DNA of 64,000 nt, from positions 124,001-188,000 of the forward strand of contig NZ_PQIG01000078.1 of the NCBI RefSeq assembly GCF_012349115.1, given 5' to 3'. Both the position numbers and the translations under genes were made by a program. The DNA is from Rhizobium ruizarguesonis (GTDB taxonomy: Bacteria > Pseudomonadota > Alphaproteobacteria > Rhizobiales > Rhizobiaceae). The notes below the pieces were generated by a model. That model was given only the letters and a program-made list of their open reading frames with translations, was not told the DNA's origin and ran no database searches. Every line of letters begins with the position of its first letter. Position 1 is the stretch's first letter. Shown here piece after piece: positions 1 to 64,000 of the stretch.

Positions 1-901
1 CGATGCCGAGATTGATCGTCGGGCGGTTCAGCGGCGCCAGTTCCAGGAAGGCGCGTCGCTGAATAATCTTATCGACCGACAGCGGCGCCGGCTGCAGGCG
101 GCTCACCGCCATCCGGACGCGCCCGGTATAGGCGATATTGTCCGTTTCAGCGAAACTGATGCCGTGCTGGGCCGGATCATCACAGACGACGACATAATCG
201 ACGAGCGCCGCCGGGATACGAACATCGTTGGGCTGCAGCGAGCCGCGCTCGGCAATCCTTTTGACCTGCACGACGACGATGCCACCGGAGTTTCGGCCCG
301 CCTGTGCCATGGCGAGCACATCGAGCGGGAAGGCCTCGTCCTCGAGCGTGATGTTCCCGTCTTCGTCGGCCGTCGTTCCGCGCAAGAGCACGCAGTCGAG
401 CGGCATCGACGGATAAAGCAGCCATTCCTTGCCGCGCAACGACACACGCTCGACAAGCGAACGCGGTGTCGTCGCATTCATGCGGCCGCCGCCATGAAGC
501 GGATCCATGAAGGAACCGAGACCGATATGGGTGACCACTCCAGGCTGACCCGCCGCAATCGCCCGATAGAGTTGCGCGATGACGCCCTGCGGCCAGCAAT
601 GCGCTTCGATCTTTTCCTCGATCGCAAGCTTTCCAAGGCGCGGCGTTCCGCGCCATCCCCCGGCAATCACACAGGCGACCAGGCCTTCATAACCGAAGTG
701 CCCCATGCCGCGCGTCTGACGATCGCCCGTACTGGCAGCGAACAGAAGCGTCAGGTTGCGGGGTTTTCCAGAGGCGAGGAAACGCTCCTCGACAGCGGCC
801 GTAATGGCCTCGGGATGGCAGCATCCTCCAAAACCGGAAGCAGCGACAGTCATCCCGTCTTCGAGAAGATCCGCAGCTTGCTGTGAAGAGATGACCCGCA
901 T
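1..901 (-). CDS. CoA-transferase family I, 3' end outside window
   Basis: Reading leftwards from an ATG at 901, about 300 residues are open to the window edge. The protein begins MRVISSQQAADLLEDGMTVA, followed by a Gly-rich GFGG turn and later ELAPLNRPTINLGI. This pattern is typical of the alpha half of family I acyl-CoA:acetate/3-ketoacid CoA-transferases (propionate or acetate CoA-transferase type). These enzymes move CoA between carboxylates through a glutamyl-CoA intermediate. The catalytic Glu lies in the beta half, which is outside the window, so activity cannot be judged. The gene lies 100 bp downstream of yeiH on the same strand. A perfect 14-bp palindrome sits just upstream of its start and suggests its own repressor. 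The exact substrate is unknown. Confidence 0.75.
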   Translation of the reverse strand, partial: MRVISSQQAADLLEDGMTVAASGFGGCCHPEAITAAVEERFLASGKPRNLTLLFAASTGDRQTRGMGHFGYEGLVACVIAGGWRGTPRLGKLAIEEKIEAHCWPQGVIAQLYRAIAAGQPGVVTHIGLGSFMDPLHGGGRMNATTPRSLVERVSLRGKEWLLYPSMPLDCVLLRGTTADEDGNITLEDEAFPLDVLAMAQAGRNSGGIVVVQVKRIAERGSLQPNDVRIPAALVDYVVVCDDPAQHGISFAETDNIAYTGRVRMAVSRLQPAPLSVDKIIQRRAFLELAPLNRPTINLGI

Positions 902-923
902 GACGATCTATGCTTCCGCCTAA

Positions 924-937
924 CCTGTATATACAGG
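924..937. promoter_or_regulatory. 14-bp perfect palindrome, candidate operator
   Basis: CCTGTATATACAGG is a perfect palindrome lying 23 bp upstream of the CoA-transferase ATG. The GT-N-TA-N-AC character resembles operators of FCD-type GntR repressors. It is not a LexA box, because the CTGT/ACAG arms are only four bases apart. No GntR gene is present in the window, so the regulator would be encoded beyond the left edge or elsewhere. Confidence 0.45.
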
Positions 938-1001
938 CTAGCCGCTGATCGTTTGGAAGGCAACCGGATTCTTTGCAAGTATTTTGGGCATATCACCTCG
1001 A

Positions 1002-2024
1002 TCAGACGATATTCAGCAGCCCGATCAGGCAAAGCCCGAGAGCCCCCAGCGCCAACAGCGACAGCGCCGCCGCTGCGAGGACACGACCGCCGGTATGGGC
1101 GACGGATCTGACATCGACGGAGAGGCCCAAAGCCGCCATGGCGGTGACGGTGAAGGCGGCGGAAACAGCCCCCATTCCGGGCAGCAGCGGCGCCGGGATC
1201 GCGTCGAGGGAACGAAGCGTCGCCATGGCTGCAAAACCGAGGATGAACCATGGGAGAACATGGCGGAGCTTGACTGGCGAACCGCCAGGACGGCGGCCAT
1301 GAACTGCGCCGAGCACGAGGATGACGGGTCCGAGCATCATCACGCGGATCAGTTTGACGAGCGTGCCCACCTGGGTGCTGACGGCTCCGGCAGAGGCCGT
1401 GGCCGCCAAGACCTGCGGGACGGCATAGGCTGTCAGTCCGGCGAAAACGCCATATTGTACGGCGCTGAGACCAAAGAGCAGGTGAAGAAGCGGCAGCGTC
1501 AGCACGGCACCGATACCGAGCAGCGCGGTAAAGGCTATCGAGGCGGCGATATCGTCGGGTTTGGCGCCGATCACGGGCGCTGCGGCGGCAATCGCAGAAT
1601 TGCCGCAGATCGAATTGCCGCAAGCAACCAACGTCGCCAGGCTGGCCGACAGCCCGAAGAGCCGCCCGATAACAAAGCTGCCGGCCAAAGACAGAGCAAC
1701 CAGAACGGCAACTCCGCCGACAAGCGGCAATCCAGCCTGTCGGATGGCAGCCGTGCTGAGCGAGGCGCCGAGCAACACGACCGCAATCTCGAGCAGTGTC
1801 TTGGCGGCGAATTGGATGCCGGGAATGAAGGTCTGCGGCAGGCAGACCGAGGAGCGCACGGCAATGCCGATCAGAATGGCAAGCACAAGGCTCTCGATCC
1901 AATGCGAGCCGAAAACCATCATCTGCAGCTGTTCAACGAGATACGCAGAGAGCGTGACTGCCGCACACAGGAGGAGTCCTGGCAGGGCGGCAGGAAGCGA
2001 CAGGGAACGTGAGGCGGAAACGAT
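1002..2024 (-). CDS. yeiH: YeiH/UPF0324 putative sulfate-exporter family membrane protein
   Basis: This 340-residue, very hydrophobic protein has about ten predicted membrane spans. It carries the family signatures ACGNSICGNSAIAAAAPVI and, further on, TAYAVPQVLAATASAG. It belongs to the YeiH / putative sulfate exporter family of inner-membrane proteins; the substrate is not firmly established. The frame is open up to 2096, but the ATG at 2024 is preferred. It is preceded by AAGG at a suitable distance. A start at 2096 would leave only 32 bp to the divergent LysR gene and would put the likely operator inside the coding sequence. Divergent pairing with a LysR regulator parallels yeiE-yeiH of enterobacteria. 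Confidence 0.8.
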   Translation of the reverse strand: MVSASRSLSLPAALPGLLLCAAVTLSAYLVEQLQMMVFGSHWIESLVLAILIGIAVRSSVCLPQTFIPGIQFAAKTLLEIAVVLLGASLSTAAIRQAGLPLVGGVAVLVALSLAGSFVIGRLFGLSASLATLVACGNSICGNSAIAAAAPVIGAKPDDIAASIAFTALLGIGAVLTLPLLHLLFGLSAVQYGVFAGLTAYAVPQVLAATASAGAVSTQVGTLVKLIRVMMLGPVILVLGAVHGRRPGGSPVKLRHVLPWFILGFAAMATLRSLDAIPAPLLPGMGAVSAAFTVTAMAALGLSVDVRSVAHTGGRVLAAAALSLLALGALGLCLIGLLNIV

Positions 2025-2077
2025 CATCGGCAAGACCTTGCGGAGGACCGTAATCTCCCACACTCGATTGTCGACTT

Positions 2078-2088
2078 CTATTGAATAG
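2078..2088. promoter_or_regulatory. Palindrome CTATTGAATAG, candidate LysR site
   Basis: CTATT-G-AATAG is a perfect interrupted palindrome in the AT-rich divergent region between yeiH and the LysR gene. It is followed by AGTATAGCATAGT. The location and AT-rich dyad fit a LysR-type recognition site, but dyads of this size also arise by chance. It supports the shorter yeiH start. Confidence 0.35.
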
Positions 2089-2128
2089 TATAGCATAGTT
2101 CATTCGCTAAAATCGAACGATTGAATCA

Positions 2129-3052
2129 ATGACGTTTGAACAGCTTTCCATTTTCGTCGCGGTTGCGGAACGCGAGCATCTGACCAAGGCCGCGTTTGAG
2201 ATCGGGCTCACGCCATCGGCCGTCAGCTCGGCTATCCGCAATCTCGAGACCTCCTATGGCGTCGAGCTTTTCCATCGCGTCGGACGCCGCATAGAGCTGA
2301 CATATGAAGGACGGGTGTTTCTGGGGGAGGCTAGAGCGACGCTGGCGCGCGCAAAGGCCGCAGCACTCGTCCTGTCCGATCTCGGCGGCTTGCAAAAGGG
2401 TGAACTGGTCGTTTTTGCGAGCCAGACGATCGCCAGCTACTGGCTACCGGCGATGCTGATGCGTTTCAAGATCCGCTACCCGGGCATTGACCTGAAGCTG
2501 ATGATTGGCAACACGACCACGGCGGCAAAAGCGGTTCTCGATGGATTGGCCGAAGTCGGTTTCGTCGAAGGCAGCGTTGATGAGCCGGCGCTGCATGTTC
2601 AGCCGCTTGCCGAGGACGAACTCCTTGTCGTCGTCGGTCCGCGCCATCCCTGGGCGCGTGGCAAACCAATTGCACCGGCAGACCTGGTTTCGGGCACAAA
2701 ATGGGTCATGCGGGAAAAGGGGTCCGGAACCCGGTCGGCTTTCGAGGCGGCGATTTCCAATCTCGGCATAGACCCCGGAGATCTGGCTGTCGCGCTGCAA
2801 CTGCCGTCGAACGAGGCGGTCATATCGGCAGCAAGGGAGGGCCTCTGCGCGACAGTCGTTTCGGGAGCCGTGGCCGCGCCACTCTTGACGCAAGGTCTGC
2901 TGGTAAAGGCGCGCTTCCCTCTGCCGTCCCGCCAATTTGAGATCCTGCGGCATAAACAAAGGCACTCCAGTCGTGCCTCGCTGGCGCTGGAAACCATTTG
3001 CCGCGAGGACAAAGCTGCCGAAGTCCAAAATTGGGATGATTGGGCGCTCTAG
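2129..3052 (+). CDS. LysR family regulator, YeiE-like
   Basis: The protein has 307 residues. The N-terminal winged helix-turn-helix (residues 1-60) reads MTFEQLSIFVAVAEREHLTK, then AAFEIGLTPSAVSSAIRNLE. A CysB/YeiE-type periplasmic-fold effector domain follows, starting around residue 90 (GELVVFASQTIASYWLPAML). It is transcribed divergently from yeiH, so it is expected to control that exporter and itself. By homology with YeiE the effector may be a sulfur compound, but nothing in the sequence fixes this. The start is clear because the helix-turn-helix begins at residue 2. Confidence 0.85.
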   Translation: MTFEQLSIFVAVAEREHLTKAAFEIGLTPSAVSSAIRNLETSYGVELFHRVGRRIELTYEGRVFLGEARATLARAKAAALVLSDLGGLQKGELVVFASQTIASYWLPAMLMRFKIRYPGIDLKLMIGNTTTAAKAVLDGLAEVGFVEGSVDEPALHVQPLAEDELLVVVGPRHPWARGKPIAPADLVSGTKWVMREKGSGTRSAFEAAISNLGIDPGDLAVALQLPSNEAVISAAREGLCATVVSGAVAAPLLTQGLLVKARFPLPSRQFEILRHKQRHSSRASLALETICREDKAAEVQNWDDWAL

Positions 3053-3307
3053 CTGATCCAAGCCGCCGACGGTCTTTGTCGTTGCTGCTCACAGGCGCGT
3101 CAGCAGTACTCTTCCACGCCCGCGGGAACGGTTTGGCCTGCTTCATGGCATTATGGTGGTCGCCACGCACGACGACGTCATGACATTTTCAGCATGGGCA
3201 TGGCTACATGGATGCCCACTTGCTGCCATCGGTGCTCCTTGATCAGCGAGCGGGCTTATGGATGAACGTGCCAGCCAAATCCTGAAACAATACTATCACG
3301 AGGCTCG

Positions 3308-4261
3308 CTAGATTGCGCGTCCGAAACTTGTCACCGCATCGTCTGATGCGTCCGACGTCACCGGCGCAATACGCTTGGCGCGAAGCCGGCTTGCGTCGCG
3401 GGCGGGCGGAAGTCCGAACAGCCGCCCGTATTCCCGGCTGAATTGGGACGCGCTTTCATAGCCGACGGCGAAAGCGACACGGGCGGCGTCGCCCGGAGTC
3501 TCGAGCAACAGACGGCGTGCCTCGTGGAGACGGAACCGCTTCTGATACTGGATGGGCGTCATGGTCGTTGCCGCCTTGAAATGGCGGTGGAACACCGAAG
3601 CACTCATTCCCGTCATCCGCGCCAGATCTTCGACCTTGAAAGATTCCGTGAAGTTTTCGCGAATCCAGGCGAGCGCCCGCCTGACTTGAGACTGGCGGCC
3701 GTCGATCTGTGCGATCTGCCGCAGCTTCGCTCCCTGCGGTCCCCGCAATAGCCGGAACAGGATTTCCCGCTCAATCATTGGTGCCATGACGGAAATTTCG
3801 TTTGGCCTATCGAGAAGTCGCATCATCCGTAGAAATGCTTCTTCGAGCTGAGGATCGGTCGGACTCACGCCGAGGCCACATAAGAATTCCGGATCGTGCA
3901 CATCAGGCATCTCAATCAGAAGGTCGGCGATGTTACGGGCGTCAAAGCTGAACCCGACGCCGAGAAATGGCTTCTGGAGGCTCGCTTCGGATATTCTGCC
4001 AAAGACAGGAACCTCGACCGAGGCCACGAAGTAGCTGCCCCCTCCATAGTGCAATACGTTCTCGCCGCAAGTGATTGCCTTGGCGCCTTGTAACACCAGG
4101 CATATGACAAGCTCCGTCATGCCTGCCGTCGCCTCAGTCGTGCGTTCTGCTCTTAGCAAACCGACGCGTGGAATGGCGGTCGTCGTACGACCGCCACGCG
4201 AGTGCCTGTCGATCAGGGACCTTAGTTCTTCGCCCACATTGTCCATGCTGTTAAATTGCAC
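3308..4261 (-). CDS. AraC family transcriptional regulator
   Basis: The protein has 317 residues. An N-terminal AraC-type cupin region of the AraC_N class (about residues 25-180, including VICLVLQGAKAITCG and YFVASVEVPVFG) precedes a C-terminal double helix-turn-helix. That region reads FKVEDLARMTGMSASVFHRH and later VAFAVGYESASQFSREYGRL. The first codon is GTG at 4261, right behind GGAGGAGG. An ATG at 4246 is an alternative start. The gene is divergent from a short-chain dehydrogenase. AraC regulators of this class very commonly sit next to and control an oxidoreductase, so the SDR is the likely target. Confidence 0.85.
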   Translation of the reverse strand: MQFNSMDNVGEELRSLIDRHSRGGRTTTAIPRVGLLRAERTTEATAGMTELVICLVLQGAKAITCGENVLHYGGGSYFVASVEVPVFGRISEASLQKPFLGVGFSFDARNIADLLIEMPDVHDPEFLCGLGVSPTDPQLEEAFLRMMRLLDRPNEISVMAPMIEREILFRLLRGPQGAKLRQIAQIDGRQSQVRRALAWIRENFTESFKVEDLARMTGMSASVFHRHFKAATTMTPIQYQKRFRLHEARRLLLETPGDAARVAFAVGYESASQFSREYGRLFGLPPARDASRLRAKRIAPVTSDASDDAVTSFGRAI

Positions 4262-4378
4262 CCTCCTCCAACGCGCGCAAGTCTTTCGGCAGGATTAGGC
4301 AAGAGTTCAATAGAATTTGGCACGCGGCCGGAAAGGCGCCTACTCATATTGGACGGGCAACCAGAATGGAGAACGACC

Positions 4379-5095
4379 ATGTCGAAGAATGCATTGATCA
4401 CCGGCGCCAACAAGAGCATCGGCTTTGAAACCGCTCGACGGCTCGGGGGATTGGGTTATCGTGTTTGGCTTGGTGCCCGCGATGCGGGGCGCGGTGAGAG
4501 TGCGGCGGAAACTTTGCGAGCTCAGGGTCACGATGTGCGCTTCCTTGAAATTGCCGTCGAGGACGACGCAAGTGTGAAGGCAGCCGCGGATCGTGTCAGA
4601 CAGGAAGACGGCAAGCTCGACGCACTGGTCAACAATGCGGGCATACCCGGAGCATTCATCGATCCGGCGGATCAGACCTTAGACGACATCCGTCAGGTCT
4701 ACGAGATCAACGTATTCGGGCCGATCCGAATTACGCAAGCTTTCCTGCCTCTGCTCAAAGCAGCGGGGTCCGCCAATGTCGTCAACGTCAGCAGCGAGCT
4801 CGGTTCGCTTGGCGCCCTGACAGACCCGGAGAGCGAATTCTATGGTGTGAACAGCATGGGCTACAACAGCTCGAAGACCGCCCTCAACGCAGTGACCGTA
4901 TCGTTTTCCAAGGCCCTCGCGTCGTTCGGCATCAGGGTCAACAGCGCGGATCCCGGATACACAAAGACCGATTTTAACGGCAATACAGGCTATCGGACGG
5001 TCGAGCAGGCGGCTGAGATCATCGTCCAGCTTGCAGTCGCGAACGACGGCCAGACGGGTGCCTTCATCAATGACAAGGGCACACTACCTTGGTGA
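4379..5095 (+). CDS. Short-chain dehydrogenase/reductase (SDR)
   Basis: This 238-residue classical SDR has a Rossmann nucleotide site TGANKSIG (residues 8-15), the NNAG motif in VNNAGIPG, and the catalytic YxxxK seen as YNSSKTALN with an upstream Ser in VNVSSELGS. It should reduce or oxidise a small carbonyl or alcohol with NAD(P)H; the substrate is unknown. The frame is open further upstream, but the ATG at 4379 is chosen because GGAGAA sits at the right distance and the Rossmann fold starts at once. The divergent AraC gene is the likely regulator. Confidence 0.85.
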   Translation: MSKNALITGANKSIGFETARRLGGLGYRVWLGARDAGRGESAAETLRAQGHDVRFLEIAVEDDASVKAAADRVRQEDGKLDALVNNAGIPGAFIDPADQTLDDIRQVYEINVFGPIRITQAFLPLLKAAGSANVVNVSSELGSLGALTDPESEFYGVNSMGYNSSKTALNAVTVSFSKALASFGIRVNSADPGYTKTDFNGNTGYRTVEQAAEIIVQLAVANDGQTGAFINDKGTLPW

Positions 5096-5111
5096 GCCTG
5101 ACTTAATGTCC

Positions 5112-5133
5112 AGGGCGGGGGCCGGTGCGCCCT
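5112..5133 (+). terminator. Weak hairpin after SDR gene
   Basis: AGGGCG and CGCCCT form a six-base stem around a ten-base loop, 17 bp after the SDR stop, followed by a short pyrimidine stretch (TTCC). It may act as a weak terminator, but there is no proper T-run. Confidence 0.3.
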
Positions 5134-5317
5134 TTCCTAAAGACAGCCAATTTAATCGCTGGTTCCACGATCGTACGTCGCGGTGCCGCCGGTCAGACAA
5201 CTAAGCTGTCGGTCAAGGTGAACGAAGACTGTCGCTCGCTGTACCCCCTGGCAAATTCGAGTGCAGCCGCTTCAAACTGACCATTGACATCGGCAGCGTT
5301 AAGGCAGAAGCCGCACT

Positions 5318-5341
5318 CGGCCGCGCATGCGCGGCCGTTTT
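5318..5341 (+). terminator. 20-bp perfect palindrome plus T-run before EamA gene
   Basis: CGGCCGCGCATGCGCGGCCG is a perfect 20-bp palindrome. Folded as RNA it gives an 8-bp all-GC stem with a CATG loop, directly followed by TTTT. This has the form of an intrinsic terminator. It ends only a few bases before the Shine-Dalgarno sequence of the downstream EamA gene, so it could be either a terminator for upstream transcription or an attenuator of the exporter. Confidence 0.5.
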
Positions 5342-5356
5342 GCGAGGATGCCAAAG

Positions 5357-6274
5357 ATGACGACCAAGACTGGCGTAGCCAATGCCGGAAATCTGATCAT
5401 GACCGGCGTCTTGCTGATGCTGCTTGGCGATCTGCTTTTTGCGCTGAACGATGCAATGGGCAAGTGGCTGGTCGCCAGCTTTGCCGTCGGCCAGGTGCTG
5501 GTGATCCGCTCGATTGGCGCTTTCATCGTGCTCGGACCAATGATCCTTCGGCAAGGGCCGATGGCCTTGTTCCGCGTCGAGCAGAAGGGCCTCCAGTTCA
5601 TCCGTGTTTTTATGGCGACCTGCGATGTCGCGCTGTTTTATGCCGCTGTCGCCTATCTGCCGCTCGCAGATGTGATGACCTTCTATATGGCCGGTCCGAT
5701 CTACATTGCGGCGCTCTCGCATTTTTTTCTCGGAGAAAAGATCGGCTGGCGCCGGTGGCTGGCCGTTCTGATCGGCTTCGCAGGCGTCGTCATCGCGCTG
5801 CGTCCGTCCATGGCGATGCTGTCGCTTCCATCGCTCTTCGGTCTTGCCGGCAGCCTTGCCTTTGCGCTGTCGCTGGTGATGAGCCGCTATCTGCGCTCGA
5901 CCAGCGACACGACGCTGGTGACATGGCAGACGATCGCCGCGCTCGTCACCGGCATCGTTTTAAGCGTCGGCCACTGGCAGTCGGCAACCCTCATCGATTG
6001 GTCCGGCATGTTGCTGCTTGGCATCGTCGCCTCGTGCGCGCATCTGCTCATCACCCGCTCGCTCAAGCTCGCACCGGCATCGCTGCTCGCCCCGTTGCAA
6101 TATACGCTGCTGCTCTGGGCGAGCGTCCTCGGCTACCTCTTCTTCAACGATATTCCCGATGCACAGATCATCATCGGTGCCGCAATCATCGTCGTTGCGG
6201 GGCTCTTCATCTTCCACCGGAAGAACCTGAAAGAGACGGTTCCGGTCGAAGCCGTCCCGCCCGACGGTCATTGA
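5357..6274 (+). CDS. EamA (DMT superfamily) transporter
   Basis: This protein of about 305 residues has ten hydrophobic segments arranged as two EamA repeats. The first contains LMLLGDLLFALNDAMGKWLV, and the second begins after ALRPSMAMLSLPSLFGLAGS. It is an inner-membrane drug/metabolite transporter, probably an exporter; the cargo is unknown. The ATG at 5357 is preferred because GAGG lies nine bases upstream. ATGs at 5327 (inside a perfect palindrome) and 5348 are in frame but poorly placed. The hairpin with a T-run immediately upstream suggests premature termination as a control step. Confidence 0.8.
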   Translation: MTTKTGVANAGNLIMTGVLLMLLGDLLFALNDAMGKWLVASFAVGQVLVIRSIGAFIVLGPMILRQGPMALFRVEQKGLQFIRVFMATCDVALFYAAVAYLPLADVMTFYMAGPIYIAALSHFFLGEKIGWRRWLAVLIGFAGVVIALRPSMAMLSLPSLFGLAGSLAFALSLVMSRYLRSTSDTTLVTWQTIAALVTGIVLSVGHWQSATLIDWSGMLLLGIVASCAHLLITRSLKLAPASLLAPLQYTLLLWASVLGYLFFNDIPDAQIIIGAAIIVVAGLFIFHRKNLKETVPVEAVPPDGH

Positions 6275-6408
6275 GGGCTACAGCGCTGCTTATCTTTCAG
6301 CTTCGCATGGGACGCTGCTGTAACTCCTGGAATTCCCACATACTTCCATCCTTAAACCGTGCGGGAATAGATCAAACGGATGGGGGCTCAGTCACGCGGG
6401 CGTTCCAC

Positions 6409-6433
6409 GGAACAATTTGGACGCTTGCACGCT
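6409..6433 (+). promoter_or_regulatory. Possible EcfG-type promoter, imperfect
   Basis: GGAAC at 6409-6413, then 16 bases, then CGCT at 6430-6433 (consensus CGTT). It lies about 30 bp upstream of the start of the PNPOx-fold gene. One mismatch in the -10 element makes this a weak candidate for general-stress control. Confidence 0.3.
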
Positions 6434-6464
6434 ACTCCCGAGCATTCAAACCTGGGAGATCGCA

Positions 6465-6914
6465 ATGGCGTCCATGACCCTCGAAGACCTGTCCTCGCAA
6501 CTGAAGAAGATCGATTTCTGCATGCTGTCGACGAACGCCGGGTCGGGCCGCATCTCGGCCCGGCCGATGAGCAACAACGGCGACGTCGAATATGACGGGG
6601 ATTCCTGGTTCTTTTCGTATGAAGACAGCAGCAAAATCACGGAGATCGAAGGCATCGACACCGTCTCGCTGACGTTCACGGCACCTCCCAGCCTCCTCGG
6701 CAAACCGGGGATTTTCATCGCTGTCGAGGGCCTCGCCTCGCTGGTACGGGACAAGGCTGCATTCCAAGAACATTGGGTCCCCGATCTCGAGCGGTGGTTT
6801 CCTGAAGGTGTGAACACTCCCGGGATCGTTCCTATCAAGGTTTCAGCATCCTCCATCCGGTACTGGGATGGTGAGAAAAACGGCGAGGTCGCCCTGCCTG
6901 GCTCAGCGAGTTAG
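6465..6914 (+). CDS. Pyridoxamine 5'-phosphate oxidase-fold stress protein
   Basis: This 149-residue protein resembles the general stress protein 26 / Pyrid_ox_like group. The core runs from LKKIDFCMLSTNAGSGRISA through PGIFIAVEGLASLVRDKAAF to IRYWDGEKNGEV, the split-barrel flavin-binding fold. These proteins bind FMN or FAD; the physiological reaction is not known. The start at 6465 (MASMTLEDL) is chosen for the GGGAG eight bases upstream. It stands alone, convergent with the DUF763 gene. A weak EcfG-like promoter upstream would fit a stress role. Confidence 0.75.
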   Translation: MASMTLEDLSSQLKKIDFCMLSTNAGSGRISARPMSNNGDVEYDGDSWFFSYEDSSKITEIEGIDTVSLTFTAPPSLLGKPGIFIAVEGLASLVRDKAAFQEHWVPDLERWFPEGVNTPGIVPIKVSASSIRYWDGEKNGEVALPGSAS

Positions 6915-6936
6915 GGTAATCGCATAAAAGGGTGCC

Positions 6937-8181
6937 CTACTCTGCGGGCGGCTCCTCCCAACCGAAGACGCTCCGGCCTCCGAAATCGGCGGATTGGCGG
7001 AATTCGCCGGCGATGAATTCTTTGAGGTCGGGACCTGTCACATAGCGTTCCATCTGCCTGGACTGATCGTCCAGGCGCTTGAGCGCCTGCAATTCCTCCT
7101 CGCGTCCGAGCCTGCCCTTCTGCACCGCCGATTTCATCACGGCGATCGTCTCGTCATAGACCTTGAGCGGGACCGGAAAAGGATGGCGGTCCTTGCCGCC
7201 ATGGGCGATCGAGAAGCGCGCCGGATCGGAAAAACGGCAGGGTGCGCCGTGGACGACTTCCGCCACCATCGCCAACGCCTTCACCGTGCGGGCGCCAACG
7301 CCTGGAACGAGCAGCAGCTCTTCGAATTCCGCCGGCCCGCGATCGGCGGCGGCAGCCAGATTTCCATGCAGGCGGCGCATGTTGACGTCGCTCTCGCGGA
7401 CGTCGTGATGGGCAGGCATGATCAGGTGCGGCAGCATCGGCTGTGCGGCGGGTTCGGGCGCCGGCGCTTCGGCGCGCAACAATGCGGCGGCTTCGCGGAT
7501 GATCCGGTCGGGACCGAGGGTCGCTAGCAGATCGAGCTGACCGCGCCGCGAGCGTTCGGCGCGCCGGTCGGCAAGATTGACGATCTCGCCCTGGCTCCTT
7601 CCCTCGATTGCCGCATGCGGCGAGTCGACGAAGCTCTCCAGGCCTTCGGACAGCCAGTGATAGCGCCGGGCCTGCCGCCTGTCGCCGTTCATGCCCTGCT
7701 GCACGACCACCCAATGGCCGTCATCGGCAACGATGAACCCGTGCAGATAAAGATCGAACCCATCCTGAAGGGCGGCGCTGTCGACCTTGGCGATAAGACG
7801 GCTGGTGGTCGCAAGCCCCTCGCCGTCGAGACCGACACGCTCGCCGATCGAGACGAGTTCCTGCGGCGTCTTGCGCGAATGCGCGCCGCGGCCGCCGCAA
7901 ACATGCAGGCCGAGCTCGCCGGCACGCGGCTTCAGCCCGCGCTTCAACGCCCCGAGAACACTGGTCGTGATGCCTGAGGAATGCCAGTCCATGCCCATGA
8001 CCGCGCCGAAGGACTGGAACCAGAAGGGATGCGCGAGCCTGCGCAGGAATTCGTCGCGGCCATAATGATGAACGATCGCCTCGGTGATCAGCGTTCCCAA
8101 CCGCGTCATCCGGTCGCCGAGCCAATACGGTACGCGTCCCCCGTGAAGAGGAAGATCGGCGCTGCCTGCTCGTTGTGACAT
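6937..8181 (-). CDS. DUF763 family protein
   Basis: The 414-residue protein starts MSQRAGSADLPLHGGRVPYW, typical of the DUF763 family. A helix-hairpin-helix-like segment (LLVPGVGARTVKALAMVAEV, near residue 305) is followed by HGGKDRHPFPVPLKVYDETI. The helix-hairpin-helix hints at nucleic-acid binding, but no function is established. The frame extends to 8439, but that would overlap the divergent phospholipase promoter and gene. The ATG at 8181 has AAGGA seven bases upstream and begins the conserved region. Confidence 0.75.
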   Translation of the reverse strand: MSQRAGSADLPLHGGRVPYWLGDRMTRLGTLITEAIVHHYGRDEFLRRLAHPFWFQSFGAVMGMDWHSSGITTSVLGALKRGLKPRAGELGLHVCGGRGAHSRKTPQELVSIGERVGLDGEGLATTSRLIAKVDSAALQDGFDLYLHGFIVADDGHWVVVQQGMNGDRRQARRYHWLSEGLESFVDSPHAAIEGRSQGEIVNLADRRAERSRRGQLDLLATLGPDRIIREAAALLRAEAPAPEPAAQPMLPHLIMPAHHDVRESDVNMRRLHGNLAAAADRGPAEFEELLLVPGVGARTVKALAMVAEVVHGAPCRFSDPARFSIAHGGKDRHPFPVPLKVYDETIAVMKSAVQKGRLGREEELQALKRLDDQSRQMERYVTGPDLKEFIAGEFRQSADFGGRSVFGWEEPPAE

Positions 8182-8243
8182 CTCGTTTCCTTGCATTTTG
8201 CATCGCAGGCTGCCCACAGCGCGCCACTGGCCGACGCTATCGG

Positions 8244-8268
8244 GGAACTCAGGCAAATTCCGGGCGTT
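8244..8268 (+). promoter_or_regulatory. EcfG (RpoE2-type) promoter of PLD gene
   Basis: GGAAC at 8244-8248, exactly 16 bases, then CGTT at 8265-8268. This is a perfect match to the alphaproteobacterial general-stress sigma factor consensus. It sits 28 bp upstream of the PLD start codon, which supports that start. Confidence 0.75.
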
Positions 8269-8296
8269 TGTGCTCCAGTTAGAGGCCGAGGCAATC

Positions 8297-9808
8297 ATGA
8301 CGACATTCGAAACCATCTTCAATAACCCGAGCTTGCCCCAGACAAAATCACAACGGCCGGGCGGCCGCCAGAAACAGGAGGGCAGCGCCTTGTCCCCGGA
8401 AGGGAGCGCTGCGAAGGCGGCCTTCCTGATCAACGGCAACAGCTATTTCGCAGAGCTGGCGCGCGCGTTGCGACAGGCGCGGCGCACCATCTGGATCGTC
8501 GGGTGGGATTTCAATCCGAACATCCGGTTGGAACCCGATAAGTCCGACAAAACGCTGGCCGACCTGTTGCATGCCCTGGCAGCGGCAAATCCGAAGCTCG
8601 AAATACGCATCCTCATCTGGGCGCTCGGTCCCGTTTATTCTGGCAAGTCCCTGCAGCCGCTGCGGAAGAAAAACTTTCCCAGAAATGCGCGGATCGATCT
8701 ACGCTTCGAACTTCAGCCGACATTGCGCGGCTGCCACCATCAGAAACTCGTCTGTATCGACGATGCCGTCTCCTTCATCGGCGGCATAGATCTGACGTCG
8801 CGCCGGTGGGACACCTGGCTCCACCGCGCCAAGGATAAGCTACGGCGCGACCCCGAGGGCGTTTCCTACGATCCGCTGCACGACGTTCAGGCAATGGTCA
8901 CCGGCGATGCTGCCAGGTTGATCGGCGATATCGCCAGGCGGCGCTGGGAAAACGCCACCGGCGAAAGCCACCTGTCGTTGGCCGAAAACGTCCCCTTCGC
9001 CTGGCCGGACGATCTCGCAGTTCCCCTGAAGGAGATCGCGGTCAGCTTCGCGCTGACGGAGCCCTCGACCGCACTTCGCCCCGGCATCAGCGACGGCATC
9101 GCCATGACATTAGACATTATCGCCCGGGCGCGGCGGCAGCTTTACATCGAGGCGCAATATCTTGCCTCCTTCCGCGTCGCCGACGCCATTGCCGCGCGGC
9201 TGCAGGAGGAGGACGGCCCCGAAGTGGTCATCATCTGCACGCGCAGCTCTCACGGGCTGATCGAAAGGATTGTCATGGGCGGCAATCGCGACCGGGTCAT
9301 CCGCCGCCTGAAACGCGCCGATCGTGCGGACCGCCTGCGCGTCTACTATGCTGTCGTGCCCGGGCCAGTCACGCCCGGAGAGAACGGCGAGGTGGAGGTG
9401 CTCGTCCATTCCAAACTGATGATTGCCGATGACGAACTGGTCCGAATCGGCTCGTCCAACCTCAACAATCGCTCGGAAGGGCTGGATTGCGAATGTGACA
9501 TGCTTGTCGAGGCCGGTAATAACGAGCATCGCCGCGCGATCGTGGATCTGCGCAATCGCCTGCTTTCGGAATATCTCGGAACCACCCCGGAAAACTTTGC
9601 CGCAGCCTTTATGCAAAGCGGCTCGTTGATCGAGACAGTCGACGCGCTCAATGACGGGCCTCGGGGTTTACGGGAATTCACCGTCGAGCTGCCGGGCAGC
9701 ATTTCGCCGATTTTAGGCACCGCCCTCTTCGATCCGGTTCGACCCTTCGCGCCCCTAGACCGACTGGGCCTCGGCGCGCTCGTCCGCCTCCTCATTCGCC
9801 CCGCGTGA
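8297..9808 (+). CDS. Phospholipase D family protein, cardiolipin synthase B-like
   Basis: The 503-residue protein has two HKD motifs: HHQKLVCIDDAVSFIGG (near residue 153) and HSKLMIADDELVRIGSSN (near residue 373), the paired catalytic sites of the PLD superfamily. Members of this type transfer phosphatidyl groups (ClsB-like cardiolipin synthase) or hydrolyse phospholipids at the membrane. Neighbours encode YbhN-like and YbhP-like proteins, the same trio that surrounds clsB (ybhO) in E. coli, which favours a lipid synthase role. A perfect EcfG promoter precedes it, so stress induction is likely. The last 54 bp overlap the convergent ybhN-like gene. Confidence 0.85.
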   Translation: MTTFETIFNNPSLPQTKSQRPGGRQKQEGSALSPEGSAAKAAFLINGNSYFAELARALRQARRTIWIVGWDFNPNIRLEPDKSDKTLADLLHALAAANPKLEIRILIWALGPVYSGKSLQPLRKKNFPRNARIDLRFELQPTLRGCHHQKLVCIDDAVSFIGGIDLTSRRWDTWLHRAKDKLRRDPEGVSYDPLHDVQAMVTGDAARLIGDIARRRWENATGESHLSLAENVPFAWPDDLAVPLKEIAVSFALTEPSTALRPGISDGIAMTLDIIARARRQLYIEAQYLASFRVADAIAARLQEEDGPEVVIICTRSSHGLIERIVMGGNRDRVIRRLKRADRADRLRVYYAVVPGPVTPGENGEVEVLVHSKLMIADDELVRIGSSNLNNRSEGLDCECDMLVEAGNNEHRRAIVDLRNRLLSEYLGTTPENFAAAFMQSGSLIETVDALNDGPRGLREFTVELPGSISPILGTALFDPVRPFAPLDRLGLGALVRLLIRPA

Positions 9809-10717
9809 CGTCCGTCGGAAAACGACCTCGCTGATGACGAGAAGCGTCGTGCCGAGCGCCAGCGGAATGAAGAAATAGGCGCAGCGAAACGCAATCAGCG
9901 CGCCGATCGACGCCTCCTTCGGCACGACATAGGAGACCGTCGCCTCAAGCACGCCGAGACCGCCCGGAACATGGGTTGCGAGGATCGCTGAATTGGCAAG
10001 CACGTACGCCGTCACCGACCTGAAGAAGGCAACGTCGCCGAAGGCCGAAAGCATCTGATGCAGGCAGGCGGCGACGAGCATGAAATTGATCGTCCCGACC
10101 GCAACCTGTGCGACCGCGATCGAAAATCGCGGTAGCTGAAACGACCAGCGCCACAGCCGCAACGTGCCGCGGATGAAAAACGCCAGGCCCGCATAGACCC
10201 CCGGCACGACCAGCGCCAGCAAACCGAAGATGCGCACACTTGCCGGGTCGATGCGCAGCAGGCGCCCGGCATCGCCGGGATTGACGATCATGGCAAGACC
10301 GCCAAGTGTGATCAGCCCAAGCCCCACCGTGACACCACAAAAGAGGATGATCTTCGCCACGTCCTCCGCCGTCAGCCCCCAGCGCGAATAGAAACGATAG
10401 CGAAAGGCGCCGCTGCTCAGCCCGGCAAAGCCGATATTGTGGCCGAGCGAAAGGCTGATGAAGGACGCCAGTGCAATCCTGGAATAGGGCAAGGATTTGC
10501 CGAGCGAACGGATCGCCAGGACATCGAAGCAGCTCAGGCACAGATAGGACCCCGTCGCAAAGAGAAGTGCCATGCAAAAGGTCGACAAAGGTATGCTGCG
10601 AACCGATTGGACGATCTGATCGAGGCTGTATTGTTGGAAGATCCGATAGAGGAGAAAGACAGCAAGACAAAGGGCAGCAACGAGCAGTCCATTCCATATC
10701 ATGCTTTTCAAGCTCAT
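9755..10717 (-). CDS. YbhN-like (UPF0104 / LPG synthetase TM) membrane protein
   Basis: This 320-residue integral membrane protein has about eight spans. It carries family features such as GHNIGFAGLSSGAFRYRFYS (near residue 92) and HVPGGLGVLEATVSYVVP (near residue 245). It belongs to pfam03706 (lysylphosphatidylglycerol synthetase transmembrane-like / UPF0104), but no catalytic GNAT domain is attached. E. coli YbhN is the closest named relative and is of unclear function. A minus-strand EcfG promoter (GGAAC 10785-10781, CGTT 10764-10761) lies just upstream. The 3' end overlaps the PLD gene by 54 bp in antisense orientation. Confidence 0.8.
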   Translation of the reverse strand: MSLKSMIWNGLLVAALCLAVFLLYRIFQQYSLDQIVQSVRSIPLSTFCMALLFATGSYLCLSCFDVLAIRSLGKSLPYSRIALASFISLSLGHNIGFAGLSSGAFRYRFYSRWGLTAEDVAKIILFCGVTVGLGLITLGGLAMIVNPGDAGRLLRIDPASVRIFGLLALVVPGVYAGLAFFIRGTLRLWRWSFQLPRFSIAVAQVAVGTINFMLVAACLHQMLSAFGDVAFFRSVTAYVLANSAILATHVPGGLGVLEATVSYVVPKEASIGALIAFRCAYFFIPLALGTTLLVISEVVFRRTSRGANEEADERAEAQSV

Positions 10718-10758
10718 CGATTGTCCTCAGGAGTGCGAGCGCGATGGTTCGATCATCG

Positions 10759-10783
10759 GGAACGATCAAACTAGTTTTGTGTT
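10759..10783 (+). promoter_or_regulatory. EcfG-type promoter, rightward (YbhP-like gene)
   Basis: GGAAC at 10759-10763, 16 bases, TGTT at 10780-10783. Only the first -10 base differs from CGTT. Its -10 element overlaps the -35 element of the leftward promoter described next. It would start transcription about 45 bp before the ATG at 10837. Confidence 0.6.
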
Positions 10784-10785
10784 CC
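10761..10785 (-). promoter_or_regulatory. EcfG-type promoter, leftward (YbhN-like gene)
   Basis: Read on the minus strand, GGAAC (10785-10781), 16 bases, CGTT (10764-10761) is a perfect consensus match. It is embedded in the rightward promoter, so the two share DNA almost end to end. Only one polymerase could occupy the site at a time. Confidence 0.65.
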
Positions 10786-10836
10786 CCGGAGAACACATTC
10801 TATGTTCTCCCGGGGGGAACGAGTTCAGCGGGGGCC

Positions 10837-11565
10837 ATGCCGGATAAATCAATCAAACTCCTGACCTATAACGTGCACAGTTGTATCGGCGGCGACCGGA
10901 AGCTCGATCCCGGCCGCATCGCGTCTGTCATCGCTGAGGCTGAGGCTGATATCGTCGCTCTTCAGGAGGTCGACGTCCTCAGGCGCAGGACTGGCGGCGT
11001 TGACCAGGCCCATGCGATCGCCTCGCTTTTGAAGATGCAGGCTCATTTCCATCCAGCGCTGTCGATCGCCGAGGAGCAGTATGGCGATGCGATCATCACT
11101 TCGCTGCCGACAGGCGCGGTCAAGGCCGGACCATTGCCATCCATCGGCGAACAGCGCGGCGCCATTTCCGTCGAAATACTGGTCGGCGACAGAAAACTGC
11201 TGGTCGTCAACACTCATCTCGGCCTCCGAGGCCGCGAGCGCATCCGGCAGATGACGACATTGCTGAACCCGGGCTGGCTGCGCGGCACGGCGGATGAACC
11301 TCTTCCAACCATCCTCTGCGGCGATTTCAACGCCATTCCGTCATCGGCGACTTACCGACTTGCCGCGCGGTCATTGAAGGACGCCCAGCTCGCAAGCGGC
11401 GCCGCGCCTAGAGCGACCTTTCCCTCGCGCTACCCGCTGATGCGCCTCGACCACATCTTCGTCACTGACGATCTCATCGTCAAACAGGCGGCGGTCCTGG
11501 AAAACCGCCTGACAAGGATTGCCTCGGACCACCTGCCTCTGCTCGCGGAAATCGGCTTCGCCTGA
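10837..11565 (+). CDS. Endonuclease/exonuclease/phosphatase family protein, YbhP-like
   Basis: The 242-residue protein has all EEP motifs in order: LTYNVHSC, ALQEVD, VVNTHLGLRG, LCGDFNAIP, RLDHIFV and SDHLPL. These are the metal and phosphate ligands of the Mg-dependent phosphoesterase fold. E. coli YbhP is encoded beside clsB and ybhN, and the same association here suggests action on a lipid or phosphodiester head group rather than on DNA. That is inference. The ATG at 10837 is used because the motif-bearing fold begins at once. The upstream frame is open but covers the promoter. A rightward EcfG promoter precedes it. Confidence 0.8.
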   Translation: MPDKSIKLLTYNVHSCIGGDRKLDPGRIASVIAEAEADIVALQEVDVLRRRTGGVDQAHAIASLLKMQAHFHPALSIAEEQYGDAIITSLPTGAVKAGPLPSIGEQRGAISVEILVGDRKLLVVNTHLGLRGRERIRQMTTLLNPGWLRGTADEPLPTILCGDFNAIPSSATYRLAARSLKDAQLASGAAPRATFPSRYPLMRLDHIFVTDDLIVKQAAVLENRLTRIASDHLPLLAEIGFA

Positions 11566-11585
11566 TCCGTCATCGACGACGACTT

Positions 11586-12092
11586 TCACCGGGCGAGCTT
11601 CCGGTTCATCGCCGCCGCCACCAACGGTAGCGCCGTCGTCGCCACGGCTCCCAGAGGCAAACGCATGATGCCCCTCGTGACGACGAAGGTCGCCGCCATT
11701 GCGCCTGCCAGCTTGAGCCAGGGCTGATTGCCAAGCTGCGCATGGGCGCTCGCATCGGCCCATCGGACGTTCTCCGTAACGACGGTCGCGGCCTGATGTT
11801 GGATCACGTGAAGGCGAGCGCGGAGGTTTTCGAGTTCTTCTCTCAGTTCTCGCAACCGGCCTTCCAGGGCATGACCATCGGAGACCAGGAGCGGTTCCTC
11901 GACGGTGCCTCCGACCGAAGCATCACCTCCGAGTGTCGCAATATACGCCCGATATTCAGCATCGCTGGCAAAACCCTCACGTCTGATAAGATCAGGATTG
12001 ATGCTCGCCTCTTCGAAGGAGGCCGGCGCGGTTTCTACACCGTCGCGCATATCCTTGTTTGTGCCGGTATCCCCGAGTTCGTCCTTGAACAT
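11586..12092 (-). CDS. Hypothetical protein, coiled coil plus hydrophobic C-terminus
   Basis: No family was recognised with confidence. The 168-residue protein starts MFKDELGDTGTNKDM at an ATG with GGAG ten bases upstream. It has a charged N-terminal half, a heptad-like coiled coil (LRELREELENLRARLHVIQ, near residue 85), and a C-terminal hydrophobic stretch from WLKLAGAMAATFVV to AAAMNRKLAR. This layout recalls the YqjD/ElaB and DUF3618 groups of small membrane-anchored stress proteins. It sits tail to tail with the YbhP-like gene, 20 bp away. Confidence 0.6.
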   Translation of the reverse strand: MFKDELGDTGTNKDMRDGVETAPASFEEASINPDLIRREGFASDAEYRAYIATLGGDASVGGTVEEPLLVSDGHALEGRLRELREELENLRARLHVIQHQAATVVTENVRWADASAHAQLGNQPWLKLAGAMAATFVVTRGIMRLPLGAVATTALPLVAAAMNRKLAR

Positions 12093-12175
12093 GATGCGTC
12101 TCCAGTTGTTTCCTGGCGATAGAACGCTCGACGGGTCAGAAGGATGCATCGGCTGCTCCTGCTGCCGCCTTCACG

Positions 12176-13306
12176 TCACGACGCGCTGAAACGCTCCGGT
12201 CGAAAGTCTGCCAGCAGCGGATGGCGGCGTCCGCTGACGATCTCGTCCGCCAGCAGTTCGCCGGCGATCAGGCCGAGAGTGGCGCCGCTATGGCTGAAGG
12301 CGACGAAATAACCAGGGATTGACGGCAGCTCGCCGAAGACCGGCTCGCCGTCGCCCGGGATGGGCTTCGGGCCAACCCCGTAATCCTCGATCTCCAGCGC
12401 CGGATTGCCTTCGAGAACTCTGGAAGCCTCGCGCAGCAACCCCTCCAGCGTCGATCGCCTGACTTCGTAGCTGCCGTCGAGCCTGACGCTCACCTCTTCC
12501 TCGGACCAGGCGGAATCGAGCGCGAAGCCGCCGCTGGGCGTTGGCCGGATAGCAATGCGAGGCGTGTTGAGCACCGCCTGCAATGGATGGCGGATCGGCT
12601 TGGTCCGGACGAGAAGGGCGACCGGCGTTGCATCGCCGATATGCTGGCCGACCTCGGCCACGATTGCGGGGACGTCGCCGCCAGCAGCAAGCAGTACGGC
12701 ATCCGCATCGCGGCGCATGCCGTCTGCCGTGATCACGCCACGGGCACGCCCGCCGTCGATATCGACCGTCGCGCGACCCGCGTCCGTGACGATCACGCCG
12801 CCCAGGGTGCGGAATTCTTCCGCAAGCATGCCGATCAAGGACGGAAGATCGACCCAGCCCTCCCCGGGGTTGAAGATCGCGCCTTGCCGCGTCACCGCAT
12901 TTTCGTCGACACCCGGCGTCGCCGCGGCAATCCCTTGCGGCGCGAGCCATTGCGCGTGATAGCCGAGATCGCGCTCATAGTCGAAGATCTCAGCGATCTC
13001 GTTGCCGGCATCGTCCGCATCCCAGGTCAAGCCACCGTCGAAGCGAAGCCACGGCGCATCGGGATACCGGACGGCCAGTGTGCGATAGCGATCTATGCCG
13101 GCCAACCGCAGCCTGTGATAGGCGTCGGTGCGTTTACGCGCCGAGTTGAGCCAGGCGAGCGAACGGCCGGAGGCGCCGTTGGCAAGGGGGCCGTCATTGA
13201 TGAGCACGGTGCGGACCCCGAGCCGTGCCAGATGGACCGATGTCGAGACGCCAAAGATCCCGCCGCCGATGACGACGACCTTCGAAGGTTTGGTGGAAGC
13301 ATTCAT
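12176..13306 (-). CDS. FAD-dependent oxidoreductase, DAO family
   Basis: The 376-residue protein begins with the FAD-binding GxGxxG site VVVIGGGIFGVSTSVHLARL, then SGRSLAWLNS, and ends with the second FAD contact HSGATLGLIAGELLADEI. This is the D-amino-acid oxidase / sarcosine-glycine oxidase fold. It should oxidise an amino acid or secondary amine to an imine. It is the last gene after an amino-acid-type ABC transporter, so it probably acts on the imported compound. The ATG at 13306 (MNASTKPSKVVV) is chosen because AAGG precedes it and the Rossmann fold follows closely. Confidence 0.8.
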   Translation of the reverse strand: MNASTKPSKVVVIGGGIFGVSTSVHLARLGVRTVLINDGPLANGASGRSLAWLNSARKRTDAYHRLRLAGIDRYRTLAVRYPDAPWLRFDGGLTWDADDAGNEIAEIFDYERDLGYHAQWLAPQGIAAATPGVDENAVTRQGAIFNPGEGWVDLPSLIGMLAEEFRTLGGVIVTDAGRATVDIDGGRARGVITADGMRRDADAVLLAAGGDVPAIVAEVGQHIGDATPVALLVRTKPIRHPLQAVLNTPRIAIRPTPSGGFALDSAWSEEEVSVRLDGSYEVRRSTLEGLLREASRVLEGNPALEIEDYGVGPKPIPGDGEPVFGELPSIPGYFVAFSHSGATLGLIAGELLADEIVSGRRHPLLADFRPERFSAS

Positions 13307-13402
13307 GTCGATAACCTTGTTGTCTGCTCTTGCTAGATCGAATGAAATCCGGCGCACCCGCCATCAAGACGACCGGGGGCACCATGCGTTGCCTAAGGCG
13401 CT

Positions 13403-14941
13403 TCAGAGGACTTCCGCAAGGAAGCGCTGCAGCCGCTCGCTTCGGGGATTGTCGAAGATCTGCTGCGGGCAGCCGGCCTCGACGATGCGGCCCTCATCCA
13501 TGAAGACGACCTGATCGGCAACCCTGCGCGCAAATCCCATCTCATGCGTCACCACGGCCATCGTCATGCCCTGTCGGCCAAAGGCGGCCATCAGGTCGAG
13601 CACGCCTTTCACCAGTTCGGGATCGAGCGCACTGGTCACTTCGTCGAACAGCATGACCTCCGGATCCATGGCCAGCGCGCGTGCAATGGCGACCCGCTGC
13701 TGCTGCCCACCCGACAGACCTGCCGGCCGATGATCCTTGCGTTCTGCAAGACCGACATCGGCCAGACGTGCCTCGGCGATGCGCCGCGCCTCCTGCCTCG
13801 GCATTTTCTTGATCTTGGTCAGCGAAAGCATGACGTTTTCGAGTGCCGTGTGGTCGGGAAACAGGTTGAAGTGCTGGAACACCATCCCCACGCGCCGGCG
13901 CAGCCTCTCCGGCTTCATCGCCAGGATGCTCTCGTCATCGAGCAGGATGTCGCCGCTTTTCGGTTCGACGAGCCTGTTCATGCAACGCAGCAGCGTCGAT
14001 TTGCCCGAGCCGGAAGGGCCGATGATGCAGGTGACGGTACCGGCGGCGATGTCGAGATCGACACCCTTCAGCACGTCGAGATCGCCGTAGGCCATGGTGA
14101 GGTCGCGGATGTTCAGGACGCCGCCTTTGAAGCGCGGCGTCCTCTCCTCGACCACCTTGACCGTGGGATGAGGGCTGGTGGCGGCCTGCAACTCGCTCAC
14201 CTCGACCAATCCGCTCGCAGCACCCGAGCCGCGGCCTTGTTTGCCCAGGCGCAGTTTCGCATCGATATAATTGACGAAGTGGGTCAGCGGCACGGTGATG
14301 ACGAGGTAGAAGACGCCCGCCAGCAGCAGTGGTGACAGATTGCCCGTGACCACCGCCTGATCCTGCCCAACACGGAAGATCTCCCGCTCGGAGGCGAGCA
14401 ATCCCAGGAAGTAGACAAGGCTGGAATCCTTGACGTTTCCGATGAATTGATTGACCAGCGCCGGCAGAACGCGCCTGATGCCTTGTGGGATGACGATCAG
14501 GCGCATGCCCTGCCCGTGGCTCATGCTGAGCGCCCGGCAGGCTTCCATCTGACCGCGCTCGACGCTTTGAATGCCCGATCGGAAGATTTCGCCGATATAG
14601 GCTCCGGCAATCAGGCTGAGCGCCAGGATGCCGAGCGGAAATGGCGATGGACCGAAGATCTCGCGCCCGATCCGGGCAAAACCCTGGCCGATGATCAGGA
14701 TCGTGACGATCGCCGGCAGCCCGCGGAAAACATCGGTGTAGATGCGTGCCGGCAGCCGCAGCCAGCGGGACTGCGAGATGCCCATCACCGCGAGAGCCAT
14801 GCCGATGACGACGCCGAGCACGGTCGAGGCCGCGGCCAGGATCAGCGTATTCTTCAGGCCGATGCTGATCATGCTCGGCAGAACTTCCGCCATGGCATCC
14901 CAGTCCAGGAAGCTGCGGCGCAGATTTTCAAGCCAGTTCAT
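13403..14941 (-). CDS. Amino-acid ABC transporter, fused permease and ATPase
   Basis: This 512-residue single chain joins two normally separate subunits. Residues 1 to about 235 form a HisM/GlnP-type permease (five spans, with EAA-like loop GQMEACRALSMSHGQGMRLI). After a linker of about 35 residues, the rest is a GlnQ-type ATPase with Walker A GPSGSGKST, Q-loop VFQHFNLF, signature LSGGQQQR, Walker B VMLFDEVTSALD and switch VTHEMG. It imports a polar amino acid or a related amine together with the binding protein encoded upstream. The fusion guarantees a 2:2 complex from one polypeptide. Similar fusions are known in Rhizobiales. Confidence 0.88.
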   Translation of the reverse strand: MNWLENLRRSFLDWDAMAEVLPSMISIGLKNTLILAAASTVLGVVIGMALAVMGISQSRWLRLPARIYTDVFRGLPAIVTILIIGQGFARIGREIFGPSPFPLGILALSLIAGAYIGEIFRSGIQSVERGQMEACRALSMSHGQGMRLIVIPQGIRRVLPALVNQFIGNVKDSSLVYFLGLLASEREIFRVGQDQAVVTGNLSPLLLAGVFYLVITVPLTHFVNYIDAKLRLGKQGRGSGAASGLVEVSELQAATSPHPTVKVVEERTPRFKGGVLNIRDLTMAYGDLDVLKGVDLDIAAGTVTCIIGPSGSGKSTLLRCMNRLVEPKSGDILLDDESILAMKPERLRRRVGMVFQHFNLFPDHTALENVMLSLTKIKKMPRQEARRIAEARLADVGLAERKDHRPAGLSGGQQQRVAIARALAMDPEVMLFDEVTSALDPELVKGVLDLMAAFGRQGMTMAVVTHEMGFARRVADQVVFMDEGRIVEAGCPQQIFDNPRSERLQRFLAEVL

Positions 14942-14999
14942 TCAGATCCCCATGAATTCTTGCCCGGCGCAGACGCCGCCGTCCGGCAGAGCCTTGGTA

Positions 15000-15024
15000 G
15001 GCCGCCCGCCATGAGCGGGCGGCC
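15000..15024 (-). other. Strong hairpin between binding-protein and permease genes
   Basis: GGCCGCCCGC and GCGGGCGGCC form a perfect 10-bp GC stem around CATGA, just downstream of the binding-protein stop on the minus-strand transcript. There is no following U-run in that direction. It is therefore more likely an mRNA 3'-end stabiliser or partial attenuator that keeps the binding protein in excess over the permease. Confidence 0.55.
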
Positions 15025-15030
15025 ACGGCG

Positions 15031-15858
15031 TCACTTCTTGGGAAGATACTGTTCCGGCATCGGCGAGCCGGGGAACCACTTTTCATAAAGGGACTTCCAG
15101 GTGCCATCCTGCATCGCGTCGTGAAGCGCGCCGTTCAGCGCCGTCCGGAAGGCATCATTTCCCTTTCGAACCACGAAGCCAGCAGGCGCATCGAAGGACG
15201 GGATGTTTACCGCAACCTTCAGCGCGGGATAGCGCTCGCCATATTGCTTGGCAGCCTCGTAGTCGAGAAAATGCGCATCGATCGTTCCGTTGTTGAGCGC
15301 GGCCACGGCGGAATTGTTGTCGGGGAATTTCACCAGATCGGTTCCCCCGAAATTCTTGGCCGCATAGACTTCCTGCAAGGTCCCCTGCACGACGCCGAGA
15401 CGCTTGCCCTTGAGGCCACCGGCATCCTTGATCCCGGCGTCCGCAGTCAAGACCGAGAGATAACCGGCGAGATAGCCGTCGGAAAAGTCGACGGTCTTCT
15501 TGCGGGCTTCGGTGGTTCCGATCGCTGCAACGGCAACATCGAACCTTTCGTTTGCGACCGACGGCAGGAGTGCTGAAAATTCCTGGCCCGTGAACGTCAC
15601 CTTGTCCTTTGGAAAACCGAGGCGGGAGACGACGTTGAGAAACAGCTCGATATCGAAACCGGTGAACTGGCCGTCCGCCGTCGCAAACGTATAGGGCTTG
15701 GAATCGCCCATCGTGCCGACGCTGATCACCCCGGGTTCGATGAGGTTATAGGGATTGTCAGCCGCCGCTGCAGAGCCTGCGCCCATCGCAAGAAGGCATG
15801 TCAAAAGGCCAGCTCGCAACGGGGCGAGGGTGGCCACGAATGATTCAAAAGGCTTCAT
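15031..15858 (-). CDS. Amino-acid ABC transporter periplasmic binding protein
   Basis: The 275-residue SBP_bac_3 family protein has a signal peptide ending in [15 protein letters not shown]. It carries family marks [49 protein letters not shown] and GTLQEVYA. It captures an amino acid or similar amine in the periplasm for the fused transporter downstream. The start at 15858 is used rather than 15897 because GGAG lies ten bases upstream and the signal peptide starts there. Divergent from a LacI repressor with clear operator-like repeats, so substrate-induced control is likely. Confidence 0.85.
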
Positions 15859-15950
15859 GTTCGTTCTCCGCTCTGAAAGGAATGCTCTTGTCGGCATCGT
15901 CGGGTCGCCCTGCCCCGCCGCGTAATGCGGCAGAGATTTCTGGACAAGAT

Positions 15951-16013
15951 ACCGGTCTCCTGTATAAAGAGACCGGTCTCACAACATATTTGATATCCGT
16001 CAATTGACCGGTC
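15951..16013. promoter_or_regulatory. Three ACCGGT operator cores, LacI-type
   Basis: The divergent region holds ACCGGT at 15951-15956, the perfect 12-bp palindrome GAGACCGGTCTC at 15969-15980, and GACCGGTC at 16006-16013. The first two cores are 21 bp apart centre to centre (two helical turns) and the third is 35 bp further. Palindromes with a central CpG are typical LacI-family operators. The adjacent LacI gene is the natural binder, controlling both directions. Confidence 0.65.
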
Positions 16014-16040
16014 GTCAACAACTCTTGTAGTCCTCAGCTC

Positions 16041-17111
16041 ATGGAAGATTCCGCTCATTCGAAACGTTCAGTCACGGTCGCCGACGTCGCGAAGGCCGCA
16101 AAGGTCTCGAAGGCGACGGCCGCCCGTGTGCTTGGCGGCTATGGCGTGGTCAGCGCCAAGATCACGGATAAGGTCATGGCGGCCGCCGCCGCGCTCGAAT
16201 ACCGCCCGAATGAGCTCGCCCGGAGCATGAGCACCGGGAGGTCCGGCATCATCGGGGTCGTGGTCGGCGATATCGAGAACGCTTTCTTCAGTCTGGCGGT
16301 GCGCGGCATCAGCGATGCGGCCCGTCTTGCGGGATTCAACGTCATCATCGCCAATTCGGGCGAAGAGCTCGATGCGGAAAAATCGGCCGTCGACCTCCTG
16401 ATCGGCAAACGTGTCGATGGCCTGATCGTCACGCCCGCTCGCTGCGACAGCGTCGATCATCTCCAGCACGTCCGTCGCGCCGGCGTGCCATTGGTTCTGT
16501 TCGACCGGGCCATCCCCGAACTCGATGTCGACGCCGTGACCGGGGACGACCGGGATGCGGCCATCACGGCGACCCGCTATCTGATCGGGCAAGGACATCG
16601 CCGCCTCGCCTACGTCTCTGCCATGGATGCCGAGGACGGTGGGCTCACCGATATCGGGCGGATCTCGAATTCCGCCGTGCGCGAACGCGTGGAAGGTTTT
16701 GTCAGCGTCCTGACTGAGGCGGGGTTGCCGAACCCTCTTCATTATATCAGGCTCGGCGCCACGAACCAGCAACAGACGGACAGCGTGATCAAGCGCCTGC
16801 TCTCGGAGGGATCGCCGCCAACGGCACTGCTGGCTTCAGACAGCCTCGTCGGCTTGCGCATCTTCAAGTCGCTGCAGTCGCTCGGCCTATCGATCCCCAA
16901 GGACGTGTCGATGATTTCGTTTCTCGACGCCGACTGGACCAGCGTCACCGTTCCGCCGATCACCATCGTCGACCAACGCGTCTACGAGATGGGCAAGCTC
17001 GCCGGCGAGCGGCTCATCGCCCGTATCGAACGCGCGCCCCTTGCCGTCGAACGTCTGCGCGTCAGCACGAGCCTCGTCGTGCGCGGCTCCGTCGCGGCGA
17101 TCGGCCGGTGA
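16041..17111 (+). CDS. LacI family transcriptional repressor
   Basis: The 356-residue protein has an N-terminal LacI helix-turn-helix (VTVADVAKAAKVSKATAARV), a hinge (NELARSMSTGRSGIIGVVVG) and a periplasmic-binding-like effector domain to residue 356. LacI members usually sense sugars, yet the divergent genes are an amino-acid-type transporter and an amine oxidase. The ligand could be an amino-sugar, an Amadori-type or opine-like compound; this is inference. Three ACCGGT cores lie in the shared upstream region. Confidence 0.85.
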   Translation: MEDSAHSKRSVTVADVAKAAKVSKATAARVLGGYGVVSAKITDKVMAAAAALEYRPNELARSMSTGRSGIIGVVVGDIENAFFSLAVRGISDAARLAGFNVIIANSGEELDAEKSAVDLLIGKRVDGLIVTPARCDSVDHLQHVRRAGVPLVLFDRAIPELDVDAVTGDDRDAAITATRYLIGQGHRRLAYVSAMDAEDGGLTDIGRISNSAVRERVEGFVSVLTEAGLPNPLHYIRLGATNQQQTDSVIKRLLSEGSPPTALLASDSLVGLRIFKSLQSLGLSIPKDVSMISFLDADWTSVTVPPITIVDQRVYEMGKLAGERLIARIERAPLAVERLRVSTSLVVRGSVAAIGR

Positions 17112-17286
17112 GATCTATGGAGTTGGCTATACCCGCATCGCTTTGCGAAGCAGAGTAGTACCGCATGGCAATAAGTCACTGATGCCCATGGTCGCCGATT
17201 TGACATTACATGGGGGTGCTGTTGTCTTTGCCTGACCAACGTTATTTAATACCGAAAATACTCGCTGTGGGATTTTCAGAAAGATC

Positions 17287-18390
17287 ATGCTCCAGTCAAA
17301 AGACGCTTCATCTGAGCTGATAGATTTGATCTATGGAAGTCTCTTCGGCGAGTGCAACTGGCAAGATTTTCTGGATCGAGTGGCGCAAACTTCGCCGAAT
17401 GGAAAGGCTGCCCTCCATTACCACGATCTGGCCTCGCCTGTGGCCCATGTTCCCTACGTATCTGGGTTTTCGAGGAATGAGGTCGACCAGTTCAGCAGCC
17501 ACTTTGCCGCAGTGAACCCCTGGATTCCGAGATTGAGTTTTGTGCCCGTCGGTCAGGGTGTCTGCGGAGACGAAATCTTTCCACGCGAGGACTTGCTCAA
17601 ATCGGAATTCTACAATGATTGGCTGAAGGGTCAGGCCCAATGCGAGACAAGCATCGGTGTCTCCATCATTCGGGAGGAAACCCGCACCTTCGTCCTATCG
17701 ACCTGCACGTCGTCAGCGGACCCCGATTTCAACAAGGAGGCGGCCGGGCGCTCCACGCTACTCGCGCCCCATTTGAAAAGGGCTTTCGACTTCATCCGGA
17801 AGCGTGATCTACTCGCCCCGGAAAGACAGAATACGCAAACCCTGCTCGATAGCATCGGCGTCGGACTGATCTACGTTTCGGAGCAAGGGCGAGCACGCCA
17901 ATGGAACAAGAGCGCGGAAGCCCTAATGGAGGCTGGCTTTCCTGTCCATGTCCTGCCAGGTGGCGAGCTCCGCCTTCAATGCGAGAAGTCGGCTGTCGTT
18001 CTCGATTTCCTGACGTCGAGAAAGGGTGTGCAGACAAAGCCGCACACAGCGGTTGTAAAGGGAAGAGACAAGGATAATTATCGCATCACCCTCGTCCGGC
18101 TCCAGTCCGATGCATTCACCGAATTCCTGGAGGGGCCGACTGTGGCCGTAATCATCGAGCCGATGATGGTTACGCCATTCAGTGAACGGCGAGACTTCCT
18201 GATGCAAACGTACAAACTGACCGCGACGGAGATCCGGATTGCATTAAGCATTGCCTCCGGGCATTCTCCAAAGGAGGTGGCCATAGCCGATCACATAAGC
18301 TACGAAACTGTCAGAACTCACCTCAGAAACATCTATTCCAAGCTCGGGGTTAATTCCCAGGTGGGTCTGGTGGCGCTGCTCATGCGCTAA
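17287..18390 (+). CDS. LuxR family transcriptional regulator
   Basis: The 367-residue protein has a C-terminal LuxR helix-turn-helix (YKLTATEIRIALSIASGHSP, then YETVRTHLRNIYSKLGVNSQ). The N-terminal 280 residues look like a sensory region with a PAS-like segment around residues 190-240 (LLDSIGVGLIYVSEQGRARQ). There is no receiver domain or clear acyl-homoserine-lactone pocket, so the signal is unknown. It stands alone between the LacI gene and the small-protein island. A weak AGAAAG precedes the ATG. Confidence 0.75.
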   Translation: MLQSKDASSELIDLIYGSLFGECNWQDFLDRVAQTSPNGKAALHYHDLASPVAHVPYVSGFSRNEVDQFSSHFAAVNPWIPRLSFVPVGQGVCGDEIFPREDLLKSEFYNDWLKGQAQCETSIGVSIIREETRTFVLSTCTSSADPDFNKEAAGRSTLLAPHLKRAFDFIRKRDLLAPERQNTQTLLDSIGVGLIYVSEQGRARQWNKSAEALMEAGFPVHVLPGGELRLQCEKSAVVLDFLTSRKGVQTKPHTAVVKGRDKDNYRITLVRLQSDAFTEFLEGPTVAVIIEPMMVTPFSERRDFLMQTYKLTATEIRIALSIASGHSPKEVAIADHISYETVRTHLRNIYSKLGVNSQVGLVALLMR

Positions 18391-18610
18391 CCCGCCAAAT
18401 GATCTTGCAATCATGACTGGCCCGCACAGCTTAGCCGCGCCAGTTTGGCGGCAATGCCGTTGCACACTCCTCACGCGACGCCCGGTTGCGTCGATTATCT
18501 CGCAGGCAACGTCCAATCACCGAGTCCGACAGCTGAGATCAAATACGCGTTGAACAAGAAATTCTGCGAACCCTTGTTTCGTTCGAGCAGGAAGATCAAC
18601 GCGACGCTCT

Positions 18611-18874
18611 CTAATCGTAGAGTTCGCCGTGACCAATCTGTTCCTGCCTGGCAGGTGCGTCGCTGATTGAGGGATCGTCGGCCGGATCGGGATCTTTCTT
18701 GGTGGCATCGCTCATAAACTGCGCGGCCTTGAGGAGCGCCGCGGTTATCTCCTCGGTGCCCCATCCGGCTTCATTGGCGGCTGCAATCATCCCTTCCAAA
18801 GCGTCGCGCGCGGCTGCGCTCGCCTCTTCGAAGCGTTGCGCGGGAGATTCGGTCTTCGGCGGTGGAAAGGTCAT
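18611..18874 (-). CDS. Small hypothetical protein
   Basis: The 87-residue protein starts MTFPPPKTESPAQRFEEASA at an ATG with a strong GGAGGG. The first half is a predicted amphipathic helix rich in Ala and Glu (AARDALEGMIAAANEAGWGT). The C-terminus is acidic and disordered. No domain was recognised with confidence. It is the first of six small minus-strand genes in this stretch. Confidence 0.55.
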   Translation of the reverse strand: MTFPPPKTESPAQRFEEASAAARDALEGMIAAANEAGWGTEEITAALLKAAQFMSDATKKDPDPADDPSISDAPARQEQIGHGELYD

Positions 18875-18995
18875 CGGCGTTCCCTCCATAGGTGCGTCTG
18901 TTGTGGATGAACGCAGCCCAGGGGAAATGGATGCACGACCATGCTGATTTAACCTGCCGCGCCATACCGGCAACGGCCGGCGAGGTCTTTCCGCC

Positions 18996-19226
18996 TCAGA
19001 TGACCGTCTTCAACAGAAACGGAGAGCGCTCCAACGGACGCTGAGCGAGGATCCTCAGCATCGCAGGGCCCTGTATGCCGGAAGTCGTGCATGAGTGGCC
19101 GTCGTGATAGACCACCGTCATGACGCGGCTCAGACTATCGTATCTGATCTCCGCGATCGTCCGGGTATGAACCGGAAAGATGAATTCATGGGGTTGAGGT
19201 TTCTCCCCCGAAGTGTTCAAGCTCAT
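18996..19226 (-). CDS. Small hypothetical protein, possibly KTSC-like
   Basis: The 76-residue protein has a central segment, IAEIRYDSLSRVMTVVYHDG, that resembles the beta-sheet core of KTSC-type small domains. The match is weak. The ribosome binding site is poor, so the start may differ. Function unknown. Confidence 0.4.
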   Translation of the reverse strand: MSLNTSGEKPQPHEFIFPVHTRTIAEIRYDSLSRVMTVVYHDGHSCTTSGIQGPAMLRILAQRPLERSPFLLKTVI

Positions 19227-19415
19227 TGCGGTGCCCCAACGAAAAAAGCAATTTTGGCTCGACCCTGCCCTGGTCTGAGCCTAACTGCGCCAATCAAGCA
19301 CATATTGCTGCGACGGTCGCGTGACATCAGCGTGACATGCAGAAACGTCATGGCGAACGCAGGCCGGGCCTCCTGGAGCAGTCAGCTTTTAAAGGAAGCG
19401 CAGGACCGCGCCAGC

Positions 19416-19475
19416 CTTTTGTTTTTACGCAATTCCCCGGCAAAACCGCCTCGCGCTTTTCCTGGAATAGCTCTA
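19416..19475. repeat. Rhizobium-type intergenic repeat, copy 1
   Basis: A 60-bp element running from CTTTTGTTTTTACGCAATTC to CCTGGAATAGCTCTA. It matches copy 2 at 20287-20345 over most of its length. Elements of this form (TTTTTACGCAATTCC ... GGAATTGCTCTAG) are very common between genes in Rhizobium and behave like RIME-type mosaic repeats. It lies between two small genes. Confidence 0.6.
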
Positions 19476-19505
19476 ACGCGCCAGTTGCTAAGCGGCGATC
19501 AACCG

Positions 19506-19754
19506 TTAGTGCAATGTCCTACGGATCTCGTGTGCGAGAGCGGTCTGCGGCCAGCATTCGAGCGTACGTGCCAGCGATCGAACCGCTTCGTCCACGTTGA
19601 AAACCACGTCCCCGAGCCGCTCGATCTCATAATCGAGTTCGTAGACCTCGACTTCGTCAAGGCCGTCACTCAGGAGCAATCGCCTCATCGCCTCGATCAG
19701 GCGCTCACTTCGCCCAACGATATCAAGAGCGCTTCGTATGATGATGTCGAACAT
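19506..19754 (-). CDS. Small acidic hypothetical protein
   Basis: The 82-residue protein starts MFDIIIRSALDIVGRSERLI with GAGGGG upstream. It is all-helical in appearance, including LDEVEVYELDYEIERLGDVV, and may pack as a helical hairpin. No family recognised. The frame is open to 19808 but the RBS favours 19754. Confidence 0.5.
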   Translation of the reverse strand: MFDIIIRSALDIVGRSERLIEAMRRLLLSDGLDEVEVYELDYEIERLGDVVFNVDEAVRSLARTLECWPQTALAHEIRRTLH

Positions 19755-19821
19755 GCACGTCCCCTCGCTTCGATAACGAAGCTTCGGCGATAATCGTGAC
19801 GCTGACAATCCTGAAATCTTG

Positions 19822-20229
19822 TCAGACGCGGCTTCGAATCGTGGCGTAGAGATCCCTCAGCTCACGCAGTGCGGGTCGAGGCCGATGGCGCGGTAGTGCG
19901 GCGCGACGTCCGGCGAATGCGAGCGCGCCGGCGACCGCCGCGACGAGCAGGAGCGTCGAGGCCGGGTAGAGCTTCGCCGCTGCTTCCGTCTGACGCATTG
20001 CTTTGCGGGCACTTCCCTTTGCCGATCGACCGGCATCGAGGACTTGTTGCTGGAGTGCACCGATCTGCTTCCGTAGCGCGCTCAACTCTTCGCGCAGATC
20101 ATGATCAGGCTGCCGGGGAACACCGACGGCGGCTGTCTTCGTATCGATGACCGCCTTCGGCACGGGCTCGCCGATCTTGGCTCCTCTGTTATCGAGGGTC
20201 GTCGTCTCAGTGACCTTGCGACGCGGCAT
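19822..20229 (-). CDS. DUF883/YqjD-like membrane-anchored small protein
   Basis: The 135-residue protein starts MPRRKVTETTTL with GGAG eight bases upstream. A coiled coil (LREELSALRKQIGALQQQVL, near residue 55) leads to one hydrophobic C-terminal helix (LYPASTLLLVAAVAGALAFA) and a basic tail. This is the plan of the YqjD/ElaB/DUF883 proteins, which anchor to the inner membrane and bind ribosomes in stationary-phase E. coli. The similarity here is architectural. Confidence 0.6.
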   Translation of the reverse strand: MPRRKVTETTTLDNRGAKIGEPVPKAVIDTKTAAVGVPRQPDHDLREELSALRKQIGALQQQVLDAGRSAKGSARKAMRQTEAAAKLYPASTLLLVAAVAGALAFAGRRAALPRHRPRPALRELRDLYATIRSRV

Positions 20230-20286
20230 TGCCATTTCTCCTTCTACAACATCCCCGTTTTTCTCGCAGTCACGGAAACGCCCTAT

Positions 20287-20345
20287 CTTTTTGTTTTTAC
20301 GCGATTCCCGACGCAAACCGCCGCGCGCTTGTGGCATTGCTCTAG
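20287..20345. repeat. Rhizobium-type intergenic repeat, copy 2
   Basis: The second copy runs from CTTTTTGTTTTTACGCGATT to GGCATTGCTCTAG. Its last bases overlap the end of the neighbouring lipoprotein gene, and the TAG stop codon of that gene (20344-20342) lies inside the repeat. Confidence 0.6.
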
Positions 20346-20632
20346 TCGTCGTCGAGCGCGAAGACCGGCCGGTAGTGGCGCTCGGCAATCAGCAAGCTCC
20401 GGTCGGGCCGGATGATATAGATCTCCTCGACCTGGCGTCCCCATTGATCCGTGAAACTATGCGGGAAGGGAGACCCCACGGGCGATTTCGTCAATTTCGT
20501 GCGAGGCTGGCCATTATACGTGATGCTGCCGGGAATGGGGGCCAGTCCCGCCGACGAGTAATAGCCTGCGCCGGTCGTGCAGCCTGCCAGCACAACGGCG
20601 AAAACCAACCCAAATCCTATGCTCCGCTTCAT
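20342..20632 (-). CDS. Small lipoprotein
   Basis: The 96-residue protein begins MKRSIGFGLVFAVVLAGCTT, a lipoprotein signal with lipobox LAGC. The mature part contains SITYNGQPRTKLTKSPVGSP and ends EIYIIRPDRSLLIAERHYRP, a short beta-rich region with no recognised domain. It is probably anchored in the outer membrane or periplasm. The stop codon is supplied by the end of a repeat, so the C-terminus may be a recent variant. Confidence 0.6.
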   Translation of the reverse strand: MKRSIGFGLVFAVVLAGCTTGAGYYSSAGLAPIPGSITYNGQPRTKLTKSPVGSPFPHSFTDQWGRQVEEIYIIRPDRSLLIAERHYRPVFALDDD

Positions 20633-20762
20633 CGAGCCCTCCAACGGCTTCAGTGTCGACCGCCGCTCCAAACCCTTGGCACGGTCATCACGACGGGTTC
20701 GGGAAACCTGTCGGTGCACTCGCGCATCAATGATCATCTCGGTTGCCGCCTGCCGCAGGCGC

Positions 20763-20924
20763 CTAAAACTCATCGCTGCGGCGCTTCACGGCGTGCCTCA
20801 GAGCCACCAAATGCCTTCGACGCTCCAGCATATAGTCGGCATATCCGACGCAGATGAACAGCAATGTCGGGCCGGCATAGATCATGATCAGAGCCAACGC
20901 GATGAGGATGAATGCGGTCGTCAT
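20763..20924 (-). CDS. Small single-span membrane protein
   Basis: The 53-residue protein starts MTTAFILIALALIMIYAGPT at an ATG with GGAAA upstream. It has one or two hydrophobic helices and a basic tail (RRRHLVALRHAVKRRSDEF). Function unknown. The frame extends to 20978, but the upstream part looks non-coding. Confidence 0.45.
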   Translation of the reverse strand: MTTAFILIALALIMIYAGPTLLFICVGYADYMLERRRHLVALRHAVKRRSDEF

Positions 20925-21115
20925 GGTCTTGTTTCCATCAATACTGATCGTCGCAACTGAAGCGGCGAATGCGGACAAGCGTTCATCTCGCGATCCCTGT
21001 CCTTATTCCTTCAAAATTCGCCGGCTTCCTATTCGTTCCCTGCGCGATCGATTTCATTCACTTGGGATGCGCGATCGAACAACAATGACGAAGCTGACGG
21101 CTCGGCCGACCTCGA

Positions 21116-22969
21116 TCACTCCTTCGGCCTTTCCTCTCGCATTGCCGCCGTGACGCTCTTGAGCAGCGGACTCGACAGCAAATCCTCGAGCAAAACCGTT
21201 AGCTTGGGCTTCCAGTTCGGATAGCTGTCACTGGTGCCTGGAACATTGGTCGGCCTTTTCTCGTCGGTGAGATCGGCAAGCCGAACCGCAACGAGCAGCG
21301 ATGGGGTCCGCGCGATGAAGCGATAGGCGCTGACGGTCAGTGCCCTCAGCGTCTGCTCGTTGGCGAGCCGGGCAGGCAGGTTGAGGCCGGCAGCCTTGAG
21401 TGCCGTCTTCAGGTTCCTCCGCTCGCGCTTGCGGTCTTCGAGATGTTTTTCAGTGAGATCGGGCGGCACGATGCCGTGGTCGTACCGGGCTTGAATGTCG
21501 GCGCCGCGCCACCAGCCGGCAAGGGTCTGGTGGTCGTGCGTCGAAATGCAGGCCAGAGCGAGGACAGGATAGACGTCCGCCGGCTTGAAGCCCTGCTCGT
21601 CCTGTTCATAGGAAAGAATGCGATAGGAGAGAATGTGGGCGGCCGCCAGATCGTCCTGCAATCCCTTGGGGATCAGTCCAAGGTCTTCTCCGATGACGAG
21701 GCATCGATGCTCGCCGGACACCTCGGCGAGGACCTGCAGAAGCCGATCCGCTGGATAGCGCACATAGGCGCCGCCGTCCGGCCTGCTGCCCGATGGCACC
21801 AGGAAGAGGCGGCGAAGCGCTGCGGCGTGGTCGATACGGATGGCGCCCGCATATCGCATGGCAGCGCTCACCATGCGCCGGAAAGGCGACATTTCTCCCG
21901 CCGCGATCGCGGAAGGCAGATATCCGGCGAGATGCCAGTCCTGCCCGTTCACGGCGAATGGATCGGGCGGGCTGCCAATCGTGGCCTTCGCGAGATAGGT
22001 GTCCGGCTCGCTCCATGTCGCCGAGCCGTCGACCGCCTCCCCGACGGCAAGATCGAGATAGAGCCCGATCCGCATGCCGGCCGTCCGCGCCCGGTCCGCC
22101 GCCTGCATCAGTTGCCGGTGGGCAAGCCACTGCAGCCACATGTGGAAACCGACATCGTCCACGTGTCCGCGCTCGAATTCGGCGACGGCGGCGCTGTCGA
22201 AGCGCTGGAAATCGGCCGGCCACCGTTGCCAGCCGGCGCCCGCCCCGCGCTCGACCATGGAAAACGACAGGCATTCGAAAAGCGCGTGCAGCCGCAGGCT
22301 GTTACCGCCTTGCACGACGAAGGCGTCGAAATCGGCCGGATCATAGGCCTCGTCAATCAGGCTGCGCTGTCGCCAGACCGGCCAGAGATCGCGCAGGACC
22401 CTCAGCTTGATCTCTGCGACGCCGGCGTAGTCGACGAGATCGGTTTGGCGAAGGCTTGCCAATTGCCGTTCGAGTTCGGGACTGCAGGCAAAACCCGGCA
22501 ACCGGTCGACCGCGATATAGAGCGGGTTGAGATGCTGGCGGCTCGAGGGCTCATAGGGGCTGCAACGGTCGGGATCGGCGAGAAACGGCGCGTGAAGCGG
22601 GGTGAGGCCGATGAAATCGGCGCCCAGCGATCCCGCGAGATCCGCCATTTCGGACAGATCCTCGAAATCTCCGATGCCCCAGTTGCGTGCCGAACGGAGC
22701 TCATAAAGCTGCAGGCTCACACCCCAGACGCGCGTGCCGGAAAGGAAATCCGGCAGAAATGACCTGGCGACCTTTTTAGCCGCCGGCGCGGGCTCCCGCC
22801 GCGGCGCGCCGGTCTCGTGATCGGCCGCTCCCGGTACGTCGATCTTCAGTGCCGAGAGGATCTTGCGTTTGGTCTCGCCTGAGATCGCCACCTCCCGATT
22901 GTCGGGACTGGGCCTGGTCAGGCTGATGCCGTGCCGGCGGGCGAGCTTGTCGAGCTCAGCAGATTTCAT
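21116..22969 (-). CDS. malQ: 4-alpha-glucanotransferase
   Basis: This 617-residue GH77 enzyme disproportionates maltodextrins by moving glucan chains between acceptors. The catalytic Asp is in IRIDHAAALRRLFLVPSG, the acid/base Glu in LVIGEDLGLIPKGL, and the transition-state Asp in ISTHDHQTLAGWW. The order and spacing are normal. It lies 29 bp after treZ on the same strand, so the two form an operon that should trim and recycle glucan chains while releasing trehalose. A treY gene, the usual third partner, is absent from the window. Confidence 0.9.
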   Translation of the reverse strand: MKSAELDKLARRHGISLTRPSPDNREVAISGETKRKILSALKIDVPGAADHETGAPRREPAPAAKKVARSFLPDFLSGTRVWGVSLQLYELRSARNWGIGDFEDLSEMADLAGSLGADFIGLTPLHAPFLADPDRCSPYEPSSRQHLNPLYIAVDRLPGFACSPELERQLASLRQTDLVDYAGVAEIKLRVLRDLWPVWRQRSLIDEAYDPADFDAFVVQGGNSLRLHALFECLSFSMVERGAGAGWQRWPADFQRFDSAAVAEFERGHVDDVGFHMWLQWLAHRQLMQAADRARTAGMRIGLYLDLAVGEAVDGSATWSEPDTYLAKATIGSPPDPFAVNGQDWHLAGYLPSAIAAGEMSPFRRMVSAAMRYAGAIRIDHAAALRRLFLVPSGSRPDGGAYVRYPADRLLQVLAEVSGEHRCLVIGEDLGLIPKGLQDDLAAAHILSYRILSYEQDEQGFKPADVYPVLALACISTHDHQTLAGWWRGADIQARYDHGIVPPDLTEKHLEDRKRERRNLKTALKAAGLNLPARLANEQTLRALTVSAYRFIARTPSLLVAVRLADLTDEKRPTNVPGTSDSYPNWKPKLTVLLEDLLSSPLLKSVTAAMREERPKE

Positions 22970-22998
22970 CGTTCGATCGCCTTCCTGTCAGCACGCCG

Positions 22999-24768
22999 TC
23001 AAACCTCGCCGATGCTCCAGATCACTGTCCAGGGCGCGAGATTGCCACCGTCACTGCCGCCGAGACGGAAGATCGTCTCGCCGCCGCTCTGCTGCGAGAC
23101 GGGCGGCGCCGCCTCGGCGCCGAGGTTGGCGTGCAGATGAAGACGGCGGTTTTGCGCCAGGGTCCAATCTACCGCGAGCGCGCTTCCCGCCGCGCGATAG
23201 ACTGCGTTTCCGGCGCCAGCGCCTTTCAGCAACGGCACGATCCTCTGGTGCCGGAGGTCGAGAAGCGTCCTGTAAAAATCAAGGACATCGGAGGAGGCGA
23301 GTTTCGACCAGTCCAGCTTGGCAGCGGCGAAGGTCGATGGCGCCGTCGGGTCGAGAAGGTCCTCGGCGTCGAAGCCCGGCAGACGGGAGAGCTCCTGGCG
23401 ACGGCCTTTCCTGACCTTCTCGTTCAGGTCCTCGTCGAAATCGCAGAAGAAGGGGAAAGGTTCTCTGGCGCCCCATTCCTCGCCCATGAACAGCATCGGG
23501 ATCTCGGGCGCCAACAGGTAGATGGCGGCGACAGCCTTGATGACATCAGCCGGGCTCGAAGCCAGAACCCGATCCCCCAGCGCCCTGTTGCCGATCTGGT
23601 CATGGTTCTGGATAAAGGAGATGAAAGCGGTGGGCGGGAGATGGCCGCTCGGCCTGCCGCGGCTTCCACCGCGGTACGGCATGTGTTCCCCCTGAAACAC
23701 GAAGCCTTCAGCCAGCGCCCGGCCGAGCTTGCCAGCGTCGCCGGCGTAATCGGCATAATAGCCAAAGGTTTCGCCCGTGGCAGTGATATGCAGCACATGG
23801 TGTACATCGTCGTTCCACTGGGCGATGAACAATCTCACTTCCCCATTTTCGTCACGCTGCAACAGGTCGCTGTCGTTCTCCTCGTTTTCAACGATCAGGT
23901 GCACATGCCGGTCGCCGGCCGCGGCCCTGACGCGGCGGGCAAGCGCGTGAAGCAAATGCTCGGCGCTGTCGTCCTTGATGGCGTGGACGGCATCGAAGCG
24001 GAAACCGTCGAGCCTGAACTCGGTGATCCAGTAGATGGCGTTTTCGATGATGAACTCGCGAATCATCTCCGATCCGTCGCCGTCGTAGTTGATGCCGTTG
24101 CCCCAGGGCGTCTTGTGATGATCGGTAAAGAGTGGCGCATAGGCCGGGATGTAATTGCCATCCGGCCCGAAGTGATTGTAGACCACGTCCAGGAAAACCG
24201 AGATGCCGCGCTGATGTGCTGCGTCCACCAGCGCCATGAAATCTTCCGGCCGGCCATAGCTGCTGTCCGGAGCATAGGGAAGCACGCCGTCATAACCCCA
24301 GCTGTAACGGCCGGGAAATTCACTAAGCGGCATGATCTGCAGCGCCGTAACACCCAGCGCTTGCAGATGGTCGAGCCGCTCAATCGCGGCCTTGAAAGTG
24401 CCCTCCGGCGTGAAGCAGCCGATATGCATCTCGTAGATGACCATCTCTTCCCAAGGCCGTCCCGTCCAGTCGCTCGTCTTCCAGCGATAGAAGGAAAGGT
24501 CGACCACTTCGCTCGGCCCGTGCACATCCTGCGGCTGGAACCGCGAGGCGGGATCGGGAATTTCAAGACCATCCGGCAGGACGAAGCGGTAGCGTGTACC
24601 GACACTGGCATCCGCGACCGTGTAGTGGTGCCAGCCGTTCCCGACCGCCTGCATCGGCCGCGGATCAGCGCCTTCGATCTTCAACGACACGCTTTCATGC
24701 AAGGGAGCCCAGAGGCGGAATAGAATGCCCTCTTCGGTGAATGCCGGTCCGAACGTCATTTGGGTCAA
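22999..24768 (-). CDS. treZ: Malto-oligosyltrehalose trehalohydrolase
   Basis: The 589-residue GH13 enzyme releases trehalose from the reducing end of malto-oligosyltrehalose. There is an N-terminal beta domain (FTEEGILFRLWAPLHESVSL), then the barrel with nucleophile Asp in LDGFRFDAVHAI (near residue 258), acid Glu in HLIVENEEND, and NHD in FIQNHDQIGN. Its substrate is made by TreY, which must be encoded elsewhere. An ATG at 24759 is an alternative start. The upstream region has GAAAC-N16-AGTT on the minus strand, at best a degenerate stress promoter. Confidence 0.9.
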   Translation of the reverse strand: MTQMTFGPAFTEEGILFRLWAPLHESVSLKIEGADPRPMQAVGNGWHHYTVADASVGTRYRFVLPDGLEIPDPASRFQPQDVHGPSEVVDLSFYRWKTSDWTGRPWEEMVIYEMHIGCFTPEGTFKAAIERLDHLQALGVTALQIMPLSEFPGRYSWGYDGVLPYAPDSSYGRPEDFMALVDAAHQRGISVFLDVVYNHFGPDGNYIPAYAPLFTDHHKTPWGNGINYDGDGSEMIREFIIENAIYWITEFRLDGFRFDAVHAIKDDSAEHLLHALARRVRAAAGDRHVHLIVENEENDSDLLQRDENGEVRLFIAQWNDDVHHVLHITATGETFGYYADYAGDAGKLGRALAEGFVFQGEHMPYRGGSRGRPSGHLPPTAFISFIQNHDQIGNRALGDRVLASSPADVIKAVAAIYLLAPEIPMLFMGEEWGAREPFPFFCDFDEDLNEKVRKGRRQELSRLPGFDAEDLLDPTAPSTFAAAKLDWSKLASSDVLDFYRTLLDLRHQRIVPLLKGAGAGNAVYRAAGSALAVDWTLAQNRRLHLHANLGAEAAPPVSQQSGGETIFRLGGSDGGNLAPWTVIWSIGEV

Positions 24769-24903
24769 AGGAAAGCCTTCGATGAAATGGGGATGGGATT
24801 TAGGTAACTTTTGTCAGGGCAAAAAGTTTCGCAGGCACGGAGAGCGCAAAGCGGCCCCCGTCGCGAGGCGCGCCACCGGCAGAGACCCTAAGAGTATGAT
24901 TCC

Positions 24904-24934
24904 ATCCTATCGGGAGTAGGATTTTATCCTATCG
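24904..24934. promoter_or_regulatory. Operator repeats upstream of parDE
   Basis: ATCCTATCG occurs at 24904-24912 and again at 24926-24934, with the inverted half TAGGAT at 24917-24922 between them. The cluster lies 35-65 bp before parD and is the expected place for the antitoxin to bind and repress its own operon. Confidence 0.5.
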
Positions 24935-24968
24935 CGTGCTATAAACCTGCAAAATAGGAGTGTAATCG

Positions 24969-25250
24969 ATGCGTTCGACGCAACAGATGAGCATCACGTT
25001 GCCCGTGGAAATGGCGAAGCGCGTTAAACAGCGGGTGTCTAACGGTGATTACGCCTCAGAGAGCGAAGTCATACGCGAGGGACTGCGGGCTTTGCAGGAA
25101 CGCGAGAATGCCGTCGAACATTGGCTGCGAACAGAAGTTGCGGCCACCTATGATGCCTACAAGGCCGATCCCACCAAGGCCAAGCCCCTCGATGAGGTCT
25201 GGAAGCGCCTCGAAGCACGCATGGACGAAATCGATCGGGAAGAAGATTGA
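24969..25250 (+). CDS. parD: ParD-type antitoxin
   Basis: The 93-residue protein has an N-terminal ribbon-helix-helix (QQMSITLPVEMAKRVKQRVS, then YASESEVIREGLRALQERE) typical of ParD. The C-terminal tail that should wrap the toxin is acidic (RLEARMDEIDREED). It binds and neutralises the ParE protein encoded next and represses the pair. The stop codon overlaps the toxin ATG (TGATG), giving coupled translation. Confidence 0.85.
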   Translation: MRSTQQMSITLPVEMAKRVKQRVSNGDYASESEVIREGLRALQERENAVEHWLRTEVAATYDAYKADPTKAKPLDEVWKRLEARMDEIDREED

Positions 25251-25555
25251 TGAAGCGCTATAGTATCCGCCTTACTGATGAGGCGGAATTGGATTTGGCG
25301 AGCATCTATAGTTTCGTCCGCAAGACATCCGCATCTTCGACCGTCGCCCGCGATTACGTGGCACGCATCAAGACCTTTGTAAGTGGATTCGAAACGTACC
25401 CCGAGCGCGGCAGCATCCGCGATCATGTCCGACCCGGGTTACGCATTGTCGGTTTCGAGAGCCGTGTAAGCGTGGCGTTCGTGGTTGAGCCCACCGAGGT
25501 CGTTGTCCTCCGCATCCTCTATGCCGGGCAGCAGTTTGAAAGCGACGAGAGTTAG
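25250..25555 (+). CDS. parE: ParE-type toxin
   Basis: The 101-residue RelE/ParE fold protein starts MKRYSIRLTDEAELDLASIY. It contains the conserved RPGLRIVGFESRVSVAFVVE and VVVLRILYAGQQFE segments. ParE toxins poison DNA gyrase; RelE-type relatives cleave mRNA. The ParD partner favours the former. No truncation is seen, so the module appears intact. Confidence 0.85.
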   Translation: MKRYSIRLTDEAELDLASIYSFVRKTSASSTVARDYVARIKTFVSGFETYPERGSIRDHVRPGLRIVGFESRVSVAFVVEPTEVVVLRILYAGQQFESDES

Positions 25556-25601
25556 AGCTGGCCCAGAACGCAATACACCCAGTACATCCCCACTTCGATC
25601 G

Positions 25602-27278
25602 TCAAGCTGCGACGACTTTGCCCGAGAGCGCCTGATCCATCGCCGCCTGAAGCTGTTCCTGCGTGAATGGTTTCTTCATCCGCAGCATCCGGCCGAGGCC
25701 ATTGTCCTCGGAAAACTCGGCATAGCCAGAGGCAAGGATGATGGGCAGCCCTGGAAAGGAGGAGCGAAGGTGACGCGCAAGCTCGGCGCCCGTCATGCCT
25801 GGCATGGCATGATCGGTGATGACGAGATCACAACCCTGTCCGTCGGCAAAGAATTCCAAAGCCTGGGAAGCGGAAGACGCTTCTTGCGGCAGGTGCCCGA
25901 GATCCTCCAGCATCGCCACGGTTCCCGTCCTGACAAGGGCATCGTCGTCGACGACGAGAATGGCAAGCGGCCGCGACGCCGGTTTCAAAGGCTCCGTCGC
26001 CAGAGGCTCGACGGGAGGCTGCACCTTAACGAAGGTTTCGGCAACGGGCAGCCAGAGGGAAACTGTCGTGCCCTTGCCCCGGACGCTCGATATCTGGATC
26101 GAGCCGCCGGATTGCGCCGCCAGGCCATGCACCATCGACAGGCCGAGACCGGTGCCCTTGCCGACCCCTTTGGTGGTGAAAAACGGTTCGGCGGCACGCG
26201 AGACCGTTGCCTCGTCCATTCCCTCGCCGTCGTCCGATACCGATATCCTGATGTAGTTTCCGCCCGCGAGCCCGGCCGGCCGGGCTTCTTCGGCTGCCGC
26301 CGCGGCCACCGTCACGGCTCCGCCGCTTTCGAGCGCATCCCGGGCATTGACGAACAGGTTGAGCAGCGCCAGTTCCAGCTGGTTGCTGTCGACCAGAAGG
26401 GGTGCCAGATCCGCCGGGATGCTTTTGCGGATTTCGATGCGCGGCCCCACGGCCTTGGCGAGAAGATCTTCGACGTTTTCGAACAACCGGAGGAAGTCGA
26501 CTGCCTGCGGCTTGAGCTCCTGGCGGCGTGCGAAGGCAAGCAGGCGCTGGGTCAGCGCGGTGCCGCGCTCGGCCGCCTGGATCGCATTCGTCACCAGGCG
26601 TTCGCTGCGTTCATCGGCCGGAAGCCGCTTCTTCAGAAGGTTGAGGCTGCCGAGAACTGCCATGAGGAGGTTATTGAAGTCGTGGGCCACGCCACCCGTC
26701 AGGTGGCCGATCGTGTCGAGCTTTTGCGCCTCGAACAGCTGTGCGAGCGCCTCTTCGCGCTCGCGCGTCCTTTGATCGATCCGGTGCTCGAGTTCCTCGT
26801 TGAGCTCGCGCAGCTGCGCCGCCGAGGCCTCGAGCTCGGCGGTGCGCTGGTGAACGCGGGCCTCCAGCTCGGCGTTCAGGCGTTCGAGTTCCCTCGTCTT
26901 CCTATAGAGATCGGCAAAGACCCGCACCTTGGCTCTCAGCACCTCAGGGACGATCGGGACCGAGACGTAGTCGACCGCGCCGACCGCATAGCCGCGCAGC
27001 CGGTCCGGTTCGGCCAGCATCACGGCGGAAACGAAGATGATCGGCGTATTCTGATAGCGCGGATGCTGCCGGATCATGCTGACGAGCTCGAACCCATCCT
27101 GTTCGGGCATGCAGACATCGACGAGGATCACCGCGATTTCGGTGCGCAACAGATGTTCGAAAGCTTCGCGAGCGGATTGCGCCTTGATGAGGTTTTCTTC
27201 GAGCTCTTCGAGAATAACCTCGTAACTCAGGAGCTTTGCCGGTTGGTCGTCGACGAGGAGGATGTTGACGGGGTTCAT
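25602..27278 (-). CDS. Hybrid histidine kinase, REC-HisKA-HATPase-REC
   Basis: The 558-residue soluble kinase has an N-terminal receiver domain (phosphoacceptor Asp54 in ILVDVCMPEQDG), a coiled coil (residues 125-185), and an H-box with His199 in GGVAHDFNNLL. An ATPase domain follows (SVSDDGEGMDEATVSR, GKGTGLGLSMVHG), then a second receiver domain (VITDHAMPGMTG). No membrane span is visible. In the first receiver the usual Lys-Pro is Val-Pro (DYVSVPIVP). The gene follows the poly-HAMP kinase by 10 bp and its Shine-Dalgarno overlaps that stop codon, so the two are translated together and probably form a phosphorelay. Confidence 0.85.
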   Translation of the reverse strand: MNPVNILLVDDQPAKLLSYEVILEELEENLIKAQSAREAFEHLLRTEIAVILVDVCMPEQDGFELVSMIRQHPRYQNTPIIFVSAVMLAEPDRLRGYAVGAVDYVSVPIVPEVLRAKVRVFADLYRKTRELERLNAELEARVHQRTAELEASAAQLRELNEELEHRIDQRTREREEALAQLFEAQKLDTIGHLTGGVAHDFNNLLMAVLGSLNLLKKRLPADERSERLVTNAIQAAERGTALTQRLLAFARRQELKPQAVDFLRLFENVEDLLAKAVGPRIEIRKSIPADLAPLLVDSNQLELALLNLFVNARDALESGGAVTVAAAAAEEARPAGLAGGNYIRISVSDDGEGMDEATVSRAAEPFFTTKGVGKGTGLGLSMVHGLAAQSGGSIQISSVRGKGTTVSLWLPVAETFVKVQPPVEPLATEPLKPASRPLAILVVDDDALVRTGTVAMLEDLGHLPQEASSASQALEFFADGQGCDLVITDHAMPGMTGAELARHLRSSFPGLPIILASGYAEFSEDNGLGRMLRMKKPFTQEQLQAAMDQALSGKVVAA

Positions 27279-27288
27279 GGCCGGATCC

Positions 27289-33588
<6,300 letters not shown>

Positions 33589-33762
33589 GAAAATCCCCCT
33601 GTTCGACGACTGGTAATTTAGCGCTCAACTCAGAAAATGGTATGGGCCATCCCGCATACAGCTTATCATGATTCAGTGCTTAAAATGAGCCCGATAGTTG
33701 CAGGTATCGAAAATGCCCGCCGGAAACCGTCTGGCCGGAATTTGCGGTTTTTCGTGCGCGGG

Positions 33763-33788
33763 GGAACACTTGCCTGCCGGCTGTCGTT
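33763..33788 (+). promoter_or_regulatory. EcfG (RpoE2-type) promoter of small-protein pair
   Basis: GGAAC at 33763-33767, 17 bases, CGTT at 33785-33788: perfect -35 and -10 elements with allowed spacing. It lies 24 bp upstream of the ATG at 33813. Confidence 0.75.
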
Positions 33789-33812
33789 TCAGTCCTGACG
33801 ATGGAGAGCGAC

Positions 33813-34265
33813 ATGTCGAACGTCTCGAGGACAGGCAAGGAAGAGATCAACAACGCGACCAGCCCGACCACCTTCGGAAAGTCGGTCGAGAGCCAGGCGC
33901 AAATTAAGGATGCGGCTGCGCAAGCGTCGCCCGACGCCGGCGGCGAGATGCTCAACATCTACCGGTTGGAGCCGATCGCCGCACCCGACGATCCGCGATG
34001 GGACAATTCCCCCGGACATGGCACCGTCGTCGTCGCCGCCAGAACGCCCGGTGACGCAAGGATCGTCGCCGCGGCTCGTGAACTCGATTTCATGGAGGTG
34101 GATGCGGCTCCCGCCGAGGATGTGACGACGGTCAATGCCAGCGCCTTTCGGGACGATAAGCTCTACACCGTCATCGAGATCGATCGGAACAGACGCGATG
34201 TCACGCGCGGGATCGTCGACGGTGTGGTCACCATCGACAACATCCGACCGGTTCAAACGGACTGA
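33813..34265 (+). CDS. Hypothetical protein, stress-regulated
   Basis: The 150-residue protein starts MSNVSRTGKEEINNATSPTT with GGAG before the ATG. After a polar, probably disordered N-terminus (residues 1-45), a compact domain follows: LNIYRLEPIAAPDDPRWDNS, GTVVVAARTPGDARIVAAAR, then DDKLYTVIEIDRNRRDVTRG. This alternation of strands and helices suggests a small alpha/beta fold. No named family was recognised. The perfect EcfG promoter places it in the general stress response. It stands divergent from the poly-HAMP kinase. Confidence 0.65.
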   Translation: MSNVSRTGKEEINNATSPTTFGKSVESQAQIKDAAAQASPDAGGEMLNIYRLEPIAAPDDPRWDNSPGHGTVVVAARTPGDARIVAAARELDFMEVDAAPAEDVTTVNASAFRDDKLYTVIEIDRNRRDVTRGIVDGVVTIDNIRPVQTD

Positions 34266-34343
34266 CGTAGCAATATCCCCGGCGCGATCGGCGAGACGCC
34301 GGAGCGTCACCATCGCAGTTCCTCTCGTTTCCTCGGAGTTCTC

Positions 34344-34625
34344 ATGAATACGGCCAACCTCCAGCTCAAAGGCCTGATCATGGCCATGGCAGCGATATGT
34401 GATGCGATCGTCGAGAAGGAACTGCTTACCAGCGGGGAACTCAATGCCGCGCTCTCGAAAGCCACGAAGGCAATCGAGGAGGACGACGACCATGAACTGT
34501 CGGATGCCAACCGCGCCGCGATCCTGTTCCCCATCCGTGTGCTGCAGCTCGCCGAGGAGGCAGGCAGGAAAGGCGAACGGTTGACGTTTTCGGACTATGC
34601 CAAGCTCGTGGCAAAGCTGACCTGA
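34344..34625 (+). CDS. Small helical hypothetical protein
   Basis: The 93-residue protein starts MNTANLQLKGLIMAMAAICD with GGAG nine bases upstream. It is entirely helical in appearance and acidic in the middle (KAIEEDDDHELSDANRAAIL). It lies 78 bp after the previous gene and has no promoter that I can recognise, so it probably shares the EcfG transcript. Function unknown. Confidence 0.55.
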   Translation: MNTANLQLKGLIMAMAAICDAIVEKELLTSGELNAALSKATKAIEEDDDHELSDANRAAILFPIRVLQLAEEAGRKGERLTFSDYAKLVAKLT

Positions 34626-34627
34626 AC

Positions 34628-34810
34628 ATGCCCGATGGCTTTACCCTGATGCTGTTGACATCGGAGCGGGTTCGCTTCGGGTCCGTCACGCAGGATCGGG
34701 GCCAAGCCGTTTTTCTTCTCCACGGTCATCCAGAACGCATATGACCTGGAGCAAGGCGGCGGACTTTCTGGCACCGGACCGCATACGGGGCATCTCCCTT
34801 GACCTCCACC
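34628..34810 (+). pseudogene. Relic of alpha/beta hydrolase (haloacetate-dehalogenase type)
   Basis: From ATG 34628 one frame reads MPDGFTLMLLTSERVRFGSV and then GQAVFLLHGHPER before a stop at 34742. Moving back one base at 34735 gives THMTWSKAADFLA. Together these match the N-terminus of alpha/beta hydrolases of the haloacetate dehalogenase / epoxide hydrolase type (FTL..., VLLLHGHPETH, W.KVA..LA). The nucleophile elbow and all later parts are missing. The relic ends where the RES toxin-antitoxin operon begins. Confidence 0.55.
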
Positions 34811-34811
34811 C

Positions 34812-34858
34812 TGGTTGACTTCATACCATCAACAGATATATAAATACCTCGTCAACCA
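34812..34858. promoter_or_regulatory. Inverted repeat upstream of antitoxin gene
   Basis: TGGTTGAC at 34812-34819 and GTCAACCA at 34851-34858 are perfect inverted eight-base arms flanking an AT-rich stretch (GATATATAAATACC) that looks like a -10 region. This is the expected arrangement for autorepression by the antitoxin encoded 13 bp downstream. Confidence 0.5.
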
Positions 34859-34870
34859 AGGAGCCGCTCA

Positions 34871-35482
34871 ATGGCCCGCCACGCATCCGGTCCCGTCACA
34901 GTGCAGGAAGAGCCGAATTCCATCAGGACCGCGTTTCTGCGACGTGCGACATCGGCGCTGGAACGCATTTCGGCGAACGTCCCGGCAAAGGACCTGGCCG
35001 ATGCGCTTTCAGCCCCGACCGACGCCGGATCGTTGGCGCAGCTTCTCAGCCGCTCGGATATGGTGGGCGCGGCTATAAACGATCTCGATCCGCTGGTTCC
35101 GGCGCTAGCTCGCAACGTCGAGCATCGGCAAAATCTCGTCGAGCGGGCCGGCGGGACAGTGTCAGCCGAAGACGCCGGACGGATGCTTGGCATCAGCAGA
35201 CAGGCCGTCGACAAGAGGCGGCGGGCCGGCACGCTGCTTGCCGTACGCGAGGGCAGCGACTGGCGCTATCCGCTCTGCCAGTTTGACCAAGGTGAGGTGA
35301 TCGCGGGGATTTCCGACGTCGTGCGTGGTTTTGCCGCCGCCGGTCCCTGGATCGCATTGGATTTTCTGCTTGCTGCCGATACGGCTCTCGGTGGCCGGAC
35401 AGCCCTGCAGGCGCTGCGCGACGGCGATCGCGAAGCAGTCCGGCGTCTGATCCGGATTGAAACCTCCGACGGCTTTGCCTGA
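34871..35482 (+). CDS. RES-module antitoxin (Xre/MbcA/ParS-like), extended
   Basis: The 203-residue protein has a DNA-binding helix segment around residues 95-130 (SAEDAGRMLGISRQAVDKRR). The C-terminus (LAADTALGGRTALQALRDGD, then VRRLI) matches the DUF2384-like toxin-binding domain of Xre/MbcA/ParS antitoxins. It is longer than the usual 120-150 residues because of about 90 extra N-terminal residues. The TGA stop overlaps the toxin ATG. It should block the RES enzyme encoded next and repress the operon through the inverted repeat upstream. Confidence 0.7.
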   Translation: MARHASGPVTVQEEPNSIRTAFLRRATSALERISANVPAKDLADALSAPTDAGSLAQLLSRSDMVGAAINDLDPLVPALARNVEHRQNLVERAGGTVSAEDAGRMLGISRQAVDKRRRAGTLLAVREGSDWRYPLCQFDQGEVIAGISDVVRGFAAAGPWIALDFLLAADTALGGRTALQALRDGDREAVRRLIRIETSDGFA

Positions 35483-36120
35483 TGCCGGCAAATGCAGGCA
35501 GAGGGCCGTCGGGATCTGCCCTGCCCCCGCCTCCTTGGCTCGCCCATTCGTCATTGCCGATCGACCTCATTGCGGCCGGGCAGGTTCTTCATAGGGTCCA
35601 TCGGACGCCTCTCGATCCCATCTTCTTTGGACCCGGCCCCGGGATTGCCGCCACCAATCGTTTCGACAGCGCCAGCGGACGTTTCGGAATTCTCTATGTC
35701 GGAATGAGCCGCAGGGGAGCGCTTGCGGAAACGATCCTGCGCAATCCCCAGCGGTTGATGGTGTCGATGACCGAAATAACCGCCCGCGCCATCAGCGAAC
35801 TCAGCTGTATCAGACCGCTGAGGATCGTGCGCATGCACGGCACCGGCCTGCAGGCCCTCGGCACCGATAATGCCGTCTCCACCGGCCCTTACGAACCATG
35901 CGGCCTCTGGGCCGACGCGCTTTGGGACCATGCCGACCAGCCGGACGGTCTCGCCTACCAGTCACGTCACGATTCGAGCGAGATCTGCCTTGCCCTTTTC
36001 GAACGCAGCGACATGGCGTTCGACAGAAAGGGCATGCTTCCGCTCTCCGGCATCCTCAAGGAGATTGCCGCGATCCTCGAGGTCTACGGCAAGTCGCTGT
36101 CACCGGTCGGCCCCGTTTAG
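35482..36120 (+). CDS. RES-domain toxin
   Basis: The 212-residue protein has the RES-family sequence marks LHRVHRTPLDPIFFGPG, NRFDSASGRFGILYVGMSRR and GALAETILRN. The Arg, Glu and Ser positions give the family its name. RES toxins degrade NAD+ (phosphorolysis in MbcT) and stop growth unless bound by their antitoxin. The N-terminus is about 30 residues longer than needed and Pro-rich. Translation is coupled to the antitoxin through a TGATG overlap. It appears intact. Confidence 0.75.
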   Translation: MPANAGRGPSGSALPPPPWLAHSSLPIDLIAAGQVLHRVHRTPLDPIFFGPGPGIAATNRFDSASGRFGILYVGMSRRGALAETILRNPQRLMVSMTEITARAISELSCIRPLRIVRMHGTGLQALGTDNAVSTGPYEPCGLWADALWDHADQPDGLAYQSRHDSSEICLALFERSDMAFDRKGMLPLSGILKEIAAILEVYGKSLSPVGPV

Positions 36121-36275
36121 ACGGCGAACGCGGCTGCAGTTCGACAGGCGATGGCACGCTGCCCCGTGGCAATGCGCTGTCAATTTTGCGATAAGTTGAT
36201 TTATTTTGTCTTGTTTTCTGGCCGTTTCTGAGGCTATACGGCGACCGCATATATTCACGCACCGGGAATTTCTTC

Positions 36276-37301
36276 GTGACCAGCCTCAAATCGCTTATGG
36301 CCGCCTGCGGCCTCTCAACCATGATCGGCCTTGCCGCAAATCCGTCTTTGGCCGGTTCGGCGACCTACCCACTGACGCTGGAAAACTGCGGCGCACAGGT
36401 GACTTTCCAGAAGGCGCCCGAACGGGCGATTGGCCTCGGCCAAAACAGCGCTGAAATCCTGCTGCTGCTCGGCCTTCAGGACAAGATGGCCGGCACGGCC
36501 TTCTGGCCGAGCAAGGTTCTGCCGCAGCTCGCAGAAGCCAATGCCAAGGTCAAGCTTCTGACCGTCGAGATGCCGACCTTCGAATCGATCCTCGCCGAAA
36601 ATCCCGATTTCGTGGCCGCGGCTCTGCCAAGCCTGGTCGGGCCGAACAGCAAGGTCGCCAAGCGCGAGGATTTCGACAAGGTGGGCGTCGCAACCTATCT
36701 CTCGCCCAGCACGTGCCTCAGCACCAAGGACGTCAAGGACCAGTATGGCAGCCGCGCCGAGCTGTGGAATATGGATCTGCTCTACAGGGAGATCGACGAA
36801 CTGTCGCAGATCTTCGACGTCGCCGATCGTGGCAAGGCGCTGATCGCCGACTTCAAGGCACGCGAAGCCAAGCTTCGCTCCAGCGTTTCGAAGGACGGCA
36901 AGAACCTTTCCTACGTCTTCTGGTTCTCCAGCCCCAGCCCGTCGGCGGACGCCTATCTCGGCGGCAAGAACAGCGCGTCCGGCTTCATCGCCGACCTGCT
37001 CGGCGGACACAATGCGATATCAGCGGAAGCGGAATGGCCGACGCTCGGCTGGGAAGGCATCATCGCCTCCAATCCCGACGTCATTGTCGTCGCCAGTCTC
37101 GACCGCAACCGCTGGGAGCTCGACAAGCCGGAGGCCAAGATCAATTTCCTGAACACCGATCCGGCCGTCAGCCAGATCCCTGCCGTCAAGAACAAGACGA
37201 TCGTGATCATGGACGGCCAGGCCATGAACCCGACCGTTCGCACGGTCTGCGGCGCTGAGCAGGTGGCCGGCCAGCTGAAGGCTCTCGGTCTGTTGAAGTG
37301 A
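36276..37301 (+). CDS. ABC transporter binding protein, iron-siderophore type
   Basis: The 341-residue class III (FepB/FhuD-like) binding protein has a signal peptide (MTSLKSLMAACGLSTMIGLA, cut near ANPSLAGS). Family marks are VTFQKAPERAIGLGQNSAEI, LLLGLQDKMAGTAFW and GAEQVAGQLKALGLL. It should bind a ferric siderophore, haem or cobalamin; the ligand cannot be fixed. The start is GTG, with GGGA eight bases upstream. The frame overlaps the permease gene by 4 bp, and three genes form one operon. I see no Irr or RirA box upstream. Confidence 0.8.
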   Translation: MTSLKSLMAACGLSTMIGLAANPSLAGSATYPLTLENCGAQVTFQKAPERAIGLGQNSAEILLLLGLQDKMAGTAFWPSKVLPQLAEANAKVKLLTVEMPTFESILAENPDFVAAALPSLVGPNSKVAKREDFDKVGVATYLSPSTCLSTKDVKDQYGSRAELWNMDLLYREIDELSQIFDVADRGKALIADFKAREAKLRSSVSKDGKNLSYVFWFSSPSPSADAYLGGKNSASGFIADLLGGHNAISAEAEWPTLGWEGIIASNPDVIVVASLDRNRWELDKPEAKINFLNTDPAVSQIPAVKNKTIVIMDGQAMNPTVRTVCGAEQVAGQLKALGLLK

Positions 37302-38338
37302 CGGAAGCGGGCCGTATCTTCCGGCAGCTGGGAGCCGTCTTCGCACTGCTCCTCGCCTCTTTCTGCCTCATCGCTATCGCCATTGGCGTCAGCGTCGGGA
37401 TCGGCGACCTGCCGATCCCACTTGCAACCACGTTTTCGGCCGTAACCAACCGGCTGGGATGGACCGCGGTCGAACTGAACCGCATCCATGAGACCGTCAT
37501 CTGGGATTATCGTCTCAGCCGGGCGCTCGTTGCCGCCTTCTGCGGCGCCGGCCTTGCGCTATCGGGCGCGATCATGCAGTCGCTGCTGCGCAATCCGCTT
37601 GCCGAACCCTATGTTCTTGGCATATCTGCCGGCGCCTCTTCCGGCGCCGTCGCGATCGTCATCCTCGGCGTCGGCGCCGGTGCGGTCTCGCTTTCCGCCG
37701 GCGCGTTTGCCGGTGCCTTCGCAGCCTTCTTCTTCGTCGCCCTGCTGTCGAACGGCACCCGCGGCGGAGCGGATCGCACCATCCTTGCCGGTGTCGCCGC
37801 TTCGCAGCTTTTCAACGCCACCACGTCCTATATCGTCACCACCTCGGCTAATGCGCAACAGGCCCGCGACGTCATGTTCTGGCTACTCGGCAGCTTCGGC
37901 GGCGTGCGCTGGCCGGAATTCGCGCTGGTCTCGATCGTCGTCGGCATCGGCCTCGTCGGCTGCCTGTTTTACGCCCGCGTGCTCGACGCCTTCGCTTTCG
38001 GCGACGAGGCGGCATCCTCGCTCGGCGTCAATGTCGGCCGCGCGCGGATGGTGCTCTTCGCGCTAACGGCAATGATGACGGCGACGATCGTCAGCATGGT
38101 GGGGTCGATCGGCTTCGTCGGCCTCGTCGTGCCGCATGTCGCCCGCTTCGTCGTCGGGCCGTCGCATGTCCGTCTCCTGCCGGCCTGTGCCATGACAGGG
38201 GCGATCTTCATGGTGCTCGCCGACATCGCCGCACGCGCCCTCATTCCGAACCAGATCCTGCCGATCGGCGTCGTCACGGCCCTGGTCGGCGTCCCGTTCT
38301 TCTCGATCATCCTCTACCGGTTCCAGCGCGCATCATGA
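37298..38338 (+). CDS. FecCD family ABC permease
   Basis: The 346-residue permease has about nine or ten spans. Conserved FecCD marks are RLSRALVAAFCGAGLALSGA, MQSLLRNPLAEPYVLGISAG, and GSIGFVGLVVPHVARFVVGP (the ATPase-contact loop). It forms the membrane channel for the siderophore-type uptake system. The GTG start overlaps the upstream stop as GTGA, and its own stop overlaps the ATPase start as ATGA, so all three subunits are translationally coupled. Confidence 0.88.
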   Translation: MTEAGRIFRQLGAVFALLLASFCLIAIAIGVSVGIGDLPIPLATTFSAVTNRLGWTAVELNRIHETVIWDYRLSRALVAAFCGAGLALSGAIMQSLLRNPLAEPYVLGISAGASSGAVAIVILGVGAGAVSLSAGAFAGAFAAFFFVALLSNGTRGGADRTILAGVAASQLFNATTSYIVTTSANAQQARDVMFWLLGSFGGVRWPEFALVSIVVGIGLVGCLFYARVLDAFAFGDEAASSLGVNVGRARMVLFALTAMMTATIVSMVGSIGFVGLVVPHVARFVVGPSHVRLLPACAMTGAIFMVLADIAARALIPNQILPIGVVTALVGVPFFSIILYRFQRAS

Positions 38339-39096
38339 GCATCAAGGCCGACAACCTCATCTGGAAGATTGGCAGGAAGACCATCCTCGACGGCGTTTCC
38401 CTGGACGCACCGCCGGGCAAGATGCTCGGCCTGCTCGGGCCGAACGGCTCGGGCAAGACCTCGCTCCTGCGTCTTCTGGCCGGCCTGAAGCGGCCGCATT
38501 CCGGCCGCGTTACGCTCGACCGGAGCGACATCGGCACGATCAGCCGCCGCTCGATCGCCCGGCGGATCGCCTTCGTCGAGCAGCACGCCACGACAAATGC
38601 CAATCTGAAGGTCGTCGACGTCGTCAAGCTCGGCCGGTTCCCGCACCGGTCGATGTTTTCAGGCTGGACGAAGGCCGACGAAGAGGCGGTCGAAAGTGCG
38701 CTCGCGCGCGCCGGCATGGCGCAGAAGCGCGACGATCGCTGGCAGAGCCTGTCGGGCGGCGAAAAGCAGCGCACCCATATCGCAAGAGCGCTCGCCCAGT
38801 CGCCCCAGGAACTGATCCTCGACGAGCCGACAAACCATCTCGATATCCAGCATCAGATCGGCCTGATGCGGCTCGTCTCCGGTCTGCCGATCACCAGCAT
38901 CGTCGCCCTGCACGATCTCAACCATGCTGCCATGTTCTGCGACCAGCTGATCATCATGCAGCAGGGCAGGATCGTCGCCTCCGGCGCGCCGCAGGACGTA
39001 TTGAGTGAAGACCTTCTGCGTGACGTCTTCTCCGTCGAAGCCCGCATCGAAGCCTCACCCTATCACGCGCGCCCGCATATCCATTATCTCAGGTGA
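38335..39096 (+). CDS. ABC transporter ATPase, FecE-like
   Basis: The 253-residue ATPase has Walker A GPNGSGKTS, signature LSGGEKQRTHIARAL, Walker B LILDEPTNHLD and switch His in VALHDLNHA. It powers the FecCD permease. Its gene ends 9 bp from the convergent Lrp gene, with no visible terminator in between. Confidence 0.9.
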   Translation: MSIKADNLIWKIGRKTILDGVSLDAPPGKMLGLLGPNGSGKTSLLRLLAGLKRPHSGRVTLDRSDIGTISRRSIARRIAFVEQHATTNANLKVVDVVKLGRFPHRSMFSGWTKADEEAVESALARAGMAQKRDDRWQSLSGGEKQRTHIARALAQSPQELILDEPTNHLDIQHQIGLMRLVSGLPITSIVALHDLNHAAMFCDQLIIMQQGRIVASGAPQDVLSEDLLRDVFSVEARIEASPYHARPHIHYLR

Positions 39097-39105
39097 GAGC
39101 GGCTC

Positions 39106-39573
39106 TCACGTCACGATCTGCAGCGGCAAAGCGGTCGTCTTTTTCAGTGTTTTGAGGACGATGCTTGACTTCACCGACGCCAGATTGTCGGTGACCCGGA
39201 TCATTCTTTCGAGAAACTGGCTGAGATGTTCGAGGTCACGCGTCATGACCTTCATCAGAAAGTCGGCGTCGCCGGTCTGCGAATAGCACTCCAGAATCTC
39301 CGGCGCGGTCTCGATAAAGCGATGAAGCTGCTCGTTTCCGCCTTCGGTATGTGCTCTCAAGCTGACAAGAGTATGAGCAACGACGGTGAAACCCAGTTTC
39401 ACGGGATTGAGGATGGCCACGACGCTCTGGATATATTTCTCATTGCGCAGCCTTTCCAAACGGCGCGCGCATTGGGTCGCGGAGAGATTGACCTTCTGAG
39501 ACAGTTCGCTCTGCGTCACCTCGCTGTTTTGCTGGAGAGCGGCGAGCAATTTGATATCGAACTGATCAAGCAT
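39106..39573 (-). CDS. Lrp/AsnC family regulator
   Basis: The 155-residue protein has an N-terminal helix-turn-helix (QNSEVTQSELSQKVNLSATQ, then CARRLERL) and a C-terminal RAM effector domain (SQTGDADFLMKVMTRDLEHL). Lrp proteins sense amino acids. It is divergent from an aromatic aminotransferase and a ThDP enzyme, so it is the likely activator of amino-acid breakdown there. The ATG at 39573 is preferred to upstream GTGs at 39582 and 39579. Confidence 0.85.
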   Translation of the reverse strand: MLDQFDIKLLAALQQNSEVTQSELSQKVNLSATQCARRLERLRNEKYIQSVVAILNPVKLGFTVVAHTLVSLRAHTEGGNEQLHRFIETAPEILECYSQTGDADFLMKVMTRDLEHLSQFLERMIRVTDNLASVKSSIVLKTLKKTTALPLQIVT

Positions 39574-39726
39574 GACCACCACACCGAGACGGAGAATTTC
39601 TGCACATCATAGCCATGTTGCGCCGATTGTCTGCATGGATGCGCCGTCACGGGGAGATAATCGCAGAAATTCGCCGCGAAAGCTCCGTTAGTCTCCGACT
39701 TAGAGTTACGAAAACGAGGTGGACTT

Positions 39727-40915
39727 GTGTTTGACAAACTGAACAGCCGGCCAGCCGACAGCCTGCTTGCACTCATCAAGGCCTTTCAGGCCGACGATCG
39801 CCCCGGCAAGATCGACCTCGGCGTCGGGGTTTATCGTGACACTATGGGACGCACGCCGGTGATGCGTGCCGTGAAGGCAGCGGAGCAGTTTCTCCTGGAG
39901 ACCCAGGACAGCAAGAAATATCTTGGCGGAAGGTGATCTGCAATTCGTGCGCCTCCTGCAACCCATCATCTTCGGAAAATCGCCAAAGTTTACTCAACGC
40001 CTTGTCGGCATTCAGACACCCGGTGGAAGCGGCGCCCTGCGTCTCGGTGCTGAGCTCATCCAAGCGGCAAATCCATCGGCGAAGGTTCTGCTCGGAACAC
40101 CAAGCTGGCCAAATCATGCGCCGATCTTTAGCTCGGCGCGCCTGCCGGTAAAGGAGTACGCTTTCGTTGACCTGATGTCGCAGCAAGTGAAATTCGAAAG
40201 CGTGGTCGACGCCTTGTCTTCTGCTCGGGAAGGCGACGTCGTGCTGCTTCACGGTTGCTGCCACAACCCGACCGGCATCGATTTTACCATGGAACAGTGG
40301 CGGCGGATCACCGAGCTTCTTGTTACGCATAGGCTGGTGCCGTTCATCGACCTCGCCTATCAGGGCCTTGGTGACGGTCTCGAACAGGACGCCGCGCCGA
40401 CGCGCATGATCCTCGACGTGGTCGATGAGGCGCTGATCGCCTATTCCTGCGACAAGAATTTCGGCCTCTATCGCGAGCGCGTCGGAGCGCTCTATGTCAA
40501 GACCCGCAATGAGGATGCCCTCAGGAAGGCCGAAAGTAACATGGCGGCACTTGCTCGAGTCAACTGGTCCATGCCACCCGATCATGGAGCCGCAGTCGTC
40601 AGGACCATTCTCGAAAGCGAAGAGATGTCGGCCATGTGGCGCGCTGAGCTTGAAGAGATGTGCCTGCGCGTCAACGGCAATCGTGCGGCGCTGGCCGCCG
40701 CCTCCCCTGATCTGGCCTTCATAAGCAGGCAACGCGGTCTGTTCTCCAATCTCTCCATGTCCAGGGAAACGGCAGTGGCGCTCAGAATGAGCCACGGCAT
40801 CTACATGGCGGATTCCGGGCGTATGAACGTTGCGGGCATGCAACCGGCCGACGCCGACGCCATCGTCGCGGCGCTCAGAGCCGAAGGCTGCCTGAAATCG
40901 CCGACGGGCGCCTGA
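39727..40915 (+). pseudogene. Aromatic amino acid aminotransferase, frameshifted
   Basis: The first 66 residues (LNSRPADSLLALIKAFQADD ... KKYLG) end in a stop near 39936. The remainder (AEGDLQFVRLLQPIIFGKSP onward) lies in the +1 frame from about 39923. Joined, they form a full type I aspartate/aromatic aminotransferase of about 395 residues with HNPTGID, DLAYQGLGDG and PLP lysine in SCDKNFGLYRERVG. The break is at CTTGGCGGAAGG: one extra G or a lost pair of bases explains it. All other motifs are intact, so it is either a very recent mutation or a sequencing error. It would make phenylpyruvate or indolepyruvate for the ThDP enzyme downstream. Confidence 0.75.
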
Positions 40916-40942
40916 CCGAATTCAAGCCATTGGAGCCTCCGG

Positions 40943-42571
40943 ATGAGCAGGAAAGAAACGACCGGTCAGGCAATGACCCGTTCACTCGTCGCCCATGGGA
41001 TCGATACCGTATTCGGCATCCCGGGCGCCCACATGTATGATTTTAACGATGCTCTCTACGGTGCCAGTGACAAAATTCGGTTCATTCACACCAGGCACGA
41101 GCAGGGCGCCGGTTACATGGCCTATGGTTATGCCAAATCCACCGGCCGGATCGGTGCCTATACCGTCGTTCCCGGCCCAGGCGTCCTCAATTCCGGGGCA
41201 GCTCTTTGCACCGCTTACGGCGCCAATGCCCCGGTGCTGTGCATCACCGGCAACATCATGTCCCACTTGATCGGTCAAGGCAGAGGGCAGTTGCACGAAT
41301 TACCGGATCAACTCGCGACGATGCGCGGAATCACAAAGACCGCAGAGCGGATCAATCACCAGTCCGAAACCGGCCCTGTCATGGCCGAGATCGTCGCCAA
41401 AATGCTCTCCGGCCGCCAGGGTCCGGGAGCGGTCGAAACCCCGTGGGACGTGTTTGGACAATCCGGCCCCGAAATCGATCTGCCGGTCGGCACGACAGCG
41501 TCTCATCCGGCCGTCAACCCTGATGAAATCGCTGCCGCGGCGGCACTGATATCAGGCGCCAGGAATCCGATGATCATGGTTGGCGGCGGCGCGGTGGATG
41601 CTGGAGCGGAGATCGCTGCTCTTGCGGAATTGCTGCAGTCGCCGGTCACGTCCCATCGCTCCGGCAAGGGCATCGTCGCCGACGACCACCCGAACTACCT
41701 GAATTTCGTCGCCGCCTACGAATATTGGAAGGACACCGATGTTCTGATCGGCGTGGGTAGCCGCCTCGAATTGCAATTCATGCGGTGGAAGTGGCTTCCC
41801 AAGGATCTCAAGGTGATCCGCATCGATATCGATCCGACCGAGATGGTCCGTCTCAAGCCGAACGTTGGGGTGGTCGCCGATGCCAAAGCTGGAACGCAGG
41901 CTCTTCTCGATGCCCTGGCAGGTTCCGGCCGCACGGATCGCACGCGCGAATTTGCCGAGCTCAACAAAGAGGCCAGGTCTCGCTTCTCGGCCGTGCAGCC
42001 GCAGCTCGCCTATCTCGATGCCATCCGCGAAGCCCTCCCGAGGGACGGCTTCTTCGTCGAGGAAATCTGCCAGATGGGCTTTACCGCCCGATTTGCATTC
42101 CCGGTCTATGCCCCTCGTCAGTACGTCACATGCGGTTATCAGGACAATCTGGGTTTCGGCTTCAACACGGCCTTGGGCGTGAAAGTCGCCAATCCCGACA
42201 AGGCCGTTATTTCTGTTTCCGGCGATGGCGGCTTCATGTTCGGGGTTCAGGAACTTGCCACCGCCGTCCAGCATAAGATCAATGTCATCGCCATCGTCTT
42301 CAACAATTCGGCCTATGGCAACGTACTGCGTGACCAGAAGCAGGCGTATAAAGGCCGTTATCTTGGCTCGGAACTCACCAATCCAGACTTTGTCGCGCTT
42401 GGCGAGAGCTTCGGCGTTCGCTCATTCAAGGTGACGAGCCCTGGCGAATTGAAAGACGCGATCGAGAAAGCCCTATCTCTCGACGAACCTGTTCTCATCG
42501 AGGTTCCCATCGAGAAGGGATCCGAGGCGAGCCCTTGGCCTTTCATTCATCCGGCTCCGCCCACCGAATGA
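40943..42571 (+). CDS. ThDP-dependent enzyme, acetolactate synthase-like
   Basis: The 542-residue protein has the three domains of the pyruvate-decarboxylase/acetolactate-synthase superfamily. The catalytic Glu is in HTRHEQGAGYMAYGYAKSTG. The diphosphate-binding motif runs from SGDGGFMFG to FNNSAYGN. The gene has a GGAG box and starts 27 bp after the aminotransferase, under the same Lrp regulator. Context suggests a 2-oxo acid decarboxylase acting on aromatic oxo acids. Sequence alone cannot distinguish that from an acetolactate synthase-like carboligase. Confidence 0.75.
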   Translation: MSRKETTGQAMTRSLVAHGIDTVFGIPGAHMYDFNDALYGASDKIRFIHTRHEQGAGYMAYGYAKSTGRIGAYTVVPGPGVLNSGAALCTAYGANAPVLCITGNIMSHLIGQGRGQLHELPDQLATMRGITKTAERINHQSETGPVMAEIVAKMLSGRQGPGAVETPWDVFGQSGPEIDLPVGTTASHPAVNPDEIAAAAALISGARNPMIMVGGGAVDAGAEIAALAELLQSPVTSHRSGKGIVADDHPNYLNFVAAYEYWKDTDVLIGVGSRLELQFMRWKWLPKDLKVIRIDIDPTEMVRLKPNVGVVADAKAGTQALLDALAGSGRTDRTREFAELNKEARSRFSAVQPQLAYLDAIREALPRDGFFVEEICQMGFTARFAFPVYAPRQYVTCGYQDNLGFGFNTALGVKVANPDKAVISVSGDGGFMFGVQELATAVQHKINVIAIVFNNSAYGNVLRDQKQAYKGRYLGSELTNPDFVALGESFGVRSFKVTSPGELKDAIEKALSLDEPVLIEVPIEKGSEASPWPFIHPAPPTE

Positions 42572-42591
42572 AGCGCAAGGGCTGAAGCCGC

Positions 42592-44802
42592 TCAAGGCGA
42601 CGGTCCCTGCAGAAAGATCGTCGATAGCGGCGGCAGCGTCAGCGACAAGGAGACGGGCCTGCCATGGGCGGGCACCGGTTCGGTCGACACCGCGCCGTTG
42701 ACCAGGCCAGAGCCGCCATATTCCCGTGCATCCGTCGTCATCTTCTCGATCCACACACCGTCTCTCGGCACACCGATCCTGTAGCCGTAACGCGGCACCG
42801 GCGTGAAATTCGACATGACCAGGACCGTCGAAGCGCGATCGGGCGCATAACGGAGCATGCCGAGGACGGAATTGACGGCGTCGTCGGCTGCCGCCCATTC
42901 GAAACCCTCCGGATGAAAGTCGCCGAACTGCAATGCCGGCTCGCCCCCGTAAAGGCCGTTCAGATCCTTCACCAGCCGCTGAATCCCCACATGCTGAGGC
43001 CTGTCCAGCACATCCCAGGTCACCGACCCGTCATGATTCCACTCGCCCGGCTGGGCGATTTCGCTGCCCATGAACAAGAGCTTCTTGCCGGGATGGCCCC
43101 ACATGAAGGCGAGGTAGCTGCGCAGATTGGCGAATTTTTGCCATTCGTCGCCCGGCATCTTCGTCAGCAGCGAGCCCTTTCCGTAGACGACCTCGTCATG
43201 TGAAATCGGCAGAATGAAGTGTTCGGAATAGGCATAGAGCATTCCGAAGGTCATCGTGCCATGGGCGTAGCTCCGGTAAATCGGATCCTTCTCGATGTAG
43301 CTCAGGCTGTCATGCATCCAGCCCATGTTCCATTTGATGTCGAAGCCCAGCCCCCCTTGCTCCGGCGGCTTCGTCACCCCGGGCCAGGCCGTCGATTCCT
43401 CGGCGATCGTCATCGCGTGCGGGCAGCGCTCGTGAATGATGCTGTTCAGGTGCTTGAAGAATTCGACCGCTTCCAGGTTCTCGCGACCACCATATTGGTT
43501 GGGAATCCATTCGCCCTCGTTGCGGCTGTAGTCGCGGTAAAGCATCGAGGCCACGGCGTCGACCCGCAAACCGTCGATATGGTAGCGCTCTAGCCATTCC
43601 AGCGCGCTGGCGATCAGGAACCCTTTCACCTCTTTGCGGCCGAGATTGTAGATCAGCGTGTTCCAGTCGCGGTGAAAGCCTTCGCGCGGATCTTCGTGCT
43701 CGTAGAGCGCGCTGCCGTCGAAGCGGGCAAGCCCCCAGACGTCGGTGGGAAAATGGGCGGGCACCCAGTCGAGGATGACGCCGAGCCCGGCGCCATGGCA
43801 CCGGTCAATGAAATAGGCGAAATCCTCAGGCGTCCCATATCGGCCGGTCGGAGCGAACAGGCCGAGCGGCTGATAGCCCCAGGATCCGCCGAACGGATGC
43901 TCCATGATCGGAAGCAGCTCGATATGGGTAAAGCCCATGTCTCTGACATAGGGAACGAGCCGTTGGCTGAGTTCGACCCAGTCGAGCGACCTGTTGCCGT
44001 CCTTTTGATCGCGAAGCCAGGAACCGGCGTGCACCTCATAAACGGAGAACGCGCCCTCCAGCCTGTCTTGCCGGGACCGGCCCTTCATCCAGCCGTCATC
44101 GGTCCATCGAAACGGCGTCGACGATGCGACGATGGACGCGGTGGATGGGGCGGCCTCGCTCGCCCTCGCCACCGGATCGGCCTTCTGCGGCAGGCAGGTC
44201 CCCTGCGCATCGACGATCTCGAACTTGTATCTTTCGCCGGGTGCCAGCCGGGGGATAAACAGCTCCCACACGCCCGCCGATTGTCTCAGCCGCATCGGGT
44301 TTCGCCGCCCGTCCCAGGCGTTGAAGTCGCCGACAACCGAGACGCGGCGTGCATTCGGAGCCCACACGGCGAAACGAACGCCTGATATACCGTCGATCGA
44401 CATATCAACCGCGCCGAGCGTCCGGCTGAGACTATAGTGGGTGCCCTCCGATATCAGATGGAGGTCGAGTTCCCCGAGCAGCAGACCGAAACTGTAGGGG
44501 TCCTCGGTGATCTGGACTGCATCCGGCCATGTGATCTGTAGCCGGTATCCCGTCCTCGAAGCGGCGGCCGCCGCAAACAGGCCGGACGGGTGGGCGATGC
44601 TGAACGGCGTCACCACACGACCGTTCGTCGCATCGATGAGATCGACCGCTTCCGCGCCGGGCAGGTACACCCGCACGATCGTCATGCCGCCACTTTCGTG
44701 GGGACCGAGGATCGAAAAGGGATCGCCGTGGCGCCCCTCGATCAAGGCCCATAACGCATCCTGTCCGATGCCCGCCAGGAGTTCCGAGCGCTCAACATTC
44801 AT
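42592..44802 (-). CDS. glgB: 1,4-alpha-glucan branching enzyme
   Basis: The 736-residue GH13 enzyme adds alpha-1,6 branches to the linear glucan made by GlgE. An N-terminal module precedes a CBM48 module ([20 protein letters not shown]) and the barrel. The nucleophile Asp is in [18 protein letters not shown], the acid Glu in [10 protein letters not shown] and the His-Asp pair in [11 protein letters not shown]. The ATG at 44802 overlaps the treS-mak stop as ATGA, so it is the last gene of a coupled operon. Codons upstream of 44802 belong to the preceding gene's region. Confidence 0.92.
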
Positions 44803-47800
44803 GCCTTGACCCCCGCCAGACGCGATACGATTTCGGTAAGGCCGGATAGCGGGATCGGAAGCCATTTCGGCCTGTTGCGGGCTTCATAGGCGATCTCGTA
44901 GGCGGCCTTTTCGAGAAGAAAGGCATCGAGAACCCTCCGTCTTTGATTGGCTGGCATGTCAAGCTCCTTCGATACGGAAACCGCCTGCGAATAGGCATCG
45001 AGAAAGGCCTCCTCGGCATGGCGCCCGAAGCGGGCGATCGCCTCGCGACGGACCTCGTTGTCGTGTTCGATGACCGCGTCATTATCGAGCTGGGCGGTGG
45101 CCACGAGATAGCTCAGCGATCTCAAAAGCCCGGCGACATCGCGCAGCGGGTTTGTCTTGGCGCGGCGCTCGGCCAGGTTCTTCGCAGGCTCGCCCTCGAA
45201 GTCGATAATGACGGCATCACCCTCGCTGACGAGGATCTGGCCAAGATGGAAGTCGCCATGCGTGCGCGTCATCAGCGTATGGCGGGCGCTCTCCGCCAGC
45301 GTCGCGGCGAGGTCTGCGAGTTCGGAACGACGCTTGAGAAGCGGCGCTGCGAGCAGGTCGATTGCGGGGTCGGCATTCTCGTCGCGTTCATCGAGCTTCG
45401 ACATGGCATAGGCGAGCTCCCCGGCAACGGCCTTCCTCATCGCCTCGACCTCGCTGTCGCCTGCTACCACCGGGCTGAAGGCCTCGTCCCCGGTCTTCGC
45501 AGCGAGCACGACATGCAATTCGCCGAGCCTGAGGCCCACCATCGCGACGAAACTGATCAGCGACCGGAAGACGTCGTCGTCTGGTTGGACCGCCGGATCG
45601 TTCAGCACCAGTTCGTCGGCCCCACGGCGCAGATTGTTCAGCATCCAGTTCCAGGCGTCGCCCTGATTGCGGATCGCGCCCTGGACGATGATCAAGGTCG
45701 AACGGCGTCCGCTGGAATCGGTATGTGCGACCTCGCCGAGCAACGGCGCCGTGTGGTCATAGCCGGCGCGGGTGAGGTAGCGCGTCATCTCGACTTCCGG
45801 ATGGATGCCCGGGAAGATGTGCCTGATCAGTTTGATCATCGCTACGTCGCCGACGAGCAGCGAGCTGTTGGATTGTTCAGCCGATAGCCAATGCACCGGC
45901 AACTCGTCTGAAATATCGAGACTGTCGAGCTGTTCTGTCCCAATGAATTCGAGCGTGCCGGTCCGGCCGGTGGTGCGCGAGCGGTCGCGAAGTCCGTGGA
46001 GAATGCCGCGCGCCATTGCCTCCACGGCAAATCCGTCTGTGAGGAAACCGACGCGTCTACCTTGGCGAATCCTCCCAAGCGCAAGCTGCTGGGCAAGCGC
46101 GGACGGGTGCGCATCGTCCCAGGCGACCGCGAGCGGCAGTTGGTAAGATTCGCTGTGGTTCGGCAGCACGACCTCCAACTCGCCGAGGACGACGCCGTCG
46201 GCGAATGGGATTGGTGTCGCGGAGATCAGTCGGGCGGCCTGAAGCGCCTGGTCCTTTGCCCCGAACCATCGCCGCTTGGAGAGATAGGCCGGCAGGATTT
46301 CGCCGCTCAGGATGCGTGCATGACCCGGTTCATCCACGAGGTCGAGCAGGTTACGCCGGATGACCATCGTCAACAGATCGGGAAGCTGTTCCGGTGGTGC
46401 GGTTCGCCACGCCGGCGGGTCGGCATCAGCCGTCAGCTGGAACCAGAAGAAACCGTAGGGCGGCAAGGTCAGCAGATAGGTCAACTGGCCGATCGGCGGA
46501 AACGGCGACATGCCGGTCAGTTCAATGGGAACACGCCCCTCGAAGCTCGACAAGTCGAGTTCGACGGCCTGGGGCAGCCGCGAGAGACTTGCAACACAAA
46601 GCAAGACCTCACCTTCATACTCCCTGAGATAGGCAAGGATCTTGCGATTCTCCGGTGAAAGGAACCGCAGCGTGCCACGCCCGAAGGCGGGATGCCTGCC
46701 GCGCAACGCCAACATTCTGCGCGTCCAGTTGAGCAGCGAATGCGCGTCCGTGCTCTGCGCCTCGACGTTGACGGCCTCGAAACCGTAGAGCGGGTCGGCG
46801 ACGGGCGGCAGGACGAGACGCGCCGGATCTGCCCTGGAGAACCCGCCATTGCGGTCCGGAGACCATTGCATCGGCGTCCTCACCCCATCCCGGTCGCCGA
46901 GATAGATATTGTCGCCCATGCCGATTTCGTCGCCGTAATAGATTACCGGCGTCCCCGGCATCGAGAGAAGAAGCGCGTTCATCAGCTCGATCCGCCGGCG
47001 GTCGCGCTCCATCAACGGCGCCAAGCGCCGCCTTATGCCGAGATTGATGCGGGCACGTTTGTCGGATGCATAGGTCTCCCAGAGATAGTCCCGCTCGGCG
47101 TCGGTCACCATTTCGAGCGTCAGCTCGTCGTGGTTGCGAAGGAAGATCGCCCATTGGCAGTTGTCTGGAATCTCCGGCGTCTGGCGCAGGATATCGGTGA
47201 TCGGAAACCGGTCCTCCTTAGCGATCGCCATGTACATGCGCGGCATCAGCGGGAAGTGGAAGGCCATGTGGCATTCGTCGCCCTCTCCGAAATATTCGCG
47301 CGTGTCCTCCGGCCATTGATTGGCCTCGGCAAGCAGCATCACGCCGGGATGAGTGGCATCGAGCGCGGCGCGTATGCGTTTGAGGATCACGTGGGTTTCC
47401 GGCAGGTTTTCGTTGATCGTGCCCTCGCGCTCGACAAGGTAGGGGATCGCATCGAGGCGAAAACCGTCGATGCCAGTTTCCAGCCAGAAACGCATCACCC
47501 TCAGCAATTCCTCCATGACAAGGGGGCTATCGAAATTAAGGTCGGGTTGATGGGAATAGAAGCGGTGCCAGTAGTAGGCGCCAGCGACCGCGTCCCATGT
47601 CCAGTTGGATTTTTCCGTGTCGATGAAAATGATGCGCGTTTCCGGAAATTTCTGATCGGTATCGGACCAGACATAGAAGTCGCGCTCCGGCGATCCCGCC
47701 GGCGCCTGGCGCGCGCGCTGGAACCAGGGATGCTGATCGGAGGTGTGGTTGATGACGAGCTCGATGATGACGCGGATATTGCGCTGGTGGGCGGCGTCGA

Positions 47801-48080
47801 CGAAGGCTCGGAAATCCTCCATCGTCCCATAATCGGGGCTGACATTGCCGTAGTCGGCGATGTCGTAGCCGTCGTCGCGGCGCGGAGAGGGAAAGAAAGG
47901 CAGAAGCCAGATGGCATTGACGCCGAGGGCTGCGATATGATCGAGCTTCTGGTGCAGGCCGGCGAAGTCGCCGACCCCGTCGCCATTGGCATCGTAGAAC
48001 GACTTGATGTGCAGCTGGTAGATAATCGCATCCTTGTACCAGAGCGGCTGCGGCGCGCTATCTGCATTCATCGTGTCCAT
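44799..48080 (-). CDS. treS: Trehalose synthase / maltokinase fusion
   Basis: The 1093-residue bifunctional chain. Residues 1 to about 545 are a TreS-type GH13 isomerase that interconverts trehalose and maltose (Asp in [12 protein letters not shown], Glu in [19 protein letters not shown]). The rest is a maltokinase with aminoglycoside-kinase fold ([13 protein letters not shown], then VIIDFEGEP), making maltose-1-phosphate with ATP. The product feeds GlgE directly. Fusion is known in many bacteria and prevents loss of maltose. The ATG follows GGGAGG by a few bases and begins next to the GlgE stop. Confidence 0.92.
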
Positions 48081-51000
48081 TCATGCCTCCCTTGAGCGAA
48101 TACGCCAGATCGCATAGGGCAGGACCTCAGGATTGAGACTGATGCTCTGCCATTTGCCGGTCCACTTGAAACGATGCCCGCCGATCAGATCTTCGGCATC
48201 CAGCGTGCCGCCGTCGCCCAGCGACCACTGCCAGAGCGGCAGCTCGACGTCGCTCTGCTGGAAATTGTGGGGATCGAGGCTGATGGCGATCAGCAGGACG
48301 TTGTCGCGGGCACGGCTTGCCTTCTCGAAAAACAGGATATTGTCATTTCGCGCGTTCAGCAGCGTCAACCCGAGATGCGAATGCAGCGCGGTGTTTTCGT
48401 TCCGGATGCGGTTGAGCGTCCTGATTTCGGCAATGATATTGCCCGGCCGGTCGTAGTCCCAGGCTCGAATCTCATACTTTTCGCTGTCGGCATATTCCTT
48501 GCGCTTGGCATCGGGACGCCCCTCGCAAAGTTCGAAACCGTTATAGACGCCCCACAACCCCGAAAGGGTAGCGGCAAGTGCTGCGCGGATCAGAAAGGCC
48601 GGGCGCGGCGCGTTCTGCAGGAAATCCGGATTGATATCATGCGTGTTGACGAAGAAATGGGGGCGGAAGAATTCCTTCGGCGCCGTCTCGGTCAGCTCCC
48701 GCATATATTGCTCAAGCTCCCACTTGGCATTGCGCCAGGTGAAGTAGGTGTAGGATTGGGAGAAGCCGATCTTTGCCAGCCGGTACATGACCTTCGGCTT
48801 GGTGAAGGCTTCCGACAGGAAGACGACATCTGGATGACGCCCCCTGATATCGCCGATCAGCCATTCCCAGAACGGAAAGGGTTTTGTGTGCGGATTGTCG
48901 ACGCGAAACAGCTTGACGCCCTGGTCCACCCAAAGCTGGACGACATCCCTGAGTTCCACCCACAGCGAAGGCAGCGCATCTCTGGTGTAGAAATCGACGT
49001 TGACGATGTCCTCGTATTTCTTCGGCGGGTTTTCGGCATATTTGATCGTGCCGTCCGGGCGCCAGTCGAACCAGCCGGGATGCTCCTTGAGCCAGGGATG
49101 ATCCGGCGACGCCTGGATTGCGAGGTCGAGAGCGATCTCCAGGCCATGTCGGCCTGCCGCCTCGACCAGCCGGCGGAAATCCTCGAACTCGCCGAGCTCG
49201 GGATGGATGGCGTCATGGCCGCCGTCCTCGGAGCCGATCGCATAGGGACTTCCGGGGTCGTCCGGCCCGGCTTTCAGGCTGTTGTTGCGGCCTTTCCGAT
49301 TGGTCGAGCCGATCGGATGAATCGGCGGGAAATAGAGCACGTCGAAGCCCATGTCACGGATGGTGGGCAATCTCGGGATGACGTCGTCGAAGGTGCCGTG
49401 CCGGTCCGGATCGCCGCTCTGCGAGCGCGGGAAGATCTGGTACCAGCTGGCAAAGGCAGCCTCCTTGCGTTCGGCATCGACGGCGCTTGCCGTCGAGCGA
49501 AGCCGAAACGGCCGCCTGTCCGCCTTGTTCATCAAATCGGATGTCCCGGCATCGAGCAGGACCGCCGTGCGCTCGGCATCGGATGCCCTTTCGAGATGGT
49601 CGACGAGGGCCTTTAATTCGGCGCGGAGCGCGGCACCTGCATGCATCTCGGCCGAACGGACGAGCTTTATCCCCTCCTGGAGTTCAAGCTTCAGGTCCAG
49701 CCTGGCATCGTTCTTCTTCGTCAGTTCGTAGCGAAAGATCGCAAACGGGTTCTTCCATGCCTCGACGGCAAACTCATAGCGTCCAATGCGCTCCAGCAGG
49801 AATTCAGCGCGCCAGCGGTCGTTTTCGACCAGTTGCATCTCCGTCTCGTTCCAGTCCGCCGCATCGAGCGGCCGCCAGAGCAGGACCGCTGCGATCGGGT
49901 CGTGGCCGTCGGCGAATATATCCGCTTCGACGGTGACGGTGTCGCCGACCACCCGCTTGACGGGAAAGCGCCCGCCGTCGACTTGCGGCGTGATGTTTTC
50001 GATGGCGAGCCGCGGGGATGCTGTCGCCTGCGCGACGTCGAGGATCGGCCGGGATGTGATCGGTGCCGGCGCCTTGCCCTCCACTACTAGGGTCTCCCCT
50101 GCCCGCAGCCGCAGAGCCGTGCCGTCGGCGGCGACGGGAAGAAAGCCTGAGGCTGCTTCGCGCAGTGCGGTTACCGGAGCTGGCGCACTTTTCCGAAGGT
50201 CCCTGTTGAGCAGGATAAACCGCACATTCTCGGCGCTGCGAAGGTCCTCCGCCGCCGATTGCAGCAGTGCTGAGACCGGGCCACTGGCATTGCGGATGAG
50301 CCGAAGCGATGAGGAAGGCACATGGGGGTTCTTGCCGATCTCCGTGTTCGCAAGGCGAATTTCGGAGGAGATATCGAAGGCCAGATCATGACGCAGCCCC
50401 CGCAAGCCCGTTCCGTTCCCATGGGTCGGATCGAGCGGCGTGGCTGCACCATATTCGAAGCCCATCGGAACCATCAGGCCGCCGCCGAGCGAAGCAGCAA
50501 GGCGCAGCGCCCTGACGGCGCGCCTTTCGAGGATTTCGCGGCTTTCGGTTCCGTGCGCGATCCGCCTGCCGAATGGCGGCTCCGGAAAAGCGATCTGCCA
50601 GCCGAGCGGCTTCTGGACGCGGTGTTCTTCGACGAACCATCTCTCGTCGAAATCCCACCAGGCCATCGATGAAAAACATCCGTCGAAGCCCGTATTCTTG
50701 ACCGCGCTCCTCGCCCCAAAATCAGTGCCGGGCGTCCAGGCGAGGAATTGCGCGTCCGCCTTCTCGCGCACCGCCGAAATCAACGATTTGAACGCAGCCG
50801 GCGCAATGCGATCAATCCCGAGCGCCCGGTAGCCGGAGAGGCCGAGACCGACCAGCCCCCGCAGCCGTTCGGTCCATTCTTCCAACAGCCGGGATTGAGA
50901 CTCAGCCGCCATCGCGCTCATCGGCTCCGTCGGATCCAATGGTGAGCGTCTCGGATCGACAGGATGAAAGCCCGCCTCGGGATCCCGGGCCTTGCCGTCG

Positions 51001-51305
51001 AGCATCAGGTCCATCATCAAGGCGACGCCGCTCTTGCGGGCAGCGTCCGTCAGGCGCGCCACCCCATCCTCGACTGCACTTCCGAGCGACAGTTGAGGAT
51101 CGAGGCGGCCCAGATCCTGAGAAGCAAAGATGCTGCGCTCCCCGCCCCGGTCGAAGAGAGGTGCCGTCAGCACACGGTCGAACCCGGTCTCCGCCGCATG
51201 GTCGAAAACCTCGCGCCACGCATCGATACCCTGAAGAAGGAGTGGATTGACATAATAGATCCGGGGTGGGGTGCTCAACACACCCTGGTTTGGAGAGAAT
51301 GACAT
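48081..51305 (-). CDS. glgE: Maltosyltransferase GlgE with extra N-terminal GH13-like domain
   Basis: This 1074-residue protein adds maltose from maltose-1-phosphate to alpha-glucan. Residues of about 430-1074 are a normal GlgE: Ig-like N domain, then a barrel with nucleophile Asp803 in LFRVDNPHTKPFPFWEW, Glu in VFLSEAFTKPKV and Asp in VNTHDINPDFL. Residues 1-420 are extra and look like a degenerate GH13 barrel (MMDLMLDGKARD, GYRALGIDRIAP, FLAWTPG, GGLMVPMGFEYGAA) that lacks the catalytic residues. The start at 51305 fits an EcfG-like promoter 31 bp upstream; in-frame codons further upstream have no ribosome binding site. Confidence 0.88.
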   Translation of the reverse strand: MSFSPNQGVLSTPPRIYYVNPLLLQGIDAWREVFDHAAETGFDRVLTAPLFDRGGERSIFASQDLGRLDPQLSLGSAVEDGVARLTDAARKSGVALMMDLMLDGKARDPEAGFHPVDPRRSPLDPTEPMSAMAAESQSRLLEEWTERLRGLVGLGLSGYRALGIDRIAPAAFKSLISAVREKADAQFLAWTPGTDFGARSAVKNTGFDGCFSSMAWWDFDERWFVEEHRVQKPLGWQIAFPEPPFGRRIAHGTESREILERRAVRALRLAASLGGGLMVPMGFEYGAATPLDPTHGNGTGLRGLRHDLAFDISSEIRLANTEIGKNPHVPSSSLRLIRNASGPVSALLQSAAEDLRSAENVRFILLNRDLRKSAPAPVTALREAASGFLPVAADGTALRLRAGETLVVEGKAPAPITSRPILDVAQATASPRLAIENITPQVDGGRFPVKRVVGDTVTVEADIFADGHDPIAAVLLWRPLDAADWNETEMQLVENDRWRAEFLLERIGRYEFAVEAWKNPFAIFRYELTKKNDARLDLKLELQEGIKLVRSAEMHAGAALRAELKALVDHLERASDAERTAVLLDAGTSDLMNKADRRPFRLRSTASAVDAERKEAAFASWYQIFPRSQSGDPDRHGTFDDVIPRLPTIRDMGFDVLYFPPIHPIGSTNRKGRNNSLKAGPDDPGSPYAIGSEDGGHDAIHPELGEFEDFRRLVEAAGRHGLEIALDLAIQASPDHPWLKEHPGWFDWRPDGTIKYAENPPKKYEDIVNVDFYTRDALPSLWVELRDVVQLWVDQGVKLFRVDNPHTKPFPFWEWLIGDIRGRHPDVVFLSEAFTKPKVMYRLAKIGFSQSYTYFTWRNAKWELEQYMRELTETAPKEFFRPHFFVNTHDINPDFLQNAPRPAFLIRAALAATLSGLWGVYNGFELCEGRPDAKRKEYADSEKYEIRAWDYDRPGNIIAEIRTLNRIRNENTALHSHLGLTLLNARNDNILFFEKASRARDNVLLIAISLDPHNFQQSDVELPLWQWSLGDGGTLDAEDLIGGHRFKWTGKWQSISLNPEVLPYAIWRIRSREA

Positions 51306-51335
51306 CGGCCGCCGCTCGAGTTTGCTTTGAAGGCA

Positions 51336-51360
51336 AACTTCTGTTGGCGGCGGTTGTTCC
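51336..51360 (-). promoter_or_regulatory. EcfG-type promoter of glgE operon
   Basis: On the minus strand GGAAC (51360-51356), 16 bases, AGTT (51339-51336). The -35 is perfect; the -10 keeps the critical TT. It is correctly placed for the glgE start at 51305 and would bring glucan/trehalose conversion under general stress control. Confidence 0.5.
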
Positions 51361-51512
51361 ACTGAAACTGCCAATTCGCGATGCGCAGACATCGTCGGCC
51401 GCACTGGCGCGGGATCGATGGGACACGTACGAAGGCGCTCGCTTCCGCCGAGAGGCCTTGAAGGTTCGTGCCGAATTTGGGTAGTCTTCCGCTTCCCGGG
51501 AGGGGGACCCAT

Positions 51513-51965
51513 ATGGCTTCTGAGGGCGCACCATTGTTTCGATCGATACTCTCAAGCGCTGCCCTGTCGGCTTGCGCGTTGTGCCTTGCCTCCTGGAGCA
51601 TCGAGACCGATCGCTCCACCAAGGACACGCACGGCCTGTTCGAATTCCGCGAGGAGGCCAGGCACTTCATTTCGCACGAAAACGCCAGGGGGCATCAGCA
51701 ATGGGACGTGCTGGAGCCGAACCTGAAGACGCTGGTTCCCCGATGCGCGGTCCCGCTCGAAACACGGTGGACGCCGAAGAGCTATGGCCGCTCGAAACCG
51801 AGCGTGATGGTCATATGCCCGGTCGCAGTCCCGAACACCGCGATGAGACGCTGGGATGTCCATGTTCCGGTAGAGCGCAAGCCAAATCAGACGGGAAGCC
51901 CCGCCGCCGCCCCGCACCGTTCTGAAAGATCAGGCGCCCGAACGAGACTTGATGTATCCGAATGA
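51513..51965 (+). CDS. Hypothetical exported protein
   Basis: The 150-residue protein starts MASEGAPLFRSILSSAALSA with GGAGGGGG upstream. Residues 8-30 are hydrophobic (SILSSAALSACALCLASWSI), a likely signal peptide or anchor. The mature part is rich in Arg and Pro and contains two Cys. No domain recognised. It is divergent from glgE and 32 bp upstream of the metallo-hydrolase gene. Coding status is fairly but not fully secure. Confidence 0.5.
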   Translation: MASEGAPLFRSILSSAALSACALCLASWSIETDRSTKDTHGLFEFREEARHFISHENARGHQQWDVLEPNLKTLVPRCAVPLETRWTPKSYGRSKPSVMVICPVAVPNTAMRRWDVHVPVERKPNQTGSPAAAPHRSERSGARTRLDVSE

Positions 51966-51997
51966 AATCACTGCGATTGCAATAGAGGCGAGCAGAC

Positions 51998-52879
51998 GTG
52001 AACCCATCGGTGGAATTATGTTCATATCCCGAACTTGATGATCGAATCGTGATCGTCAGGGCGGGGGACGAGGTTGATAGCGTGTTTGTCCGGACCGAAA
52101 GGTTCAATGTGCTGATCGATACGCTCGGAACGCCCGAACAGTGCCTGACGGCGCTGGACCTGCTCGGGGAACAGATGAACGCTCGTCCGCTGATCGTCAT
52201 CAATTCGCACATGGATTGGGATCATTTCTGGGGGAATGCCGCCATTGCGGGGCGCGCTCCGATTATCGCGCATGCCGCCACGCTCGACCGTTTACGCGAC
52301 CCTTCCGCACGGGAAGTCCTGAGGGACAAGGCAAGCCAGGAGCCGAGGTTTCGGAACGTCGACCTCATCGGTCCCGATATTACGTTCTCCGGCTCGATGA
52401 CCCTCAACGGCGGCGATCTGACGCTGGAGCTCATTCATACGCCGGGACATACGCCCGACCATGTCGCCGTATGGATTCCCGAACTTCGCATCTGCCTGGC
52501 CGTCGACGCGGTGGAATACCCCATCCCCGAAGTCTGGGGCAAAAATGCAGGCGACCTGCGCTCGATCCGTTCCTCGCTCGAGCGGATACGTGACCTGGAT
52601 GCAAGACTGGTCATCCCGGCGCACGGTCGGACGCACTCTCCTTCGGCGGTGGATGGCAACCTGGCCTATTTCCAAGCTCTGGCCGATCGTGTCGGCAGTT
52701 TGAGCGAGAGCCAGCTGGCGGACCCGCAACTCGGTGGTTCAAGCGGCCTGCGGCTTGAAGACTTCGTCCCCATTCCCGACGGAATGCCTTCCGACGTGGA
52801 GGCCTTCTATCGGAACTGCCATGAGACAAACCTTGGCGCCACGGTTCAGGCCCATATCGAAAAACTGAAATTCGCATAG
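51998..52879 (+). CDS. Metallo-beta-lactamase fold hydrolase
   Basis: The 293-residue MBL-fold protein has metal motif SHMDWDH (an HxDxDH variant of HxHxDH), then HTPGHTPDHVAV, an Asp in AVDAVEYP and the last His in IPAHGRTHSP. The second His of the canonical motif is Asp here, so metal binding may differ from classical members. Hydrolysis of an ester, lactone or thioester is plausible but unknown. It is followed 21 bp later by a small-molecule kinase gene, suggesting a two-step pathway or resistance pair. Confidence 0.8.
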   Translation: MNPSVELCSYPELDDRIVIVRAGDEVDSVFVRTERFNVLIDTLGTPEQCLTALDLLGEQMNARPLIVINSHMDWDHFWGNAAIAGRAPIIAHAATLDRLRDPSAREVLRDKASQEPRFRNVDLIGPDITFSGSMTLNGGDLTLELIHTPGHTPDHVAVWIPELRICLAVDAVEYPIPEVWGKNAGDLRSIRSSLERIRDLDARLVIPAHGRTHSPSAVDGNLAYFQALADRVGSLSESQLADPQLGGSSGLRLEDFVPIPDGMPSDVEAFYRNCHETNLGATVQAHIEKLKFA

Positions 52880-52900
52880 AGGACGTCTGGAGACCGGAAA

Positions 52901-53671
52901 ATGAAACTGTTGGAGGGCGGACGAGCCGGGCAGATCTGGCGTGACGGCAACACCGTGATCAGGCCTTCCGGCGCATGGACGCCGACGGTGCACCGGTTTT
53001 TGCGCCATCTGAGAAGCAGAGGCTTTCCGGGAGCGCCTGACCCCATTGAAATAACCGGGAACCAGGAAGTCGTCAGTTATGTCAGCGGGCGCGTCTGCGA
53101 AGACTTGAGCGACCAGTTTGTCGGGTCGGAGCGCATGCTGCTTTCCGCAGCCAGGCTACTGCGCGAATTTCATTCGGCATCTCAAGGGTTTCTGGAATCG
53201 GATCGCGCGGTCCAGGCATGGATGCTGCCGCCGCAGGAACCGCGCGAGATCATATGCCATGGAGATTATGCGCCCTACAATGTCGCCACAGCAGGTCATG
53301 AGGCCGTCGGGATCATTGATTTCGACACCGCTCATCCCGCACCCCGCATATGGGATCTGGCCTATTCGGTTTACCGCTGGGCGCCGCTCTCCGATCCTGC
53401 CAATCCTGATGTGACCTTCGGCCTCGACGATCAACTGCAGCGGGCGGAGATTTTCTGCACGGCATATGGGGCGACGATGCAAGAACGGCTCCAACTGCCG
53501 GAGATGATCTGCCGACGGCTTCAGGCGCTCATCGATTACATTTTGCCAAGTGCGGCGGCCGGAGATGAGACATTCGCGGAGCACGTGGCTAGAGGAGACG
53601 CCTGGCTGTATCTGAGCGATATGCATTATGTTCGAAGCCATCGGAATCGGCTGCTGAAGGCCCTGTGCTGA
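52901..53671 (+). CDS. Aminoglycoside phosphotransferase-fold kinase
   Basis: The 256-residue protein has the APH kinase motifs CHGDYAPYNVA (catalytic Asp and Asn) and GIIDFDTAHPAPRIWDLAY (metal-binding Asp). The N-lobe is short. It should phosphorylate a small hydroxylated molecule with ATP; an antibiotic, choline-like or sugar substrate is possible. GGAG precedes the ATG. It lies in an operon with the metallo-hydrolase and is convergent with corA. Confidence 0.75.
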   Translation: MKLLEGGRAGQIWRDGNTVIRPSGAWTPTVHRFLRHLRSRGFPGAPDPIEITGNQEVVSYVSGRVCEDLSDQFVGSERMLLSAARLLREFHSASQGFLESDRAVQAWMLPPQEPREIICHGDYAPYNVATAGHEAVGIIDFDTAHPAPRIWDLAYSVYRWAPLSDPANPDVTFGLDDQLQRAEIFCTAYGATMQERLQLPEMICRRLQALIDYILPSAAAGDETFAEHVARGDAWLYLSDMHYVRSHRNRLLKALC

Positions 53672-53715
53672 CGCACCTTCGCCAACTCGAATGTCCAGCC
53701 TGCCGCATGCCCACC

Positions 53716-54783
53716 CTACAGCCATTTCCTCCGGCGGAAGAAGCCGAAAAGGACAAGGCACAAGGTGGCGATGACGCCAAGCACGACGAAATAGCCATAC
53801 TGGGTTTTCAGCTCCGGCATATCGCTGAAATTCATCCCGTAGATGCCGGCGATCGCTGTGGGGACGGCAAGGATCGCCGCCCAGGCGGCGAGCTTGCGGG
53901 CAATCGCCGTCTGCTCCGACTGGCCGATCATCACGCTCGCCTCGAAGGCGAAGGCCAGCACCTCGCGCAGCGCGTCGATATCTTCCTGAACGCGGCGCAC
54001 GTGGTCCGTTACATCGCGAAACAGCGATTGCAGCGTCGGATCCATGCCGGGAAGATCAGTGTGCTCGTATCGCCGACAGACGTCGACAAGCGGCACCACG
54101 GCGTTGCGCAGCCGCAGCAGCCTGCGCCGCAACAGGTAAAGCCGCTCGATATCGGACTTTGTCAGCTGTTCGCGCAGCACCAGATCCTCGATATTCTCGA
54201 CCTCGTCCTGCACGACCTCGATGACAGGCATGTAGTTGTCGACGATGAAATCGAGGATGGAATAGAGAATGTAGTTCTCGCCGTGGGCAAGGGCCGCCGG
54301 CGTCGCCTCGCATCGCTGCCGCACCGCCAGATAGGAGGAAGAGTCGCCGTGACGAACGGAGACGACATAACCGCGGCCGACGAACAGGTGCGTTTCGCCG
54401 AAGATGATTTCGCCGTCCTTCATGTGCGCGGTCCGGGCGACGATGAACATCGCCTCCCCGTAGATCTCCAGTTTCGGGCGCTGGTGGGGCTGCGCCGCAT
54501 CCTCGATCGCCAGCGGATGGAGATTGAACTCGGCCTGGACCTGGCTCAGCAGCACTTCGTCAGGCTCGTGCAGACCGATCCACACGATCGCCTTCTCTCG
54601 GCCCCGCCATTCGCCAGCCTCCTCTATCCTGATGTCGCGAATGCGTTGCCCATGCTGGTAAACGGCGGCAGCCACGACGCCGGGCCGTTCATAGGGAGGC
54701 GATGTGGAACCGCTAGCCCCCTGCGCGGGATTACTCCCCAGATTCTTCAGCTGTTCCAAATCCTGCCGTCCTCCACTCCGCAC
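53716..54783 (-). CDS. corA: CorA family divalent cation transporter
   Basis: The 355-residue protein has a large cytoplasmic N-domain and two C-terminal spans flanking the signature YGMNF (GIYGMNFSDMPELKTQYGYF), ending in the basic RRRKWL. It forms a pentameric channel for Mg2+ or, in some relatives, Co2+, Ni2+ or Zn2+. It begins with a GTG codon in a purine-rich stretch; another GTG a few codons later is an alternative. It stands alone. Confidence 0.88.
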   Translation of the reverse strand: MRSGGRQDLEQLKNLGSNPAQGASGSTSPPYERPGVVAAAVYQHGQRIRDIRIEEAGEWRGREKAIVWIGLHEPDEVLLSQVQAEFNLHPLAIEDAAQPHQRPKLEIYGEAMFIVARTAHMKDGEIIFGETHLFVGRGYVVSVRHGDSSSYLAVRQRCEATPAALAHGENYILYSILDFIVDNYMPVIEVVQDEVENIEDLVLREQLTKSDIERLYLLRRRLLRLRNAVVPLVDVCRRYEHTDLPGMDPTLQSLFRDVTDHVRRVQEDIDALREVLAFAFEASVMIGQSEQTAIARKLAAWAAILAVPTAIAGIYGMNFSDMPELKTQYGYFVVLGVIATLCLVLFGFFRRRKWL

Positions 54784-54910
54784 GGATCACATGTCCGCGG
54801 CCAGCTCCTCCGCCAGTCAGGCGCTCAGCCGATCATAATGCTATTTCGTAAAACATGCATCACCGCGTCGGCGCGGGGAGCTAATCGAGTTAACATGCCG
54901 CGCGGCAGCA

Positions 54911-55621
54911 TCATGTGTCTGTGGAAATATCGTCCCAATCCTGATCCATGTAGCCGGTCAGCCAGTTGAGGGCGTAGTGTCGTTCGTAAACCACGCCCTT
55001 GTCCAAGCCGGCAGGGGGCTCTTCGCCCTTCAGCCGTGCGTTCACGGCGGCCCAATCGTAGCGGTAGATCAAGTCGGCGGCGTCGAGCAGCTCCTTCTGT
55101 GGGCGCAGCTTTGCGCGACGCATCAGCCCGTCCGTCCCCAGTTCACGAAGTGTGTTGGCAATGAATGGCACGTCGCAAATGTGGTCGGGGCGTCCAAGAT
55201 CAGAGGTGATCCCGAGCGCCCATAACATGACGTGCACACCCTCGTAACGCCAGGCGAAGTTCGTCCGGTCCTGATCCGAGGGATCGGGATCGTCCATGAA
55301 CGCCTGTTCCTTAGGGGTGAAAAAACTTGCCGCGTCGAACTGCCGGATGAGACCCTGGCCCATTTCGCGGTCGCCGGTCTCGCCTTTCACGGCAACGATC
55401 GCAAGCGCAATCGCCCGCTGAACGACAGCCTTTGTATTTCGGCGGGTACTCTCGCTCTCGGGCTCGATGGTCGGCAGATGATCGATGATCGGCACGCCTT
55501 CCGATTGTAGCTGGGCGATAGACCGGGCTTTGCGTGCCCCCGCCTCGTCAGCGGGTTGCGAAACGGCTGCCTGCACCGGAAGGATCAATGCGAGAAGGGC
55601 GGAAAATATGCGCTTCATCAT
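54911..55621 (-). CDS. DUF4272 domain protein with signal peptide
   Basis: The 236-residue protein starts MMKRIFSALLALILPVQAAV, a Sec signal. It then carries the DUF4272 core: RRNTKAVVQRAIALAIVAVK, FTPKEQAFMDDPDPSDQDRT, NFAWRYEGVHVMLWALGI and PDHICDVPFIANTLREL. The function of DUF4272 is unknown. Export is noteworthy because many DUF4272 proteins seem cytoplasmic. GGAG precedes the ATG. Confidence 0.75.
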   Translation of the reverse strand: MMKRIFSALLALILPVQAAVSQPADEAGARKARSIAQLQSEGVPIIDHLPTIEPESESTRRNTKAVVQRAIALAIVAVKGETGDREMGQGLIRQFDAASFFTPKEQAFMDDPDPSDQDRTNFAWRYEGVHVMLWALGITSDLGRPDHICDVPFIANTLRELGTDGLMRRAKLRPQKELLDAADLIYRYDWAAVNARLKGEEPPAGLDKGVVYERHYALNWLTGYMDQDWDDISTDT

Positions 55622-55820
55622 TTCTGGCTCCTGTCATCCCTGACGCTGCATCGATAGGCATTTTCCTGCTTTAGCGGGAGCTGAGCGCGAAGGTGGCGAC
55701 GGTTTTCCGGAAAATTGGTAAACGGCATTTTTACATATGGAACAAATCGTTAAATTATTTTCCTTACAAAAGTTCTCGGTCAAGCCGGTATGAAGCCGGA
55801 CTGTTCGATGGGGATTTTTG

Positions 55821-57704
55821 ATGCGTCGTCCAAACATAAAATCGAGCTTGCTGTTGATTTTCAGTGGCATAGCTCTTCTTTTCGGGCTTGTCGCTTATCT
55901 CGCGGTCGACGGTCTTCGAAAGACGAATGGCTCCACCGAAGAAATTGCGACCAACTGGCTGCCGAGCGTGCAGGCGTCGCAGGCGATCAATCTCACCATG
56001 ACGAATTTGCGCTTAGCCTACCGTGATCACATCATCGCGCAGTCGGATGCGGAAAAGAAAACGCGCGAAGAGGCCATTAAAGTCGCCGAGGATACAGTTG
56101 GCAAAGCGGTGGACGCCTATCTTACGCTGGCTTCATCCGACCACGAGCGCGAACTGATCAAGACGATCAAGGAGAGCGTTGGTGGCTACATTGCCAGCAG
56201 CTCGCAGCTGCTTGTCCTTTCCCGGGCCAACAAGACCGAGGAAGCGGGGCAATATCTGGGTGGAGAGATGCGCTCTTATTCGGATAAGCTCAAGGAAGCC
56301 ACGGCGGCCCTGGTCGAACTGAACGTCAGCGGCAGCAACAAGGCCGCCGAACTCAGCAAGGAGACCTTCGCCTCGATAGAATTCGATCTGTTTGCCGCGA
56401 TCGGGTTTGCGGGATTGCTCGTTCTCGGCGCCGTCGTGTTCGTGCTGACGGGCATCGCCAATCCGATTACCGGCATCACCGCCTCGATGCGGCGGCTGGC
56501 CGACGGAGACACCGGTTCGGAGATCCCGTTTGCCGACCGTGCCGACGAAATCGGATCGATGGCGGGGGCGGTCGAGATCTTCCGCCAGGCCGCGATCACC
56601 AACAAGCGGATGACAATCGAAGCCGAGGAAAACCGCAACAGGGCGGAGGCCGATCGCCTCGCCGCTCAGCAGCAGGCGGAAGCCGACGCCTCGGAGCGGC
56701 TGCGCATCGCCACCTCGGGCCTCGCCGCCGGTTTGAAGCGGCTGGCAGGAGGCGATCTCGCCTTCCAGCTCAACGAGACCTTCGCACCCGACTTCGAGGC
56801 GCTGCGCCATGACTTCAACCAGTCCGTCATGCAACTTGGCGCGACGCTGAGAGCGATTTCCGACAGCATCGGCACGATCGACGAAGGCACGCGGGAAATC
56901 TCCTCCGGGGCGAGCGATCTTGCAAAGCGCACGGAGCAGCAGGCGGCCTCGCTCGAAGAGACGGCAGCAGCACTGGAAGAGATCACGGCAAACGTGTCCA
57001 ACTCCAGCAAGCGAACCGAGGAGACGCGCACGGTGGCTACGGAGGCAAATCGCAGCGCCGGGATCTCCGCGGAAGTCGTTTCCCACGCCGAAGAGGCGAT
57101 GGGACGCATTGAGACCTCGTCGCAGCAGATTTCCAATATCATCAGCGTCATCGACGAAATTGCATTCCAGACCAATCTTCTCGCCCTCAATGCCGGCGTA
57201 GAAGCGGCAAGAGCCGGTGAGGCCGGCAAGGGCTTCGCCGTCGTCGCCCAGGAAGTGCGCGAACTCGCCCAGCGCTCGGCAAGTGCTGCCAAGGAAATCA
57301 AGGGCCTGATCCAGAACTCCTCGAAGGAGGTCGAAGGCGGGGTCAAGCTGGTGCGCGATACCGGCCAGACGTTGAAGACCATCGGCGGCTTCATCACCCA
57401 GATCAATCACCATATGGATTCGATCGCCACCTCAGCGAAAGAGCAGTCCATCGGCCTCAGCGAAGTCAACGTCGCGGTCAACCGGATGGACCAGACCACG
57501 CAACAGAACGCAACCATGGTGCAACAGTCGACGGCGGCATCCGATTCGCTCGCGCAGGAGGCCCAGAAGCTTCGCGAACTCATCGCCCAGTTCAAGCTCG
57601 ATGATGTGGCCTCCAGCCATTCCTCAGCCCTTCGCTCGACGGCGAGAACGATGGCGCAGCCCGCGGCTCGTGCAGCCGTGCATGCGGTTGCCGCTCGCCG
57701 CTGA
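55821..57704 (+). CDS. Methyl-accepting chemotaxis protein
   Basis: The 627-residue protein has a first span (residues 9-29), a periplasmic four-helix-bundle sensor (about 30-190), a second span (about 195-217), and a HAMP region (ITGITASMRRLADGDTGSEI). A signalling domain with hairpin tip IDEIAFQTNLLALNAGVEAA, then RAGEAGKGFAVVAQEVRELA, follows. It detects a small-molecule cue and signals to CheA/CheW. It has no C-terminal CheR/CheB pentapeptide. ATG at 55821 has GGGGA upstream. A strong terminator follows. Confidence 0.9.
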   Translation: MRRPNIKSSLLLIFSGIALLFGLVAYLAVDGLRKTNGSTEEIATNWLPSVQASQAINLTMTNLRLAYRDHIIAQSDAEKKTREEAIKVAEDTVGKAVDAYLTLASSDHERELIKTIKESVGGYIASSSQLLVLSRANKTEEAGQYLGGEMRSYSDKLKEATAALVELNVSGSNKAAELSKETFASIEFDLFAAIGFAGLLVLGAVVFVLTGIANPITGITASMRRLADGDTGSEIPFADRADEIGSMAGAVEIFRQAAITNKRMTIEAEENRNRAEADRLAAQQQAEADASERLRIATSGLAAGLKRLAGGDLAFQLNETFAPDFEALRHDFNQSVMQLGATLRAISDSIGTIDEGTREISSGASDLAKRTEQQAASLEETAAALEEITANVSNSSKRTEETRTVATEANRSAGISAEVVSHAEEAMGRIETSSQQISNIISVIDEIAFQTNLLALNAGVEAARAGEAGKGFAVVAQEVRELAQRSASAAKEIKGLIQNSSKEVEGGVKLVRDTGQTLKTIGGFITQINHHMDSIATSAKEQSIGLSEVNVAVNRMDQTTQQNATMVQQSTAASDSLAQEAQKLRELIAQFKLDDVASSHSSALRSTARTMAQPAARAAVHAVAARR

Positions 57705-57732
57705 AACAGGCGGCAACAGGAAATCCAACATC

Positions 57733-57760
57733 AAAAGGCGCCCGATTGCCGGGCGCCTTT
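57733..57760. terminator. Bidirectional intrinsic terminator
   Basis: A 9-bp stem AGGCGCCCG / CGGGCGCCT with ATTGC loop is flanked by AAAA on the left and TTT on the right. It can end both the chemoreceptor transcript and the convergent NCS1 permease transcript. Confidence 0.8.
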
Positions 57761-57767
57761 CATTAAG

Positions 57768-59219
57768 TCATGACGCGAAGGCCGGATTGCGCCGCGCGCC
57801 CATTCTCAACACGAAATAGATCGCCCCGCCGATGGCGACGCCGAAGAACCAGCCGTAAGTTCCCCACCAGTCCGGCAGGATGGTGGTGAAGGTCGGCAGG
57901 ATCGAAGAGAAGAGCACGCCCACCGCAAATGCGATGAAGGCATTGCCGTGCCATCCGTTCTGGAACCGGAACTCGCCATTCTCATGATAGAGCGCTTCGA
58001 CGTTCAGCTGGCTTCTCCGAATAAGATAGTAATCCACCATCATGATGCCGAAGATCGGCCCCATCGTCGATCCGATGAAATTGACGAAATGCGCCGCACC
58101 CGTCTCCCAGGGAGCAAACGGGTAAAGCACGAGAGCGATCAGGGCGGCGATATATCCCCCGCGTTTGAAGTTGATCTGGCGCGGGAACACATTGGCGAAG
58201 TCGAAGGCCGGCGACACGAAGTTTGCCACGACGTTGATGCCGAGCGTTGCGATCGCGAATGTCAGCGCGGCCAGTAGCGCCAGGAACCAGCTGTCGAATT
58301 TCGCCGATATCTGTTCCGGATGCAGAAGCACCTCTCCGTAGACGGTGAAGGCGGCGGTGGTCGTCACACCTGCGACAAGGCAAAACGCCAGGAGGTTGAT
58401 CGGCAGCCCCCAAAGATTGCCTTTCTTGAGCGCCTTCTCGCTCGTTGCGTAGCGCGAGAAATCGCAGAAGTTCAGGTAAAGTGCTGCGAAATAGGTGATC
58501 CAGGTGGCGGCCACGGCAGCTAGCGCTGCAATCGAACCAGGCTCACCCGGCACGCCCGCATCCTTGGTCTTTTCGATCAGCACGTCGCGCGGGATTTCGG
58601 ACCCGAAGGAGAAGGTGCCGGACTTGACGACCAGATAGACCGCAAGGACCAGCATCATGATCCAGACGGCCGGACCCGCCCAATCCTGGAACTTGCGAAC
58701 CGTTTCCATCCCACGCTGAATGATCAGCAGCTGCAGCGCCCAGACGATGACGTAGCAGATGACCTCGAGGGTCGAGTGACCGAGGAAGTGGCTGTTCTGG
58801 TGAAAGGCAAGCAGGCTGTCGTTGCGGATCAGCAAGGCAACGATGGCGCCGGATGCGGCGGCGGTCTGCGCCCCGTACCAGAAGCAGGCGACTACCGCTC
58901 GGACAAGTGCCGGCACGTTCGCCCCGAACGTGCCGAAGGAGGCGCGCGCCAGAACCGGAAAGGGTACGCCGGTGCGCACGCCGGCGTTGCCGACCAGGCT
59001 CATCAGAATGAAGATGACCAGCGATCCAATGCCGATGGCGATGACGAAATTGACGAAGCTGCCGCACAGCAGGAACAAGCTCGCCGCCAGATAGTAGCCC
59101 CACAGGCTGTGGACGTCTGATGTCCAGACGTTAAAGATGCTGAATGCACCCCATTTACGCTCCTCAGCGGGTGCAAGATCCTCGTTGTATAACGAGGGAG
59201 ACGGATTTCGTACGCTCAT
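57768..59219 (-). CDS. NCS1 family nucleobase/allantoin-type permease
   Basis: The 483-residue protein has about twelve spans with NCS1 features such as YNEDLAPAEERKWGAFSIFN at the N-terminus, RASFGTFGANVPALVRAVVA, and LNFCDFSRYATSEKALKKGN. Members import cytosine, uracil, allantoin, hydantoins or thiamine with Na+ or H+. No catabolic gene for any of these lies nearby, so the substrate is open. A 152-bp upstream region holds an AT-rich stretch but no operator that I can name. Confidence 0.85.
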   Translation of the reverse strand: MSVRNPSPSLYNEDLAPAEERKWGAFSIFNVWTSDVHSLWGYYLAASLFLLCGSFVNFVIAIGIGSLVIFILMSLVGNAGVRTGVPFPVLARASFGTFGANVPALVRAVVACFWYGAQTAAASGAIVALLIRNDSLLAFHQNSHFLGHSTLEVICYVIVWALQLLIIQRGMETVRKFQDWAGPAVWIMMLVLAVYLVVKSGTFSFGSEIPRDVLIEKTKDAGVPGEPGSIAALAAVAATWITYFAALYLNFCDFSRYATSEKALKKGNLWGLPINLLAFCLVAGVTTTAAFTVYGEVLLHPEQISAKFDSWFLALLAALTFAIATLGINVVANFVSPAFDFANVFPRQINFKRGGYIAALIALVLYPFAPWETGAAHFVNFIGSTMGPIFGIMMVDYYLIRRSQLNVEALYHENGEFRFQNGWHGNAFIAFAVGVLFSSILPTFTTILPDWWGTYGWFFGVAIGGAIYFVLRMGARRNPAFAS

Positions 59220-59371
59220 GAATGCCCTCCCCTATCCTTGAGGCCAAATCGACCACAGGCGGAAGTCTGCTCTTCATTTGTGCAGATGACAATTTAATAG
59301 TCACTTTATACACATCTCTTGACGATGCCTCAGGATTAGCCATGCGCGCCCGCCCGAGACACCAGATCTCA

Positions 59372-60553
59372 TCATTGCGAGCCGACGACACGTCCGGCCA
59401 GGCGAAACGGACTTGCGACTGCGGCGCCGGCGGCATCGAAGACATAGGCGCCAACATCGCCGGCGGTCGACCGCCTTCCGCTTTCGAAGGAGGCAAGCTG
59501 CGCGCCGAACTTGGCGAGCGATGCGTAGCGGTCATGCCCCAGCCCGTCGGATGCCTGGATCGACGTGATGTCGATGACCCGAAGCCTTTCCTTCAAGGCA
59601 GCCTCCTTGATGACGGGATCGTCGATATCGAGGCGTCCGACACGCGCCCGCTCTCCCGCTATGAAGCTCGAGGCCACCAGCGCCCGGTCGTCCTTCGAAA
59701 CGAGAAGAGATATCGGGATCGGCATCCGCCCGATATCCTTCAGCTGGGACCGGAAAACATCGACGTCGATGTCAGGGGCGGCGAGAATCACCGCCAGTTT
59801 GCCGATGACGTCGTCGCGATGCTGCAGTTTGAGCTGGCGCACCGTCTCCATGACAAGGAATCCGCCCATGCTGTGTCCGAAAAGGATGATGCGTTTCACC
59901 TTTCCGGAAGTCGAGAGCGAGGTGACAAGCGAGTCGAGGTCGCTGCGCGAGGAAAGGGCCGCATCGCGGTCGGCGACATAGCCGGCGACGGCCGCCGCCG
60001 AAGGCCACGAAAACAGGATCGGAGAGCCTGGAATATTGGCGTCCGCGGCGATCTGCGCGGTGCGAAACAACGCCTCCTGATAGCTATAGTTGTAGCCGTG
60101 GACAAAGATGCCGACGGTGCCGTCGGACTGCGTGGAGCGGAGCGCCTCCTCTAGGAAGGCGTCCTTTGCAAGCTGCTTGCGCCTGATAACGGCAAATTGG
60201 CGTTCGGGATCCGGTCTCGAGTTCGGATAGGTGATCGCGGTGTCCTTCCGGCCGGGAGGGACCGAAAACGCATATTGCTCGTAGGTGAGATTGTCAGCCC
60301 AGGCGCTCCCGAACCCGCCGCGTGCGGTGTCGAGGCTCCTGTTCGTCGCAGCGAGCACGTTCACCCGGCTTGGGGCGGCTTCTTCGGAGTGAAGCGATGC
60401 GTTCAGATGAGCTGGGAGATGAACGGGCTGATGGACCGGGTTCAACACATCGGGCGACGGTCTTGTGGCGCAACCAGCAAGCATCGCCAGGCCGATTGCG
60501 ACCAGCATCGCCTTGGCTCTCATCGGAAACCTGTCCAAACGCTGTTCCGTCAT
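59372..60553 (-). CDS. Lipoprotein alpha/beta hydrolase (DUF900 family)
   Basis: The 393-residue protein has a lipoprotein signal (IGLAMLAGCATRPSPDVL, lipobox LAGC). The DUF900-type hydrolase fold has GIFVHGYNYSYQEALFRTAQ, nucleophile Ser in LFGHSMGGFLVMETVRQLK, later Asp in SLLVSKDDRALVAS and His near GLGHDRYASL. Natural substrate unknown. The ATG at 60553 has GAGGAGAG upstream; the open frame further 5' is probably non-coding. It lies 76 bp after the RND pump on the same strand and may be co-transcribed. Confidence 0.8.
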   Translation of the reverse strand: MTEQRLDRFPMRAKAMLVAIGLAMLAGCATRPSPDVLNPVHQPVHLPAHLNASLHSEEAAPSRVNVLAATNRSLDTARGGFGSAWADNLTYEQYAFSVPPGRKDTAITYPNSRPDPERQFAVIRRKQLAKDAFLEEALRSTQSDGTVGIFVHGYNYSYQEALFRTAQIAADANIPGSPILFSWPSAAAVAGYVADRDAALSSRSDLDSLVTSLSTSGKVKRIILFGHSMGGFLVMETVRQLKLQHRDDVIGKLAVILAAPDIDVDVFRSQLKDIGRMPIPISLLVSKDDRALVASSFIAGERARVGRLDIDDPVIKEAALKERLRVIDITSIQASDGLGHDRYASLAKFGAQLASFESGRRSTAGDVGAYVFDAAGAAVASPFRLAGRVVGSQ

Positions 60554-60629
60554 CGAGCTCTCTCCTCGGAGACCAGGACATGCAGCGGCCGCCGCGGCGG
60601 CCACATGCGATGGACGTAAAAGCCCATGC

Positions 60630-63600
60630 TCATGCCTTTGCCGCGGCTTCGGCCTGAACACCTTCATCCCTCGGAACCCTGAACCACGCGACATAGAGCG
60701 CAGGCAGGAACAGCAGGGTGAGCGCGGTTCCGACGACGATACCGCCCATCATGGCGTAGGCCATCGGCCCCCAGAAGATCTCGCGCGAGATCGGGATCAG
60801 CGCCAGCGTGGCTGCCGCGGCCGTCAGCATGATCGGTCGCATGCGGTGTTCGGTTGCCTCGATGACCGCCTGCCAGGGCGCCATTCCTTCACTGCGCAGA
60901 TGTTCGATCTGGACGACCAGAATGACGGAGTTGCGGATCAGGATGCCGATCAGCGCCAGCACGCCGAGGATCGCGACGAAGCCCATGGGAGCATTGCTCA
61001 GCAAAAGTGCTGCGACCACGCCGATCAGGGCCGTCGGCGCGACGGCGAACACCAGGAAGAGGCGGCTGAAGCTTTGCAGCTGGATCATCAGGATCGTCGC
61101 CATCGCAAACAGCATCAGCGGAGCGACCGCCACGATCGGCCCCTGTGAGTCGGCGCTGGATTCGACCGCCCCGCCGACTTCTACCTTGTATCCCACGGGA
61201 AGGTTTTTCTGAAATTCTTCCACCTTGGGCTTGAGTTGGTCGACGATCGTGGCCGGTTGCGTCGGACCGACGACGGCCGCCTTGACAGTTATGGTGGGTT
61301 GCCTGTCGCGACGCCAGATCGTCGGCTGCTCGAGCTCGTAGCGGAAATTCGCCACGGCGGAGAGAGGCACGACCTTGCCGTTGGAGGTGGAGAGCTGCAG
61401 GTTCTCAAGCGTCTGGATGGAGTCGCGCTCGGATGCCCTGGCGCGGCCGATGACGTTGACCAGGTAGATGTCGTCTCGAACCTGGGTGGCCGTCGAGCCT
61501 TCGACGATGCCGTTAAGGGCGGTAGCAATGTCCTCGGAGGAAACGCCGAGCTGGCGCGCCTTGTCCTGCAGGACATCGACCTTCACCACGCGGGACGGCT
61601 CGTTCCAGTCCAGGACCATGTTCGCCAGAAGCGGGTGCGATCCCATGACGCCGGCAAACTGCTGCGAGAGGTCGCGGACCTTTTGAACATCGGGGCCGGT
61701 GATCCGGTACTGGACCGGCTTGCCCACCGGCGGACCGATGTCGAGAAGCTTCACGAAGGCGTCGGTGCCAGGGAAGGTCTTTGTCAGATAGTCCTGCAGT
61801 TCCGCCCGCACCTTGTCGCGCACGTCGAGCCCTTTGGTGACGATGATCGTCTGTCCGAACGACACGTCGGGCGTCTGTACGTCGAAGGACAGAATGAAGC
61901 GTGGCGCGCCCTGGCCGACATAGGTCGTCCAATGATCGATATCCTTGTTGTCGGCCAGCATCTCCTTTTCGAATCTCGCCATCTGCCTGTTGGTTTCGGC
62001 GATCGAACTGTTGTGGGGGAGGTTCCAGTCGATGACCAGCTCGGTCCTGTCCGAGCTCGGAAAGAACTGCTGCTGCACCAGCCCCATGCCGCCAATCGAA
62101 AGCGCGAAAACGCCAACCGTCAGAATGATGGTGACCCAGCGCCAGCGCATCGCCAGCCCCAGAAGCCAAGAGAAGACCGAGGCGAAGCGGCCCTTCTTTT
62201 CGTGATGCGATTTCATCGTCTTCGGCAGGATCGTGACGCCGAGAAGCGGCGTGAACAGCACCGCCACCACCCAGGAGACGATCAGCGAAACTGCGATGAC
62301 CACGAAAAGCGTGAAGGTGAATTCACCGGCGGCGCTGTTGTTGAGACCAACCGGAATGAAGCCCGCAACGGTGACGAGCGTTCCCGTCAGCATCGGAAAG
62401 GCGGTCGACGTATAAACGTGGGTGGCGGCCTTCCTGAGATCGTCGCCCGCCTCCAGGCGGGCCACCATCATCTCGACGGCGATCATGGCGTCGTCGACAA
62501 GCAGCCCGAGCGCAATGATGAGCGCGCCGAGCGAGATGCGCTGAAGCGAAATGCCGGAATATTCCATCACCACGAAGGTGATCGCCAGGACGAGCGGAAT
62601 GGAGATAGCCACCACCATGCCGGCGCGAAGACCAAGGCTGATGAAGCTGATGATCAGCACGATGACGATCGCTTCGAAGAGCGCGCGGGTAAATCCGGAC
62701 ACCGCTTCGTCGACAACGGCCGGCTGATCGGAAACGCGGTGGACATCCACGCCGATCGGAAGGTCAGCGACGACACGTTTCATCTGCGCGTCGAGCCCCT
62801 CGCCGAACTCCAGAAGATTGGCGCCCTGCTTCATGCCGATCGCAAGCCCGATCGCCGGCTGGCCGTTGAAGCGGAACAGCGCCGACGGCGGATCCACGTA
62901 GCCGCGTTTGATCGTGGCGACATCGCTCAGCGGAAAGAAGCGGTCGTTGATCCGAAGATTGATCGATCTCAGGCTGTCCTCGGACGTGAACTGTCCACTC
63001 ACCCGCAAGGCGATGCGCTCCGGCCCGGCGTCAACGAAGCCGGACTGCGTGACGGCATTCTGCGCCTGCAGGGTCTGGATGACCGACTGCTGGTCGATCC
63101 CGAGCGCTGCGATCTGGCGTGTGGAGAATTCGAGATAGATCGCCTCGTCCTGGGCGCCGATCACATCGACCTTGCCGACGTTGGGCACGGTCAGAACCTT
63201 AGAACGGGCGTCTTCCACGAGATCGCGAAGCTGGCGCTGGGTAAGGCCGTCGCTGGTGAAGGCGTAGATGTTTCCGAAGACGTCGCCGAAGCGATCGTTG
63301 AAGAAAGGACCGACGACCCCGGTGGGGAAATCGCCCTTGATGTCGGCGATCATGTTGCGGATGCGCAGCCAGGTCGGCGCCACATCCTTGGCCTTGGTCG
63401 TTGGCAACAGCTCGACGAAGACTGTCGTCTGGCCGGCAACGGTCTCGCTCTTGGTGTAGTCAAGCGATTCCAGTTCCTGGAGCTTCTTCTCGATCCTGTC
63501 GGTCACCTGCCGCGTCACCTCTTCGGCGGAGGCGCCGGGCCACTGGGCGGTGATCACCATCGTCTTGATCGTGAAGTTCGGGTCTTCCTCGCGGCCGAGC

Positions 63601-63701
63601 TTCACGTAGGAGAAGGCGCCTGCGAGAATGAAGACGATCATGAAGTACCAGACGAGCGAACGGTGTTCGAGCGCCCAGTCGGAAAGATTGAAGGACTTCA
63701 C
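60630..63701 (-). CDS. RND family efflux transporter, inner-membrane pump
   Basis: The 1023-residue pump begins MKSFNLSDWALEHRSLVWYF. It has the twelve spans and two large periplasmic loops of HAE1-type RND proteins, including the proton-relay pair in GLLVDDAMIAVEMM and VGQGAPRFILSFDVQTPDVS in the second loop. It expels drugs or lipophilic compounds by proton exchange through a tripartite complex. Translation starts at GTG, overlapping the adaptor stop (GTGA). An outer-membrane channel gene is not seen in the window. Confidence 0.9.
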   Translation of the reverse strand: MKSFNLSDWALEHRSLVWYFMIVFILAGAFSYVKLGREEDPNFTIKTMVITAQWPGASAEEVTRQVTDRIEKKLQELESLDYTKSETVAGQTTVFVELLPTTKAKDVAPTWLRIRNMIADIKGDFPTGVVGPFFNDRFGDVFGNIYAFTSDGLTQRQLRDLVEDARSKVLTVPNVGKVDVIGAQDEAIYLEFSTRQIAALGIDQQSVIQTLQAQNAVTQSGFVDAGPERIALRVSGQFTSEDSLRSINLRINDRFFPLSDVATIKRGYVDPPSALFRFNGQPAIGLAIGMKQGANLLEFGEGLDAQMKRVVADLPIGVDVHRVSDQPAVVDEAVSGFTRALFEAIVIVLIISFISLGLRAGMVVAISIPLVLAITFVVMEYSGISLQRISLGALIIALGLLVDDAMIAVEMMVARLEAGDDLRKAATHVYTSTAFPMLTGTLVTVAGFIPVGLNNSAAGEFTFTLFVVIAVSLIVSWVVAVLFTPLLGVTILPKTMKSHHEKKGRFASVFSWLLGLAMRWRWVTIILTVGVFALSIGGMGLVQQQFFPSSDRTELVIDWNLPHNSSIAETNRQMARFEKEMLADNKDIDHWTTYVGQGAPRFILSFDVQTPDVSFGQTIIVTKGLDVRDKVRAELQDYLTKTFPGTDAFVKLLDIGPPVGKPVQYRITGPDVQKVRDLSQQFAGVMGSHPLLANMVLDWNEPSRVVKVDVLQDKARQLGVSSEDIATALNGIVEGSTATQVRDDIYLVNVIGRARASERDSIQTLENLQLSTSNGKVVPLSAVANFRYELEQPTIWRRDRQPTITVKAAVVGPTQPATIVDQLKPKVEEFQKNLPVGYKVEVGGAVESSADSQGPIVAVAPLMLFAMATILMIQLQSFSRLFLVFAVAPTALIGVVAALLLSNAPMGFVAILGVLALIGILIRNSVILVVQIEHLRSEGMAPWQAVIEATEHRMRPIMLTAAAATLALIPISREIFWGPMAYAMMGGIVVGTALTLLFLPALYVAWFRVPRDEGVQAEAAAKA

Positions 63702-64000
63702 TGGCTGATCTCCTGGTCGATCCTGATGGCCTGGCCATCTTCGAGTTTATGCACGCCTGCCACGACCACCCTTTCTCCGGGGGCGAGCCCTTCGCTGACG
63801 CGGACCGTGCCGCCGTCTTCGACGTCACCGTCGATCTTGACGCGGCGAAGTGATACCTTCCTGGCCGGCGCATCGACGATCCAGACGCTCGGGCCGCCGC
63901 TGCCGACAAGGATTGCGGAGGAAGGCAGGACGATCTGCGGATCGGCTGCAATGGTTGCCGAGGCTGATATGACGGAGCCCAGCCGGAAGGTGGCGGGGGG
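63698..64000 (-). CDS. RND periplasmic adaptor (MFP) protein, C-terminal part
   Basis: Only the last 100 residues are inside the window. They read SVISASATIAADPQIVLPSS, then PSVWIVDAPARKVSLRRVKI and GLAPGERVVVAGVHKLEDGQ, ending DQEISQ. This is the membrane-proximal beta domain of HlyD/AcrA-type adaptors, which join the inner-membrane pump to an outer-membrane channel. The gene precedes the pump gene and overlaps it by 4 bp. The lipoprotein signal and hairpin lie beyond the edge. Confidence 0.85.
   Translation of the reverse strand, partial: PPATFRLGSVISASATIAADPQIVLPSSAILVGSGGPSVWIVDAPARKVSLRRVKIDGDVEDGGTVRVSEGLAPGERVVVAGVHKLEDGQAIRIDQEISQ

Follow-up and report, generated by a model that had tools for sequence, protein, structure and literature searches.

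A palindromic EcfG-type promoter block between divergent ybhN-like and ybhP-like genes of Rhizobium, predicted to act in both directions

Introduction

Bidirectional promoters are a recognised class in E. coli, on Salmonella plasmids and in other prokaryotes, as described in the sections used here of the work of Warman, Grainger and colleagues (PMC12825309, PMC10268837). According to the same sections of PMC12825309, the sigma-70 members of this class have a symmetric -10 element in common, the polymerases exclude each other, and noise is lower under competition. In this class the symmetric part is the -10 element, the two starts lie most often 18 bp apart, and the competition of opposing polymerases shows at high activity.

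With respect to promoter motifs, the locus reported here resembles the EcfG, RpoE2 and RpoE4 promoters of Rhizobium etli, Sinorhizobium meliloti, Sphingomonas and Sphingopyxis in its -35 boxes, its spacing and its leftward -10 box, and by analogy in the distance to the transcription start (parts of PMC3892343, PMC6180224, PMC6599016, PMC7083833). The EcfG boxes of R. etli are given as GGAAC-N16-CGTT in the part of PMC3892343 used here, and spacers of 16 and 17 nt both fall within the EcfG motifs printed there and in PMC6599016. A possible case of an overlapping divergent pair is SMa0139/SMa_sRNA_10 of S. meliloti, whose promoters, as printed in Table 1 of PMC6180224, have 36 nt of DNA in common, read from opposite strands, in an RpoE6-responsive region of pSymA. 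However, the SMa_sRNA_10 promoter matches neither RpoE6 nor other ECF sigma factors in that source, and the pair belongs to a different sigma group. In the open-licence PMC literature we found no description of an EcfG promoter with the shared divergent form described below. A search by words for the ybhN-like and ybhP-like genes flanking it gave no relevant hit in the main texts on published regulons, that of R. etli included.

The block at this locus has in common with the sigma-70 bidirectional class of PMC12825309 a pseudo-symmetric sequence and, as predictions, divergent RNAs and no joint binding of two polymerases. Unlike in that class, the whole ECF-type site is symmetric, the -35 box of one promoter lies on the -10 box of the other, and the predicted starts are approximately 40 bp apart; this -35-on-10 geometry takes the place of the shared -10 element by which the sigma-70 type is defined in the part of PMC12825309 used here. 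The symmetry of the sequence is present and conserved, and engagement of polymerase in both directions is predicted from it. Hence, the block would work like a bidirectional promoter, but with another geometry and another sigma class.

Results

The window analysed here, i.e. the whole stretch of 64,000 nucleotides, comes from a genome of 7.7 Mb; among plasmid records, the nearest matches to its ybhP-like gene are those of Rhizobium leguminosarum and R. ruizarguesonis. Three of its genes form a cluster of the ybhP/O/N type, which we take to correspond to ybhPON of E. coli, and the gene names ybhN and ybhP are used on the same assumption. The ybhN-like gene on the minus strand (9755-10717; LPG_synthase_TM, PF03706) is the predicted leftward target and the ybhP-like gene on the plus strand (10837-11565; Exo_endo_phos, PF03372) the predicted rightward target of the block between them. 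The third member, a PLD-like gene on the plus strand (8297-9808; PF13091/PF00614), points towards the ybhN-like gene from the far side, and the convergent 3' ends of these two genes overlap by 54 nt (9755-9808), which is also the case in R. etli p42f and R. johnstonii pRL12.

The block itself, GGAACGATCAAACTAGTTTTGTGTTCC, occupies the 27 bp from 10759 to 10785, has the form GGAACGA-N15-GTTCC and carries EcfG-type promoter elements on both strands. The rightward promoter consists of the -35 box GGAAC (10759-10763, plus strand) and, after a spacer of 16 nt, the -10 box TGTT (10780-10783), which agrees with the EcfG class in its GGAAC, its spacer of 16-17 nt and its GTT-type -10. On the minus strand, the -35 box GGAAC (10781-10785) is followed, again after 16 nt, by the consensus -10 box CGTT (10761-10764), so that a GGAAC-N16/17-CGTT promoter stands upstream of the ybhN-like gene, whose ATG begins 44 nt past the GTT. 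The AAC of the rightward -35 box doubles as the reverse complement of the GTT in the leftward -10 box. The head-to-head arrangement of GGAAC-N16-TGTT and GGAAC-N16-CGTT, as proposed in the initial annotation, is thus confirmed by reading the sequence.

A scan of positions 10600-10950 of the window gave no sigma-70-like promoter, and no Rfam match to a leader RNA element was found in 9700-11600. An inverted repeat in the ybhP leader at 10784-10814 (CCCCGGAGAACA / TGTTCTCCCGGG) has similar counterparts in just some of the close relatives; it is overlapped by a terminator-like match (10778-10797; one found against 0.3 expected). The RNA fold of 10790-10845 was no better than that of shuffled sequences (z 0.19); therefore, the inverted repeat is not counted in the finding.

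The genome encodes NepR (54.2 bits) and, adjacent to it, an ECF-type sigma factor with matches to sigma-70 regions 2 and 4 and to PhyR_sigma2, which we regard as EcfG because of its place next to NepR. The definition of the EcfG (ECF15) class includes an EcfG-dependent transcript start 7-9 nt past the -10 box. For SMa0187 and SMb20522, two RpoE2 promoters of S. meliloti, the start printed in Table 1 of PMC6180224 lies 9 nt past the GTT, and by analogy transcription of the ybhP-like gene is predicted to start at 10792 (plus strand) and that of the ybhN-like gene at 10752 (minus strand). The outermost in-frame ybhP ATG is found 9 or 10 nt past the GTT in 40 of the 103 loci that carry the block (see below), which together with a start at 9 nt leads to the prediction of a leaderless ybhP mRNA at these 40 loci. 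The same is predicted for S. meliloti 1021, where an ATG begins at pSymB 100515 and the predicted start is 100516 (minus strand), with the opposite start predicted at 100557 (plus strand); the part of PMC3616915 used here reports 171 mapped leaderless starts in S. meliloti. No leaderless mRNA is predicted for the window strain, since its ybhP ATG lies 54 nt past the GTT. A start site upstream of SMb20094 was reported on overproduction of the foreign sigma factor ECF02 (part of PMC10880074); it is not used as evidence here.

Of 148 genomes of the genus, 101 have a ybhP-like gene, with 102 places in total, and the upstream DNA was read at all of these; together with two further loci from a sister genus, 104 loci were compared. 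The initial annotation had made its proposal depend on conservation of both element pairs in close relatives, and such conservation was indeed found: GGAACGA-N15/16-GTTCC is kept in 103 of the 104 loci (101/102 in the genus, 2/2 in the sister genus), with a promoter spacing of N16 in 77 and of N17 in 26 of them. In the sole exception (L067), the PLD gene lies directly upstream and no ybhN was found alongside. The conserved bases include those that serve a single direction, namely GG at 10759-10760, used in the rightward direction alone, and G at 10764 with CC at 10784-10785, used in the leftward direction alone. A per-column table of 62 columns, from which rows that were too short (7/77 with N16, 1/26 with N17) were omitted, shows the first seven and the last five bases of the block to be invariant in all remaining 70 N16 and 25 N17 rows; apart from these, no column is without variation except that of the eighth block base in the N17 rows.

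Changes were counted on a tree of the ybhN protein with 99 tips, for which a locus had to carry the block and contribute 150 or more aligned residues. Not a single change was inferred in the 12 motif columns of either spacing class, compared with 102 changes in the spacer of the N16 rows, 52 in that of the N17 rows and as many as 26 in a single column of the flanks. According to parsimony on the same tree, the spacing switched between N16 and N17 at least five times.

Matches to ybhP were also obtained in 83 Sinorhizobium plasmid records, some of them distant paralogues. All four records that were read (S. meliloti Rm41, S. meliloti 1021, S. medicae and S. terangae) have the divergent gene pair and the block with N17 spacing, and Rhizobium sp. 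T1470 has both with N16. The presence in Rhizobium and Sinorhizobium suggests that the block was probably in use before the two genera split. The ybhP-like match is split in two in CP050565.1 and in CP050552.1, which suggests that both records contain a frameshift. Outside the family, the two-strand block was present in none of the 24 loci with ybhP homologues (44-54% identity) and a one-strand match in four; ybhN lies downstream in the same direction in 10 of these loci and was not found in the stretch examined in the other 14.

Loci without ybhN beside ybhP give a mixed picture. According to the ybhP and PLD trees, ybhN was lost from this place at least twice, in independent lineages. At one locus (L153, genome G111) the block was lost together with ybhN. 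In contrast, the sister loci L154 (G081) and L158 (G048), from the same genomes as L068 and L072, kept the whole block including the leftward-only bases, and no ybhN match was found in their 4-kb stretches. At 4-fold sites, L154 and L158 differ in 54 of 111 positions of ybhP (0.49) and in 81 of 191 of PLD (0.42), and by a hand estimate the chance that both loci retained the four leftward-only bases in the absence of selection is approximately 0.08. At another locus (L165, G096), the best ybhN match spans only residues 232-317, and ybhN may be interrupted there.

Counts of the motifs as such stay at chance level. The window contains five matches to GGAAC-N15-17-BGTT against 3.29 +/- 1.90 expected, and at least five occurred in 25 of 100 shuffles. 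In the whole 7.7 Mb genome, GGAAC-N17/18-GTTCC was found at 13 places compared with 20 for a reversed control pattern, i.e. such palindromes are without enrichment in this genome. Hence, window and genome counts were dropped as support for the site, which stands far above chance owing to its place and its conservation. Ten of the 12 other palindrome places lie inside an open reading frame of at least 120 aa, and since this is likewise true for the present site, the reading-frame check does not discriminate among them. A further GGAAC-N18-GTTCC site (G000:C101:56048-56075, L149 1501-1528) recurs in several species; it is situated behind what appears by eye to be the 3' end of a response regulator gene and near a minus-strand open reading frame, and could possibly combine an EcfG promoter with a partner that acts in antisense.

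Conservation would not indicate two promoters if the extra bases of the palindrome were an ordinary feature of EcfG promoters, and therefore one-way promoters were compared. A matched control is the neighbouring PLD gene, for which the motif scan gave a one-way consensus promoter GGAAC-N16-CGTT at 8244-8268 (plus strand). Such a CGTT-type promoter precedes PLD in 22 of 28 loci scanned, the window included; the six loci where none was found comprise the four Sinorhizobium records and two more. CC after the -10 box, as in the block, occurs in none of these 22 promoters and GA after GGAAC in one. Among the seven RpoE2-dependent promoters of S. meliloti printed in Table 1 of PMC6180224, CC follows CGTT in none (0/7) and GA follows GGAAC in none of the five that have GGAAC.

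A genome-wide version of this comparison used GGAAC-N16/17-CGTT and, as wrong-spacing control, N20/21 in 40 genomes. CC followed CGTT in 7.7% (389/5064) of the matches at EcfG spacing and in 9.7% (343/3551) at wrong spacing, which gives no hint that CC is preferred at EcfG promoters. The EcfG motif was thus more frequent than its wrong-spacing control (5064 vs 3551), but less frequent than the reversed pattern at the same spacing (5645), and the reversed pattern itself rose to 9395 at wrong spacing, probably due to codon phase. Since codon phase is not the same at the two spacings, the surplus per genome (37.8 for the motif, 1.15 for the motif with CC) is no count of real promoters. The surplus of the EcfG motif across genomes is thus not secure and the CC test is weak, so that we rely on the PLD and the printed RpoE2 promoters. 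DGTT boxes, counted in the same 40 genomes, number 8565 at EcfG spacing against 6654 at wrong spacing (33/40), with the same doubt about codon phase. On the promoters relied on, the extra bases of the palindrome look special to the two-way site, and all three cluster genes appear to be EcfG targets in Rhizobium.

The two directions are not equal in their -10 boxes. The leftward box is TCGTT in all 103 block loci, whereas the rightward box is NGTT and departs from the class consensus in its first base, which is T in the window and among the 99 tips T in 66, G in 24, A in 9 and C in none. In the part of PMC7083833 used here, EcfG forms of Sphingopyxis granuli transcribed less in vitro when CGTT was replaced by TGTT or CATT, and more when either of these was replaced by CGTT. 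Nevertheless, the same source reports 14 different -10 boxes, among them TGTT and GGTT, at promoters of the general stress response, and the effect of the -10 box can be overridden by further features of a promoter, such that some off-consensus promoters were stronger than consensus ones. A first-base C in the EcfG -10 box is therefore a frequent preference and no strict requirement, and by analogy both directions are probably functional with ybhN favoured. The expectation of the initial annotation that expression would be balanced overall is accordingly not supported; together with the Sphingopyxis data, the contrast of TCGTT and NGTT makes a bias towards ybhN the better prediction.

Discussion

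Taken together, the block is very likely a real promoter common to rhizobia and not a coincidence, to judge from its bases and their conservation. We read it as a single two-way promoter of the general stress sigma factor EcfG (RpoE2/RpoE4 type), whose two orientations would exclude each other, and give this reading a probability of roughly 0.8. The EcfG consensus is close to its own reverse complement (GGAAC versus GTTCC), and hence one palindrome of 27-28 bp can hold two promoters, each of which would use the -35 box of the opposite promoter as its -10 box. Under stress, EcfG-RNA polymerase would bind in one of the two orientations, and each binding would yield either a ybhN-like mRNA to the left or a ybhP-like mRNA to the right. 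Both polymerase complexes should be unable to occupy the block together; such exclusion per binding event is expected from steric reasoning and, by analogy, from the sigma-70 work in the part of PMC12825309 used here. The choice of orientation would be biased by the -10 boxes, with the leftward one at consensus (TCGTT) and the rightward one at NGTT. From the interpretation put forward initially, the two head-to-head EcfG-type elements in one conserved 27-bp block are thus retained and the balanced output is given up. Several observations speak against the two-way reading: the rightward -10 box is never at consensus, this class of palindrome is not enriched in the genome, the surplus of the EcfG motif in the 40 genomes is not secure, six of the 28 PLD loci gave no EcfG promoter, and the R. 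etli texts searched gave no relevant hit for these genes.

One alternative is a single real promoter, most likely the leftward consensus one serving the ybhN-like gene, with the other direction as an accident of a near-palindromic motif. The consensus state of the leftward -10 box alone and the frequency with which single GGAAC-N-GTT matches arise by chance fit such an explanation. But an accident would not be expected to keep the rightward-only GG together with the leftward-only CC and G in 103 of 104 loci, and CC after the -10 box and GA after the -35 box are rare at one-way EcfG promoters. Moreover, the greater number of DGTT boxes at EcfG than at wrong spacing, subject to the codon-phase doubt, argues against this explanation. 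We consider a one-promoter explanation to be distinctly unlikely.

A palindrome with dyad symmetry and strong conservation, which moreover persists at two loci without ybhN, could also be the operator of a dimeric transcription factor and no sigma site at all. Its half-sites are, however, identical to EcfG boxes, and the one-way EcfG promoter of PLD next to it does without a palindrome. Furthermore, the spacing between the half-sites shifted by one base at least five times with the half-sites unchanged, which fits the spacing tolerance of a sigma factor better than a fixed dimer. An operator is hence very improbable. Chance matches in a GC-rich intergenic region, as the window and genome counts at chance level might suggest, have a negligible probability and are refuted for the loci read by the tree columns, where 12 motif bases kept in 103 of 104 loci show no inferred change while flanks and spacer vary freely.

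The retention of the whole block in L154 and L158 is a weak but real point against the two-way promoter that we prefer. Either the loss of ybhN was recent enough in these genomes, or the leftward site does something else as well, as a decoy or a source of antisense RNA; where ybhN is lost, it may thus limit ybhP as a decoy or antisense promoter. For the intact pair, a self-competing stress promoter can be imagined, whose two overlapping EcfG sites would be maintained because their competition fixes the ybhN:ybhP ratio and damps noise at any level of EcfG, with the bias set by the conserved difference between TCGTT and NGTT. We put this forward as a tentative idea that is rather doubtful at present.

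With regard to the biology of rhizobia, the EcfG-type promoters found at all three genes suggest that the general stress regulon includes the whole ybhP/ybhO/ybhN-type cluster. A near-palindromic ECF consensus would represent a second, structurally different route to bidirectionality, in which exclusion is predicted to be hard-wired. Since the block is carried by R. etli CFN42 and S. meliloti 1021, both tractable in the laboratory, it would offer a clean test case for how polymerases compete, how a ratio of products is set and how noise behaves under a stress sigma factor.
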